64,000 nucleotides of DNA from Aegilops tauschii subsp. strangulata (lineage: Eukaryota; Streptophyta; Magnoliopsida; Poales; Poaceae). Below, one piece after another: positions 1-64,000 of the stretch (within the stretch, counting starts at the first letter, position 1; each line of letters begins with the position of its first letter). The notes beneath the pieces are model-generated. The model searched no databases and was not told the origin of the DNA. It saw only the letters and a program-made list of their open reading frames with translations. The stretch covers positions 156,489,148 to 156,553,147 of the forward strand of contig NC_053040.3 of assembly GCF_002575655.3 (NCBI RefSeq), read 5' to 3'. A program made the translations under genes and the position numbers.

Positions 1-427
1 ACTTCAATGTAAAAATCATGGCAATTCATGTGCAATAGACATGGCAACTTTTAACCCAAAAAAATGCGTCGAAATATATTGATACGAGATCTAGTTTCGA
101 AGATATCGTCGCGAGAGATTTAATGGGGAAAGGGATCTTCAATCGGATTTTCCATTTAAAAGATAAAACATTTTAAAAACTAAAAATCCAAAAAAATTCC
201 CACATGCATGCATGCGGTGACGTGGTGCAGTATGTGTGTTATAGGGCGTGTGAGTGGTTTTGCCTCCCATCACACGCGTGGGCGTTACGTTGTCCTATTA
301 TTAACCTTGCTCTCAAACGGCCTTGAAAAGGTGAATACGACTGACTTGCTGAGAAGCCCAATAAACCTGGACCAAGGGAGTAGTTGCTCTTATATGATTA
401 ACTACTATAAATAATAGCTTTCCTATT
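1..427. other. Intergenic, no gene recognised
   Basis: No convincing coding region. The first 60 bases carry the motif catggcaa twice, resembling the repeat field at 10.2-13.2 kb, so this may be the edge of a related repeat. A short alternating catgcatgcatgc run lies near 203-215. Confidence 0.4.
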
Positions 428-436
428 AGCAATGTT

Positions 437-2414
437 GCCAAGAGGATTGTGTAATGAGCTTAATGCATTTGTGAGAAGATTTTACTAGGGAAGCAAAAAA
501 GGAAGAGGAAGACGCACTGGGTTTCCTGGGACACACTCACAATGCCTAAGTATATGGGCGGTTTGGGCTTCAGGGATATGGAGTTATTTAACCTGGCCCT
601 TTTAGCACGCCAAGCATGGAGGTGTCTAGTCTCTCCGGAGACTCTAAGTGCGAGGATTTTGAAGGCAGTATATCACCCATCTTCCGATATTTTAGGTGCT
701 GAACTAGGGTCAAGACCATCGCAAATATGGCGCTCAGCGCTCGAGGGTCGGGATGTCATACGGACTAGACTAATTTGCAGGATTGGAGATGACCGAACTA
801 CTCAGGTTCGGTCGGACAATTGGATCCCAAGGGACGAACGACGTATACCATATGGTGTCCGGTCGCATGATTGTCCACAATTGGTTTCAGAATTTTTGAA
901 TCAAACAGAAGGCACTTGGGATGTACAAAAACTGGAACAATACCTTCTGCCAATGGACGTGGACTATATTACTCTCTCCATTTCCTTATACAAGGCCACA
1001 AACTCAAATTACAGGTACCAAGATAAAATTTAATGACTATTTTGCAAGACAACTTTTCTTCTCGTTGACCGGGGTTATTAATACACCCGCATGCATGCAA
1101 TGAAGAAATGAGAAGGAAGTAGCACAATGTCATTATGACTGCATGCATGCAAGTATTAAACAAGTTGCTAGTACGAGAAAACATCATTAAATTTTGCCTC
1201 GATTACTGTTAGTGGCATTGTATAGATGTAAAATGTATTTTTCATAGTGGCCTTGTATAAGGGAATGGAGGAAGTAAGTCAATCTCGATCAGCACAGTTC
1301 CTCAAGATGATTTTTGGGCATGGCATTTTGAAAGAACGGGTATTTTCACGGTCAGGTCATTCTATAAGATGCTTGTCTCCATCAAGGAGGAGAGGGAAGA
1401 CTGGTTGGAGGAGCGTCCTGCTACAAGTTCAGCAAAATCCGAGAAAGCTTGGTCAAGTCTTTGGAAGATTAAGGTGCCGGCTAGGGTTAAGACCTTTGCG
1501 TGGAGACTTGCACATAAATCTTTACCTAGTTGGGATGTGCTCAAACACAGGAATATGGCCAAGACTGTCGCGTGTGCTATTTGCCACGACGCATACGATA
1601 GTTGGAAACATCCACTAGTAGACTCCACCATGGCGAGGTGTGTGTGGAGCTTGTGTGATCCACAACTGACACAACATGTGTGTATGTCCGAGTGCCCGAA
1701 TGCCCGTGAGTGGCTTTTTCATCTTATGGAGACCACGTCCCATGAGGAGTTCATTGAGATCTTGCTGATGTTGTGGGCTATTTGGATAGCTAGAATAAAG
1801 GCCATTCATGAATCGATCTTTAAAGCCCGGTCACTATAAGAGGCTTTGTTACAAATCTGTTGGGTGAACTACAGCTTATTACTGATCATAAGGAGAAGGC
1901 CAAGCCGATGGGGAAACAGTCGCCGGGCTTGAACAAGCGCTGGATAGCACCATTGGCTGACTTCATGAAGCTAAATGTCGATGGGGGAGTGGCAAAAGTA
2001 CAGAACAAAGGAGCAGCAGCGGTGGTATGTCGAAATGCAGATGGAGTGTACCAAGGATCGTCAGCTCGTGTTTATGATGATATAACAGATCCTCCGATGC
2101 TTGAGGCTCTTGCTTGCTGCGAAGCTATGGCCCTAGCTAAAGACCTCAACATTCAAAAGTTGCGGATCGCATCTGATGCTTCTGTTGTGATCAAGGCGAT
2201 AAATGAAGGGAGCCGATGCAGCTATAGTTCGGTGCTGAAGGAGATTGAGCATAGGCGGCGGGACTTCCAAGTTGTGGAATTTGTCCATGAAGGCAGAGAG
2301 TTCAATACACATGTGCATAACCTCGTTAAGTGTTCTCTGTCTTTAGATCACGATCGGTATGTTTGGCTCCTGAAGCCTTGGGATGTAATAATTGTACCCA
2401 TTGTCGTTGATTAA
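437..2414 (+). pseudogene. LINE ORF2 remnant: RT tail, zf-RVT, RNase H
   Basis: Three collinear pieces of one ORF2. About 437-971 encodes the end of the reverse transcriptase, including GGLGFRD and the typical RQAWR segment. After the MITE, 1277-1836 encodes the zf-RVT region (VPARVKTFAWRLAH, then a CAIC cysteine pair). 1836-2414 encodes a type I RNase H with LNVDGG, the EAL acidic residue and the SDAS aspartate. Damage: the MITE splits the ORF at 971; a shift near 1830 separates zf-RVT from RNase H, since the zf-RVT frame stops at 1837; the usual AH.LA motif near the RNase H end has become VHNLVK. Not functional as it stands. Confidence 0.85.
972..1274. mobile_element. Stowaway-type MITE inside the LINE
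   Basis: Terminal inverted repeats of about 28 bases, starting CTCTCTCCATTT on the left and CTTCCTCCATTC on the reverse right end, with a shared inner part ending CTTATACAAGGCCAC. TA target duplications lie at 970-971 and 1275-1276. Size (303 bp), TIR style and TA target fit Stowaway (Tc1/mariner). It has no coding capacity. Confidence 0.9.
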
Positions 2415-2449
2415 TAAAGACTGTGGTAATCCTTAAAAAAAGCAATGTT

Positions 2450-3319
2450 CTAAGGTTCGTGTGGGAGAAATATCTTTGTATCGCTCTTGTATGAATGTAC
2501 GTATGATGTCCACCATGCGTGTTTTTTTCTTGAGAGGAAAAAAAACCATACTTGATAAAATTGGGAAAATCTGTTTTGAACTTCTCGTGCAGGGTATGAT
2601 GACTGAAGCTACCACGCGGTGGCAGATAGGGTGAAGCTTCAATCCCTCTTGACTCCATCAGCGAGACCATGGACTTGCCTCCTCTATGTCTGCCGCTCCG
2701 CTCCGACAGTCAGCATCGGGGAGGGAAGTCTTAGTGCCTCGGTCCGATTAGTCGTTTTGGTTATTTTTTTTAATCCTCACTGGGGCCACATTATGACGGA
2801 TGACGATGCTTCATCTTTGAGCTGGTCTTCCAAGTTTTGATCCACCTCGAGTACATCTTTCAGGACAGAGTCGACGGAGCTTCGATGTAGATTACTGTGG
2901 TCTCCTTGGACGGCAAGGTATGGGTTTTTCGTCGTGCGTGCAAAACGGTGAGATTTGATGTCAAATGTTTTAGATTAGTTCAATGACGAAAACTTCAACA
3001 CTGGAGCACATGTCCCTAGGGCATGTGCACGAAGGCTTTTCGGATGTCATCGATAAAGTCAGACCATCTCCGGTAAGGAAACGACGATAACGGCGCATCA
3101 GCGGCTCGTTCGGTAGTGGTCGTTCAATGGTATATGGGCCATGGCATTATTCTTATGAAAACTAGACCAACTGGGGAGGAACCCAGCAGCATTATAATAA
3201 AGAGAGAATGTGAGACGCTAAATTCGACATGAAGAGGGGTCAAACCTAGGTCAGTGGGGCGACACTACCGTGCTCCCACCATGAACTATGCTCTCATCCA
3301 CTCGACATAAGTAGTACTT
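2450..3319. other. Intergenic, nothing recognised
   Basis: No reading frame here resembles a known family, and no clear terminal repeats are visible. A poly-T / poly-A inverted pair around 2521-2546 could form a weak hairpin. Confidence 0.4.
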
Positions 3320-3893
3320 TTTGGTGAATACACATTGTTGCGTATCATTTCATTGATAGGGGGAGAGAGTACAGAGTGCAACTCTAGGGGGCATGCGCCG
3401 AGGGCGACCCGAAGAGTGCAACATGAGCAGGGGGAGGGTGCTCAGCCTCATTACAAGTGATCTCAGGTTACATGAATGATGGATGCTAGCCTAGTTGCTC
3501 CAGCACGTGCCCACAGGCGGGCCTCGTCTTTGATTGTGCGAGCAAGATCATCATTCGAAGGCCGGGCATTGTCGAAGACAGCGGCGTTCCGGTGTTTCCA
3601 GATGGACCATGCGGTGAGCACGATGAGCGAGTTCACCCCCTTGCGGAGTGAAGCTGGGGAGGAGTTGTTGGTCTTGCACCACCAATCGAAGAAGGCATCG
3701 GTGGAGCTTGGTGTGGGGATTGGCAGCCGGCACCATGAGAGGATCTCGTGCCAAGTTATTCTGGAGAAGACGCACCGGGCAAGTAGGTGATCCAGGGACT
3801 CGAGCTCTTGGCAGCAGAGCTTGCAGAGGGGGTCGTGCGGCAGTCCATGACGAGTGCGGCATTTGGCCGTCCAGCAGCGATCCATCGAGGCTA
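3320..3893 (-). mobile_element. 3' fragment of a second LINE (zf-RVT region)
   Basis: On the minus strand, 3463 to about 3890 encodes the C-terminal zf-RVT region of a plant LINE: the D-R-C-W-T-A start, a CKLC cysteine pair, DHLLARC, then a W-S-I-W-K-H-R-N motif. The coding end is followed by about 130 bases ending in the plant LINE tail pattern (AATGAAATGATACGC, then a GTGTATTC A-rich end near 3320). The 5' side stops at the Stowaway MITE, so only the last part of ORF2 remains. Confidence 0.8.
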
Positions 3894-4012
3894 ACTCATC
3901 CCAAAATAAGTATCTCAACCTTAGTACAATTTTGTACTAACTCAACCTTAGTATAACTTTATACTAAAATTAGTAGTACAAAGGTAAGATACTTACTTTT
4001 GGGCGGAGGGAG
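3894..4012. mobile_element. Short Stowaway-type MITE
   Basis: The right end is the classic Stowaway terminus (ggcggagggag then TA at 4013-4014). The left half carries the mirrored cccaaaataagtatctcaac, but the outermost CTCCCTCCG is degraded. Internal sequence is self-complementary (ttagtaca / tgtacta type). About 119 bp, with TA flanks at 3892-3893 and 4013-4014. Confidence 0.8.
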
Positions 4013-4292
4013 TATGATATTTAGGATGTTTTGTACCTCTTGTGAACACTGAAAAAAGACAACGAACATCTCTGCGTCAAAGCAGAAAATGATCGGGGTT
4101 GCAAGTTGCAACACGAGCAGCAGACAGATGAAATACCCAGTTTACCAACGGCAACAAGCAGCTAGCGCACATGCAGGTCGTCACAAACTGACAGAGCAAG
4201 GCGGAACATTCACATAAGCGCAAGAGCAGGCAGAAAAATCACCTTCAGACTTCAATCAGAGTCGTCACAATATCACATCAACCGGTCGATCG

Positions 4293-5623
4293 CTACCAAC
4301 CACCCGGATCACGAGGAGCAGGAACCGGCCTGCGCAGCTCGCTCTTGCCGTGGGCGAAGCGGCACCCGTCGCCATGAGTGCAGCATCCCCTGGCGAAGTG
4401 CCCGCAGAGCTTGGTCTTGAAGCTGTCTAATTGCCATCCGCCGCCGTGAGACGTCGTATTTGCTCCTGCCGCAGGCGAAGGGGCACCGCCGCCGTCGTGG
4501 TTGACAACGTGGATCAGCTGCTCCATGGCCATATCGTAAGCATTCTTGATCTGGTCGAACGTGCCCTCCAGCTCCACGTTCTTCAAGTCGGCGTCCCAGT
4601 CGTGGTCGCGGACGCGCAGCCTGGCGCCGCTGGCCCGGGATATCTGCTTTATGGTGGCTCCGCCACGCCCGATGATGGCGCCCGTGAGGGACGCGTCCAC
4701 GCTGATCTTGGCCGTCGACGAAGCGCCGAAGCTCGCCACCGCTTCCTTGCGGGGGTCGGGCGCCGTCTGTGCTTGAAGTGCATGGTCACCGGTAGGAGTT
4801 GGTTCTGTGGGTGGTTGCGTCGAGTTGTCCATGGACAAATGCTTGCCGGGATTCTCCACGCCTTGTGCTGGTGGAAGAGCTGGAGCTGCGCCACTCAGGA
4901 TGCCCAGTTTCTCGACGGCCACGTAACCGCCCGGGATGTAGTGGATGAAGCGACAGTTGTCACCAAAGCGGCAACCTGCAGTACTGCACGATGGGAAACA
5001 TCGTGCGGATAAACAACCGAACCAGCAAAATGCAAACAGAACAGGAACTGTTGAAGTATTTGAGTACCTGAAGAATCTGATGCATGGCTTCGATTTGCTT
5101 CCTACGCCTGCTTGAAAAGACTCCGGCTCTGTTTCACCAAAACAACCGATCATGCGGTTCAAAGTAAATAAGATAGCTCCGAATGGAAAATCTGGAGATG
5201 AAACGACGAAGCCAGTTTCTTTCGCCTGGATACCACTGGACTCACCTCGCGCTCGCTGAGGCAATTCCGACTTCCCTTGGCGTCCAGGTGCTGCTCCTCC
5301 AACCGAGCGGGCGGCCCAAGTCTCCGCGCGAACCCAGAGTTTCACGTCATCGGGGTGCTTGGACAGGTCGACGCCCGCGGGCAGCACCTTGCAGGCGTCG
5401 GAGCTGGCGACGGCGAGCAGGAGCTCCCTCGAGTACTTGATCCTCTGCCCCTCCCTTACATCGATCGGCCCCGGTCAGATATATCAGATCAGTCACGAAG
5501 GAACTCAACTAACCATGCATGCATGCCACGATGGAGAGTCGCATGCAGCATGACCCAGCGTGCGTACCTGGGCATGGTGACGGAGGGAGGAACAACGCCA
5601 TCGTCAGGAGGCGCCGAGCTCAT
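4293..5623 (-). CDS. KHZ-1: CCCH zinc finger / KH-domain RNA-binding protein
   Basis: Predicted exons on the minus strand: 5568-5623, 5246-5454, 5068-5128, 4293-4983; GT-AG at each border, frame kept, 338 residues. Order: N-terminal SRELLLAV region (about 20-90); CCCH finger 1 (C104, C113, C119, H123; C-x8-C-x5-C-x3-H) split between exons 3 and 4; KH domain about 202-265 with GxxG loop GRGG at 214-217; C-terminal CCCH (C302, C310, C316, H320; C-x7-C-x5-C-x3-H). The family (Arabidopsis KHZ1/KHZ2) binds RNA and promotes flowering and senescence; a similar role is inferred here. The start is the first ATG of the MSSAP leader shared with KHZ-2 to -4. It lacks the middle finger seen in KHZ-5. A long open frame runs through introns 2 and 3, so intron retention would not at once bring a stop. 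Confidence 0.88.
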
Positions 5624-5737
5624 GTCGCCGGCAGCCGAAGTTCAGTCTAATGCATGCTGTTTCTACGGTGGTTCACTGCGTCGCCAAGAAGAAGTAGGCA
5701 ATGGCGTGAAAAAAGCCAGGAGCAGAGAAGTCGCATT

Positions 5738-5747
5738 ATGTAAATAC
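5738..5747 (-). promoter_or_regulatory. Possible TATA-like element of KHZ-1
   Basis: TATTTACATA on the minus strand, about 115 bases upstream of the KHZ-1 start codon. The same ten bases occur about 40 bases upstream of the KHZ-3 start (37903-37912), within otherwise similar flanks. That supports a core promoter role, but the positions relative to ATG differ. Confidence 0.4.
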
Positions 5748-5902
5748 CCAGCATAGGGGAGGCCAGTGGACGTACGGCCGGCGGCGCCCTCCTCCTATGG
5801 TAATGGTAGGGAGCGTTACTGGTAAATTGATTGACGGGACAAGTCCCGGCGCAAGCTCGATCGCCAATCAAGAGCCTTTGCCTCTGGTGCAGTCGCGCAT
5901 GC

Positions 5903-5960
5903 AGGAACGAGGCGTCGCTTGTGACGTTGATCCGTCGCGACGATTGGGTTGAGCCGCTGC
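5903..5960 (-). promoter_or_regulatory. Conserved upstream block, KHZ-1 copy
   Basis: A block found upstream of KHZ-1, -2, -3 and -4. It holds a TGACGT core (bZIP/TGA-type site) followed by CGATTGG, an inverted CCAAT box. It lies about 280-335 bases upstream of the KHZ-1 start codon. Shared ancestry is visible in the sequence; function is inferred. Confidence 0.5.
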
Positions 5961-7299
5961 TTGCACATTCAGCCTCTTCGACTTCAACTCCCCAGGGGCT
6001 GCAACGGCACGCGGATCTTCTCCCCAAGCTTATGAATGTGTGGGCAGAGCACAAAACGTGGAGGTTGCAGGCCAAGGGTCGGAGGTGAATCGTGCTGTTG
6101 GTCAGGGTGGCGACTCTGCAACTCGGAGGTTCAAATTTTAACCTCGAAGTTCAGAGGCCAACTTGCTGCGAAACAACAAGGCAAGGAGCCATGTTCAGAT
6201 ATGCACAAGGAGTATATAGTTTCTTCGTATGGTATGAAAAAAATATTGGGTGTGTCTAGGAAATCAGTCCACTGAGACTTCGCGAAGTCTCAGTCGAATG
6301 ATGTCACCTAGAGATGATTTGGCCCGTTTTGCCTCCCTGGATAGTGGGTTCTAATTCCCCCGTTATAGGCTTCAGTTCTGGTCTTTTCTTTGTCTTTTTA
6401 TTGGTTTGGGCTGTTTGTTTGTTTGTCTTTTTTGCTAAAATGAAAAAGAAAACTACAGCCTAGAAAGAGACAGCTAAAAACGCTATTCTGTACCTAAACG
6501 ACGAGAATTCCTTCGGTTCCCTGTTTGTTTGTTTGTCTTGTTTGCATGCACAAGTCAGCTTGGTCTGTGTGTGTGCGCACTTTGGTTAGAGTTGGGTTCA
6601 ATTAGTGAAAACAATCAGCTCCGTTCATCAGTTATAGCAAAAACAGAGGCGCTCGGAACCTGACGGCGGCTACTTAAAAAAGCGATCACAAGCTACTTTG
6701 AAATTTTTCAGCCACTTCATTTTTTATTGGACACATTGAAAACTGGCCAAGAAAAAGGGGAACCCTCCATTTCGGAGCATCCAAAATTTGGGCTCCGCTC
6801 GAGCAAAAACACAACACAGGCAGAACAAAAAAAAATCGTTGGCACCTTAGTCGCTACTTTGACATTTGGGCTACTCTCTTGCGTTGGGACATCTCTATGA
6901 ATGGTAATTTTGGCACACATAGGTGAACCCTAGAGAGAAAATTGAGGTAGGGGTGCTGATTTTGGCGCACAGACACGACGACGGGGATTGATTTACTTGG
7001 GCAAGTAGGTTCATTACATGCTCTGCAGGGCGCGAGTAGGCTGGAGTTGCACCGGTGTGCCCATGGATCTCGACACTGACGACCTGCGTCGCAGACACCT
7101 GAGGTATGGGCCCCATGTACGACCTTCTCTTGTCCTCCCCCCCCCTCTCTGTGTCTAAATTTAAACAGTGACGACTGGATATTTCTGGGAGAACGTTAGA
7201 AGTTGAGTATTGGGGCCACATTCCAGTGACTTGAGAGATCCAGGGCCACACCGGTGCGACTTCCCGCTGTCCCTTCCAACAAAACAAAGTCTAGATACA

Positions 7300-9540
7300 A
7301 CGATGTTGAAAAGACATGCTGTTGCAGTCGAGGGGTGACACTTGCAGTTGCATGCCTAGTGTACGCATGCAACTGCACCCCGAGCAAATCAAAGTACAGT
7401 TCATCATATTGGAAGACATGCAATTGCAGTAGGGGACGGCGCTTGCAGTTGCAAGGCTAGTGTACACATGCAATTGCACCCCCTCTCCTGATGCCCTCTG
7501 ACAAAACAGAAGTCCAGTTCAACCATGTTGGAAGAGCCTCGCATGGCATCACATGCCCAGGAGGTGGACATGCAACTGTGGGACTAAACGAGTTAGAAAA
7601 CCCACCATCAGTGATTTGTGTGATGGCTTGATCAGGGATCTACATGAATTGTAGTCGGGTACTAACACTCGCAGTTGTGGGTCTAGTGGCAGACATGCAA
7701 TTGCAGTCTACATGGCTCGCATGTAGTTGCAACTCAAGGAATGGGCATGCAATTGGCACACAACAAAAATAAAAATACATCCTTATTGTCACTCCGGCGG
7801 CGGTGACACACAAGACAAGCTATAACCCATATGAAAATGCAGCTCGGGGGTGGACATGAATTGCAATTGGGTGCCGACGCTCACAATTGCGAGTCTTGTG
7901 GCAGACATGCAATTGCAGTCGACATGGCCCGCATGCAGTTGCAACTCAGGGAATGGGCATGCAATTGGCACCCAAAAAGATAAAAAATAAAAATGCATCC
8001 TTGTCGTCACTCCGACGGCGGCACACAAGACAAGCTATAACACATATGAAAATGCAGCTCAGGGGTGGACATGAATTGCAGGTGGTTGCCAACACATGCA
8101 GTTGCGAGTCTAGTGGCAGACATGCAATTGCAGTCGACATGGCCCGCATGCAGTTGCAACTCAGGGAATGGGCATGCAACTGGCACCCAAAAAATGCATC
8201 CTTATCGTCACTCCGGCGGCGGCGGCACACAAGATAAGTTATAACCCATATGAAAAATTAAGCTCGGGGGTGGACATAAATTGCAGTCGGGTGTCAACAC
8301 TTGTAGTTGTGAGTCTAGTGGCAAACATGCAATTGCAATCGACAAGGCCCGCATGAGGTTGCAACTCAGGGAATGGGCATACAACTGGCTCCCATTAAAA
8401 TAAAAAATAAAAATGAATCCTAGTCGTCACTCCGGCAGCGGCGGCACACCAGACAAGCTATAACCCATATGAAAGTGCAGCCAGGGGTGGACATGAATTG
8501 CAGTCGGGTGACGACACTTGCAGTTGCGAGTCTAGTGACAAACATGCAATTGCAGTCGACATGGCCCGCATGCAGTTGCAACTCAGGGAATGGGCATGCA
8601 ACTGGCACCAAAAAATGCATCCTTATCGTCACCCCGGCGGCGACACACAAGATAAGCTATAACCCATATGAAAAATTAAGCTCGGGGGTGGACATGAATT
8701 GCAGTCGGGTGTCGACACTTGTAGTTGCGAGTCTAGTGGCAGACATGCAATTGCAATCGACAAGGCCTGCATGCAGTTGCTACTCAGGGAATGGGCATAC
8801 AAATGGCTCCCAAAAAATAAAAAATAAAAATGAATCTTAGTCGTCACTCCGCTGGCGGCGGCACACAAGACAAGCTATAACCCATATGAAAATGCAGCCA
8901 GGGATGGACATGAATTGCAGTCGGGTGCCGACACTTGCAATTGCGAGTCTAGTGACAAACATGCAATTGTAGGCAGTGGCTAAGCCACGTCTAGGCTGTG
9001 TAGTCACTTGACTACACAGCTATTTGGGCAAAATGTAATACATCAAGTATAAATCATGCAAAAAAACATAAAATTATTATATCAGACTACACAACTTTAA
9101 ATTGACTACACATGATTTTATTCCTGGCACCACCACTGATTGCAGTCGACATGGCCCGCATGCAATTGCAACTTAGTGAATGGGCATGCAACTGACACCC
9201 AAAAAATAAAAAATAAAAAGCATCCTTGTCGTCACTCCGGCGGCGGCACACATGACAAGCTATAACCCAAATGAAAATGCAGCTCAGGGGTGGACATGAA
9301 TTGCATTCGGATGCCAACCCTTGCAGTTGCGAGTCTAGTGGCAGATATGCAATTATAGTTGACATGGCCCGCATGAAGTTGCAACTCAGGGAATGGGAAT
9401 GCAACTGGCACCCAAAAAAATAAAAAATAAAAATGAATCCTTGTCGTTACTCCGACGTCGGTGGCACACACAAGACAAGCTATAGCCCATATGAAAATGC
9501 AGCTCAGGGTGTGGACGTGCAATTGGCGCTCCCTCTCTCT
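7300..9540. repeat. Tandem array, about 210-bp unit, in element A
   Basis: About eight to nine units of roughly 210 bp, recognisable by gggaatgggcatgcaa (near 7737, 7948, 8163, 8376, 8587, 8786, 9175, 9388) and by acaagctataacccatatga. Each unit holds several ATGCAATTGCA / ATGCAACTGCA motifs. The earliest part (7330-7480) has shorter related units with gcagttgcatgcctagtgt, which also occur inverted in the element B array. Open frames here are repeat translations, not genes. Confidence 0.85.
8973..9138. mobile_element. Small TIR insertion inside the array
   Basis: A 166-bp insertion interrupts one array unit. Ends are cagtggctaagcc and, reversed, cagtggtggtgcc. The flanks attgtag (8966-8972) and attgcag (9139-9145) look like a 7-base target duplication with one mismatch. 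It is AT-rich and non-coding. The TIR style suggests a hAT- or Mutator-type MITE. Confidence 0.6.
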
Positions 9541-9703
9541 TGATTTTAGACGTGTTGCGACCCTTTCAATTGCAGTCGGCATGATTACGTGCAAATGTTG
9601 TGCAACAAAAAAATTAGTAAAAATGTTGAAAATGTATATGCTCGTTTATAGACTACTACAATAACAAAAACACACAGACTTTGTCTTCCACGTCTAGTTA
9701 AAA

Positions 9704-9771
9704 AAACTTGCATGTGGCCATGTGAGAGAGATGAACGAACTTGCATGTGGCTATGTGAGAGAGATGAACGG
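9704..9771. repeat. Short tandem duplication
   Basis: Two adjacent copies of a unit of about 33 bases that begins acttgcatgtgg and ends gagatgaacg, in the right part of element A. Confidence 0.7.
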
Positions 9772-10124
9772 CCAGCAGGAGAAAATGGGATCACATTGCT
9801 CGCTCCTGTCCCAGCCTAGAAGAAAGCCCATGCAGCAAATACTAGCACCGAAAAAAAGCCCAGCCTAGAAGAAAGCCTAATAAGAAAAAAGGCAGAAAAA
9901 ACAAAAGAAACAAAGAAAAAGCACACAACGCCCGTCACGGTCAGCCCGTGGCGTATCCCTTCCAACACAGACGAAAAGGCCGAAAGAAAGGAAAAGAAAA
10001 AGATAACGGGCCGGTCGCACCACTAGAACAGGCCGATACTCCAATACAAGACATCAGCGATCGTTTAAATCTGGAAACGATCCAACGAACGGAGGCATCG
10101 ACTGAGACTTCGCTAAAACTCAGT

Positions 10125-13100
10125 CCCCAAAAATATTACCATCTGTTTTTTCTTCTTCTTCTGATAAAGCGCCATCTGGTGGTATGAATAAGTTATGTTC
10201 ACATTGTTCAGCCATGTACATACGAAAACATAGCACGAAGTTTGTCATGTTCACGAAAAAAAATGCCCAGGTACCCTCCGTCACCATCCCACGTACGCAC
10301 GCCGGTTCATGATTTTTTTTTTAGAATCACGCCGGTTCATGATTAATGTATTGCCATGTTATGTACTAAAACATGGTACTAGTATTTGCCATGGGACACA
10401 TGTAAAAATTGCACTGGCACAGTTTTGAAACAAGTAAACACAAGCACAGAGTAAATTTGCCATATAAACTCAAAATCAAAATCAAAATTCATAAATTCCT
10501 ATAGAGTAAATTTGCCATCCATGACAAACACTATATAAATCCTATACAGGTCACGGCGAAATTGTCTAGTGACATGGCAAATTCAAAAGAAGAAAAATGT
10601 CTATATCTAGGAAAATGTGGGAAAATTTGTACTTGTGACATTGCAAATTCAGAAAGAAAAAAATGTCTATATCTTGGTAAATATAGGTAAATTTGTGTTT
10701 GTGACATGGCAAATGAAAGTAATTTTTTTGCTAGTGACATGACAAATTCATGAAAAAGTTGTCATGTTAATTGTGTACAATTTTTTTGCCATGGACACAT
10801 GTTATATACAACAAATTTTCCATGCTACAAGACTATGCTCCAAAAAACTTTACATTTTAGTTGGCAAGGCAAAAGAAGGAGATTAAACTTAATTTGCCAT
10901 GTGAACCGAAACTTGGCAGGGCAGAAGTTTGCCATGCTACAAAACAATGCACCTGTTGGGGAACGCAGTATTTCAAAATTTTTATCTACGATCACACAAG
11001 ATCTATCTAGGAGATGCATAGCAACGAGCGGGGAGAGTGTGTCCACGTACCCTCGTAGACCGAAAACGGAAGCTTTAGTAACGTGGTTGATGTAGTCGAA
11101 CGTCTTCGCGATTCAACCGATCCAAGCACCGAACGTATGGCACCTTCGCGTTCAGCATACTTCAGTTCGATGACGTCCCTCGAGCTCTTGATCCAGTTGA
11201 GGACGTGGGAGAGTTCCGTCAGCACAACGGCGTGGTGACGGTGATGATGAAGTTACCGGCGCAGGGCTTCGCCTAAGCACTACGACGATATGACCGAGGT
11301 GTGTAACTGTGGAGGGGGCACCGCACACGGCTAAGAGAAGACTTGGTGTCTCTCTGGGGTGCCCCCCTCCCCCGTATATAAAGGAGGGGAGGAGGAGGCA
11401 GCCGGCCTAGGGGGCACGCCATAGAGAGGAGTCCAACTAGGACTCCCAATCCTAGTTGGACTCCCTTACCTTTTCTGGAGAAGGGGAAAGAGGGAAGGGA
11501 GAGGAAGAGGAGAAGGAAAGGGGGCGCGGCTACCCCTTGTGGGCTGCCTCCCCTCTTCCCTATGGCCCATGTAGGCCCAATCTTCCCTCGGGGGGTTCCG
11601 GTAACCTCCCAGTATTCTAGAAAAATGCCCGAATCACTCGGAACCATTCCGATGTCCGATGCAACCTTCCAATATATGAATCTTTACCTCTCGACCATTT
11701 CGAGACTCGTCATCATGTCTGTGATCTCATCCGGGACTCCGAACAAACTTTGGTCATCAAATCACATAACTCATAATACAAATCGTCATCGAACGTTAAG
11801 CGTGCGGACCCTACGGGTTCGAGAACTATGTAGACATGACCGAGACACATCTCCGGTCAATAACTAATAGCGGAACCTTGATGCTCATATTGGCTCTTAC
11901 ATATTCTACGAAGATATTTATCGGTCAAACCGCACAACAACATACGTTGTTTCCTTTGTCATCGGTATGTTACTTGCCCGAGATTCGATCGTCGGTATCA
12001 TACTACCTAGTTCAATCTCGTTACCGGCAAGTCTCTTTACTCGTTCCGTAATGCATCATCCCGCAACTAACTCATTAGTCACATTGCTTGCAAGGCTTAT
12101 AGTGATGAGCATTACCGAGAGGGCCCAGAGATACCTCTCCGATACTCGGAGTGACAAATCCTAATCTCGATCTATGCCAACTCAACAAACACCATCGGAG
12201 ACACCTGTAGAGCATCTTTATAATCACCCAGTTACGTATTGACATTTGATAGCACACAAAGTGTTCCTTCGGTATTCAGGAGTTGCATAATCTCATAGTC
12301 AGAGGAATATGTATAAGTCATGAAGAAAGCAATACCAATAAAACTAAACGATCATTATGCTAAGCTAGAGGATAGGTCTTGTCCATCACATCATTCTCTA
12401 ATGATGTGATCTCATTGATCAAATGACAACACAAGTCTATGGTCAGGAAACTTAACCATCTTTGATTAACGAGCTAGTCAAGTAGAGGCATACTAGGGAC
12501 ACTCTGCTTTGTCTATGTATTCACACATGTATCAAGTTTCCGGTTAATACAACTCTAGCATGAATAATAAACATTTATCATAATATAAGGAAATATAAAT
12601 AACAACTTTATTATTGCCTTTAGGGCATATTTCCTTCAGCACCAAGAACTCTAATTAAAATATACTTGGCATGGCAGTAATGAAACTTAATTTAAAAAAG
12701 GTTCACATTGGCAACATTAGAAAAATGTTCCATGATCCATGGCAAACACTATATAAATCCTATACACGTCATGGCGAAATTGTCTAGTGACATAGCAAAT
12801 CTAGCAGAAAAAAATGTCTACAACTTGGATAGTGTGGGAAAATTTGTACTTGTGACATCACAAATTCAGAAGAAGAAAAATCCATACCTTGGGAAATATA
12901 GGTAGATTTGTCTTTGTGACATGGCAAATGAAAGTAAAATTTGTGCTAGTTAAATGACAAATTCATGAAAAAGTTGTCATGTTATGTACAACAAATTTGC
13001 CATGGACACATGTTATATACAACAAAGTTGCCATGCTACAAGAAACTCTATATTTAAGTTGGCATGGCAAAAGAAGGAAACTGGACTTAATTTGCATGTG

Positions 13101-13215
13101 GACCTAAATTTGGGAGGGCACAAGTTCACCATGCTACAAAACTATACACCAAAAGCTCTAATTAAAGTTTATTTAGTTGGCATGTCAGTAATGAAACATA
13201 ATTTATGAAAAGAGT
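10125..13215. repeat. Repeat field with catggcaa / ttgccatg motifs
   Basis: AT-rich non-coding sequence with many (t)tgccatg or catggcaa motifs. A unit of about 480 bases occurs twice in tandem. The first is 10510-10953, continuing after the solo LTR at 12639-12700; the second is 12725-13205. They align over caaacactatataaatccta and many following segments. The origin is probably a degraded transposon; I could not classify it. Confidence 0.6.
10954..12638 (-). mobile_element. Solo LTR of a Copia element
   Basis: A 1685-bp LTR with TG...CA ends (TGTTGGGGAACG to TATTTCCTTCA) and 5-base target duplications gcacc at 10949-10953 and 12639-12643. The reverse-strand terminus TGAAGGAAATATGCCCTA resembles the start of the full Copia LTRs at 24094 and 30926, so the LTR lies on the minus strand. 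No internal region is present: the element was reduced by LTR-LTR recombination. Confidence 0.9.
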
Positions 13216-13630
13216 CGCATGGGCAACTTATATCCGGTGAAAATGGGCATTCGGTGAAAATCTGAAAAGTTACATCACGGGACATTGGATTAAGAATAAA
13301 CGACACAGATCCAAGGTGGGATTTTAACCTTCCACTTAAATGCCTATTAGCAGATAACTCCCTCCATCTATTCTCTAACTAGGTTCCTAATCCATCAATC
13401 CACCCACGATCAATTTGTCTTCGATCTTCTGGTGCGATGGATACTTGCCCTACGCCGACCACCAAGCACCCACCGCCAGACGTAAACTCTCTCCCTCCGC
13501 CAACCATAAACTCCATCCCTCAGTCGACTGTGACGCACCCTCGGACGACCATGATCCCTGACTTTCGCCTTTCGGAACACGCGGCATCTCTACCTCTCGG
13601 AATCGTCGATCTCGCCACCATGCCTCAGCT
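13216..13630. other. Unassigned sequence
   Basis: A proline-rich open frame at 13437-13649 (70 codons) starts with ATG in a plausible context, but it resembles no family I know and has no supported exons. Treated as unassigned. Confidence 0.3.
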
Positions 13631-14045
13631 TTCTGGTAGCCCTATATAGGTTTGTTTTGATGAGCAGTGCAGTAATTTCAACGAATCTAAAGGACATGGG
13701 CTCAAAGTACTGGTTGTCAGGAGAATCTATAGGCCAAGCCCCACAATTTTTGTGATATGGCTTCATATACACACAACAGAATATCACATGACCAGGGAAT
13801 ACACTGCATGGCTGACAACATAGTGGATAGGTTGATTGGACATCACCCTAGATGGACGGCAAAGATTCGGGTTGTCCATACAATCAGTCAGGAAAAATCC
13901 ACATCCCTCGCATAAGTGACATGCAATTTTTTGTAAACTAGATAACGCCCCGCGGGTTGGTGTGGAATTTTTTTAGCAATGAACTTATTAAAATTAAAAT
14001 ATAATATATTAGAGTTGTACTATATCACATATCACATTCAACCCA
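13631..14045. repeat. Direct repeat copy 1 (about 400 bp)
   Basis: Aligns with 14530-14885 in the same orientation over aaggacatggg, caggagaatctatagg, gaatatcacatgacca and gataacgccccgcgg. Both copies end near a tract that contains atatcacattcaac. Confidence 0.75.
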
Positions 14046-14529
14046 CTGGTTGCGCGAAACGCAAGGTTGCTGTCGCTGAATCTCGAGGATCAACGCAAGC
14101 CTGCCCCACATGGCCCCACCCGTATATGGCTATTCCAGTTTTCTCAGCGCCATACAAAACGAATATAGTCACGTTGTACTTGCCGACCTATCTACTCCTG
14201 CACCTACCGCGTACTCACCTACGGGCCATGTCTCGTCACCCGAGCGGGATACAATTCAAAATCCCAATCCCCTTCGGCAGCCTCATCACCATGAACCACC
14301 ACGACCCCCATCCCCACACGACCGCACCCAGATTTGCAGATTAATTCATGATTCAAGAGTGAATCTTGGTGCGGAGCCATTCATGGATCTTTTCCGCATA
14401 ACTTTATGGTGTAATTCCCCCAAAAAAATGTTCATGATACTACGAGATAATTACCGCCCAGATTAAACATATGTGTGTCATTTCTTAAATAGCAGCCTCA
14501 AACGTTATGCGTAGCAGATTTTGTGCCTA
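14046..14529. other. Spacer between direct repeats, unassigned
   Basis: Overlapping open frames at 13979-14344 and 14110-14466 are proline- and histidine-rich and match no known domain. They are probably chance frames in GC-balanced repeat DNA. Confidence 0.3.
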
Positions 14530-14885
14530 GACTAGCATAGCTAATGAGCGGTGCAGTACTTGCGACGAATTTGAAGGACATGGGCCCAAAGGACTTGTTG
14601 ACAGGAGAATCTATAGGCTACGACCCCACAATTGTTGTGGTACGGCTTCATATACACAAAACAGAATATCACATGACCACGGAATACGTTGCATGGCTGA
14701 GAACATGGTGGGGTAGGTTGATTGGACATCGCCCCAGATGGACGGCAAAAATTCGGGAACAAGCATATGGCATATTGCTTGTTTGGATAACGCCCCGCGG
14801 ATTGCTGTAGAATTCTTTAGCAATGAACATATCCAAAATAAAATTATAATATATTAGAATAGTACTGTATCACATTCAACCTAAA
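14530..14885. repeat. Direct repeat copy 2
   Basis: The second copy of the 13631-14045 repeat. An 88-codon open frame (14544-14810) lies in it, but the equivalent frame in copy 1 is broken by stops. I do not call it a gene. Confidence 0.75.
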
Positions 14886-15960
14886 GGTAAATGTTTACAA
14901 CATGAATATAACATACTAACATGGTGGCAGAGCCCGAAATATTTAATCGAGGGGGCAATGCCCCCACCCCCATGTTTGAGAAGAACTTATTTATGGGAGG
15001 GCTTAGATGGGAATTTTTTTGAGTCATTTTACATCTTTCCCGCATCCATGGCTTCTCACCTTCACTGTTCCAGAGCACGTTGTTTCCACCTTCTCCCTTG
15101 GTTGACAGTTGCACATTTCTTCAAGGGCTAGCAAGTTCTGAAAATCGACAGGCTCCTACTAGCCACCATCGTCGTCGTTATGGTCGTCCTTTGGGCATTG
15201 CTCAAATTTATCACGTAGAGGGCAAGCCACCAGGCGATGGTGATGCCACGACTTGGCATGAGGCGCGGGCCTTTCATGGTTGTTCCACGCCGCTACAGTA
15301 GTCTAGTCTTTTTTGGTAAGAGCATCACCCTGAGTTATGTGATTATGTACATCAAATTACCTAGGACCATTCATTTTTCCCAACCAACGGTCTAGATTAG
15401 GCAATATTACAGAAGAATTCTGATAGTATATCCAGGCTTCAAGGGCATTTGGGGTAGTTAATTATTATAAATCCTGCAACCGTTTTCACCAAAAGCAAGC
15501 CGAAGAGAGTATATTAGAATTTCAGGATTCGTTGGTTCACTTTGGACGTTGTTGGTCTGCTGCTACAAATCCTCAATCTAGGTTGTTGGCCCGCTACTGG
15601 GCAGCAAATCGATCTCCTCAACACTTCGATCAATGCTGCTTCAAATCTCGAAACAATAAAAAGATCAAATTAGCCAAATCATTGGGGTTGCTCTCACGCC
15701 AGGCTCAATAGGTTTGTCAATAGGCATGGGTCTGCGGCTAGCGGAGGCGGCATCGAGATGCTGGAGAGGCGCTCCAGTGCGCGACGGAGGACCTGGTGGC
15801 CGGCCGAAGGCTAGCTGCACACGTCCTGGATGAGGGAGGCCTGCATCTGCACCTTTGATTTATTTGAATTCACATGAAAGCATAAATCCACGTTACCAAG
15901 TTAGCATCGGACCAATTTCTGAGAGAAATCATATTAACGATTGGATCAACTTAATACTCG
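14886..15960. other. Intergenic, nothing recognised
   Basis: Mixed sequence without recognisable genes or terminal repeats. The 3' flank of KHZ-2 starts near 15960. Confidence 0.35.
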
Positions 15961-16069
15961 GTAGTACTACAATGTACCCTAAAACCTCTCAATTTTTTAT
16001 AGTACAGATACTCGAGAAAATGAATTACAGTACTGAAAACAGAACATGCTTGTTCACAAAAAAAAAACA

Positions 16070-16138
16070 TGCTGATAAAAGTCATGACTAAAATGCATTA
16101 TGAAATCAACTGGACGGCATAATCCCATGTGAGTTACA
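16070..16138 (-). promoter_or_regulatory. Conserved 3' UTR block of KHZ-2
   Basis: Downstream of the KHZ-2 stop. It shares agtcatga, tgaaatc and ggcataatc segments in the same order with the 3' flanks of KHZ-3, KHZ-4 and KHZ-5. Probably transcribed 3' UTR; the role is unknown. Confidence 0.45.
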
Positions 16139-16158
16139 CTGACGCGGTCGATGGATCG

Positions 16159-19100
16159 CTACCAACCACACGGATCTCTAGGAGCAGCAGGAGCCGGCCT
16201 GCGGAGCTCGCTCTCGCTGTGGGCGAAGCGGCAGCCGTCGCCATAGGTGCAGGACCCTCTGGCGAAGTGCGCGCACAGCCTGGCCTTGACGCCGTTATAT
16301 CGCCCTCCGCCCGGCACCGGGAGATGCTCCCAGACCATAGCGCTGGCGTGCCTGATCTGATCGGGCGTGCCCTCCAGCTCCACGTTCTTCAATCCGGCGT
16401 CGCACTCGTGGTCACGGATGCACAGCCTGGCGCCGGTGATCCGGGATATCTGCCTTATGGTCGCTCCGCCACGCCCGATGACGGCGCCTGCAAGGGACGC
16501 GTCCACGGTGATCCTGGCCGTCGCCGGAGCGCCGAAACCCGCCGGAGCTGCCTTGCCGGGGTTGGGCGCCAGTGGAGGTGCGTGGCGACCAGCGGTCCCT
16601 TGCTCTATGTGTGGTGGCGCTGAGTTGTCCTGGGGCAGATGCTCGGAAAGTTCCTTCTCGCCTTGCGAAGGAGCTTCACCGCCCAGGCTGCCCAGGTTTG
16701 CGACGGCCTGGTAGCCGCCAGGGAAGTCGTGGGTGAAGAGGCAATCCTCACCAAAGCGGCAACCTGCAGTACTGCACGATGGCAACATGAATATCACGCG
16801 GATGAACTCTACTGAACCGGGAAATTAAAGCAACGGGACAAGAGCTTGTACGTGTTCACGCTGACATCAGTTCTCATGAAATCTAATTACTTCATCGGAT
16901 CCGCTAAAAATCAGTCGACTGAGACTTGGGGAAGTCTCAGTCGATTGCTCAGCCGTCCGATGTTGAGCAGCGTGTAGATTCGCGCTGAGGCTGTTTGTCC
17001 CTTGTTTCGGCCTGTGTAAGGCGTGGACCGGCCCATTTTCCTTTTCTTCTTGTGGAACCGCGATCCCGCGCGAGCGTTTGCTTTTTTAGTGGGCTGGGCT
17101 GTTTTTCTGTGTGGGCTTTTGTTTGTTGTTTTGTTTTTTGAGAAGTGGAAGCGGCCGCCCCATGGTGATTAAGAAGAGGTGAACGGGCAGTCAGAGCTCA
17201 ATCCACATCGTCTCTCTCCATTCCCCAATATCAAATCAGAAGACGAACCAGAGGACAAGAGAGGGGAATGGCCGGCGCTGCTGATGCAGTGAGTTCCCCC
17301 CTAATTTTTCTTCTCCATCCTTCTTTCTGTCTTGTTTTTGCTGATGCTACACCGTAGATCTGTAGGGGATTGGGGTCCTTCTTTCTGTCTTGTTTTTGCT
17401 GATGCTACACCGTAGATCTGTAGGGGATGGGGGGGGGGGGGTAGTTTTGTTAGTGGATCGAGTGTAGATTAGTAGATTCAAGTCTACGATGGACTCCAGG
17501 ATTTATAGGCATTTTTTTGTATCCTTACTTGTTCAAGCAATCAACAGATTGGAGGATTGATTTTGGAGGTGGTAGTTTGTACGAACAAGTTCAAGTTGTA
17601 TTTTTGTAGTGTCTCAAAGGGGGCGGCCAGAGTAAGCGGCTGCTAGGCCTTTTTTGTTAGGTGGTGCAGACCTAACGCCAAGTTAACCTCAATTTTTAGT
17701 CTTTTTAATTTCAATTTTTTTGTTAGCTTCTTAGTCTGAAAATAGATTTTAGTCCAGGGGCTTGTTGTGAGTCAGCAACATGAGGTCCTCGCCCAAGCTA
17801 AGTGCATGTCTGCTGCAATGTAGGAATGTGTTACTGTGCCCATGTATCCAGTAGAGTAGATAGGATTTTTGTATGTCCATAATTCCCCCGCAAGATGAGG
17901 TACCGTTCTTTTTCTTTGTTACTAAATATCTGATTAGTAGTTTGAAGCAGAGAATTGCGTCCATAGTTTATATTTTTTTATGTTTTTTTTGCATGTTGAA
18001 TGCACAATAATGTCTCTCGCTTAATGAATGATACGCACACTCGTGCGTATTCAAGAAAAAAATAGTGTCTCTCGCTCACGCATGTCGATCGGCAATGTCG
18101 GTGTGGCAGATCATACTGCCAAAGTTCTTGTTGGTGATATACCTCATATCTCGTGTCCTTATTGTTCAAGCAGCCAATAGATTGGAGGTGTTTTTGTGTG
18201 TTTTTTCATGCAGTTGTAAGGTGCTGGAGAGTGTGGCAGATCATACTGTTTTTGTGTGTTTAAGTTCAGTTAGGTTCAGTTAGTCTGGTTCTTTTTCTGC
18301 TTCTTCATATGTAAAGCCAAGTAAATTGTACTTCTTTAGTCTGAAGTTCAGTTAGGTTCAGTAAGGTGCTGGAGATGTACATGCATGCATATTCATTTTT
18401 GTACACTTTTCTTTTTTTACAAAATAAATTGCATTGGATACTAAATTTGTTAACAATACATGAACTAGTGATTACAGTATAGGCTGGGCATTTATATCTG
18501 ACACCGTGGACAGTTACTTGTTTGTTCTGTTTGTGTAAAATGCCGTTTTTAGAGAATGAACCAGGCAGGAGAACCGTTGTAGCTGCTTACTCATTGAGGC
18601 ACTGGTTAGAACTAGTAGTAAAGCCAAGTAGCTATAATAGTGATTAGTATCTTTTTTTGTTTTTTTACTGGAAGTAGTACTGGTAGCACCACCATTTTTC
18701 TATGTAGGTACATTTAGTTCAGAGGTTAGACTCATGACCATCACAGGAGTATTTTCTGATCTGTCGAGTAGCAAAAAATGAAATATCTTAGCCTAGATTA
18801 GCATCGTTTCTGAATTAATTTAGTCATAAAAATGTATTAAAAAGCAAGATTTTTGTCATTTTTGGGGGGCAGGATTTAATTTCAGGAACCTGAACGGACC
18901 CTGTGTGAAGCTATTCGAAACTACTTTTTGTTTGTAATTCCTTTTTTTTTCAGAAGAGCGTAATAGTAACCACATGTACAGCAATACTTTCGTTTCTTCT
19001 GTTTCTTGAAACTGAAACTACTAGTCTTTTTACATCATAAGTACTTTTGTTTTGGTTGTACCATCGGGTAAGCATGGTTTTTGGGCTTTTTTCGCAGTCA

Positions 19101-22100
19101 TTAAGCTGCATGAATACATTGTGAAATATATATATGTTTCTGAGGTGAAAGAATGACACTGTAAAGTGTTTTTTTTAGTGAGTTATCCATTCTAATTTTT
19201 TTTGCTTCCTTTTTTGATGTGTACAGGGGGTTTGTGAAGTTTGTTTCAACCATTGCAAGTATGAGAGCAAGGGAAGCGGTTTCAGCATGCTTGCATGGGA
19301 GTTCAAGAATGCAGGGGTAACTCACTCCTAACTTTTTGTACTAATGTCATCACAATACTCACAACTTTTTGTTGTGACATCACTCCTAACTTTTTTGTTT
19401 TTTTTTGTTCAAATCAGGTTGTGCCTTGCAATGAAAGGGCCCGTTTCAACAATGCGACAAGAGAGAAGGTGACGTTTGTGGCAAACCAACGGGCATACAC
19501 TGTAAAGTGTTACAAGGGTCGCAGAAAGAGCGCTATGTATGGGAGAGGTTGGAGGAAGTTCTATGAAGACAACAATCTGGGCAAGGGTCAGATGGTGGTG
19601 TTCTACCTGGATGAACCTTCGCCTACGGCATCTATTTTGTGGTTCCAGATGGGCAATGGCTCTGAAGATGAACAGCCTATGGAAGAGGGTGATCCCATTG
19701 AAGATTCAGATTTCAGGTAATGAGGATGGAGAAGCTTCAAGCGATGATAGTGAAGGCATTGTTCACACTAGGGGGCTTTTGCTTAATGAGACAGAGGATG
19801 CTCAGCTACAAGGGCTGCTGCCTCTCAGTGATGGTTTCGTCGGGTTTGCTTTTGTTCACCGCCTCACAAGGACTGACATTCGCTTGGGCATGATGGTATG
19901 TATATATTTGTCTTCGTTTTTTCTTTTTTTGTATGTGTATGCTACAGGCATATATATGTGAACACACAATGCAAATATGATTCCTTGAAAGAGAAGGGGC
20001 GGGGGTAATATGGATTCTGAACCAAAAATATAAGATTTTTTTATTAGTTTTTAGTATCTGCAAGCATGTTTTGAACATGTATTCATGCTCAGTTTTTTTC
20101 CAGTACGCTCTTTTCAAGCAAAAAAAATCTGAATTGTGTTTTTACTCGTTTTTTAAATTATTCAAAGACCAAAGAAAGTTTGATTGTTTTGATATAGACA
20201 CTCATATTTTTTCGTGTCTGTTTGTGTTTTTTTGATAGAAAATACCCAAGAAAGTTGCTGCTGCCACGCCGTTTGAAGAACAGGGGGTTGTTGGTATTTC
20301 TGTGGATGGTCGGAGATTCAAAAAAATCTCATATAAAACTGCTGATGATGGCCGCATTGTGTTTGGCAGGAAGAAGTGGAAAGACTTCGCAGCTAGCAGA
20401 GGACTCAAAGTCAACACAGCTGTTCTTATTGGCTTCAAGAGCAGCGAGAGGGATGATGTCCATGTCCTGGTTATCTTGAAGAAGCTTGGCTAGGCACCAG
20501 CCACAGCAACTAATGACAAGCAGAGCTGCGTCTATAATACTCATCTTTTGGGTATTCTATATATTTCTGTGTCGAAGTCTGTATGACGAACCTTTAATTT
20601 ATGTGTACACCGAACAATGCGGCTTGAATAATATATGATGGGAACCTTTTTCTACATTATATTCAAGTGTTTCACCTAAGTTTTTTTTTTGTTGATTTTT
20701 CCAGTAACCATACATATACTTTTTTAATTTATGTGTACATGCTTTTTTTTAAATGTCAAAATGTGTGCTACTGTATTCGTTTCAAGGACAGCAGACTTCC
20801 TCTATACATGTCAATTTTTTTCCACGCTATCCAACCAGCTTATGTGTTTTTAATTGTGGTGTCGAGGAACACGCTCCTTACACACAAACGAATGGAGAAT
20901 GTGGACATGAAACTTTATTCGATTTTTTAAGCCTGTCGTGATCTAATTTTGCTTGCATGTCTTTTTCTAAAATGATTACTGGGGCAACTACATGTTTTTT
21001 TGTCGCAACTAGGGGGTGGGAGACCTTTGTTTTGTTGGAGAGGGCGACGTCAAAAGACATGGCCCCCAATTTACATGTTCCGCACTAGGGGGCACGTAAA
21101 ACTGCATGTCTTTCTACATTGGTCGCAACTAGGGGAGGGGACATTTGTTTTCTTGGTCGCAACGCGGGGAGTAGGGGGGGCACCTTTTTGTTTTGTCGGA
21201 GGGGGAGCCGTCGAGAGACACGGGGGCCCATTTTGCATATCCCACACTAGGCACGTAACTGCATGTCTTCTCTAACTTGGTCGCAACTCGACTATCCTAT
21301 GTTTTTGTCGAATGGGGCGGCGTCGAGAGACATGGGGCCCAGTTGCATGTCCCACACCAGGCATGCAACTGCATGTCTTTCTAGGTTGGTCGCAACTAGA
21401 GGGCTTTTTTTGTCTTGTCAGTGGGCGCGGCGTCGAGAGACATGGGGCTCCAGTTGCATGTCCTACAGTAGGCACGCAACTGCATGTCTTTTCTAGCTGG
21501 GTTGCAACCTGACTTCCATTTTTTTGTTGGTTGCCGGAGGGGCGGCTTCTAGTTTTCTGGTCCAAACTCGGGGAGGGGGGGCGGGGGTACCCAATTTTTT
21601 GTCGAATGGGGTGGCGTCAACAGACATGGGGCCCAGTTGCATGTCCCACACTAGGCACGCAACTGCATGTCTTCTAGCTTGGTCGCAACTAGAGGGTTTT
21701 TGTCTTGTCGGTGGGCGCGGCGTCGAGAGACATGGGGGGCCCAGTTGCATGTCCCAGACCAGGCACGCAATTGCATGTCTTCTAGCTTGGTCGCAACTAG
21801 AGGGATTTTTTCTTGTCGGAAGGGCGCGGCGTTGAGAGAAATGGGGCCCTAGTTGCATCTCCCACACTAGGCACGCAACTGCATGCTTTCTAGCTGGGTT
21901 GCAACTTGACTTCCATTTTTTTGTTGGTTGCCGGAGGGGCGGCTTCTAGTTTTCTGGTCCCAACTCGGGGAGGGGTGCAGGTACCCAATTTTTTGTCGAA
22001 TGGGGCGGCGTCAACAGACATGGGGCCCAGTTGCATGTCCCACACCAGGCACGCAACTGCATGTCTTCTAGCTTGGTCGCAACTAGAGGGCTTTTGTCTT

Positions 22101-25100
22101 GTCGGTGGGCGCGGCGTCGAGAGACATGGGGGGCCCAGTTGCATGTCCCAGACCAGGCACGCAATTGCATGTCTTCTAGCTTGGTCGCAACTAGAGGGAT
22201 TTTTTCTTGTCGGAAGGGCGCGGCGTCGAGAGACATGGGGCCCTAGTTGCATGTCCCACACTAGGCACGCAACTGCATGCCTTCTAGCTGGGTTGCAACT
22301 TGACTTCCATTTTTCTTGGTTGCCGGAGAGGCGGCTTCTAGTTTTCTGGTCCCAACTCGGGGGAGGGGGGAAGGTAACTTTTGTTTTGTCGAATGGGACG
22401 GCGTCAACAGACATGGGCCCAGTTGCATGTCCCACACCAGGCATGCAACTGCATGTCTTCTAGCTTGGTCGCAACTAGAGGGATTTTTTCTTGTCGGAAG
22501 GGCGCGGCGTCGAAGAGACATGGGGCCCGAGTTGCATCTCCCACACTAGGACACGCAACTGCATGTCTTCTAGCTTGGTCGCAACTTGACTTTTTCATTT
22601 TTTTATGATTTTTCGGAGGGGCGGCTTCTAGTTTTTAGGTTGCAACTCGGGGGGTGAGAGTACTTTTTGTTTTGTCGAATGGGGCGGCGTCGAGAGACAT
22701 CAGGCGTAGTTGCATGTCCCACACCAAGCACGCAACTGCATGTCTTCTAGTTTGTTCGCAACTAGGAGGGGCTTTGTTTTGTCGGAGGGGGCGGCGTCAA
22801 GAGACATGGGAACTAGTTGCATGCCCACACCAGGCACGCAACTGCATGTCTTCTAGCTTTGGTCACAACTAAGGGGGGGCTTTGTTTTGTCGGAGGGGGC
22901 AGCATTGAGCGACATGGGGCCCAGTTGCATGTCCAACAATACTCATGCAACTGCATGTCTTTCTAGCTTGGCCGGAACTTAGTGTCTTCCAACTTAGTTG
23001 CAATTAGGGGCCTTTGTTTTACCGGAGAGGGTGACAATAAGAGAGGGCAACAACTAGTCATGCAATTGCAAGCGTTGTCCCCCGGAGTATAACTACATGT
23101 TCTTTTACAAACAATTTTTTTTCTCAAACTAGACCTTTTTTGCTTGGTCGGAAGGGGGCAGCTCCCCCGTGAATCCTCTACCCTCACTATGTGTCATACG
23201 AGCACCATAACACCGCTGTTTTAAACCACGCTCGCAAACACAAATCAAGCATGCTCTACCCTCACTGTGTAGAGGATTTATTAAAAAGTAATATTCATAT
23301 ACATTTGTTTACTTTCTTCTTTTTGCATTTTTTGTTTTCCCAAGGATTTAAGAAAAAATAATATTTTCTTGTATCTTATTCTAACAGCGGAGCTCATTTT
23401 CTCAAAAATAAAAGGAGCATATTAAGGAAGAAGAGTTACTTGTCCAGATCCTCGGACACATTTTTTTAATACTTTTTTGTGAAGGAAAGGAGTTTTTTCG
23501 AAACGGAGGCAAAAGATTTGTCCTATCGATTAATTAAGCAGAGATAATTGCCCAACAAATCAACGGAAAACAGTGACTATACACGGTGTGCTACTGTTTT
23601 CTTTTTTTTCTTTTGTTTTAAGTCTCTGGAATGTGGACCCAGGCTCTACTTCTTTCTAGAGGTCACCCAACGGCATATAGACACAGAGAGAGAACGGGAA
23701 AGGAAGGAAGCCGCATCACGGGGGCCGTCACATCCAAGGTTTCCGGGGCGGAAGTCGCCGGCAACGAGATACTCGTCGACGCCCGCGGCGAGATGCTCGG
23801 TGGCGCCCCTCATGAGTCCTCGCGCCCTGCTGATGAGGTGAGCTACGGCCCCTTTTCCCCTCTCTCCCCTCCACCCCACACAATCGCGCCCCCGTTTGCG
23901 TGTACGCGAGGCGAAATCGAGTTGCGGATGTCCATTTTCTGCAGTATAGGATTCATAATTTCTTGAGAATCACGATTCCGTGAGGAATTGCAAGTCTAGA
24001 AGAGGGATTTTGGTGTGTTTTCGTGCAGCGGCATGGGGGGGGGGGGAACTAGCGTGGTCGGCCGTGAGGTGAAATGGGCGCCGGTGGTGCTGCTGTTGGA
24101 AATATGCCCTAGAGGCAATAATAAATGGTTATTATTATATTTCTTTGTTCATGGTAATTGTCTATTATTCATGCTATAATTGTATTGTCCGGAAATCGTA
24201 ATACATGTGTGAATACATAGACCACAACCTGTCCCTAGTAAGCCTCTAGTTGACTAGCTCGTTGATCAACAGATAGTCATGGTTTCCTGACTATGGACAT
24301 TGGATGTCATTGATAACGGGATCACATCATTAGGAGAATGATGTGATGGACAAGACCCAATCCTAAGCATAGCATAAAAGATCGTGTAGTTTCGTTTGCT
24401 AGAGCTTTTCCAATGTCAAGTATCTTTTCCTTAGACCATGAGATCGTGCAACTCCCGGATACCGTAGGAGTGCTTTGGGTGTGCCAAACGTCACAACGTA
24501 ACTGGGTGACTATAAAGGTGCACTACGGGTATCTCCGAAAGTGTCTGTTGGGTTGGCACGGATCGAGACTGGGATTTGTCACTCCGTGTGACGGAGAGGT
24601 ATCTCTGGGCCCACTCGGTAATGCATCATCATAATGAGCTCAATGTGACTAAGGCGTTAGTAACGGGATCATGCATTGCGGTACGAGTAAAGAGACTTGC
24701 CGGTAACAAGATTGAACAAGGTATTGGGATACCGACGATCGAATCTCGGGCAAGTAACATACCGATTGACAAAGGGAATTGCATACGGATTGATTGAATC
24801 CTCGACACCGTGGTTCATCCAATGAGATCATCGTGGAACATGTGGGAGCCAACATGGGTATCCAGATCCCGCTGTTGGTTATTGACCGGAGAGGCGTCTC
24901 GGTCATGTCTGCATGTCTCCCGAACCCGTAGGGTCTACACACTTAAGGTCCGGTGACGCTAGGGTTGTAGAGATATATGTATGCGGAAACCCGAAAGTTG
25001 TTCGGAGTCCCGGATGAGATCCCGGACATCACGAGAGGTTCCGGAATGGTCCAGAGGTGAAGAATTATATATAGGAAGTCAAGTTTCGGCCACCGGGAAA

Positions 25101-28100
25101 GTTTCGGGGGTTACCGGTATTGTACCGGGACCACCGGAAGGGTCCCGGGGGTCCACCGGGTGGGGCCACCTATCCCGGAGGGCCCCGTGGGCTGAAAGTG
25201 GAAGGGAACCAGCCCTTATTGGGCTGGGGCGCCCCCCTTGGGCCTCCCCCCATGCGCCTAGGGTTGGGAACCCTAGGGGGGGAGCTTCCCACTTGCCTTG
25301 GGGGGCAAGGCACCCCTTCCCCCCCACTTGGCCGCCGCCCCCCTTGGAGATCTGATCTCCCAAGGGCTGCCCCCCCAGGGGTCCTATAAATAGTGGGGGG
25401 GAGGGAGGGCAGCAACCTACAGCCTTGGGCGCCTCCCTCCTCCCCTGCAACACCTCTCTCTCTCTCGCAGAAGCTCGGCGAAGCCCTGCCGGAGACCCGC
25501 TACATCCACCACCACGCCGTCGTGTTGTTGGATCTCCATCAACCTCTCCTCCCCCCTTGCTGGATCAAGAAGGAGGAGACGTCGCTGCACCGTACGTGTG
25601 TTGAACGCGGAGGTGCCGTCCGTTCGGCACTCGGTCATCGGTGATTTGGATCACGGCGAGTACGACTCCGTCATCCACGTTCATTGGAACGCTTCCGCTC
25701 GCGGTCTACAAGGGTATGTAGATGCACTCCTTTCCCCTCATTGCTAGTAGACTCCATAAATGCATCTTGGTGAGCGTAGGAAAATTTTAAAATTATGCTA
25801 CGAATCCCAACAGTGGCATCATGAGCCAGGTCTATGCGTAGTTACTATGCACGAGTAGAACACAAAGCAGTTGTGGGTGTTGAGTTTGCCAATTCTTCTT
25901 GCCGCTACTAGTCTTTTCTTGTTTCGGTGGCATTGTAGGATGAAGCGGCCCGGACCGACCTTACACGTACACTTACGTGAGACAGGTTCCACCGACTGAC
26001 ATGCACAAGTTGCATAAGGTGGCTAGCGGGTGTCTGTCTCTCCTACATTAGTCGGAACGGATTCGATGAAAAGGGTCCTTATGAAGGGTACATAGAAATT
26101 GGCAAATCACGTTGTGGTCATACGTAGGTAAGAAACGTTCTTGCTAGAAACCTACAAACCACGTAAAAACTTGCAACAACAATTAGAGGACGTCTAACTT
26201 GTTTTTGCAGCAAGTGCTATGTGATGTGATATGGCCAGAAGATGTGATGAATGATATATGTGATGTATGAGATTGATCATATTCTTGTAAAAGGGAATCA
26301 CGACTTGCATGTCGATGAGTATGACAACCGGCAGGAGCCATAGGAGTTGTCTTTATTATTTTGCATGACCTGTGTGTCATTGAATAACGCCATGTAAATT
26401 ACTTTACTTTGTTGCTAAACGCGTTAGAAGTAGAAGTAATCGTTGGCGTGACGACTTCATGAAGACACAATGATGGAGATCATGGTGTCATGCCGGTGAC
26501 GAAGATGATCATGGTGCCTCGAAGATGGAGATCAAAGGAGCATGATGATATTGGCCATATCATGTCACTATTTGATTGCATGTGATGTTTATCATGTTTT
26601 TGCATCTTATTTGCTTAGAACGATGGTAGTAAGTAAGATGATCCCTTATAATAATTTCAAGAAAGTGTTCACCCTAACTGTGCACCGTTGCGAAGGTTCG
26701 TTGTTTCGAAGCACCACGTGATGATCGGGTGTGATAGATTCTAACGTTCGAATACAACGGGTGTTGACGAGCCTAGCATGTACAGACATGGCCTCGGAAC
26801 ACACGCAATACACTTAGGTTGACTTGACGAGCCTAGCATGTACAGACATGGCCTCGGAACACGGAGGACCGAAAGGTCGAGCATGAGTCGTATAGAAGAT
26901 ACGATCAACATGGAGATGTTCACCGATCTTGACTAGTCCGTCTCACGTGATGATCGGACACGGCCTAGTTAAACTCGGATCATGTTTCACTTAGATGACT
27001 AGAGGGATGTCTATCTGAGTGGGAGTTCGCAATCAGATGAACTTCATTATCATGAACATAGTCAAAAAGGTATTTGCAAATTATGTCATAGCTTGCGCTT
27101 TAGTTCTACTGGTTAAGATATGTTCCTAGAGAAAATTTAGTTGAAAGTTGGTAGTAGCAATTATGCGGACTGGGTCCGTAAACTGAGGATTGTCCTCATT
27201 GCTGCACAGAAGGCTTATGTCCTTAATGCACCGCTTGGTGTGCTGAACCTCAGCGTCGTCTGTAGATGTTACGAAACATCTGACATACACGTTTTGATGA
27301 CTACGTGATAGTTCAGTGCGGTTTAGAATTGTGGCACCAAAGACGTTTTTGAAACGTCGCAGAACATGTGAGATGTTCCAAAGACTGAAATTGGGATTTC
27401 AGACTAGTGCCCACGTCAAGGGGTATGGACCTCTGACAAGTTTCTTAAGCCTGCAAACTAAGGGAGAAAAGCTCAATCGTTGAGTGTGTGCTCAGATTGT
27501 CTGAGTGCCACAATCGCTTGAATCGAGTGGGAGTTAATCTCCCAGATGAGATAGTGATAGTTCTCCATAGTCACTGCCACCAAGCTAGTAGAGCTTCGTG
27601 ATGAACTATAACATATCAAGGATAGTTATGATGATCCTTGAGCTATTCGCGATGTTTGACACCGCGAGAGTAGAAATGGAGAAGGAGCATCAATTGTTGA
27701 TGGTTAGTAAAACCACTAGTTTAAGAAGGGCAAGGGCAAAAGGGATACTTCATGAAACAGCAAGTCGTTTGCTGCTCTAGCGAAGAATCCCAAGGTTGAA
27801 CCCAAACCCGAGACTAAGTGCTTCTGTAATGAGAGGAACGGTCACTGAAGTAGTACTACCCTAGATACTTGGTAGATGAGAAGGCAGGCAAGGTCGACAG
27901 TAGTATATTGGATATACGTTATATGAATGTGTACTTTACTAGTACTCCTAGCAGCACCAGGGTATTAGATACCGGTTCGGTTGCTAAGTGTTAGTAACTC
28001 GAAATAAAAGCTGCGGAATAAATGGAGACTAGCTAAAGGTGAGATGACGATATGTGTTGGAAGTGTTTCCAAGGTTGATGTGATCAAGCATCGCATGCTC

Positions 28101-31100
28101 CCTCTACCATCGAGATTTGGTGTTTGCGTTGAACATGATTGGATTGTGTTTACCTCAAAACGGTTATTCATTTAAGGAGAATAATGGTTACTCTGTTTAT
28201 TTGAATAATACCTTCAATGGTCTTGCACCTAAAATGAATCTCGATCGTAGTGATACACATGTTCATGCCAAAAAGATATAAGATAGTAATGATAGTACCA
28301 CATACTTGTGGCACTGCCACTTGAGTCATATTGGTGTAGAACGCATGAAGAAGCTCCATGTAGGTGGATCTTTGGACTCACTCATTTTTGAAAAGATTGA
28401 GACATGCGAACCATGTCTATTGGTATATATGCATGAAGAAACTCCATACAGATGGATCGTTTGGACTCACTTAATTATGAATCACTTGAGACATGCAAAT
28501 CATACCACATGGGCAAAATGACTGAAAGTCCTCGTTTTCAGTGAGATGGAACAAGAGAGCAACTTATTGGAAGTAATACATTTTGATGTACGCAGTCCAA
28601 TGAGTGCTGAGGCATGCAGTGGACATCGTTATGTTCTTACTTCACAGATGATTTGAGTAGATGCTGAGTGTATTTACTTGATGAAACACTAGTCTGAATT
28701 ATTGAAAGGTTCAAGTAATTTCAGAGTGAAGTTGAAGATCGTCGTGACAAGAGGATAAAATGTCTGTGATATGATCATAGAGATGAGTATCTGAGATACG
28801 AGTTTGGCACACAATTGAGACATTGTGGAAAGTGTTTCACAATTAATACCGCCTGGAACACCATAGTGTGATGGTGTGTCCGAACATCATAACTGCACCC
28901 TATTGGATATGGTGCATACCATGATGTTTCTTATCAAATTACCACTATCATTTATGGGTTAGGCATTAGAGACAACCGCATTCACTTTAAAAGGGGCACC
29001 ATGCAATTCCGTTGAGACGACACCGTTTATAGAAACCTAAGTTGTCGTTTCTTAAAAGTTTGGGGCTGCGATGCTTATGTGGAAAAGTTTCAGGCTGATA
29101 AGCTCGAACCCAAAGCGGATAAATGCATCTTCATAGAATACCCAAAAACAGTTGGGTATACCTCCTATTTCAGATCTGGAAGCAAAAGTAATTGCTTCTA
29201 GAAACGAGTCCTTTCTCGAGGAAAAGTTTCTCTCGAAAGAATTGAGTGGGAGGATGGTGGAGACTTGATAAGGTTATTGAACCGTCGCGTCAACTAGTAT
29301 GTAGCAGGGCACAGGAAGTTGTTCCTGTGGCACCTACACCAATTCAAGTGGAAGCTTATGATGGTGATCATGAAACTTCGGATCAAGTCACTACCAAACC
29401 TCATAGGACGACGAAGATGCGCACTACTTCAGAGTAATGCGTGATCCTGCCTTGGAAGTCATGTTGCTAGACAACTATGAACCTACGAGCTATGGAGAAG
29501 CGATGGTGGGCCCATATTCCGACGAATGGCTCGAGGCCATGAAATCCGAGATAGAATCCATGTATCAGAACAAAGCATGGACTTTGGTGAACTTGCCCGA
29601 TGATCGGCAAGCCATTGAGATAAATGGATCTTTAAGAAGAAGACGGACATGGACGGTAATGTTACCGTCTATGAAGCTCGACTTGTGGCAAAGAGTATTT
29701 TCACAAGTTCAAGGAGTTGACTACGATGAGTTTTTCTCATCCGTAGCGATGCTTAGGTCCGTCGGAATCATGTTAGCATTAGCTACATTTATGAAATCTG
29801 GCAAATGGATGTCAAAACAAGTTTCCTTACCAGTTTTCGTAAGGAAAGGTTGTATGTGATACAATCAGAAAGGTTTTGTCGATCCTAAGGATGCTAAAAG
29901 GTATGCTAGCTCCAGCGATCCTTCCATGGATTAGAGCAAGCATCTCGGAGTCAGAATATACGCTTTGATTGGGTGATCAAAGTTTTTGGGTTTATATAAA
30001 GTTTGTTAGAAACTTGTATTTACAATAAAGTGAGTGGGAGCGCTACAACATTTCTGATAAGTATATGTGAATGACATATTGTTGATCCGAAATGATGTAA
30101 AATTTCTGGAAAGCATAAAGGGTTGTTTGAAAGGAGTTTTTCAAAGGAAGACCTGGATAAAGCTGCTTACATATTGGGCATCAAGATCCATAGAGATAGA
30201 TCAAGACGCCTGATGATACTTTCAAAAAGACAGCACACCTTGACATGATTTTGAAAGAGTTCAAAATAGATCAGCAAAGAAGTAGTTCTTGGTTGTGTTA
30301 CAAGGTGTGAGTATTGAGTGAGACTCAAGACCTGACCACAGCGGAAGATAGAGAAAGGACGAAGGTCGTCCCCTATGCTTTAGACATAGGCTCTATAGTA
30401 TGCTATGCTGTGTACCGCACATGTAGTGTGCCTTGCCATGAGTTGGTCAAGAGGGTACAATGGTGATCCGGGAAAGGATCTCATGACAGCGGTCGAACTT
30501 ATCCTTAGTACCTAGTGGATTAAGGAATTTTCTCGATTATGGAGGTGGAAAGGAGTTCGTCGTAAAGGGTTACGTCGATGCGAACTTTGACACTAATCCG
30601 GATGACTCTGAGTAGTAAACCGGATTCGTATAGTAGAGCAATTATTTGAAATGGCTCCAAATAGCGCGTGGTAGCATCCACAAGATGACATAGATATTCG
30701 TAAAGCACACGGTTCTGAAAGGTTCAGACCCGTTGACTAATAACCTCTCTCACAAGCATAACATGACCAAACCAGAACACATTGAGTGATAATCACATAG
30801 TGATGTGAACTAGATTGTTGACTCTAGTAAACTCTTTAGATGTTGGTCACATGGTGATGTGACCAGTGAGTGTTAATCACATGGTGATGTGAACTAGATT
30901 ATTGACTCTAGTGCAAGTGGGAGACTGTTGGAAATATGCCCTAGAGGCAATAATAAATGGTTATTATTATATTTCTTTGTTCATGGTAATTGTCTATTAT
31001 TCATGCTATAATTGTATTGTCCGCAAATCGTAATACATGTGTGAATACATAGACCACAACCTGTCCCTAGTAAGCCTCTAGTTGACTAGCTCGTTGATCA

Positions 31101-34100
31101 ACAGATAGTCATGGTTTCCTGACTATGGACATTGGATGTCATTGATAACGGGATCACATCATTAGGAGAATGATGTGATGGACAAGACCCAATCCTAAGC
31201 ATAGCATAAAAGATCGTGTAGTTTCGTTTGCTAGAGCTTTTCCAATGTCAAGTATCTTTTCCTTAGACCATGAGATCGTGCAACTCCCGGATACCGTAGG
31301 AGTGCTTTGGGTGTGCCAAACGTCACAACGTAACTGGGTGACTATAAAGGTGCACTACGGGTATCTCCGAAAGTGTCTGTTGGGTTGGCACGGATCGAGA
31401 CTGGGATTTGTCACTCCGTGTGACGGAGAGGTATCTCTGGGCCCACTCGGTAATGCATCATCATAATGAGCTCAATGTGACTAAGGCGTTAGTAACGGGA
31501 TCATGCATTGCGGTACGAGTAAAGAGACTTGCCGGTAACAAGATTGAACAAGGTATTGGGATACCGACGATCGAATCTCGGGCAAGTAACATACCGATTG
31601 ACAAAGGGAATTGCATACGGATTGATTGAATCCTCGACACCGTGGTTCATCCAATGAGATCATCGTGGAACATGTGGGAGCCAACATGGGTATCCAGATC
31701 CCGCTGTTGGTTATTGACCGGAGAGGCGTCTCGGTCATGTCTGCATGTCTCCCGAACCCGTAGGGTCTACACACTTAAGGTCCGGTGACGCTAGGGTTGT
31801 AGAGATATATGTATGCGGAAACCCGAAAGTTGTTCGGAGTCCCGGATGAGATCCCGGACATCACGAGAGGTTCCGGAATGGTCCAGAGGTGAAGAATTAT
31901 ATATAGGAAGTCAAGTTTCGGCCACCGGGAAAGTTTCGGGGGTTACCGGTATTGTACCGGGACCACCGGAAGGGTCCCGGGGGTCCACCGGGTGGGGCCA
32001 CCTATCCCGGAGGGCCCCGTGGGCTGAAAGTGGAAGGGAACCAGCCCTTAGTGGGCTGGGGCGCCCCCCTTGGGCCTCCCCCCATGCACCTAGGGTTGGG
32101 AACCCTAGGGGGGAGCTTCCCCCTTGCCTTGGGGGGCAAGGCACCCCTTCCCCCCCCCCCCACTTGGCCGCCGCCCCCCTTGGAGATCTGATCTCCCAAG
32201 GGCTGGCGCCCCCCCCAGGGGTCCTATAAATAGTGGGGGGGAGGGAGGGCAGCAACCTACAGCCTTGGGCGCCTCCCTCCTCCCCTGCAACACCTCTCTC
32301 TCTCTCGCAGAAGCTCGGCGAAGCCCTGCCGGAGACCCGCTACATCCACCACCACGCCGTCGTGCTGTTGGATCTCCATCAACCTCTCCTCCCCCCTTGC
32401 TGGATCAAGAAGGAGGAGACGTCGCTGCACCGTACGTGTGTTGAACGCGGAGGTGCCGTCAGTTCGGCACTCGGTCATCGGTGATTTGGATCACGGCGAG
32501 GACGACTCCGTCATCCACGTTCATTGGAACGCTTCCGCTCGCGGTCTACAAGGGTATGTAGATGCACTCATTTCCCCTCGTTGCTAGTAGACTCCATAGA
32601 TGCATCTTGGTGAGCGTAGGAAAATTTTAAAATTATGCTACGAATCCCAACAGCTGCCCGACGAGAAGGTGTCAGGGGCAGCGTGGCCGTCTTCTCCATC
32701 GTTCTCCGGCGGCACCCCGGCCAGCGCCACGCCCGGTGAGCAGGATGGGGAACTTAGTAGGACTATGTCTGAATTTTATTATGTGCTCTATGAGAGCGTC
32801 AGTCTAATTCTGTTCACTGTCAGAAGGCATTCTGTTTGTTTGTGTTTTTTCTGAACTTAACATGTGGGAGCTGCTCAGATACAACGGCAACTAATCAATT
32901 TAGAGAGCGGGGACACGAATCATGGACAGATATGTATGCATGTTTTTGCAGTTTGCTGCTTGTTTTTTATCTGTTGCCTGAAAATTCAGAGTTTGTGTAC
33001 TTGAACATGTTTTTATCTGTACTTATGTTTTGAACAAGATATATCTGTGATTCACAAGTAAATGATGGCACCAGAACTGCTAGTATATAGCAGAATTTAG
33101 CAGTTTTGTAGTCCCCTCGCTGAATTCACGCAAACTGGAATATGTTTTGCGTCTTGTCCCCTGGCTGAATTCGCTAACTGGAATATGTTGCGTCTAGTCC
33201 CCATGTCTAGTCATTCAGTGATTTGTGAGCATGGGAGGGATTTTGTATTTTGTTGAGATTGCGTCTTAGGAGAATGTACGCACCTAAGAACGTTTTACAA
33301 TTTAGGTCTGCACAATTTTGTTGCAAACATCCTCCCTGAGTTTAGAAGCAAAACATTCAGCCGGATTGATGCGTCTAGGGATGGGGACACAGGTACAACA
33401 GGCCTGACAAACAGCAAAAACCCAGCAGAAAGCACATACAACAGTAGCAGCTTGTTGGTCCAGCCTCAACCACGACAAACAAAGTGAGAAGCCCAGCCCA
33501 AAGTAACAAACAAACAAACAGGGGGAAAACGAAATAAGCCCAGGTGCTAAGCCGTTTCAACCCAGCAGAAACAGAGCTACTTAACGGGCTTAATCTGCAT
33601 GCGACGACGTCAGCCGACTGAGACTTCGCGAAGTCTCACTCGACTGATACCATATTCCTTTTTCCAAGTCACTTGCTTCAACGCTCGAGTTCTTTGGATT
33701 AACAAAAAGTGTCTCAAAACATGTGTTATTTTTTCATACACAAATTAATGTACAACTATTACAAAAAGAACTAAACTGTCATGGCGGGCGGCATGGAACT
33801 AGCACAATGTCCTGAATCTAGGCATTATGTTAAACAAAATAATGGAGTAATTACCTGAAGAATCGTGTGCATGGCCATGGCTTGGATTTACTCCCTACGC
33901 CCGTCAGGAATGACTCCGGCTCTGTTACACCAAATCAATCGATCAGTCATCATCAAGTGCACCAAGTCGATCAATATGACGTGGCAGAAACGAAGATGGA
34001 TCTGTAGCCGGTTTCTGTGGGCTGGACTCCATATCCAATCGACTCACCTCGGGCTCGCCGAGGCAAAACCCCGTGGCCAGCCTCGCATGCTCTTCCAGCC

Positions 34101-34478
34101 GGGCGGGCGCCCCGAGCCTCCGCGCGAGACGAGCAATCGCAACCCCTCGCCGCTCCCGACGCCCAGAGTGTCACGGTGCTCGGGTCGTTGGACAGCAGCA
34201 GGTGGAAGCCGGCGGGCAGCGCCTTGCAGGCCTCCGAGCCGCCGACGGCGAGCAGCAGCTCCCTCAAGTACGTGATCCTCTTCGCCCGCCCCTCCTCCTC
34301 CCTGGCATCCATCGGCCGGTCAGATTAATCAGATCAGTGTAAGGAAGGAACTAACCATGCGTGCCCCGATTGATGGCCCGCGCTTCCTGACGGTCGCGGC
34401 ATGAACCAGCGCGCGTGCCTACCTGGTCATGGCGACGGGGGTAGGAATAGTGGCATCGTCACGAGGCGCCGAGCTCAT
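16159..34478 (-). CDS. KHZ-2: CCCH / KH protein with a 17-kb third intron
   Basis: Exons on the minus strand: 34423-34478, 34048-34301, 33855-33921, then 16159-16771. The first three lie 17 kb from the last, but splice sites and phases match KHZ-1 and KHZ-3 exactly (56+254+67+613 = 990 bases, 329 residues). Finger 1 is C121, C130, C136, H140 with a two-residue insertion (KPWPC). The KH domain is about 213-276 with GRGG at 225-228; the C-terminal finger is C292, C300, C306, H310. Intron 3 holds element B with a B3 gene, a tandem array and a Copia element. Whether so large and repeat-rich an intron is spliced cannot be seen; the gene may instead be two dead halves. The last exon is very close to that of KHZ-3, so the duplication is recent. 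Confidence 0.75.
17268..20493 (+). CDS. Two-domain B3 (REM-like) transcription factor, one-base frameshift
   Basis: Exons 17268-17288, 19227-19316, 19418-19895 and 20239-20493, all GT-AG and in phase except one site. The N-terminus has a small cysteine cluster (GVCEVCFNHC). Exon 3 holds a B3 domain ending in GWRKFYEDNNL, GQMVVFYL. A second B3 domain spans exons 3-4 (FVHRLT..., KIPKKVA, GRKKWKDFA, VLIGF). In the triplet T at 19711-19713 one extra T shifts the frame, and the ORF stops at 19720 after 138 residues. Reading with two Ts would give about 280 residues and an acidic linker. B3 proteins bind DNA in the nucleus; REM-type members act mostly in reproductive development. The gene lies in element B and inside a KHZ-2 intron, antisense to KHZ-2. 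Confidence 0.75.
17318..17431. repeat. 58-bp tandem duplication in B3 intron 1
   Basis: Two adjacent copies starting tccttctttctgtcttg (17318 and 17376), nearly identical, just after exon 1 of the B3 gene. The second copy ends in a G run that differs in length. Confidence 0.85.
18006..18076 (+). mobile_element. 39-bp LINE tail insertion with 16-bp target duplication
   Basis: The direct repeats at 18006-18021 and 18061-18076 (both end tgtctctcgct, one mismatch) flank 39 bases that look like a plant LINE 3' end: taatgaatgatacgc, a small hairpin, then gcgtattcaag and an A run. This is an extremely 5'-truncated LINE insertion in intron 1 of the B3 gene. Confidence 0.8.
20494..20990. other. 3' flank of the B3 gene
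   Basis: AT-rich sequence with a possible polyadenylation context (aataatatatgatg near 20627). No gene recognised. Confidence 0.4.
20995..23060. repeat. Tandem array, about 105-bp unit in 400-bp higher-order blocks
   Basis: Units of about 100-110 bp with gagacatggggcccagttg, caggcacgcaactgcatgtc and cttggtcgcaactagaggg. A distinct sub-block (ggttgccggaggggcggctt) recurs near 21530, 21929 and 22320, giving a higher-order period of about 395 bp. On the reverse strand the core gcagttgcgtgcctagtgt matches the early units of the element A array. The many open frames here are repeat translations with no conserved domain. Confidence 0.85.
23061..23690. other. AT-rich sequence in element B, no gene
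   Basis: Nothing recognised apart from poly-T stretches and a duplicated short segment (ccctcactgtgta near 23263 and ccctcactatgtg near 23181). Confidence 0.35.
24094..25812 (+). repeat. 5' LTR
   Basis: 1719 bp. A TATA-like ctataaatag lies at 25383-25392 before the presumed transcription start. By eye it differs from the 3' LTR at about ten single bases plus length changes in C runs. Confidence 0.92.
26764..26862. repeat. Duplicated 39-bp segment in the Copia leader
   Basis: A segment beginning ttgacgagcctagcatg occurs at 26764-26802 and again at 26824-26862, within the untranslated leader of the Copia element. Confidence 0.8.
27100..30900 (+). pseudogene. Degenerate Copia gag-pol
   Basis: Recognisable pieces in Copia order. 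A gag-like part lies at 27100-27780. The GAG-pre-integrase motif (LWHCHLSHIGVERM) lies at 28303-28420, followed by integrase-like sequence to about 29100. Reverse transcriptase at 29437-29859 has EPTSYGEAM, SDEWLEAMKSEI and QVQGVDYDEFFS. RNase H-like remains lie toward 30700. Stops and frameshifts are frequent throughout, and no frame is long enough for a working polyprotein. Confidence 0.85.
30926..32652 (+). repeat. 3' LTR
   Basis: 1727 bp, collinear with the 5' LTR. Differences seen include the length of C tracts near 32150 and 32210 and a handful of substitutions. Confidence 0.92.
32761..33616. other. Right part of element B
   Basis: No gene recognised. It includes a short imperfect duplication (ctgaattc..ctggaatatg near 33120 and 33163) and the A-rich subterminal region with gcccagccc motifs next to the terminal palindrome. 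Confidence 0.4.
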
Positions 34479-34570
34479 GTCGATGGCAGCGGGAGGCCAG
34501 TGGACCTAAGCCTGGGGAGTAATTGACTGGGGAGAAGTCCCGGCGCATGCATGCTCGATCGCCAATGTGA

Positions 34571-34632
34571 AGCGTCGCTTGTGACGTTGATCCACCGCCA
34601 CGATTGGCTGGTGAAACTGCTTCAGCCGCTGC
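34571..34632 (-). promoter_or_regulatory. Conserved upstream block, KHZ-2 copy
   Basis: Same block as upstream of KHZ-1: TGACGT, then CGATTGGCTGG (inverted CCAAT box), then cagccgctgcatgc. It lies about 93-154 bases upstream of the KHZ-2 start codon. Confidence 0.5.
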
Positions 34633-34643
34633 ATGCAAATTCA

Positions 34644-35695
34644 GCATCTACAGTCGGAATCGGCAAAACCGGACCCTAAAACGCCCGCGGACACATTCAG
34701 ACACATCCACAGGTAATGACCTGTCAGTCCTTAAATTTGCTCATCCACATCCAAATACCCCATACTAGAAATCTTACATTCATAAAAAAAACATGCAAAA
34801 CATAAAATTCACATACTACGTAGATCAAGTACCCTAGTCTGCGTCGGAGATGTCCACTATCTCGGTGCCCAGCTCCGAGTACATGGACAGCAGCCGCAGC
34901 TCCGGCTCTTGCGTCGGCCTCCGCATCCATCTCCGTCTCGACCTCGTCGAAGAGCGTGCCGGTCGCCGCCCGTTCCTGTCGGATGAACTGTCGGTTGGCC
35001 TCCACATAGGCCTCATCCTTGATGAACTCCAGAATGGCCTGCTGCTTCGCCATCTCGGCCGCTTGGCCGGCCGCGAACTCCTGCTCCGCGTCCTCCATGT
35101 TGAAGCCCGGAGCCGGTAACAGCTCCTGCTTCGCCTCGTAATCCGCCACCTCCATTGGAGCCGGCTACTGCTCCTCTCCCTCCTCCTCCGGCTCCGGCGA
35201 GTCCGGAGGCAGCCCAGCAGCGATGTGGGCGACGCGCTCGCCCCGGTCGATCTGGTATCGGCGCTCCGGCGTGAGCATAGAGTACACGGTTATCTTTTGT
35301 CGGACCATGGCAAAGCTAGAGAGCGTGGGAAGAGCGGGAGAGAGGAGGTGGATGAGTTTGGGCTGGCCGCGCGGAGAAGGAGGTGGATGGGCTAGAGTTG
35401 GGGGACGTCGGCCGGCTTAAATAGCCGGAGTTGCCCCCGGGCGGCGTTCACACCCTCCACCAAAGGAGACGCCCGTCGGACCGCCGGGTTTCCGGGCGAC
35501 TCCGCGTTAGGCCCCATCGTCAGTCCGACGTGGCGGACGCGCCCAGGCGCCCCATATTCATGCCATATTTGGGCTGGATATGAGGGGTGCCGGTCAGCCC
35601 AGGCATTTGAGGAGCCCGTCTAGATCGCATTTTCATGACCGTGTCATCCGCCCGGACGTTTGAGGTGGATTTGGGGCGCCATGATGTAGACGCTC
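34644..35695. mobile_element. MITE-like insertion with imperfect TIRs
   Basis: The left end (gcatctacag, then aaaacgcccgcggac) and reversed right end (gcgtctacat, then caaacgtccgggcgga) match imperfectly. This suggests a Harbinger-type non-autonomous element of about 1.05 kb. The target duplication is unclear. It carries the hypothetical frame at 34724-35308. Confidence 0.5.
34724..35308 (-). pseudogene. Hypothetical acidic protein, interrupted
   Basis: Starting at 35308 the frame encodes VYSMLTPERRYQIDRGERV and an acidic, proline-rich stretch. It stops at a TAG (35165-35167) and continues in frame from 35155 with a charged, helix-rich segment (EEFAAGQ-type, FIKDEAYVEANRQF). A hydrophobic tail follows. 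I know no function for it. It lies within a MITE-like segment, so it is probably element-borne. Confidence 0.4.
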
Positions 35696-35697
35696 TT

Positions 35698-36441
35698 AGT
35701 AGAGGCCTCTCACCACGCCTATCCCAAGGTCGCTTCACATTTGGAAAAATCAAGATGCCGTTAAAAATTAAAGTATTTATGTGGTTTGTGCATAAGAGAG
35801 TAATTTTGACAAAGAGTAACTTAGCAAAGAGTAGTTGGGTTGGTAGTAAACGGTGTGACTTCTGTGATCAGGATGAATCAATACAACCTATGTTTCTCCA
35901 ACATCCATTACCTAGGTTACTGTGGTGGACCATTCATGCGTCCTTCAATGTGTCTCCCCCACCACTTTATCAAATTTATTTAGGGCATAATTAAATAGGG
36001 TAGAGTCTAAGATGACACATATTCAAGTAGGAATGTGTACATTATTTTGGACCATTTGAAATTGCCACAATGACGTCGTCTTTAAAAGACAAACAATCAT
36101 CTTTTTTTTTGCAGTATCTTCAAGGCATTGACATGGATCCGTATGTGGTCGTTACTTAACCATGCGAAGCATATGAAGTTTATGGATGTTGGATGCAACC
36201 GATGAAAAATGATCGCACGGGATACTTAGAACCGGTTTGGATGGCGGACCAACAATAGGATAGGTGTCTAGTCATCTTACCCTATTTTCGCCTGTTGCGA
36301 CAACTTTTTTAGAGTTTTGTCAGATTATTTGAGACCATGTTTTGGACCTCTCACTATTTTTAATAAAATGAGTGTGTGCACCATGAGATAGAGAGGCCGA
36401 GGGTATTTGTTCTTTTCGAGAGAAAAAAGTAGAGGCCTCTC
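35698..36441 (+). mobile_element. 5'-truncated LINE with 14-bp target duplication
   Basis: The direct repeat agtagaggcctctc at 35698-35711 and 36428-36441 flanks a LINE 3' fragment that ends in an A run. The coding remnant (about 35730-36250) shows the zf-RVT region: MPLKIKVFMWFVHKRV, a CDFCDQDE cysteine pair, and a degraded FWTIWN-C-N-D segment after frameshifts. It inserted at the edge of the MITE-like element. Confidence 0.85.
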
Positions 36442-36509
36442 TCAAGCCGCTACGGCCTAGGTAGATGGTGACAGGGCCGCTAAACTGCCGGTCACTCAGA
36501 TAAATGAAC

Positions 36510-36612
36510 CACAGTACTGAAAACAGAAGAGCCTCATAAAAGTCATGAGTGACTAAGGTGCAGTACAAAATCCATAAAATCGACGGCATAATCCCAAGTT
36601 TAGAGTTACACT
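36510..36612 (-). promoter_or_regulatory. Conserved 3' UTR block of KHZ-3
   Basis: Shares cagtactgaaaacaga, agtcatga, atccataaaat and ggcataatccca with the KHZ-2, -4 and -5 flanks (each holding a subset). An A-run insertion duplicates agtttagagttacac at its left side. Confidence 0.45.
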
Positions 36613-36672
36613 TCCTTTTCTAAAAAAAAAAGTTTAGAGTTACACTGGTCTCATCCAGCGGTCGATGGACCG

Positions 36673-37865
36673 CTACCAACCACACGGATCTCGAGGAGCA
36701 GGAGCCGGCCTGCGTAGCTCGCTCTCGCTGTGGGCAAAGCGGCAGCCGTCGCCATACGTGCAGGATCCTCTGGCAAAGTGCGCGCACAGCCTGGTCTTGA
36801 CGCCGTTATATCGCCCTCCGCCGAGCACCGGGAGATGCTCCCAGACCATAGCGCTGGCGTGCCTGATCTGATCGGGCGTGCCCTCCAGCTCCACGTTCTT
36901 CAAGCCGGCGTCCCGCTCGTGGTCGCGGATGCGCAGCCTGGCGCCGCTGGCCCGGGATATCTCCCTGATGGTCGCTCCGCCCCGCCCGATGACAGCGCCC
37001 GCGAGGGACGCGTCCACGGTGATCTTGGACATCGCCGGAGCTGCGTTGGGCGGCGTCGGTGCTCTGAGTGCATGGTCGCCGGTGGGCCTTGGTTTGTCCA
37101 TGACCAGGGGTGGCGGCGTTGGATTGAGCCTGACAAGCTCCTCCTCGTCTTGTGCTGGAGCCGGAGCTGGACCACTCGGGATGCTCGTTTCTGCGACGGC
37201 ATGGGAGCCGGCCGGGATGTCGTGGATGAAGTGGCAGTTGGAACCAAAGCGGCAACCTGCGGTGCTGCACGATGAGGGACAAGAAAGTGATCAGATCTGT
37301 ATTGATGCCGAAATCAGGGGAGCTGGTGGTTACCTGAAGAACCTGACGCATGGCTTGGACTTGCTTCCTGCGCCTGCTTGAAACTCCTCCGGCTCTGCTA
37401 CACCAAAACAATCGATCATGCGGTTCCACGTTCATACGACAGTAGAATGGAAAATCTGGAGAGGAAACGACCAGGCCTGTTTCGTCTGGACTCACTCGGC
37501 TGGCTCACCTCGGTTTCGCCGAGGCAATTCCGGATCCCCTAGGCCTCCAGGAGCACCTCCAGCCAGAGTTTGGGAAGGAACCCACAGTGCGGCGTCATCG
37601 GGGTGCTTGGCCAAGTCGGCGTCGGCGGGCAGCAGCTTGCATGCCTCCAAGCTGCCGACGGCGAGCAGGAGCTCCCTCGAGTACGCCATCCTCTCCGTCC
37701 GCCTCGCGATGACGGCATCCCTCTCCTCCTCCTCCCTTGCAACGATCGTCCGGTCAAATTAATCGCATAAGTCGAGAAAGAATTAACCGCAAGACGGTCG
37801 CTGTACGAACGAGCGTACCTCGGCTGCATAGTGGCGTCATCACGAGGCGCCGAGGACGAGCTCAT
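36673..37865 (-). CDS. KHZ-3: CCCH / KH RNA-binding protein, short type
   Basis: Exons 37819-37865, 37509-37735, 37334-37394 and 36673-37264; 927 bases, 308 residues, all GT-AG and in phase. The N-terminal region has YSRELLLAVGSLEACKLL and the acidic KHPDD stretch. Finger 1 is C107, C116, C122, H126 (KPCVRFF joined by splicing to STAGCRFGSNCHFIH). The KH domain is about 193-256 with GRGG at 205-208; the C-terminal finger is C272, C280, C286, H290. It appears complete and is the best intact reference for the 5' half of KHZ-4. A longer overlapping frame at 36806-37495 is a shadow in another phase. A TATTTACATA element lies about 40 bases upstream of the start. Confidence 0.88.
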
Positions 37866-38020
37866 CTCGCCGGCGCCGGAAATTTTCAGCCTGGCCGAGC
37901 TATGTAAATAATCCGGGGTGGGGGAGGCCAGTGGACGTACGGCCGGCGACGCCCCTCCTATGCTGCCATGCTGGGGAGCGTTACTGGTAATTGAAGCGAT
38001 TGATTAATGCGCCCAGGCTA

Positions 38021-38090
38021 GGAACGAGGCGTCGATTGTGACGTTGATCCATGGCGACGATTGGCTGGTGCAACTGGTTCGACCGCTGCA
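38021..38090 (-). promoter_or_regulatory. Conserved upstream block, KHZ-3 copy
   Basis: Contains gtgacgttgatcc and cgacgattggctgg in the same order and spacing as the KHZ-1 and KHZ-2 copies, about 155-225 bases upstream of the start codon. Confidence 0.5.
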
Positions 38091-38387
38091 TGCGCGAGAC
38101 GTAGCAGAGCTTCTTCAACTCCCCAGGCTTATTAATGTGCGAGCAGAGCACAAACGTTGAGAACGCAGACCAAGTAGTACATCGTGTTGCTGGTCAGTGT
38201 TGCGACTCTGCAGCTTAACATGTCTCCCCAGGCCTCGGCAACGTCACTGGGAGGTTCAGGTTTCAACATGAAAGTTCAGAGGCCGGCTTGGAGTATATCA
38301 AGTTCCAAGTTCAGGTTTCAACATGAAAGTTCAGATGCCGACTTTTGGAAACGAAACATGTCGAGCTTTCTACTAATAAAACCACAA

Positions 38388-38492
38388 AAGGCTTATAGAA
38401 GTCATGACAGATATGAAATCCATAAAACCGATGGCATTATCCCAAGGACAGTCAGAGAATAAATCTTCAGCCCTCAAGGGTTCACAGTTACA
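38388..38492 (-). promoter_or_regulatory. Conserved 3' UTR block of KHZ-4
   Basis: Closely matches 46260-46368 downstream of KHZ-5 (tcatgacagatatgaaatcc, then ggcat-atc and a shared cttcagccctcaagg-type stretch). This shows that the 3' end of KHZ-4 derives from a KHZ-5-type gene. Confidence 0.5.
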
Positions 38493-38518
38493 CTGACTAA
38501 TGGGTGGGCAGATCAACC

Positions 38519-41500
38519 TCATGCGGCAGCCGATTTGAGCAGCTCATTTTCGCCATGGGCAAAGTGGCATCTGACGCCAAATGTGCACGACCCTTTCGTG
38601 AAGTTGTCGCACAGCTTGGTCTTGAAGTTGCTTCCCTACCCACCGCCGCCGGCGCGGTGAGATCCTCCGGCCAGGTTCTCACTCGGCAGAGGGGCGTTGG
38701 CGCCACCGCTGATCCTGAAGAACAACTCCCTGAGCATGGCGCTGGCGTTGTTGATCTGATCAAACGTGCCCTCGAGCTCAATGTTTTTCAAGGCTTCGTT
38801 TGATTCGTGGTCCCGGATGGCCAGCTTGGCCCCGGTGACTCGGGATATCTGCTTTGTGTTGACTCTACCCCGCCCGATGATGCCTCCTGCGAGGGACGCA
38901 TCGACACTGACCTTGGCTGTGGAAGAAGCCCCGAAGCCTGCTGGGATGGTCATGGCAGGGCTGGGCATTGCCGGAGGTCCAAAGTGGCCGGTGGGCCTTG
39001 GTCCCATATGGGGTGGCATGGACTTGTTGATGAACATGTGCTTGCCGAGCTCCCTCTCACCATGTGCAAAGTGGCACTTGTCACCCCATTTGCATCCCTC
39101 AGCAGTGTTGTACTTGTTGCACAATTTAGTCTTGACAGTTGGTGTAAGGGGGCCATCTGGAACTGCAGATCCTGCAGGCATTCTTCCTTGGGGATGTGCA
39201 AATGCTTGGCCACCCAGGTTGCTCATCTTTGCAACAGCCTGGTGGCCACCGGGAAAGTAATGGAGGAAATGGCAACCCTCGCCAAAGGGGCAACCAGAGG
39301 TACTGCACAATGAGAATAAGATGTGGGTAAGTAACTTAATTAGCAAGACAATTCATTTAAGCACAACTGATATTGACTAGGAGGATTCAGACATGAGAGT
39401 TCATAAGCCACAAGGGTAGGTGTTGATAGCATCTGAAGAGCAATAAACATTCTAGGGCAAACTTTGCCGAACACAGGAGACATTGTGGAGTACAATCCAA
39501 ATGGACAGAAGAAAAGTTCTACAATGACTGATGTTCTGATATTACAGTGAACTAATCTACATTTCGAATGTTTATAGATAATAATCATTCCTTTGTGTTG
39601 GCTCATTCTGCATCACAAAATCACAGGCAGTTTGGAGGACAAGAAACTATTCATGTGTGTTTCAGCAAAAGAAAAAAAATGAAGAGTTCCATAGTCAACA
39701 TTGTCAGTTTCGTCAAAGTACTTAAATACTGATGTTTGTTGAACGTCTATTTCAGGAAAGCTCTCTTATGGATCATAAGTTCAAATTTTGTTACTCCCTT
39801 ATGATTAAGTATCACAAGCTTGTGATGCTTCAGTGACTCAACAAGAAACTGTTGATGGACATATAATTTTAAACCATACAGTAAAACTATTCATGCATGT
39901 ACGAAATGTTAGAATAAATAGTATATATCAAGAACGATATATGTGGCAGAATTTCAGGTGTCCAACTCATATATTCGATCTTTGTTTCTATATCATGGTT
40001 TTAGAGTCACGCGACTAGTCGCAAAAAAATGTCGACTCAACTTAGCGTTGACTCGAGTCGCGAGTCGCGACTAGTCGCAACTGCAGGCTCGACTTTTTCC
40101 GAGTCGCTACCCCAAAGCGACTCAGATGAGTCACGACTCGAAAACCATGCATGATATTACTGGCTGGTTGTTCATCTGAAAGCAGTTACATATCCTTATA
40201 CTGTTCTTGCACTCTCACATATTCAGAAGCGATTTTGCACAACCCATGCACATTCCAATTTTTACTCCGGTCGAAGTTCTTAGAGCAAATTTGGAGATGT
40301 AAAACAGAAGATGTAAAAAGATTCATCTCCAAAAGAAACATTTTACATCTCTAAAAAAGAGAAAACTCCAACAGATGATGGAAATTGGTGATGTAAAAGT
40401 GCAACTCCAATGGATGATGCAAATGGAGATGTAAAAACTAGAATTGTCGCGAAACGCGGCGTTTGAATCGGGGCGGCGGCCACGGGGCAAAAGCTGTGCG
40501 ACGGAGCAGCGGTGGGTGTAGGAGCTAGGCGGTGGCTTGGAGATAGCGGATGAGCGGCGGTGACGGCGGAAACAGCGGCTGTGAAGCGGCGAAAAATGCG
40601 GTCGATTCGCAGCGTGCGGGCGGAGCGGCAGTGCGGTGGTGGCTGGGCAGGTGCTTGGCGGTTGGGTGGTGGTTAGGCGGGTGCTTGGTGGTCGGGTGAT
40701 GGCTGCGGCGACGGTGGCCGGGACAAACCGGGCGGCGGCGGTGGAGCGGCGGAAAATACGTCAGACTCGCGGCGTGCGGGCGGAGCGGTGATGCGGTGGT
40801 GGCTGGCCGGGTGCTTGGCAGCCGGGTGGTGGTTGCGGCGACAGCGGCGGGGACGAACCGGGCGGCAGCGGTGGAGCGACGAAAAATACGTCCGATTCAC
40901 GGCGTGCGGGCAGAGCGGCGATGCGGCGGTGGCTGGGCAGGTGCTTGGCGGTCGGGTAGTGGCTGCGGCGATGGCGGCGGGGACGAACCAGGCGGCGGCA
41001 ATGAAGCGGCGGAAAATACGTCAGATTCGTGGCGTGCGGGCGGAGCGGCGATGTGGTGGAGGCTGGGCGGGTACTTGGCGGTCAGGTGGTGGCTGTGGCG
41101 ACTGCGGCGGGGACGAACCGGGCGGCGGCGGTGGAGCGGCGGAAAATACATCTGATTTGCGGCGTGCAAGCAGAGCGGCGATGCGGTGGTAGCTGGGCGG
41201 GTGCTTGACGGTCAGGTGGTGGCTGCGGCGACGGCGGAAACCAGACGGCGGGGGTGGCTTATCGGGGCGGCGGATGAGCGGCGGAGGGGTGGTTGACGGT
41301 CGAAGGTGGCGCGGGCGGGCGGCGGCGGCAATGCTGCGAGTGAATCGGGGCGGCAGCGACTGTGCAGCGGGCGGAGAGAGGAAGAAGGGAAAGGAAATGA
41401 AGGTCGATTGGAGGTTGGCGCGCGGCCACCGTTTTTACATCTACTGGAGGTGGAGATACAAATTTACATCGTGAGGTGTTGTATTTTACATCTCCGAGAA

Positions 41501-44500
41501 GCGAAGATGTAATTTTTTTCCATCTACATCATCTGTTGGAGGTGGATTTTGGGGCCTCGGAGATGCAAAAGTTAGTTATCTTTGCATCTAGATCATTTGG
41601 AGATGCTTTTAAGCATGGATTAGAGAGAACCTGTTGCACAATCTTGCTTAAATGATTTGTTAGCAGCAAGCATTCTTTCACAGGTAAAAGTAAAGTTTTA
41701 ACGAAATAACAGATATGCATAATAAATGTTACCAGGTGGAGTTCATTTTAAGTTGGACTATAACCTGAAAAATTTGGTGCATGGCTTCAATTTGCTTCCT
41801 ACACCGGTTTGAAATGACTCCGATTCTGTTGAATCAAATTAATTATGCGCGCCATGTCAATAAGCTGTTGATTAACTAATCACACACCTGCTATTTTTGG
41901 AGCTGGAGCTGGGCCACTTGGGATGCTCGTTTCTGCGACGGCCTGAGAGCCGCCCGGGATGTCGTGGATGAAGTGGCAGTTGGAACCAAAGCGGCAGCCT
42001 GCGGTACTGCACGACAGGAAACAACATGCGGATAAGTAATTGAACCTGAACTAACGGAAGAAGAAAGTAATCTGAACTGCATTGATGCCGAAAGTAATGA
42101 GATCATAATTTTCTTTACCCCAAAACCGTAGAGCAATCGTTCTGCGGTAATTTTCAATTTTTCATTGATTAAGGTAATATGTACTACAAAGGATCAAAAT
42201 AAAAGAAAATACGGTACTCAGATCATGTTGACGCTGTCCCAGAAAGGGATTACCTGAAGAACCTGACGCATGGCTTGGATTTGCTTTCTGCGCCTGCTTC
42301 AAACGCCTCCGGCACTGTTACACCAAAACTATCGGTCATCACGCGGTTACGATAGTACAGTATACGGTGAGGAAAGTGGCCGGTGGGCCTTGGTCCCATA
42401 TGGGGTGGCATGGAGTTGTTGATGAATGTGTGCTTGCCGAGCTCCCTCTCACCATGTGCAAAGTGGCACTTGTCGCCCCATTTGCATCCCTCTGCAGTGT
42501 TATACTTGTTGCACAATTTAGTCTTGACAGTTGGTGTAGGGTGGCCATCTGGAACAGCAGATCCTGTGGGCATTCTTCCTTGGGGGTGTGCAAATGCTTG
42601 GCCACCCAGGTTGCTCATCTTTGCAACAGCCTGGTGGCCACCGGGGAAGTAATGGAGGAAATGGCAACCCTCGCCAAAGGGGCAACCAGAGGTACTGCAC
42701 AGTGAGAATAATATGTGGGTAAGTAATTTAATTAGAAAAAAAGTTCATTTAAGCGCAACTGATATTGACTAGGAAGACTCAGACATATGAATTCATAAGC
42801 CAAAAGGCTCATGAATATGATTACAAGTGTTGATAACATCTGAAGAACAATAAACATTCTAGGGCAAACTTTGCTGAACACAGGAGACATTGTGGACTAC
42901 AATCCAAATGCACAGAAGAAAAGTTCTAGAGTGACTGATGTTCTGATATAGAATGGACCTAATCTACATTTTTTTATATTTGTTGATAATAATCATTTCT
43001 TGGTATTGGCTCATTCTGCATCACACAAATCACAGGCAGTTTGGAGGACAAGAAACTATTCATGTGTGTTTCGGCAAAAGAAAAAATGAACAGTTCCTAG
43101 TCAACATTGTCAGTTTCATCAAAGTACTTAAATACTGATGTTTGTTGAACGTCTATTTCAGGAAGGCTCTCTTATGGATCATAAGTTCAAATTTTGTTAC
43201 TCCCTCATGATTAAGTATCACAAGCTTGTGATGCTTCAGTGACTCAACAAGAAACTGTTGATGGACATATAATTTAAACCATACAGTAAAACTATTCATG
43301 CATGTACCAAATGTTAGAATAAATAGTATATATCAAAAAGGATATATGTGGCAGAATTTCAGGTGTCCAACTCATATATTCAATCTTCGTTTTTCTCAAT
43401 TCGATAAGAGGCTGTATCATGATATTACTGGCTGGTTGTTCGTCTGAACAGCAGTCACATATCCTTATACTGTTCTTGCACTCTCACATATTCAGAAGCG
43501 ATTTTGGACAACCCATGCACATTCCAATTTTTACTCCAGTGGAAGTTCTTAAAGCATCTCCAATAGAAGATGCAAATTTGGAGATGTAAAAATTTACATC
43601 TCCAAAAAGTGCATTTTACATCTCCAAAAAAGAGACAACTCCAACAGATGATGGAAATTGGTGATGTAAAAGAGCAACTCCAATAGATGATGCAAATGGA
43701 GATGTAAAAACTAGAATTGGGGCGGCTGAGCGGCGACGGCCGAAATGCGGCGTTCAAATCGGTGTGGCGGCCGCGGGGCAAAAGCTGTGCGACGGCGGCA
43801 GGGTGTAGGGGCTAGGCGGTGGCTTGGCGGTGACGGCGGAAATGGCGGCGGTGGTGAGCGGCAAAAAATATGGTCGATTCGCAGTGTGCGGGCAGAGCGG
43901 CGGTGCGGTGGTGGCTGGGCGGGTGCTTGGCGGTTGGGTGGTGGTTGGGCAGGTGCTTGGTGGTCGAGTGGTGGCTGCAGCGACGGCGGCAGGGACGAAC
44001 CAGGCGGCGACGGTGGAGTGGCGGAAAATATGTTTGATTCGCGGCGTTCGGGCGGAGCGGCGATGCGGTGGTGACTGGGCGGGTGCTTGGTAGTCGTGTG
44101 GTGGCTGTGACGACGGCGGCAGGGACGAACCGGGCGGCGACGGTGGAGCGGCGGAAAATATGTTTGATCCGCGGCGTTCGGGCGAAGCGGCGATGCGGTG
44201 GTGACTGGGCGGGTGCTTGGCGATCGTGTGGTGGTTGCGGCGACGGCAGAAGTGGGGCGGCGCCGGCGTGAATCATGGCAGCGATTCGAAGCGGAGCGGC
44301 GGAGCAACGGCGGAGGTGTTTAGCGGACGGAGGTGGCACGGGCGGGCGGCGGCGGCTGTGCGGCGAGCAGAGAGAGAAAGTAGGGAAAGGAAATGAAGGG
44401 CGGTTGGCGGTTGGCAAGCACCGTTTTTACATCTACTGAAGGTGGAGATACAAATTAACATCATGAGGTGTTGTATTTTACATCTCCGAGAGGCTGAGAT

Positions 44501-45767
44501 GTAATTTTTTTTGCATCTACATCATCTGTTGGAGGTGGGTTTTGGGGCCTCTGAGATGCAAAAGTTAGTTATCTTTGCATCTAGATCATCTATTGGAGAT
44601 GCTCTTAAGCTTGGATTAGAGAGAACCTTTTGCACAATCTTGCTTAAATGATTTGTTAGCAACAAGCATTGTTTCACAGATAAAAGTAAAGTTTTAACGA
44701 AATAACAGGTATGCATAATAAATGTTACCAGGTGGAGTTCATTTTAGGTTGGACTATAACCTGGAAATTTTGGTGCATGGCTTCAATTTGCTTCCTACAC
44801 CTGTTTGAAATGACTCCGATTCTGTTGAATCAAATTAATTATGCGCGCCATGTTAACAAGCTGTTGATTAACTAATCGCATACCTGTTATTTTTGGAGCT
44901 GGAGCTGGGCCACTCGGGATGCTCGTTTCTGCGACGGCCTGGGAGCCGCCCGGGATGTCGTGGATGAAGTGGCAGTTGGAACCAAAGCGGCAACCTGCGG
45001 TACTGCACGTGCACGATGAGAAACACCATGCTGATAAGTAACTGAACCTGAACTAACGGAACAAGAAAGTAATCAGAACTGCAATGATGCCGAAGGTAAT
45101 CAGATCATGTTTTTCTTTACCCCAAAACCGTAGAACAGTTGTTCTGTGGTAATTTTCAATCTTTCACTAATTAAGGTATATGTACAATGGATCAAAATAA
45201 AAAGAAAATACAGTACTCGGGTCATGTTGGCGTTGTCCCAGAAAGGGATTACCTGAAGAACCTGACGCATGGCTTGGATTTGCTTCCCGCGCCTGCTTCA
45301 AACGCCTCCGGCACTGTACACCAAAACAATCGATCATGCGGTTCCAAGTTCAGTATACGCATCGCAGAATGGAAAATCTGGAGAGGAAACGAGCAAGCCA
45401 GTTTCGTCTGCACTCACTCGGCTCGCTCACCTCGGTTTCGCCGAGGCAATTCCGGATCCCCTATGCCTCCAGGAGCACCTCCAGGAACCCACAGTGCGGC
45501 ATCATCGGGGTGCTTGGCCAAGTCGGCGTGGGCGGGCAGCAGCTTGCATGCCTCCAAGCTGCCGACGGCGAGCAGGAGCCCCCTCGAGTACGTCATCCTC
45601 TTCGTCCGCCTCGCGATGACGTCGTTCCTCTCCTCCTCCCTTGCAACGATCGGCCGGTCAGATGAATCAATTGACAGACGGCGGTCGCTGTATGAACGAG
45701 CGTACCTCGTCGTGGCTACGGAGGGAGGAATAGCGGCATCATCACGAGGCGCCGAGGCCGAGCTCAT
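38519..45767 (-). CDS. KHZ-4: chimeric, internally duplicated six-finger CCCH / KH gene
   Basis: Exons: 45706-45767, 45431-45639, 45253-45313, 44884-45002, 44761-44821, 42254-42694, 41888-42006, 41765-41825, 38636-39302. All have GT-AG and matching phase; 1800 bases, 599 residues. Exons 1-4 are KHZ-3-like, exon 5 on is KHZ-5-like, and the unit of exons 3-6 repeats as exons 6-9. CCCH fingers start at C106, C166, C232, C313, C373 and C439. The KH domain is about 509-571, but its loop is GRGR (521-524). A TAG at 38636-38638 replaces the CAG of KHZ-5; 38 in-frame codons with a seventh finger follow to the old stop at 38519. Two Harbinger-type insertions and a MITE lie in introns. It may be an active novel gene or a decaying one. 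Transcription is untested. Confidence 0.7.
39998..40145. mobile_element. Self-complementary MITE in one intron copy
   Basis: 148 bp flanked by catg (39994-39997 and 40146-40149). Ends are gttttagagtc and, reversed, gttttcgagtc. The interior is a dense set of gcgactagtcgc / gagtcgcgactc palindromes. The corresponding intron copies at 43.4 kb and 47.9 kb lack it, so it arrived after the 3-kb duplication. Confidence 0.75.
40283..41608. mobile_element. Harbinger-type insertion in KHZ-4, older copy
   Basis: 1.33 kb at the same intron site as the 43552 insertion, with TTA flanks (40280-40282, 41609-41611). The left terminus has lost part of gcatctccaatagaagatg; the right end reads, reversed, gcatctccaaatgatctag. 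The GC-rich interior contains about four tandem units of roughly 129 bp (gcgtgcgggcggagcgg). Antisense proline-rich frames in it are not considered genes. Confidence 0.75.
42371..45355 (-). repeat. KHZ-4 internal duplication, unit 1
   Basis: The first copy of the duplicated unit. Its end at about 42370 joins the last three-finger-type exon directly to the second intron of a short-type gene (cagtatac shared with 45353-45360), with a microhomology near the joint. Exon order and sizes (61, 119, 61 bases) are the same in both units. Confidence 0.8.
43552..44604. mobile_element. Harbinger-type insertion in KHZ-4, younger-looking copy
   Basis: 1.05 kb with TIRs agcatctccaatagaagatg and, reversed, agcatctccaatagatgatc, flanked by TTA (43549-43551, 44605-44607). 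The equivalent site in KHZ-5 intron 2 (48139-48141) is empty with a single TTA. The interior is GC-rich with roughly 120-bp tandem units and no transposase. Confidence 0.85.
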
Positions 45768-45880
45768 CTCGCCGGCGGCGGGAACTCAGCCTAGTACGGC
45801 CGGGGAGGAGGGAGGCAAGTGGACGTACGGCCGGCGGCGCCCCTCCTATGCTAGGGAGCTTACTGTATTAAAATGCACCC

Positions 45881-45950
45881 AGGAACGAGGCGTCGCTTGT
45901 GACTTTGATCCATAGCGACGATTGGCTGGCGCAACTGGTTCAGCCAGCCG
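45881..45950 (-). promoter_or_regulatory. Conserved upstream block, KHZ-4 copy
   Basis: Matches the blocks of KHZ-1, -2 and -3 but reads gtgactttgatcc, so the TGACGT core is lost, while the inverted CCAAT box (cgattggctgg) is kept. It lies about 115-185 bases upstream of the start codon. Confidence 0.5.
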
Positions 45951-46259
45951 ATGCACGCGCGAGATGCAGCGGAGCTTCTTCAACTTCCACAGGAGCTGCA
46001 CGAGCGTTCGTTCGTGCGGATCTTCTCCCCAGGCTTATTAATGTGAGAGCAGAGCACAAACGTTGAGCCCGAGCCGGGAATCGTGCTGTTGGTCAGTGTT
46101 GCGACCCTGCAACTTAAAATGTCTCCCCCGGCCTCGGCAACATCACGGGGAGGTTCAGGTTTCAACATGAAAGTTCAGAGGCCGACTTGTTCGAGTATAT
46201 CAAGTTCAGGTCAGTCAGATACTTCAGGAAATGAACATGTCAAGCTTTCTACTAAAACC

Positions 46260-46368
46260 ACAACAGGCTGATAAAAGTCATGACAGATATGAAATCCATA
46301 AAATCGATGGCATAATCTCAGGGACAGTCAGAAAATCCATCATCAGCCCTCAAGGTTCAGAGTTACAC
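46260..46368 (-). promoter_or_regulatory. Conserved 3' UTR block of KHZ-5
   Basis: Located 45-150 bases past the KHZ-5 stop. Shares gtcatgacagatatgaaatc, ccataaaat-gatggcat and a ccctcaagg-ttca stretch with KHZ-4, and shorter parts with KHZ-2 and KHZ-3. Confidence 0.5.
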
Positions 46369-46412
46369 CGACTAATCGCTACTACAAATCACGTTGGGTG
46401 GGTAGATCAACC

Positions 46413-49036
46413 TCACGCGGCAGCCGACTTGCGCAGCTCGTTCTCGCCATGGGCAAAGTGGCATCTGTCGCCAAACGTGCACGATCCTTTCGTGAAGTTG
46501 TCGCACAGCTTGGTCTTGAAGTTGCTTCCCTGCCCACCGCCGCCGCCGCCGCGGTGAGATCCTCCAGCCAGGATCACGCCCGGCGGAGGGGCGTTGGCGC
46601 CGCCGCTGATCCTGAAGATCAACTCCCTGAGCATGGCGCTGGCGTTGTTGATCTGATCAAACGTGCCCTCGAGCTCAATGTTTTTCAAGGCTTCGTTTGA
46701 TTCGTGGTCCCGGATGGCCAGCTTGGCCCCGGTGACTCGGGATATCTGCTTTGTGTTGACTCCACCCCGCCCGATGATGGCGCCTGCGAGGGATGCATCG
46801 ACACTGACCTTGGCTGTGGAGGACGCCCCGAAACCTGCTGGAGTGGCCATGCCAGGGCTGGGCATTGCCGGAGGTCCAAAGTGACCGGTGGGCCTTGGTC
46901 CCATATGGGGTGGCATGGAGTTGTTGATGAACGTCTGCTTGCCGAGCTCCCTCTCACCATGTGCAAAGTGGCACTTGTCGCCCCATTTGCATCCCTCTGC
47001 AGTGTTATACTTGTTGCACAATTTAGTCTTGACAGTTGGTGTAGGGTGGCCATCTGGAACAGCAGATCCTGTGGGCATTCTTCCTTGGGGGTGTGCAAAT
47101 GCTTGGCCACCCAGGTTGCTCATCTTTGCAACAGCCTGGTGGCCACCGGGGAAGTAATGGAGGAAATGGCAACCCTCGCCAAAGGGGCAACCAGAGGTAC
47201 TGCACAGTGAGAATAATATGTGGGTAAGTAATTTAATTAGAAAAAAAGTTCATTTAAGCGCAACTGATATTGACTAGGAAGACTCGGACATATGAATTCA
47301 TAAGCCAAAAGGCTCATGAATATGATTACAAGTGTTGATAACATCTGAAGAACAATAAACATTCTAGGGCAAACTTTGCTGAACCCAATATACTTTGTGG
47401 ACTACAATCCAAATGAACCGAAGAAAAGTTCTACAGTGACTGCTATATACAGTGAAAACAATCTACAGTTCAAATGTTTGTTGATGATAATGATTTCTTT
47501 GTGTTGGCTCATTCTGCATCACCAAATCACAGGCAGTTTGGAGGACAAGAAACTATTCATGTGTGTTTCGGCAAGAGAAGAAATTGAACAGTTCCATAGT
47601 CAACATTCTCTGTTATATGTGTCTTCATCAAAGTACTTAAATACTGATGTTTGTTGAATGTCTGTTTCAGGGAGGCTCTCTTACGGATCATAAGTTCAAA
47701 TTTTGTTACTCCCTCATGATTAAGTATCACAAGCTTGTGATGCTTCAGTGACTCAACAAGCAACTGTTGATGGACATATAATTTAAAACCATACAGTAAA
47801 ACTTCATGCATGTACCAAATGTTAGAGTAAATAGTATATATCAAGAAGGATATATGTGGCAGAATTTCAGGTGTCCAACTCATATATTCAATCTTCTTTT
47901 CTCTCAATTCGATAAGAGGCTGTATCATGATATTACTGGCAGAATTTCAAGTGTCCAACTCATATATTCAATCTTCTTTTCTCTCAATTTGATAAGAGGC
48001 TGTATCATACGATACTACTGGCTGGTTGTTCGTCTGAAAAGAAGTTACATATCCTTATACTGTTCTTGCACTTTCACATATTCAGAAGCGATTTTGCACA
48101 GCCCATGCACATTCCAATTTTTACTCCAGTGGAAGTTCTTAAGCTTGGATTAGGGAGAACCTGTCGCACAATCTTGCTTAAATGATTTGTTAGCAGCAAG
48201 CATTCTTTCACAGATAAAAGTAAAGTTTTAACAAAATAACAGGTATGCAGAATAAATGTTACCAGGTGGAGTTCATTTTAAGTTGGACTATAACCTGAAA
48301 AATTTGGTGCATGGCTTCGATTTGCTTCCTACACCGGTTTGAAATGACTCCGATTCTGTTGAATCAAATTAATTATGTGCGCCAAGTTAATAAGCTGTTG
48401 ATTAACTAATCGCGATGCATAAAAGGACATTAATAGGCTGTTGCCTAATTGTACTACAATATAGTGCACTAATCGAAGCATAGACTACTAGTAGGAACTT
48501 TTCAGCTTGAACTAGTATCCAGCACTGAGAGCCTCGCTCCAAACTCCAGGCGAATTGTTGAGTAGGGAGCGAGGGCATGCCAAGTATTAATGCGCAGACT
48601 CCAGAAAAGAAGAGGGAGCCAGCTCCAATGGAGCAACGCAACAATACGCGACAATTAATAGGCGAATATTCATGTGCTCGGGTAAAATTACTGATCCCCA
48701 ACAAACCAGCATGCGGCGAATTGGCATATCTTAAGCAACACGAGCTTCTGAATATCCCCGAAACCCAACCATGGAGAAGTACAGATCCCATCAGGCCACC
48801 GCAGCACCGCTTCCACCGAAAAAGATACGAAACCCTAACCTAGCAACAGAGCAACTGAGCGGCATTCCCCAAGAACACTGAGCCGGAAGCTTCACCGGAC
48901 TAAACAAGCAGGGCGTCCTAGAGAAGCCGCCGGGGAAGATGATTTAGGGCAGGGCTCCACCCGACTCACCTCGCGTGCGCTTGCCTCCGACGGCGGCGCC
49001 ATCGGCCGTGCCCCTCTTGCGGCCGCCGCCTTCCAT
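46413..49036 (-). CDS. KHZ-5: canonical three-finger CCCH / KH protein
   Basis: Exons 48970-49036, 48295-48355 and 46413-47199; 915 bases, 304 residues, in phase. The N-terminus MEGGGRKRG is basic, with a likely nuclear signal (KRGT, GGKRTR). Finger 1 is C38, C47, C53, H57; finger 2 is C104, C113, C119, H123; the KH domain is about 174-236 with GRGG at 186-189. A glycine-rich linker follows, then finger 3 (C275, C283, C289, H293). This order (CCCH, CCCH, KH, CCCH) is that of plant KHZ proteins, which bind RNA and promote flowering and senescence in Arabidopsis. The start fits: it is the only ATG before the KR-rich leader. Of the cluster this looks most like the ancestral gene. Confidence 0.92.
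47857..48020. repeat. 80-bp tandem duplication in KHZ-5 intron 2
   Basis: Two adjacent copies starting tggcagaatttca (47857 and 47937). The homologous introns in KHZ-4 have one copy only, so this is specific to KHZ-5. Confidence 0.85.
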
Positions 49037-49216
49037 CGCTGCGTGCGCGCGCGCGGTAGCTCCGGCGAGCTTGGCTAGGGTTTGTGGCCTGTGAGTGGTG
49101 GCGGCGAGCAGGGGCGGAGGGAGGCTACCGGAACGGCACGGCAGGGTCGCTAAAGAGATCCGGACGGAGGAGTGAGGAAAGGCTTAAAAGGCGACCGGTC
49201 GGATAGGCTACGGGCG

Positions 49217-49440
49217 CGGTGTTCGGTCGGACGGCCGGGCCGGATGGTTTGTGAAAACATTTTAATACTTTTTTGTTTTTTTTCTCTTCTCCGTCTCTTT
49301 GTTTCGTGGTACCCAAATTTTGAGAACATGGTGTTGGGTTGGACGGCCGGGCCGGATGGTTCGAGAAGATATTTTAATATTTTTTGTTTTTTCTTCTCCT
49401 CTCCGTCTCTTTGTTTCGTAGTACCTAAATTTTTGAAATC
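49217..49440. repeat. Tandem duplication upstream of KHZ-5
   Basis: Two copies of about 110 bp, each starting at ggtgttcggtcggacgg or ggtgttgggttggacgg and running through ttctc-tctccgtctctttgtttcg. They lie about 180-400 bases upstream of the KHZ-5 start, possibly in its promoter. Confidence 0.8.
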
Positions 49441-50722
49441 TAATCGGCCCACAATCACACTCCACTATGAAACGTGGGAGCTTGTCAAAATGACATAATT
49501 TCATGTAGGATGATAGTAATATCCATTCACTTAATGTAAGAAACGAATTAGAAGGGTCGACACATTTCTATGAACAAATCATATCCGTTTCACAAAAACC
49601 TCTCATGTGTTACTCCATGTATGCTGCTTTCTTTCATATTTGAAACCATTGACACTCCACCCTTTGGGTTGTCGTTCGTTCATAAGCTCGTAGCCCGTTG
49701 CAAATGTGCCATGATATCACTCAGAACTTTGCCGTCAACTCGGCTCATCCTTCGCCAACCATCCCCTTTCATGCTCATGTGATCCCTCCAGGGGCTTCCC
49801 AGTCACCGTCTCCCATGGAGTTGCCACACCATCTTCTGCTCTCACCTTCTTTAATGCCCTGGCAGCTACCCCCCTCGTGTGGCGCCACTACTCCGTTTCG
49901 TGCAACGAAGATGAGGAACACTACAGAAAAATAGGACGGGGGTTGAACTTGAGGCTGGATTTCCACATCCATATTTCTCATCACACAAGTGATACTATGT
50001 GAATGCTTATGGTGACGAGAATCATGACGTGGTGGGCGGTACCTCCTGAATGGCATTCTTGTGCCGGCGGAACGACAAGGAGCTTAGGGAGGGGGGCTCT
50101 TCATCGTTGTTTGCCGCTATGTCGACGACGACGTACGCATGGGATTTCTTCCCCTTCACCATTGGTGACGTCACCGGGGAAGTGCCTAGCCGGTACAACA
50201 ACTTCTTGGTCTTCGACTACCCACATGACTCATCTACCACATTTTAATCCGCGGTTTTTCTTGTTTTCTAAGGTGATCTTCATAGGGTATAGGATGATCA
50301 TCTTTGATGATTATCAACATGGGTGCGCGGCAAGGGAGTTCACCAAGCATGGCATGCAACACTCCAACCCATGGACATCTCCCAAGTATGCAAATGTCAT
50401 TACCCCTTCAACACATTCAGCTTCCTCTCTTGCCCCCCGGGTTGGATCAAAGATCGAATCCTTTCCTCCAAGCTGGCCATTTTATGCTCTTTTTGTGTTT
50501 TGTGTTTTGAGTTTTTTTTGTGTTCACTTACTTAATTTCCCCATGTGGGTCATTATGCTGAATCGACAAGGTGTACCTCTTTCCCAGAATATGAAATGAC
50601 GACGTCGAAGTTGCAACACAACACAGGAGAACTGCAACAACCTTGACCCATTGGATTTGTGATTGCTACGACATGAAAGAACATGGGGCCATGGATGGAG
50701 GAGGGAGGCGGTGGGAGGTGGG
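49441..50722. other. Unassigned sequence
   Basis: Several short open frames (for example 50050-50247) but no recognised domain and no supported exon set. It could hold remnants of an old gene or transposon. Confidence 0.3.
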
Positions 50723-51149
50723 CAGGCTGAAAGATCGTGGATGTCGCCTAGAGGGGGGGTGAATAGGCGCTTTAAAATAATTACGGTTTAGGCTTGAACA
50801 AATGCGGAATAAACCTAGCGGTTAATTTGACAAGCACAAAACCTACAACAACTAGGCTCACCTATGTGCACCAACAACTTATGCTAAGCAAGATAAACAA
50901 CTAAGTGATAGCAAGATATATGACAAGAAACAATATGGCTATCACAAAGTAAAGTGCGTAAGTAAAGGGTTCGGTTCAGAGATAACCGAGGCACGTGGAG
51001 ACGACGATGTATCCCGAAGTTCACACCCTTGCGGATGCTAATCTCCGTTTGGAGCGGTGTGGAGGCACAATGCTCCCCAAGAAGCCACTAGGGCCACCGT
51101 AATCTCCTCACGCCCTCGCACAATGCAAGATGCCGTGATTCCACTAAGG

Positions 51150-51255
51150 GACCCTTGAGGGCGGTCACCGAACCCGTACAAATGGCAACCCTTGGGGGCG
51201 GTCACCGAACCCGTACACTTTGGCAACCCTTGGGGGCGGTCACCGGTACCCGTCA
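51150..51255. repeat. Threefold repeat inside the solo LTR
   Basis: The segment ccttgggggcggtcaccg or a close variant occurs three times at about 40-base spacing (51151-51240). Confidence 0.75.
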
Positions 51256-51835
51256 AATTGCTCGGGGCGATCTCCACAACCTAATTGGAGACCCCGACGC
51301 TTGCCCGGAGCTTTACACCACAATGATTGAGCTCCGAACACCACCAACCGTCTAGGGCGCCCAAGCACCCAAGAGGAACAAGCTCAAGGGTACCAAGCAC
51401 CCAAGAGTAATAAGCTTCTCAACTTGTAACTTCCACGTATCACCGTGGAGAACTCAAACCGATGCACCAAATGCAATGGCAAGGGCACACGGAGTGCCCA
51501 AGTCCCTCTCTCTCAGATCCCACCGAAGCAACTAATGCTAGGGAGGAAAATGAGAGGAAGAACAAGAAGGAGAACACCAAGAACTCCAAGATCTAGATCC
51601 AATGGGTTCCCCTCACATAGAGGAGAAAGTGATTGGTGGAAATGTGGATCTAGATCTCCTCTCTCTTTTCCCTCAAAAACTAGCAAGAATCCATGGAGGG
51701 ATTGAGAGATAGCAAGCTCGAAGAAGGTCAACAATGGGGGAAGAACACGAGCTCAAAGGATAAGGTTCAATGGGGAAGAAGACCCCCTTTTATAGAAGGG
51801 GAAAAATCCAACCGTTATGTGCTCAGCCCGCACAC

Positions 51836-52292
51836 GAGCGGAACTACCGCTCCACGAGCGGTACTACCGCTCTGGCGGAAGAGGCAGGGAAAAGGAGCAA
51901 CCAAACATGAACCTTGGGGCGGTAGTACCGCTTATAAGCGGTACTACCGCGCACCCCAGCGGTACTACCGCTGGAGGAGCAGAACACGGGACCAAAGATG
52001 CAGTAGCGGTACTACCGCCCGACCGGAGCGGTACTACCGCTTATAGGCGGTACTTACCGCCCATCAGGGCGGTACTACCGCTTATAGGTGGAACTGCCGT
52101 GCCTTACTACCGTGCAACTACTGCAAAACTCGACACGAAAAATGCAAGACCCAAAATCGAGGCGGTACCAGCGCGGAACCGTAGCCGTACTACCGCTTAT
52201 GGCCATAGGCGGTACTACCGCTTTGGACAGCGGTACTACCGCTTGGGGCAATAAGCGGTACTGCCGCTCTGGCCGCGGTACTACCGCTAGGA
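51836..52292. repeat. Field of gcggtactaccgc palindromic motifs
   Basis: More than a dozen near-copies of gcggtactaccgc or its inverse gcggtagtaccgc, in both orientations and at uneven spacing. The motif is close to self-complementary, so the field could form many small hairpins. Confidence 0.85.
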
Positions 52293-52899
52293 AGCCAAAA
52301 CTGCCATAACTTCTGCATAAGAGCTCCGAATTGAGCAAACTCAAGCTTATTGGATTGAGAAAGACGAGTAGCATCAAAACAGCGACTGGTTATAGTAAGA
52401 AGAGGCAGGGGAGGTATGCCAAAAAATAGAGGAGTGAAACCTCCAACCAAGAAGAACCGGCATAACCTCCAACATCGAAAACATCATAGAAGATGCGAGT
52501 GAACTCCGTTTTCGATGAACTCGAGCTTGTCATCAAGATGACCATAAGCTCCAAAACTCACAAAGAGAAGAACCAAACAAGAACCAACAAAGGTGATGCA
52601 AGGATGCAATGGTTTGAGCTCTCTATGAACGATACGATCAAGCTACTCATCGAGAGCCCCCCTTGATAGTATGACAATCGATCCTATAACCCGGTCTCCC
52701 AACTACCATCATGAGACCGGTAAAATAGAAAACCTATCAAGAGCAAACCTTTGCCTTGCACATGGTCCACTTGAGCTAGATGATGACGATCTTGACTCCC
52801 TCAAGTTGGACCACCTTTCTTGGTTGTGTTGGCTCGATGAAGACTAGTTGATTGCTCCCCCATACTCCACTATGGGTGAGCCACTCTTCCGCACATCTT

Positions 52900-53075
52900 C
52901 ACAAGTCCATTATCACCACAATGGACGGCAAGCTTCAAGCATTTGATCTCTTCATGATGCTTCACTTGAACTTGCGCACCGCAACATCTTCACAAGTCCA
53001 TTGTCGCCACAATGGATGGCAAGCTTCAAGCATTTGATCTCTTCATGATGCTTCACTTGAACTTGCACACCGCAA
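52900..53075. repeat. Tandem duplication of about 84 bp
   Basis: The segment starting cttcacaagtccatt and running through ggcaagcttcaagcatttga to cttgaacttgc occurs near 52898 and again near 52988, within the solo LTR. Confidence 0.8.
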
Positions 53076-54011
53076 CCTAACCCCACAAAGAACTCTCACG
53101 AAGATCATGGGTTAGTACACAAAGCGTAATCGACAATGCTTACCACACCATGGGATCGCTTGATCCCTCTCGGTACATCTTGTGCGCTTTGTGTGTTGAT
53201 CAACTTGATTCACTCTTGACTTAGTCTTGATCAACCTTGACTCTTTCCAACTCTCTTCATTTGGATGATGTCTTGAAGGTAAACATGAATGATCACACAA
53301 TCTTCTTCTTCAAGACATGCTTGCAATAAGTTCTACTCTCACATGACCAATCTTTGGATAATTCCTTAATAACACCTTGGTCACCACATAAACTCCTTGA
53401 AACCAACACATGGACTTCAAGAAATGCCTATGGACAAATCCTTCAAATATAACTCAAGGCAACCATTAGTCCATAGAGATTGTCATCAATTACCAAAACC
53501 AAACATGGGGGCACCGCATGTTCTTTCACAGGCGCTCTACGTCGAAAGCGGTGAACCCTAGCGAGTAGCGAGAGAGAGAAGAGGCGAGCGAGAAGTGTGC
53601 TCTCTGGACTGGGCTATCTCCGGGATAATTACACACCAATCTTAGAGCACACATGTAAGAAAGGGGCTTGAGAAATGCGGTAAGCCAGTCTGGACTAGCC
53701 TTTTTCTCATAGCGCATCATATTCGAGTTATTTTCAACTTCAATTGCCTGAGTCTGAACCAAAAAGCCAGAAAATACTGACCCTTAAATCATATGTAACC
53801 AATAATGGTTACAAATTACACCATTCTTCAATAGTATGCCACTTCCAAACCGGTACGAGTCAACCAGGAAGAGTACAAAATATGTGTGAAACGCTAAATA
53901 TCTTCATTGTGGTGACATAAAGAGAAGCGATTATTGGAAACAACACTAGGGCGATCCAACGCATAGCTGGTGATTCACCACAGCAGTGTAAAAGCTCAAT
54001 CATCTTTGAGC

Positions 54012-57000
54012 TTAGGCTTTTACTTTAGCATGCCTCTCGCAGAAAGATTTCAGCCTTTCCAGGCCATCCTCAAGAGATGGCAGGTCAATGGCGAAAGTGA
54101 TCCGAACCCAATCCTTCATTCCCAGTGCAGTACCTGCAAAAAATTCATGTACATCAGGGAAGATTTGAGCAACGGAGTAGCAGCACATTTTTTTCCCAAC
54201 TTTGTGTTGTTGCTGTGTACATTTGTTTTAGTTCTTGAGGAATTTCTTTCAGAATGAAGTTTTAGCTATATATGGCCTGCCAGAAAATTTGTGAATGGTG
54301 AAAGTGACTTCTAACATTCTTCAGTAAGTACTATTTTTTGAACTCGGCGTTCTTTAGTAAATCCATTTAGTATAAATTTTATTTGCATTTTAGCATGTCT
54401 ATGTCATAAAGATGGTAAAATTGCAGAGTTGTAATAGGGCAAAAAACTAACTTTTTAGAACGAGCTCCCAACCCATAATTGGGAAGGCAAGGTTGGTTTT
54501 GTAAAATCTATTTTATAAGTAGTTTCTTCTATAACAATCACCCAATAATATCATGAAACTAGTAATATACTCCATCCTTTAGAAATGTATAATGCAGATA
54601 AACATTTCTAGGGTCATCATGTCTGGTCCAGTTCATTAATTCTTTGTATATAATTTGGTCCTTACTTGGTAAGTACTTAAGACTCTTGTATATTGAAACA
54701 GACGGATTTTTCCAACAGAGGGAGCCGGTCTTGCAAACTAGAAACTCAACATATATACTTACCTTGGAAACATAGTCTTCTATTTATTCTTTCCACCTTA
54801 TCAAATTGATACAACAACAAAAGAGTTTCAACATATATAGAACTTCACCTGGTAAAACTATTACAGATTCTTCTTTTGCCAGCCTGCAGCAGAAATCTAT
54901 ATCATCAGAAAAGCCATCCAAGAAAGAGAGGTCCAACTTAGCCTGAAAAACAAGCATCAACTCAGAATTATATCCTCACTGGACTAGAATACAACTTAAC
55001 CAGCTGATCTAGAGCATGTTAACCTGCGCATTTCCTTACCATCACAAACATTGATCCCTCCGGTTTGTGCGGACATGTAATGCCCCTGATGTCCTTTATT
55101 TTACCGTAACATAAATCTGCCGAGTTTCTTAATAAATCAAGAATTTTGTTGAAGTATTCTTCCTTTGTGTTAGCTATAATTTGAGGGACTGCTCCCTGTG
55201 ATAAACAATTATTTAGAGTGTAAGACACTTGCTGCAAACTTATGGCGTGAGAGATAGACGTACATCGGTAAATCATATTATCTTAAACAACATGTGTGGA
55301 AATGAATAGATATTTATTCAAAAAGTGGAAATGATAAGGCATATATGTACCTGAATGAATGTTGCAGGATCACTTGTGATGTTAATATAGTTTTGAATTG
55401 ACTGGTCAATCTGTTAGGAGAACAAAGATAAGTAACCAAGCCACACAACCGGGTGATAATATTAAGACTGCCAACATGACCTTTCAGAAGGACTCGGTAC
55501 ACATCGATAGCAAAAACTAAAACATAGCAAAAACTTTAGGAGGGTACAGAGAAATTTCCGCAATTGTACTCCGAAACTCAGTTACGAACGAAACAACATG
55601 TAAGTATGGCATAGTATGTTGCTTTGAACTCGCCCAAATTTTCAAGCCAGTATGGCACAAAAACAACTAACTCAAGTTTTGGTATCAACTAACTATTTTA
55701 GACAGGATGAGGCGCAAAATTTATATACAATGGATTGGCCATTCGCCACAGCCAGAATGCAAATACCAAAATAGAAGATGCATCCAATTGTAGATCAAAC
55801 GTTCACCTTGGTTTCCTTTAAGATGCCATTTGGGTCACACGTTGCGATCCATCCAAGTCGCCAACCAGGCACAAGCCATCTTTTAGATATAGCTCCCAAG
55901 GTGATGACTGGGACCGTCTTGCCAAAAACGCCCATCGGTATAAAAGGCTTACTCCCAAATGCCAAGTGGTCGTATACCTCATCAGCAATTATCAATATGC
56001 CAAGTTCTCCTGCGGTTTCTGCAATCTGCTCATTGCAAGTACATGTTGGGTAAACTGCATCAGATACAAAACAGTAGTGAACACACTGTAGACTGACTTA
56101 CTTTTTCTAGGAACATATACTCACTTGGGCCAAATGATCATGTGAGTAGACACTCCCACAAGGGTTACTGGGATTGATGATGAGCATCGCAACCGTGTTC
56201 TCATCAGCGATAGCCTTCACAGACTCGAGGTCTGCCTCCCAGCCTCTTTCGGGGACGAGGTCGAAATATCGAACCTCTAGCTCACTGAATGTGGTCCGCG
56301 ACTCGTACATCGGAAACCCGGGTCTTGGGAGCAAGATGTTAGCCCCGGGCTGGGCAAGAACAGAGATCATGATCTCGATGGCCTGGACGCATCCGGAGGT
56401 GAGGTAGATATCATCTGGCGAAAGCTCATAAGGAAGGTCTCGAGACAGGTACTCTGCAATAGCACTGTGTTTTGGCAAACAGATATGAGATGCTCTGTCC
56501 TGGGATGGCAACTTTTGGATACAGATAATGTGATCTTGGCCAGCAAAATTTTGGACAAACTAAATGTTACAGGCTGAAAATTTGGGAAAAATTATAAATG
56601 AACTACCTCAAGCCAATAAATTCAGTTACTCGGATGAAACGTGTTCAAAAGAAGTAGTCCTAGATTAGTAGATTGTGTTGTTCTGTACTACTGCGAAATA
56701 CATCAAACAGGGTAAGTGCATTTATGAGAACACTCCTATATTCCAGACGACTGGATAGTTTCCTTTCCTGGCCATACATGGAGGAGATTGAGTGCTAGCC
56801 ACACACCGATGCTGGCGGAGTAGCCGGCCCGTGGGTGTGGGTGGGTGGACGTGCTCACCTGCGCGCCTGGGGCACACCGACGGTGGGGGAGTAGCCGTTG
56901 TGCTTCCTGGAGCGGAGCGCGTCCACGACGGCGTCCTCGGCCTCCGGCGCGGTCCGGAAGCAGGCGGAGGAGGTGGGGTCGCCGTGGCCGAGCGGCACGA

Positions 57001-57178
57001 CGGGGCGCGTCCCGGACGCGTCGACGGACGAGTTGAGACGGTTGAGCACCGAGCGGATGCTCATGCTGCCGGCGGCCGCCAGCGGCGTGCCGGCCGTTGG
57101 CCGGAAGAAATGCCATCGGGATGGGGTCGCGCCGACGTCGCCGTCCCCGCGGCGGCTGCTGCTGCCGTTGTTCGCCAT
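54012..57178 (-). CDS. PLP-dependent aminotransferase, tyrosine/nicotianamine aminotransferase family
   Basis: Seven exons: 56859-57178, 56125-56464, 55807-56025, 55351-55410, 55040-55195, 54849-54942, 54012-54133. All GT-AG and in phase; 1311 bases, 436 residues, close to the usual length. Type I aminotransferase signatures: N-terminal [42 protein letters not shown] (Asp235, Tyr238 contact PLP); [13 protein letters not shown] with the Schiff-base Lys268; C-terminal WVRITFA with the carboxylate-binding Arg. The nearest family I know is barley NAAT, which makes the keto acid intermediate of mugineic acid phytosiderophores from nicotianamine. Tyrosine aminotransferases of the same family cannot be excluded. 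No obvious transit peptide, so probably cytosolic. It looks intact and is unrelated to the KHZ cluster. Confidence 0.9.
54569..54726. mobile_element. Possible decayed Stowaway MITE in the last intron
   Basis: The left side has tactccatccttt and the right side gagggag after a gacggatt segment, reminiscent of Stowaway termini. The ends are diverged and no clear TA duplication can be shown. Confidence 0.3.
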
Positions 57179-57295
57179 TCTCTGTGTGGCCGTACGTGTC
57201 TGTTGGTTGCTTGCCAGTGTGTTCTGTTGAAGGGATTCCTATTTCCTCGTTAGGTTACTGCTTCTTGGTATTTAGTGCTACTGTCAGTGTTTCTT

Positions 57296-57309
57296 TTTAT
57301 ATATATATT
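57296..57309 (-). promoter_or_regulatory. Likely TATA box of the aminotransferase gene
   Basis: ATATATATATAAAAA on the minus strand, about 120-130 bases upstream of the start codon, a usual plant TATA position for a 5' UTR of 80-100 bases. Confidence 0.6.
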
Positions 57310-57432
57310 TCAAGGCAACCAGCTTCGTAATGGACAGAGCATCGGACACCGGGTATTGATTCTCGATGGTCAGTGGGTGCAAGTCTTCACTAGTCATTCC
57401 GTTGGGGTCGACAAGGCCTCCTGCATGGATTA

Positions 57433-57728
57433 CTCCCTCCGTCCGGTAAAGAGCATGCAGAGATTTTATGACAATTTATGGAGTGAAATAAAAAATGCAT
57501 TAGAAAGGTGCAAGCCATCATCTCTCTTCTCTTTAATTACTCAACCCAATGAGCTAAGTGCATGCACAAATTAAAAAAACCATATGTAGATTGTTATTGA
57601 TCTTGATTACCGTGTGATGAGAGAGAAATATTTTTTTTTTACTTTAAAATGCATTGGGAAGATAGAAGTACACACTTTTGTGGACAAATTTTGAAGCTAA
57701 ATGTACACTCTTCACCTGACGGAGGGAG
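57433..57728. mobile_element. Stowaway MITE upstream of the aminotransferase gene
   Basis: TIRs CTCCCTCCGTCCGGTAAAGAG-like on the left and CTCCCTCCGTCAGGTGAAGAG-like reversed on the right, with TA at 57431-57432 and 57729-57730. 296 bp, non-coding, about 255 bases upstream of the start codon. Confidence 0.93.
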
Positions 57729-57795
57729 TAAGTACCAGGTAGGCGCACAGTTCGGACATACGAGGACAAAGTGAGGGGTCCAATTAATACCCTAA

Positions 57796-58346
57796 GAGCA
57801 TCCCTAGCGGATTCCTTATCTCGTGGGCCTTCAAAACCATAAAAGAGTCATAAAAAACATGTTTTAAGGATCGATTTTACCTTTCGCAGAACAGGCCCTG
57901 CAAATAGCACTGTAAAAATGAATATCCCTCTCAGAGATGCTCCCCGCCATCCTCCTCCGCCTCCCCTCCTCATTCCCCGTCGTCCCCCGAACACCCCCAA
58001 TAGCGGCCGGTCACATCCGCGAGGTGGCGCTCATCCCGGCCGCCTCGCCCCGCCCTTCTCCAGCCCCAGATTGAACCGGCGGTGATCGATTTCGGTGAGG
58101 TATGCGGTGGAATTGCGGCGTCGTGTCCTTCCCAACGAGGTTTAACCGATATAAGGGCCACCCTCAGTTTGGCCTTCGAGCCTTCAAATATATGGGTCTC
58201 GGGTGTTGGTTTTCGCTGTCCTTTAAAATATTTAAGGGTCGGACCACTTTTACAAAATCTATTATGGACACTTTTTTCGACTAAAACATTAAAACCTGAA
58301 AATTATAAAAGTTTGATCGCTTTTAAAAGGTCTGCTAGAGATGCTC
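57796..58346. mobile_element. Harbinger-type MITE
   Basis: TIRs gagcatccctagcgg and, reversed, gagcatctctagcaga; flanks TAA (57793-57795) and TCA (58347-58349) resemble the three-base target of PIF/Harbinger elements. About 551 bp. Short open frames inside are not supported as genes. Confidence 0.7.
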
Positions 58347-58349
58347 TCA

Positions 58350-59095
58350 ACTTCATACTTGTGACCCGACAGAGCGCGTCGACCGGCATTAGGATTCATT
58401 CTCCAGTGAGAGCGAGCGCAAACAGTGTCACGACAAAATCCCCTTCCTCGTCCTGGTCCATTGAATCAATGCCTCGTCTCCACCTCCCCTCCACATATTC
58501 TTCCTCCCAGAAAACAAACACCATGTTGTGTAGTCGCCACCCTGGTCGTTGTGGTGCTTTTCCATTAGCCCCCTTTCCCACATGGATTGATTTCACGAAT
58601 AAACCACGCTTTTAACCTGCTAGATCCCGCTAGATCAGGCAACTGATGTCGGCACGAAAAAGGGGCAGTTGTTTTCACCGGAAGTATTAGAAGGGATCAC
58701 ACACAACGCGCTTACCCAGATTCAGGCCCTCGTCCTGAATGTAATACCCTACTCCTACCTGGATTTGATTGATGTATGGATCACCTTGTATGAGGGGGTT
58801 ATAGTTAAGCTTGGCGTGGTTAGGCTAGGCATAAATGTTGACACGTTTACAGGTGCGGAGTAAAAGTGCTCGACATTTTGGATGAGAGTCATGAATGGTT
58901 TCATGAGAACAAGCACTATGATCGCTATAATACAAAAAAAAAATCAGTGACCGGGACGATAGCTCACTAAGAGCATCTTCAATAGACGGTTCAAATGTAA
59001 AAATACCTAACTTTTATACCATCTGGGGCAAAAAACGCTGCTCTAATAGACGGTCCATATGCAAAAAAAATTGGACCGCGGCCTCCTCATGATGT
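58350..59095. other. Unassigned sequence with a second TIR fragment
   Basis: No gene recognised. At 58972-58990 the text aagagcatcttcaatagac resembles the Harbinger terminus at 59098, followed by a further ctctaatagacggtcc. This suggests a broken related MITE. Confidence 0.4.
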
Positions 59096-59480
59096 AAGAG
59101 CATCTCCAATAGATGGTCCAAAATTTGGCGGTCCAAAACCGGAGATGTAAAATTTGGACCGTCAAAAAATGCGTTTTCGAACTCCGAAAAAAGCTCAACT
59201 CCAACATATGGTCCAAAATGATGGTCCAAATTTACAACTCCAATAGATGGTCCAAAATGAAGATGTAAAACAATATGAAAACGGCCGCGCGGCTGCTGCC
59301 ACCCACTGTTCAGCCGCGGTTTTGCATTGAAATAGCAACTAAAATTTGAAAATAAAGTGCATCATCATCATCATAGTTTTAATCAAAATTGCATCACCAT
59401 CATAGTATCAAAAGCGTCTACCAAAAGAGCATTGTCTCAATCAAAGTTTTTCGCCCTAGAAATTCAAATGCACATGAATA

Positions 59481-61525
59481 TTACTCATTCGGGTCATCAA
59501 CTCCACCGGTGTTGTGAACCGTGGTATGATCATCATCTCCACCACCGTCTTTGTCGACGTTCTCAACAAGCGGTGAACTCTCGTTGCCGTGAGCACCACC
59601 GGAACCATCTTCATTTCGTCCCATGTTGCCGCCATATCCACCTCCAACGCCACTCATGTTGCCGCCATAGCCACCTCCCAAGCCACCCATCATGTTGCCG
59701 CCAAAAGCACCTCCCATGCCGCCAAAGCCACCTCCCATGCCGCCAAAGCCACCTTCCATGTTGCCACCGAAGCCACCTCACATGTTTCCGCCAAATGCAC
59801 CACTCATGGAACCTCCAATCATGTTCATGTAACCACCCATGGCACCACCCATGGCATCTCCCATGCCTCCTCCCATGCCTCCTCCCATCATCATTGCCTC
59901 ATGAGCATTTGCTTCTTCATGAGCATTTCATCGCGACAAAGTTCAACATATGCCTTTGCCTTGGCATCAAGAGTTGATGTGTCCATAAACATGAACTTGA
60001 GTGTCCTCTCTTCTACCATCTTCCTCTCGTCGGCCGCGGCCTTCTTCTCCTCTAGGTCCACCTTCCTTTCCTCGGTCGCAGCCAACCTCTCCTCGGTTGC
60101 CGCCCTCTTCTCCTCGGCCGCCGCCCTTCGCCGCTCGGCCTCACTCCTCTCCTCTATTTCCTTGAGCTTCAACATTCTTTTCTCGCTGGCATACTCTTTC
60201 CTTGCCATGACAATGGCATCAAATCCTTCCTTGAGATCATTGTCTCCGGCCTTGGTTCCCTTCGCTTTCTTGTTTCCATCGGGCCTATAAGATTTTGTCG
60301 CGGAGTGAGGAGTGGGGCTCGTCTCCTCAATGGCGACATCTTCTTCATCCACAACCAACACACTCTTCTTCTTCGATGATTCAAAAGTCTCTCTAGTTTT
60401 CCACTTCTCCACATCCTTGAGCTCTTTGTAGCAATGATGAAAAGTGAAAGCTTTTCCTTTCCTTTTCTTCTTCTCGCGTTTCATGTTCCTCTCCCGAAAC
60501 AATCCTTGTGCAATCATTTTCTACAATAAAACATTTCATCATCAACATAGTGAACAAAGAGGAAATATTTGACAAAGCACGGACGAAGAGGAAATATTTA
60601 CCAAATCACTATCACCGCAACCACTTGGGTTCATGCGAGCAACATTTGACAAGCAACCGGCCCACTTTGGGCATTCGGCGTTGATGGTGGACCAACGTTG
60701 GCATAGAGAGTCGCTCGAACGGAAGATACCACTTGTGTTGCGCTCATCGAAATACTCCTTGATGCATTTCCAATAGGTGCTCACCGTTTGGTCGCTTCCA
60801 ACGCTTGCATCTTGAGAGATTTTCTTCCAAGCAGTGCATATCAACACATCCTCTGCGGTGCTATAATTGCCACTTCTTCCCTTGACAATGAAGCCCTCAT
60901 CATCCACATCAAGATTGTCATCATCATATTGGGTTTCATATTCTTGTGACTCATATATGTAATCATCATTTGCCACATTTGTTGCGTGCATGAAAGCTTC
61001 ATCATCAACACTACAATTGCACGCACAAACAATCAAGGACACAAAAAATTTGAAACAACAAACGAGAGCACAAACGCAAAATTTATACCTTTGCGACATT
61101 TCGTCGAACATGTTGGAGGCGGTGGCCGTCGGCATGGCCACATCTTCCTCCACGGCCGGCGATGGCGGCGGGGGAGGTGGAGGAATGGATGTGTGGCTGC
61201 TGGAGGAGGCCGCCGGCCGCGCCGTCTGCGACTCGTCGCCCCGAGCCGCCACGGCCGCCTTCGAGACCTTCACCGGCCGCGTAGAACTGTCGGCCGGGTT
61301 GCGGCTGCGGTTGGCCGGCCGTTTGATGCTGCCTCCTCGTCCCTTCGTCGGCTTCGTCGCCTGCGCGGTGGCCATCGGCCTGGGCGGCGCCAATCCGGGC
61401 CGACGGGCGGGGGGCGGGGGCATGGCCGCGGATGCGGGCGGGATGGCAGCGGCGGCGGCCACGTGGGTCAGCCCACCGGCTGTGGCGGCGGCGGAGAAGG
61501 CGACGGGGTCATCGGCATCGGCCAT
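59481..61525 (-). pseudogene. Pong-like ORF1 (Myb/trihelix-like), left arm
   Basis: Exons 61089-61525, 60602-61010 and 59481-60520. It encodes an alanine/proline-rich N-terminus; a Myb/trihelix-like domain (EDVLICTAWKKISQD, TYWKCIKEYFDERN, RWSTINAEC); then FTFHHCYKELKDVEKW; a long charged coiled coil (AERRRAAAEEKRAATEER); and a glycine/methionine-rich tail. In PIF/Harbinger Pong elements ORF1 is the DNA-binding partner of the transposase. Damage: one base is missing near 59894, giving an early TGA, and a TGA replaces GGA near 59777. The N-terminal half is intact. Confidence 0.75.
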
Positions 61526-61664
61526 GGCGGCGCCGGATGGCGGGGGGCGGCGGCGGCCGGGAGGGTCGTGGGCGGGCGGACGGGCGCGGGCGGGCGGGAA
61601 TGGAAATGAAGTGGCGGTTGGGCGTTCGCGGGCGGCGGCTAGTTTTGGACCGTCCAGCGCCGCC

Positions 61665-63738
61665 ATGGCCGATGCCGACGACCCCGCTGCCTTCTCCGCC
61701 GCCGCCGCAGCCGGTGGGCTGACCCACGTGGCCGCCGCCGCTGCCATCCCGCCCGCATCCGCGGCCATGACGCGCCCCCCGCCCGCCGGCCCGGATTGGC
61801 GCCGCCCCGGCAGGTGGCCACCGCGCAGGCGGCGAAGCCGACGAAGGGACCAGGAGGCAGCGTCAAACGGCCGGCCAACCGCAGCCGCAACCCGGCCGAC
61901 AGTTCTACGCGGCCGGTGAAGGTCTCAAAGGCGGCCGCGGCGGCTCGGGGCGACGAGTCGTAGACGGTGCGGCCGGCGTCCTCCTCCAGCAGCCACACAT
62001 CCATTCCTCCACCTCCCCCGCCGCCACCGCCGGCCGTGGAGGAAGATGTGGCCACACCGACGACCACCGCCTCCAACATGTTCGATGAAATGTCGCAAAG
62101 GTATAAATTTCTCGTTTGTGCTCTCGTTTGTTGTTTCAAATTTTTTGTGTCCTTGATTGTTTGTGCGTGCAATTGTAGTGTTGATGATGAAGCTTTCATG
62201 CACGCAACAAATGTGGCAAATGATGATTACATATATGAGTCACAAGAATATGAAACCCAATATGATGATGACAATCTTGATGTGGATGATGAGGGCTTCA
62301 TTGTCAAGGGAAGAAGCGGCAATTATAGCACCGGGGAGGATGTGTTGATATGCACCGCTTGGAAGAAAATCTCTCAAGATGCAAGCGTTGGAAGCGACCA
62401 AACGGTGAGCACCTATTGGAAACGCATCAAGGAGTATTTCGATGAGCGCAACACAAGTGATATCTTCCGTTCGAGCGACTCTCTACGCCAACGTTGGTCC
62501 ACCATCAACGCCGAATGCTCAAAGTGGGCCGGTTGCTTGTCAAATGTTGCTCGCATGAACCCAAGTGGTTGCGGTGATAGTGATTTGGTAAATATTTCCT
62601 CTTCGTCCGTGCTTTGTCAAATATTTCCTCTTTGTTCACTATGTTGATGATGAAATATTTTATTGTAGAAAATGATTGCACAAGGATTGTTTCAGGAGAG
62701 GAACATGAAAAGCGAGAAGAAGAAAAGGAAAGGAAAAGCTTTCACTTTTCATCATTGCTACAAAGAGCTCAAGGATGTGGAGAAGTGGAAAACTAGAGAG
62801 ACTTTTGAATCGTCGAAGAAGAAGAGTGTGTTGGTTGTGGATGAAGAAGATGTCGCCATTGAGGAGACGAGCCCCACTCCTCACTCCGCGACAAAATCTT
62901 ATAGGCCCGATGGAAACAAGAAAGCGAAGGGAACCAAGGCCGGAGACAATGATCTCAAGGAAGGATTTGATGCCATTGTCATGGCAAGGAAAGAGTATGC
63001 CGACGAGAAAAGAATGTTGAAGCTCAAGGAAATAGAGGAGAGGAGTGAGGCCGAGCGGTGAAGGGCGGCGGCCGAGGAGAAGAGGGCGGCAGCCGAGGAG
63101 AGGTTGGCCGCGGCCGAGGAGAGGAAGGTGGACCTAGAGGAGAAGAAGTCCGCGGCCGACGAGAGGAAGATGGTAGAAGAGAGGACACTCAAGTTTATGT
63201 TTATGGACACATCAACTCTTGATGCCAAGGCAAATGCATATGTTGAACTTTGTCGCGATGAAATGCTCACGAGGAAGCAAATGCTCATGAGGCAAATGAT
63301 GATGGGAGGAGGCATGGGAGGAGGCACATGGGAGATGCCATGGGTGGTGCCATGGGTGGTTACATGAACATGATTGGAGGTTCCATGAGTGGTGCATTTG
63401 GCGGAAACATAGGAGGTGGCTTCGGTGGCAACATGGGAGGTGGCTTTGGCGGCATGGGAGGTGCTTTTGGTGGCAACATGATGGGTGGCTTGGGAGGTGG
63501 CTATGGCGGCAACATGAGTGGCGTTGGAGGTGGATATGGCGGCAACATGGGACGAAATGAAGATGGTTCCGGTGGTGCTCACGGCAACGAGAGTTCACCG
63601 CTTGTTGAGAACGTCGACAGACCTTATTTTAAGTTCAGAGAATCCGCCTTCACCCTTCGAAGAAAACATGGTGGTGGTGGAGATGATGATCATACCACGG
63701 TTCACAACATCGGTGGAGTTGATGACCCGAATGAGTAA
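61665..63738 (+). pseudogene. Pong-like ORF1, right arm
   Basis: Mirror copy: exons 61665-62101, 62180-62587 and about 62670-63738, with the same introns. It has independent damage: a one-base loss near 61773 shifts the N-terminal frame, a TAG at 61961-61963 interrupts it, and a TGA at 63059-63061 replaces an Arg codon in the coiled coil. About 40 extra bases lie near 63620-63665. The tail GGMGGAFGGNMMGGLGG is intact. Confidence 0.75.
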
Positions 63739-64000
63739 TATTCATGTGCATTTGAATTTCTAGGGCGAAAAACTTTGATTGAGACGATGCTCTTTTGGTA
63801 GACGAATTTGATACTATGATGGTGATGCACTTTTGATTAAAACTATGATGATGATATGCATTTTATTTTCAAATTTTAGTTGCTATTTCAATGCAAAACC
63901 GCGGCTGAACAGTGGCTGGCAGCAGCCGCGCGGCCGTTTTCATATTGTTTTACATCTTCATTTTGGACCATCTATTGGAGTTGCAAATTTGGACCATCAT

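What the first reader, a model, noticed from the sequence alone, without database searches (positions are those of the whole stretch)
38519..45767. A new chimeric gene with six CCCH fingers and a KH domain, all nine exons in phase
Seen: exons of a KHZ-3-type gene are followed by exons of a KHZ-5-type gene, and a unit of about 3 kb is then repeated, yet all eight junctions keep the frame (total 1800 bases, 599 residues). Known: plant KHZ proteins usually have two or three fingers plus KH. Inference: unequal recombination between tandem neighbours built a longer RNA-binding protein. Phase conservation follows partly from shared intron phases, so it does not by itself prove function.
Basis: partly seen in the sequence, partly recalled or inferred. 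Interest (0 to 1): 0.88.

Follow-up and report, generated by a model that had tools for sequence, protein, structure and literature searches.

The report
Fused, decaying zinc-finger gene in goatgrass
In wild goatgrass (a wheat ancestor) two neighbouring RNA-binding genes have been fused and doubled into one long reading frame, but the copy carries a premature stop and a damaged binding loop, so it looks more like a reshuffled gene falling apart than a working new six-finger protein.

Summary
The nine-exon frame is really there: 1800 bases, 599 residues, six CCCH motifs and one KH domain, all eight junctions in phase. But the frame ends at an in-frame TAG (38638-38636), not at the finding's end 38519; this cuts off the C-terminal finger. 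The KH GXXG loop reads GRGR, and one finger lost an aromatic pair kept in 170 of 170 matched proteins. The locus is from Aegilops tauschii: NCBI's 477-aa P0001 is reproduced residue for residue. Neither public model I saw has the 599-aa frame: one joins exon 4 straight to exon 6, the other stops in intron 4; the critical exon 4-5 junction is in neither. Anatomy: a fusion joined the 5' half of one tandem gene to the 3' half of another, and is also seen in a wheat protein. The module was doubled, exchanged its last exon with the intact upstream neighbour (0 of 10,000 permutations), and a second short-homology joint fused the copies. Wheat P0108 lacks both the stop and the loop change, its only differences from the second unit's last exon. 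Best reading: a reshuffled tandem duplicate recently losing function. A working six-finger protein is possible but unlikely without transcript evidence.

The parts
45706..45767 (-). exon 1 (K5-type), start ATG 45767-45765
   Evidence: in-frame retention of the 66-nt intron 1 occurs in NCBI model P0221
45431..45639 (-). exon 2 (K5-type)
   Evidence: in P0221
45253..45313 (-). exon 3 (K5-type), first half of finger A
   Evidence: in P0221
44884..45002 (-). exon 4 (K5-type), second half of finger A, ends at junction 1
   Evidence: used by P0221 in this frame and by P0001 in another frame
44879..44894 (-). junction 1, unit 1: K5 exon 4 joined to K3 intron 1; the new splice donor of exon 4 lies here
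   Evidence: homology to K5c ends 44894, homology to K3a intron 1 starts 44879
44761..44821 (-). exon 5 (K3 exon 2 type), first half of finger B; FF changed to IS; skipped in P0001
43552..44604 (-). inserted element in intron 5 (AGCATCTCCAAT ends, 130-bp inner repeat), absent from K3a
   Evidence: ends approximate
42254..42694 (-). exon 6: K3 last-exon part (fingers B, C) + 58 nt of former intron + K5 exon 3
   Evidence: identical in P0001
42315..42375 (-). junction 2: K3 last exon joined inside K5 intron 2 (TTT microhomology), former intron read through
42373..42875 (-). K3a-like tract at the end of unit 1 (4 differences in 488 aligned columns versus K3a, 33 versus unit 2)
   Evidence: max-chi2 breakpoint 42880/42875, 0 of 10,000 permutations
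41888..42006 (-). exon 7 (K5 exon 4 type), finger A'
41765..41825 (-). exon 8 (K3 exon 2 type), finger B'
38636..39302 (-). exon 9, translated part: fingers B', C', KH (GRGR loop), stop TAG 38638-38636
38519..38635 (-). untranslated remnant of the C-terminal finger up to the ancestral TGA
   Evidence: translated in wheat P0108
46413..49036 (-). K3a: intact upstream neighbour, 3 exons (49036-48970, 48355-48295, 47199-46413), 304 aa, finger-finger-KH-finger
36673..37865 (-). K5c: intact downstream neighbour, 4 exons, 308 aa; equals NCBI P0224 (Ae. tauschii, contig of the same length as P0001's) apart from one extra alanine there

Best explanation
The locus is a reshuffled tandem duplicate in an Aegilops tauschii KHZ-type (CCCH + KH) array that is losing function, not an established six-finger protein. 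Steps read from the sequence: (1) tandem K3-K5 gene pairs; (2) the 5' half of a K5 gene joined to the 3' half of the next K3 gene (junction 1), giving a new splice donor and a chimera with the K5 start, finger A and the K3 finger-finger-KH-finger part; (3) an element in its intron 5; (4) the chimera module doubled; (5) the end of unit 1 replaced by, or crossed over with, K3a; (6) junction 2, joining unit 1's last exon to intron 2 of the second chimera, so that the first KH and the second start are gone. Inferred: the order of 5 and 6. Disabling changes: a stop that removes the last finger, a loop change G-R-G-G to G-R-G-R in the only KH, and FF to IS in finger B of unit 1. Any transcript most likely yields truncated or alternatively framed products (inferred).
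For: TAG and GRGR read directly. Wheat P0108 differs from the second unit's last exon at two residues only, exactly the two damaging ones, G to R and Q to stop. Of 224 retrieved proteins 175 matched my KH-loop pattern and 171 of these end the loop in G; of the four that do not, two are misplaced matches outside KH (P0013, P0055), leaving P0001 (this locus) and P0002 of Ulmus. 167 of the 175 have a finger C-terminal of the match. F or Y, then F, in the first matched finger in 170 of 170, with 54 of 224 unmatched. Public model P0001 skips exon 5; P0221 ends in intron 4 at TAG 44797-44795. Mosaic tract: 32 sites shared with K3a versus 3 with unit 2 from 42875 on, against 17 versus 24 before it; 0 of 10,000 permutations reach the chi2. 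Element in both units, absent from the K3a site. Loop importance: GXXG to GDDG abolishes nucleotide binding, as reported in passages of PMC4560694; that is a different substitution.
Against: The frame stays open for 599 codons although unit introns differ by 4.5-10.7%, so the pieces were probably under constraint until recently; dN/dS between K3a and unit 2 is 0.24 over 258 codons, the codons behind the TAG included. The stop lies in the last exon, so no decay signal is expected from it (established knowledge). NCBI keeps a 5-member protein cluster for the locus, which may reflect transcript support; I saw only its representative. [quoted passage not shown] The effect of G to R is not measured.
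Confidence: 0.66

Rival explanations
1. One reading: a working new RNA-binding protein with six fingers and a KH domain, made from all nine exons.
For: Open in-phase frame of 599 codons with GT..AG at 8 of 8 introns; all six motifs keep Cys/His spacing; P0001 includes exons 6-9 with the read-through junction 2; wheat P0122 has the exon 4-5 join in frame.
Against: Premature TAG, altered KH loop and finger core; no 599-residue model of this locus among the 105 proteins returned for it; both models of this locus that I saw avoid the exon 4-5 join.
Confidence: 0.12
2. The locus is expressed through exon-5 skipping and makes a K3-like shorter protein (P0001-type: exon 4 in another frame, then fingers and KH), perhaps competing with K3a.
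For: Both Ae. tauschii P0001 and wheat P0108 read exon 4 in the other frame and join it directly to K3 last-exon sequence; P0108's cluster has 26 members.
Against: These are gene models and I saw no reads. P0001 needs a start inside intron 3, lacks the first half of finger B of unit 1, and has the altered KH loop and no last finger.
Confidence: 0.15
3. Assembly error: the 3-kb doubling is false.
For: Repeats of 3 kb with inner 130-bp arrays are hard to assemble (array; difficulty: general knowledge).
Against: Units differ by 4.5-13.5% in non-coding parts, too much for a falsely doubled copy; P0001 spans junction 2 and most of both units, though I could not tell whether it comes from a different assembly.
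Confidence: 0.05

Closest known systems
Plant CCCH-KH proteins of the KHZ1/KHZ2 (Arabidopsis) and rice 'CCCH domain-containing protein 14' type
   Same: Order finger-finger-KH-finger of K3a; rice protein P0107 is 83% identical to K3a over its whole length. [quoted passage not shown]
   Different: The window gene doubles the finger part, has one KH with a GRGR loop, and lacks the terminal finger.
Single-unit K5-K3 chimera in wheat (P0122; P0108 probably the same kind)
   Same: Junction 1 in frame in P0122; P0108 has the unit-2 type last exon.
   Different: No junction 2 in either sequence; P0108 keeps GRGG and the last finger; P0122 shifts frame within KH. P0108 could be a partial model of a doubled gene.
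Fusion genes of grasses (310 in four Oryza species)
   Same: Duplication of a parent gene followed by fusion, named as the main pattern in a section heading of PMC9199173 (outline and abstract only).
   Different: Here two joints within one array, with disabling changes.
HUA1, Arabidopsis protein with six CCCH motifs
   Same: Six CCCH motifs, RNA-binding (passage of PMC7504113).
   Different: A different CCCH protein; that it has no KH domain is recalled.

Membership tests
KHZ-type CCCH-KH protein | CCCH fingers before a KH domain | tested here: met
   six motifs at residues 106-458, KH_1 at 506-570
KHZ-type CCCH-KH protein | CCCH finger C-terminal of KH | tested here: not met
   TAG 38638-38636 precedes it; 167 of 175 retrieved proteins with a matched loop have it
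KHZ-type CCCH-KH protein | GXXG loop in KH | tested here: not met
   GRGR; 171 of 175 pattern matches end in G, and of the four that do not, two lie outside KH, leaving this locus and P0002
KHZ-type CCCH-KH protein | RNA binding | not testable with these tools
   needs a binding assay
Fusion gene made from tandem neighbours | parts trace to two neighbouring gene types still present | tested here: met
   K3a and K5c flank it; homology switches at 44894/44879 and 42373/42366
Fusion gene made from tandem neighbours | transcript crosses both junctions | tested here: inconclusive
   gene model P0001 crosses junction 2 but skips exon 5, and P0221 reads through junction 1 and ends just after it; no reads available
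Pseudogene or decaying copy | disabling changes relative to a close relative | tested here: met
   two differences from P0108 in the last exon, both damaging
Pseudogene or decaying copy | relaxed selection after the fusion | tested here: inconclusive
   dN/dS values mix time before and after the fusion, and unit 1 is K3a-like at its end

The most novel reading that the evidence does not exclude
The nine-exon transcript is made and its protein works as a finger-only RNA binder: six CCCH fingers in two repeated triplets with the KH loop switched off, so that reshuffling within one array turned a KH-led regulator into a polyvalent CCCH binder within one species.
Probability: 0.1. Interest if true: 0.6.

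Novelty: new variant of a known kind. Interest (0 to 1): 0.3.

Why it matters
The array preserves successive steps of gene fusion and its failure in one place: intact genes of both parent types on either side, a first fusion shared with wheat, a second joint seen here only in Aegilops tauschii, an exchange tract with a mapped breakpoint, and two disabling changes absent from the wheat relative. It is a compact case for asking whether grass fusion genes usually persist or decay, and a warning that a long in-phase frame in a tandem array is weak evidence for a working protein.

Tried and rejected
Own-genome search (genome search, PF00642, where own) was tried seven times with the same request and never answered, so other copies of junction 2 in the genome were not sought.

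The end of unit 1 is K3a-like, so its ratio to unit 2 (0.19, 107 codons) is really K3a against the chimera; K3a against unit 1 gives 0.14 from 3 changes. Exon 4 alone has 39 codons: 0.10 between units from 4 changes, 1.12 for unit 1 and 0.41 for unit 2 against K5c, the last two swollen by the non-matching bases at junction 1.

Simple tandem duplication of one chimera was considered for the doubling. Alone it does not explain why the last 488 aligned columns of unit 1 match K3a (4 differences) far better than unit 2 (33), so an exchange with K3a is needed in addition.

My first exon-2 and K5c exon boundaries were off by a few bases and were corrected; nothing in the report uses the first versions.

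Papers: Aegilops with fusion terms (10 of 107 listed) and CCCH with Aegilops tauschii (10 of 15 listed) gave listings without this locus; I read listings only for these. Barley CCCH paper PMC8922935 (passages): five KH-containing members and a tandem pair HvC3H41/42, no fusion in the passages shown. No structure was predicted; it would not settle expression or binding.
Full report
WHAT WAS CHECKED. The frame from ATG 45767 runs 599 codons to TAG 38638-38636, 1800 nt in all. The finding's lower coordinate, 38519, is the last base of a TGA that matches the stop of the neighbour K3a, 117 nt beyond the TAG. Six C-x7/8-C-x5-C-x3-H motifs start at residues 106, 166, 232, 313, 373 and 439, and Pfam places KH_1 at 506-570 with E 3.2e-09.

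WHERE IT IS FROM. The best hit of the 599-residue protein is P0001, 'zinc finger CCCH domain-containing protein 14-like' of Aegilops tauschii subsp. strangulata, 477 aa, five member sequences, on one contig of 497,521,935 bases. Joining window stretches 45029-44884, 42694-42254, 42006-41888, 41825-41765 and 39302-38636 reproduces P0001 residue for residue. The contig length suggests chromosome 6D (recalled, not tested). The downstream neighbour K5c equals P0224, listed for Ae. tauschii on a contig of the same length, apart from one extra alanine in P0224.

WHAT PUBLIC MODELS SAY. P0001 starts inside intron 3, reads exon 4 in another frame and joins it directly to exon 6, so exon 5 is skipped; exons 6 to 9, junction 2 and the TAG are as in the window. 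A second Ae. tauschii record, P0221 (LOC109749962, 201 aa), is reproduced by 45767-45431, 45313-45253 and a read from 45002 through intron 4 to a stop at 44797-44795: one finger and no KH. These are gene models; I saw no reads, and of P0001's five members only the representative. In the 599-residue search 105 proteins were returned from 7997 scored candidates and none is a 599-residue model of this locus.

ANATOMY. I call the two parent types K3 (K3a, 49036-46413, 304 aa) and K5 (K5c, 37865-36673, 308 aa); both flanking copies are open and complete. The stretch 47902-45249 (K3a end, spacer, K5-type start) aligns to 39989-37330 (K3-type end, spacer, K5c start) at 84%, so the array was built from K3-K5 pairs. 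Junction 1: homology to K5c exon 4 stops at 44894 and homology to K3a intron 1 starts at 44879; the bases between match neither. The new donor of exon 4 sits in this joint. Junction 2: K3 last-exon sequence ends at GGCCACTTT and continues with K5 intron 2; only TTT is shared. The 58 nt of former intron are read as PHRILYYRNRVMTDSFGVT before the old exon 3. Of the three frames of exon 6 only the used one is open.

EXCHANGE WITH K3a. In a three-way alignment of 982 ungapped columns (started after a stretch disturbed by insertions), unit 1 agrees with K3a against unit 2 at 49 sites, with unit 2 against K3a at 27, and stands alone at 9. The order is not random: up to 42880 it is 17 (K3a) against 24 (unit 2); from 42875 on it is 32 against 3. 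The maximum chi2 is 20.6 and 0 of 10,000 permutations reach it. The 3' tract differs from K3a at 4 of 488 columns and from unit 2 at 33. The inserted element in introns 5 and 8 is absent from K3a, so both units descend from one chimera. The simplest history is an unequal exchange between K3a and the chimera, or conversion by K3a, plus junction 2; which came first is not resolved. Units differ by 10.7% in intron 3, 6.5% in intron 4, 4.5% in intron 5 before the element, 13.5% within the element, 3.4% in exon 4 and 4.9% in exon 5, so the two modules are old while the K3a-like tract is young.

WHEAT RELATIVES. P0122 (wheat, 310 aa) carries K5 exon 3, exon 4, the K3 exon 2 and the K3 last exon in one frame, that is junction 1 with exon 5 included; it then shifts frame inside KH. 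P0108 (wheat, 306 aa, 26 members) reads exon 4 in the other frame and joins it to a last exon of the unit-2 type. Compared with the window's unit 2, this last exon differs at two residues only, G to R in the KH loop and Q to stop. A search with the junction-2 stretch (residues 165-235 of a 273-aa piece) returned 10 proteins, and only P0001 covers the whole stretch. Junction 1 is therefore shared with wheat. P0122 and P0108 are different genes on contigs of different length; if P0122 belongs to the A or B subgenome, junction 1 predates the D lineage, but I did not determine its subgenome. Junction 2 was seen only in Ae. tauschii. P0108 could also be a partial model of a doubled gene, so the age of junction 2 is open.

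SIGNS OF DAMAGE. (a) The TAG removes the C-terminal finger; 167 of the 175 retrieved proteins in which my pattern finds a KH loop have a finger after it (49 of 224 had no pattern match). (b) The loop reads G-R-G-R; 171 of the 175 matches end in G. Of the four others two (P0013, P0055) are matches outside the KH domain, which leaves P0001 itself and an Ulmus protein, P0002. That GXXG is needed for nucleotide binding is taken from passages of PMC4560694, which tested GDDG, not this change. (c) In unit 1 the first half of finger B reads KPCTKISS instead of KPCTKFFS; F or Y followed by F occurs in the first matched finger of 170 of 170 proteins (54 of 224 unmatched). Against this: the frame has no other stop or shift, K3a and unit 2 show dN/dS 0.24 over 258 codons including those behind the TAG, and the TAG is in the last exon. 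The parts were under constraint in the past. [quoted passage not shown]

HOW IT WOULD WORK. If the K5-side promoter is active, the transcript must splice a new intron at junction 1. Skipping exon 5 shifts the frame of the K5 start, so products from the old ATG would be short; a start further down gives P0001-like products (inferred). Related KHZ1 and KHZ2 are nuclear, bind RNA in vitro and lower FLC splicing efficiency (passages of PMC8347928). A product lacking the last finger and with an altered KH loop would be expected to bind RNA less well or differently (inferred).

NOVELTY. None of the 224 retrieved proteins has five or more conventional CCCH motifs; the counts are 9 with one, 41 with two, 158 with three and 16 with four. 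The lists were capped: 120 of 1100 shown, and only the 7997 candidates sharing most words scored. Six-finger CCCH proteins as such are known: HUA1, passage of PMC7504113. Grass fusion genes are common: 310 in four Oryza species (abstract of PMC9199173). I saw no paper on this locus in the listings (3 of 3; 10 of 107; 12 of 54; 10 of 15). Verdict: a new variant of a known kind, a chimeric tandem duplicate, most likely decaying.

Noticed in passing
window 34478-33855 and 16773-16165, minus strand: A K5-type gene has exons 1-3 at 34.5-33.9 kb but no last exon nearby; an orphan K5-type last exon (finger, KH, finger, open) lies 17 kb further on, as if insertions had split one gene.
   Followed up: partly
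window 5623-4296, minus strand: A further K5-type gene; the translation of its first three exons, compared by eye with the wheat 338-aa protein P0021, shows one difference; the last exon was not compared.
   Followed up: partly
window 44604-43552 and 41609-40284: Intron element with AGCATCTCCAAT ends and a 130-bp inner tandem repeat, 2.4 copies in unit 1 and 4.4 in unit 2; absent from the K3a intron.
   Followed up: partly
window 40149-39994, minus strand: A 156-bp GACTCG-rich insertion with inverted ends CATGGTTTT / AAAACCATG, in unit 2 and not at the corresponding places of unit 1 or K3a.
   Followed up: no
window 45705-45640, minus strand: Intron 1 is 66 nt, in frame and stop-free; NCBI model P0221 retains it.
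   Followed up: yes
window 57178-54011, minus strand: An aminotransferase gene resembling nicotianamine/tyrosine aminotransferases (family name recalled; first exon translated; extent read by eye).
   Followed up: no
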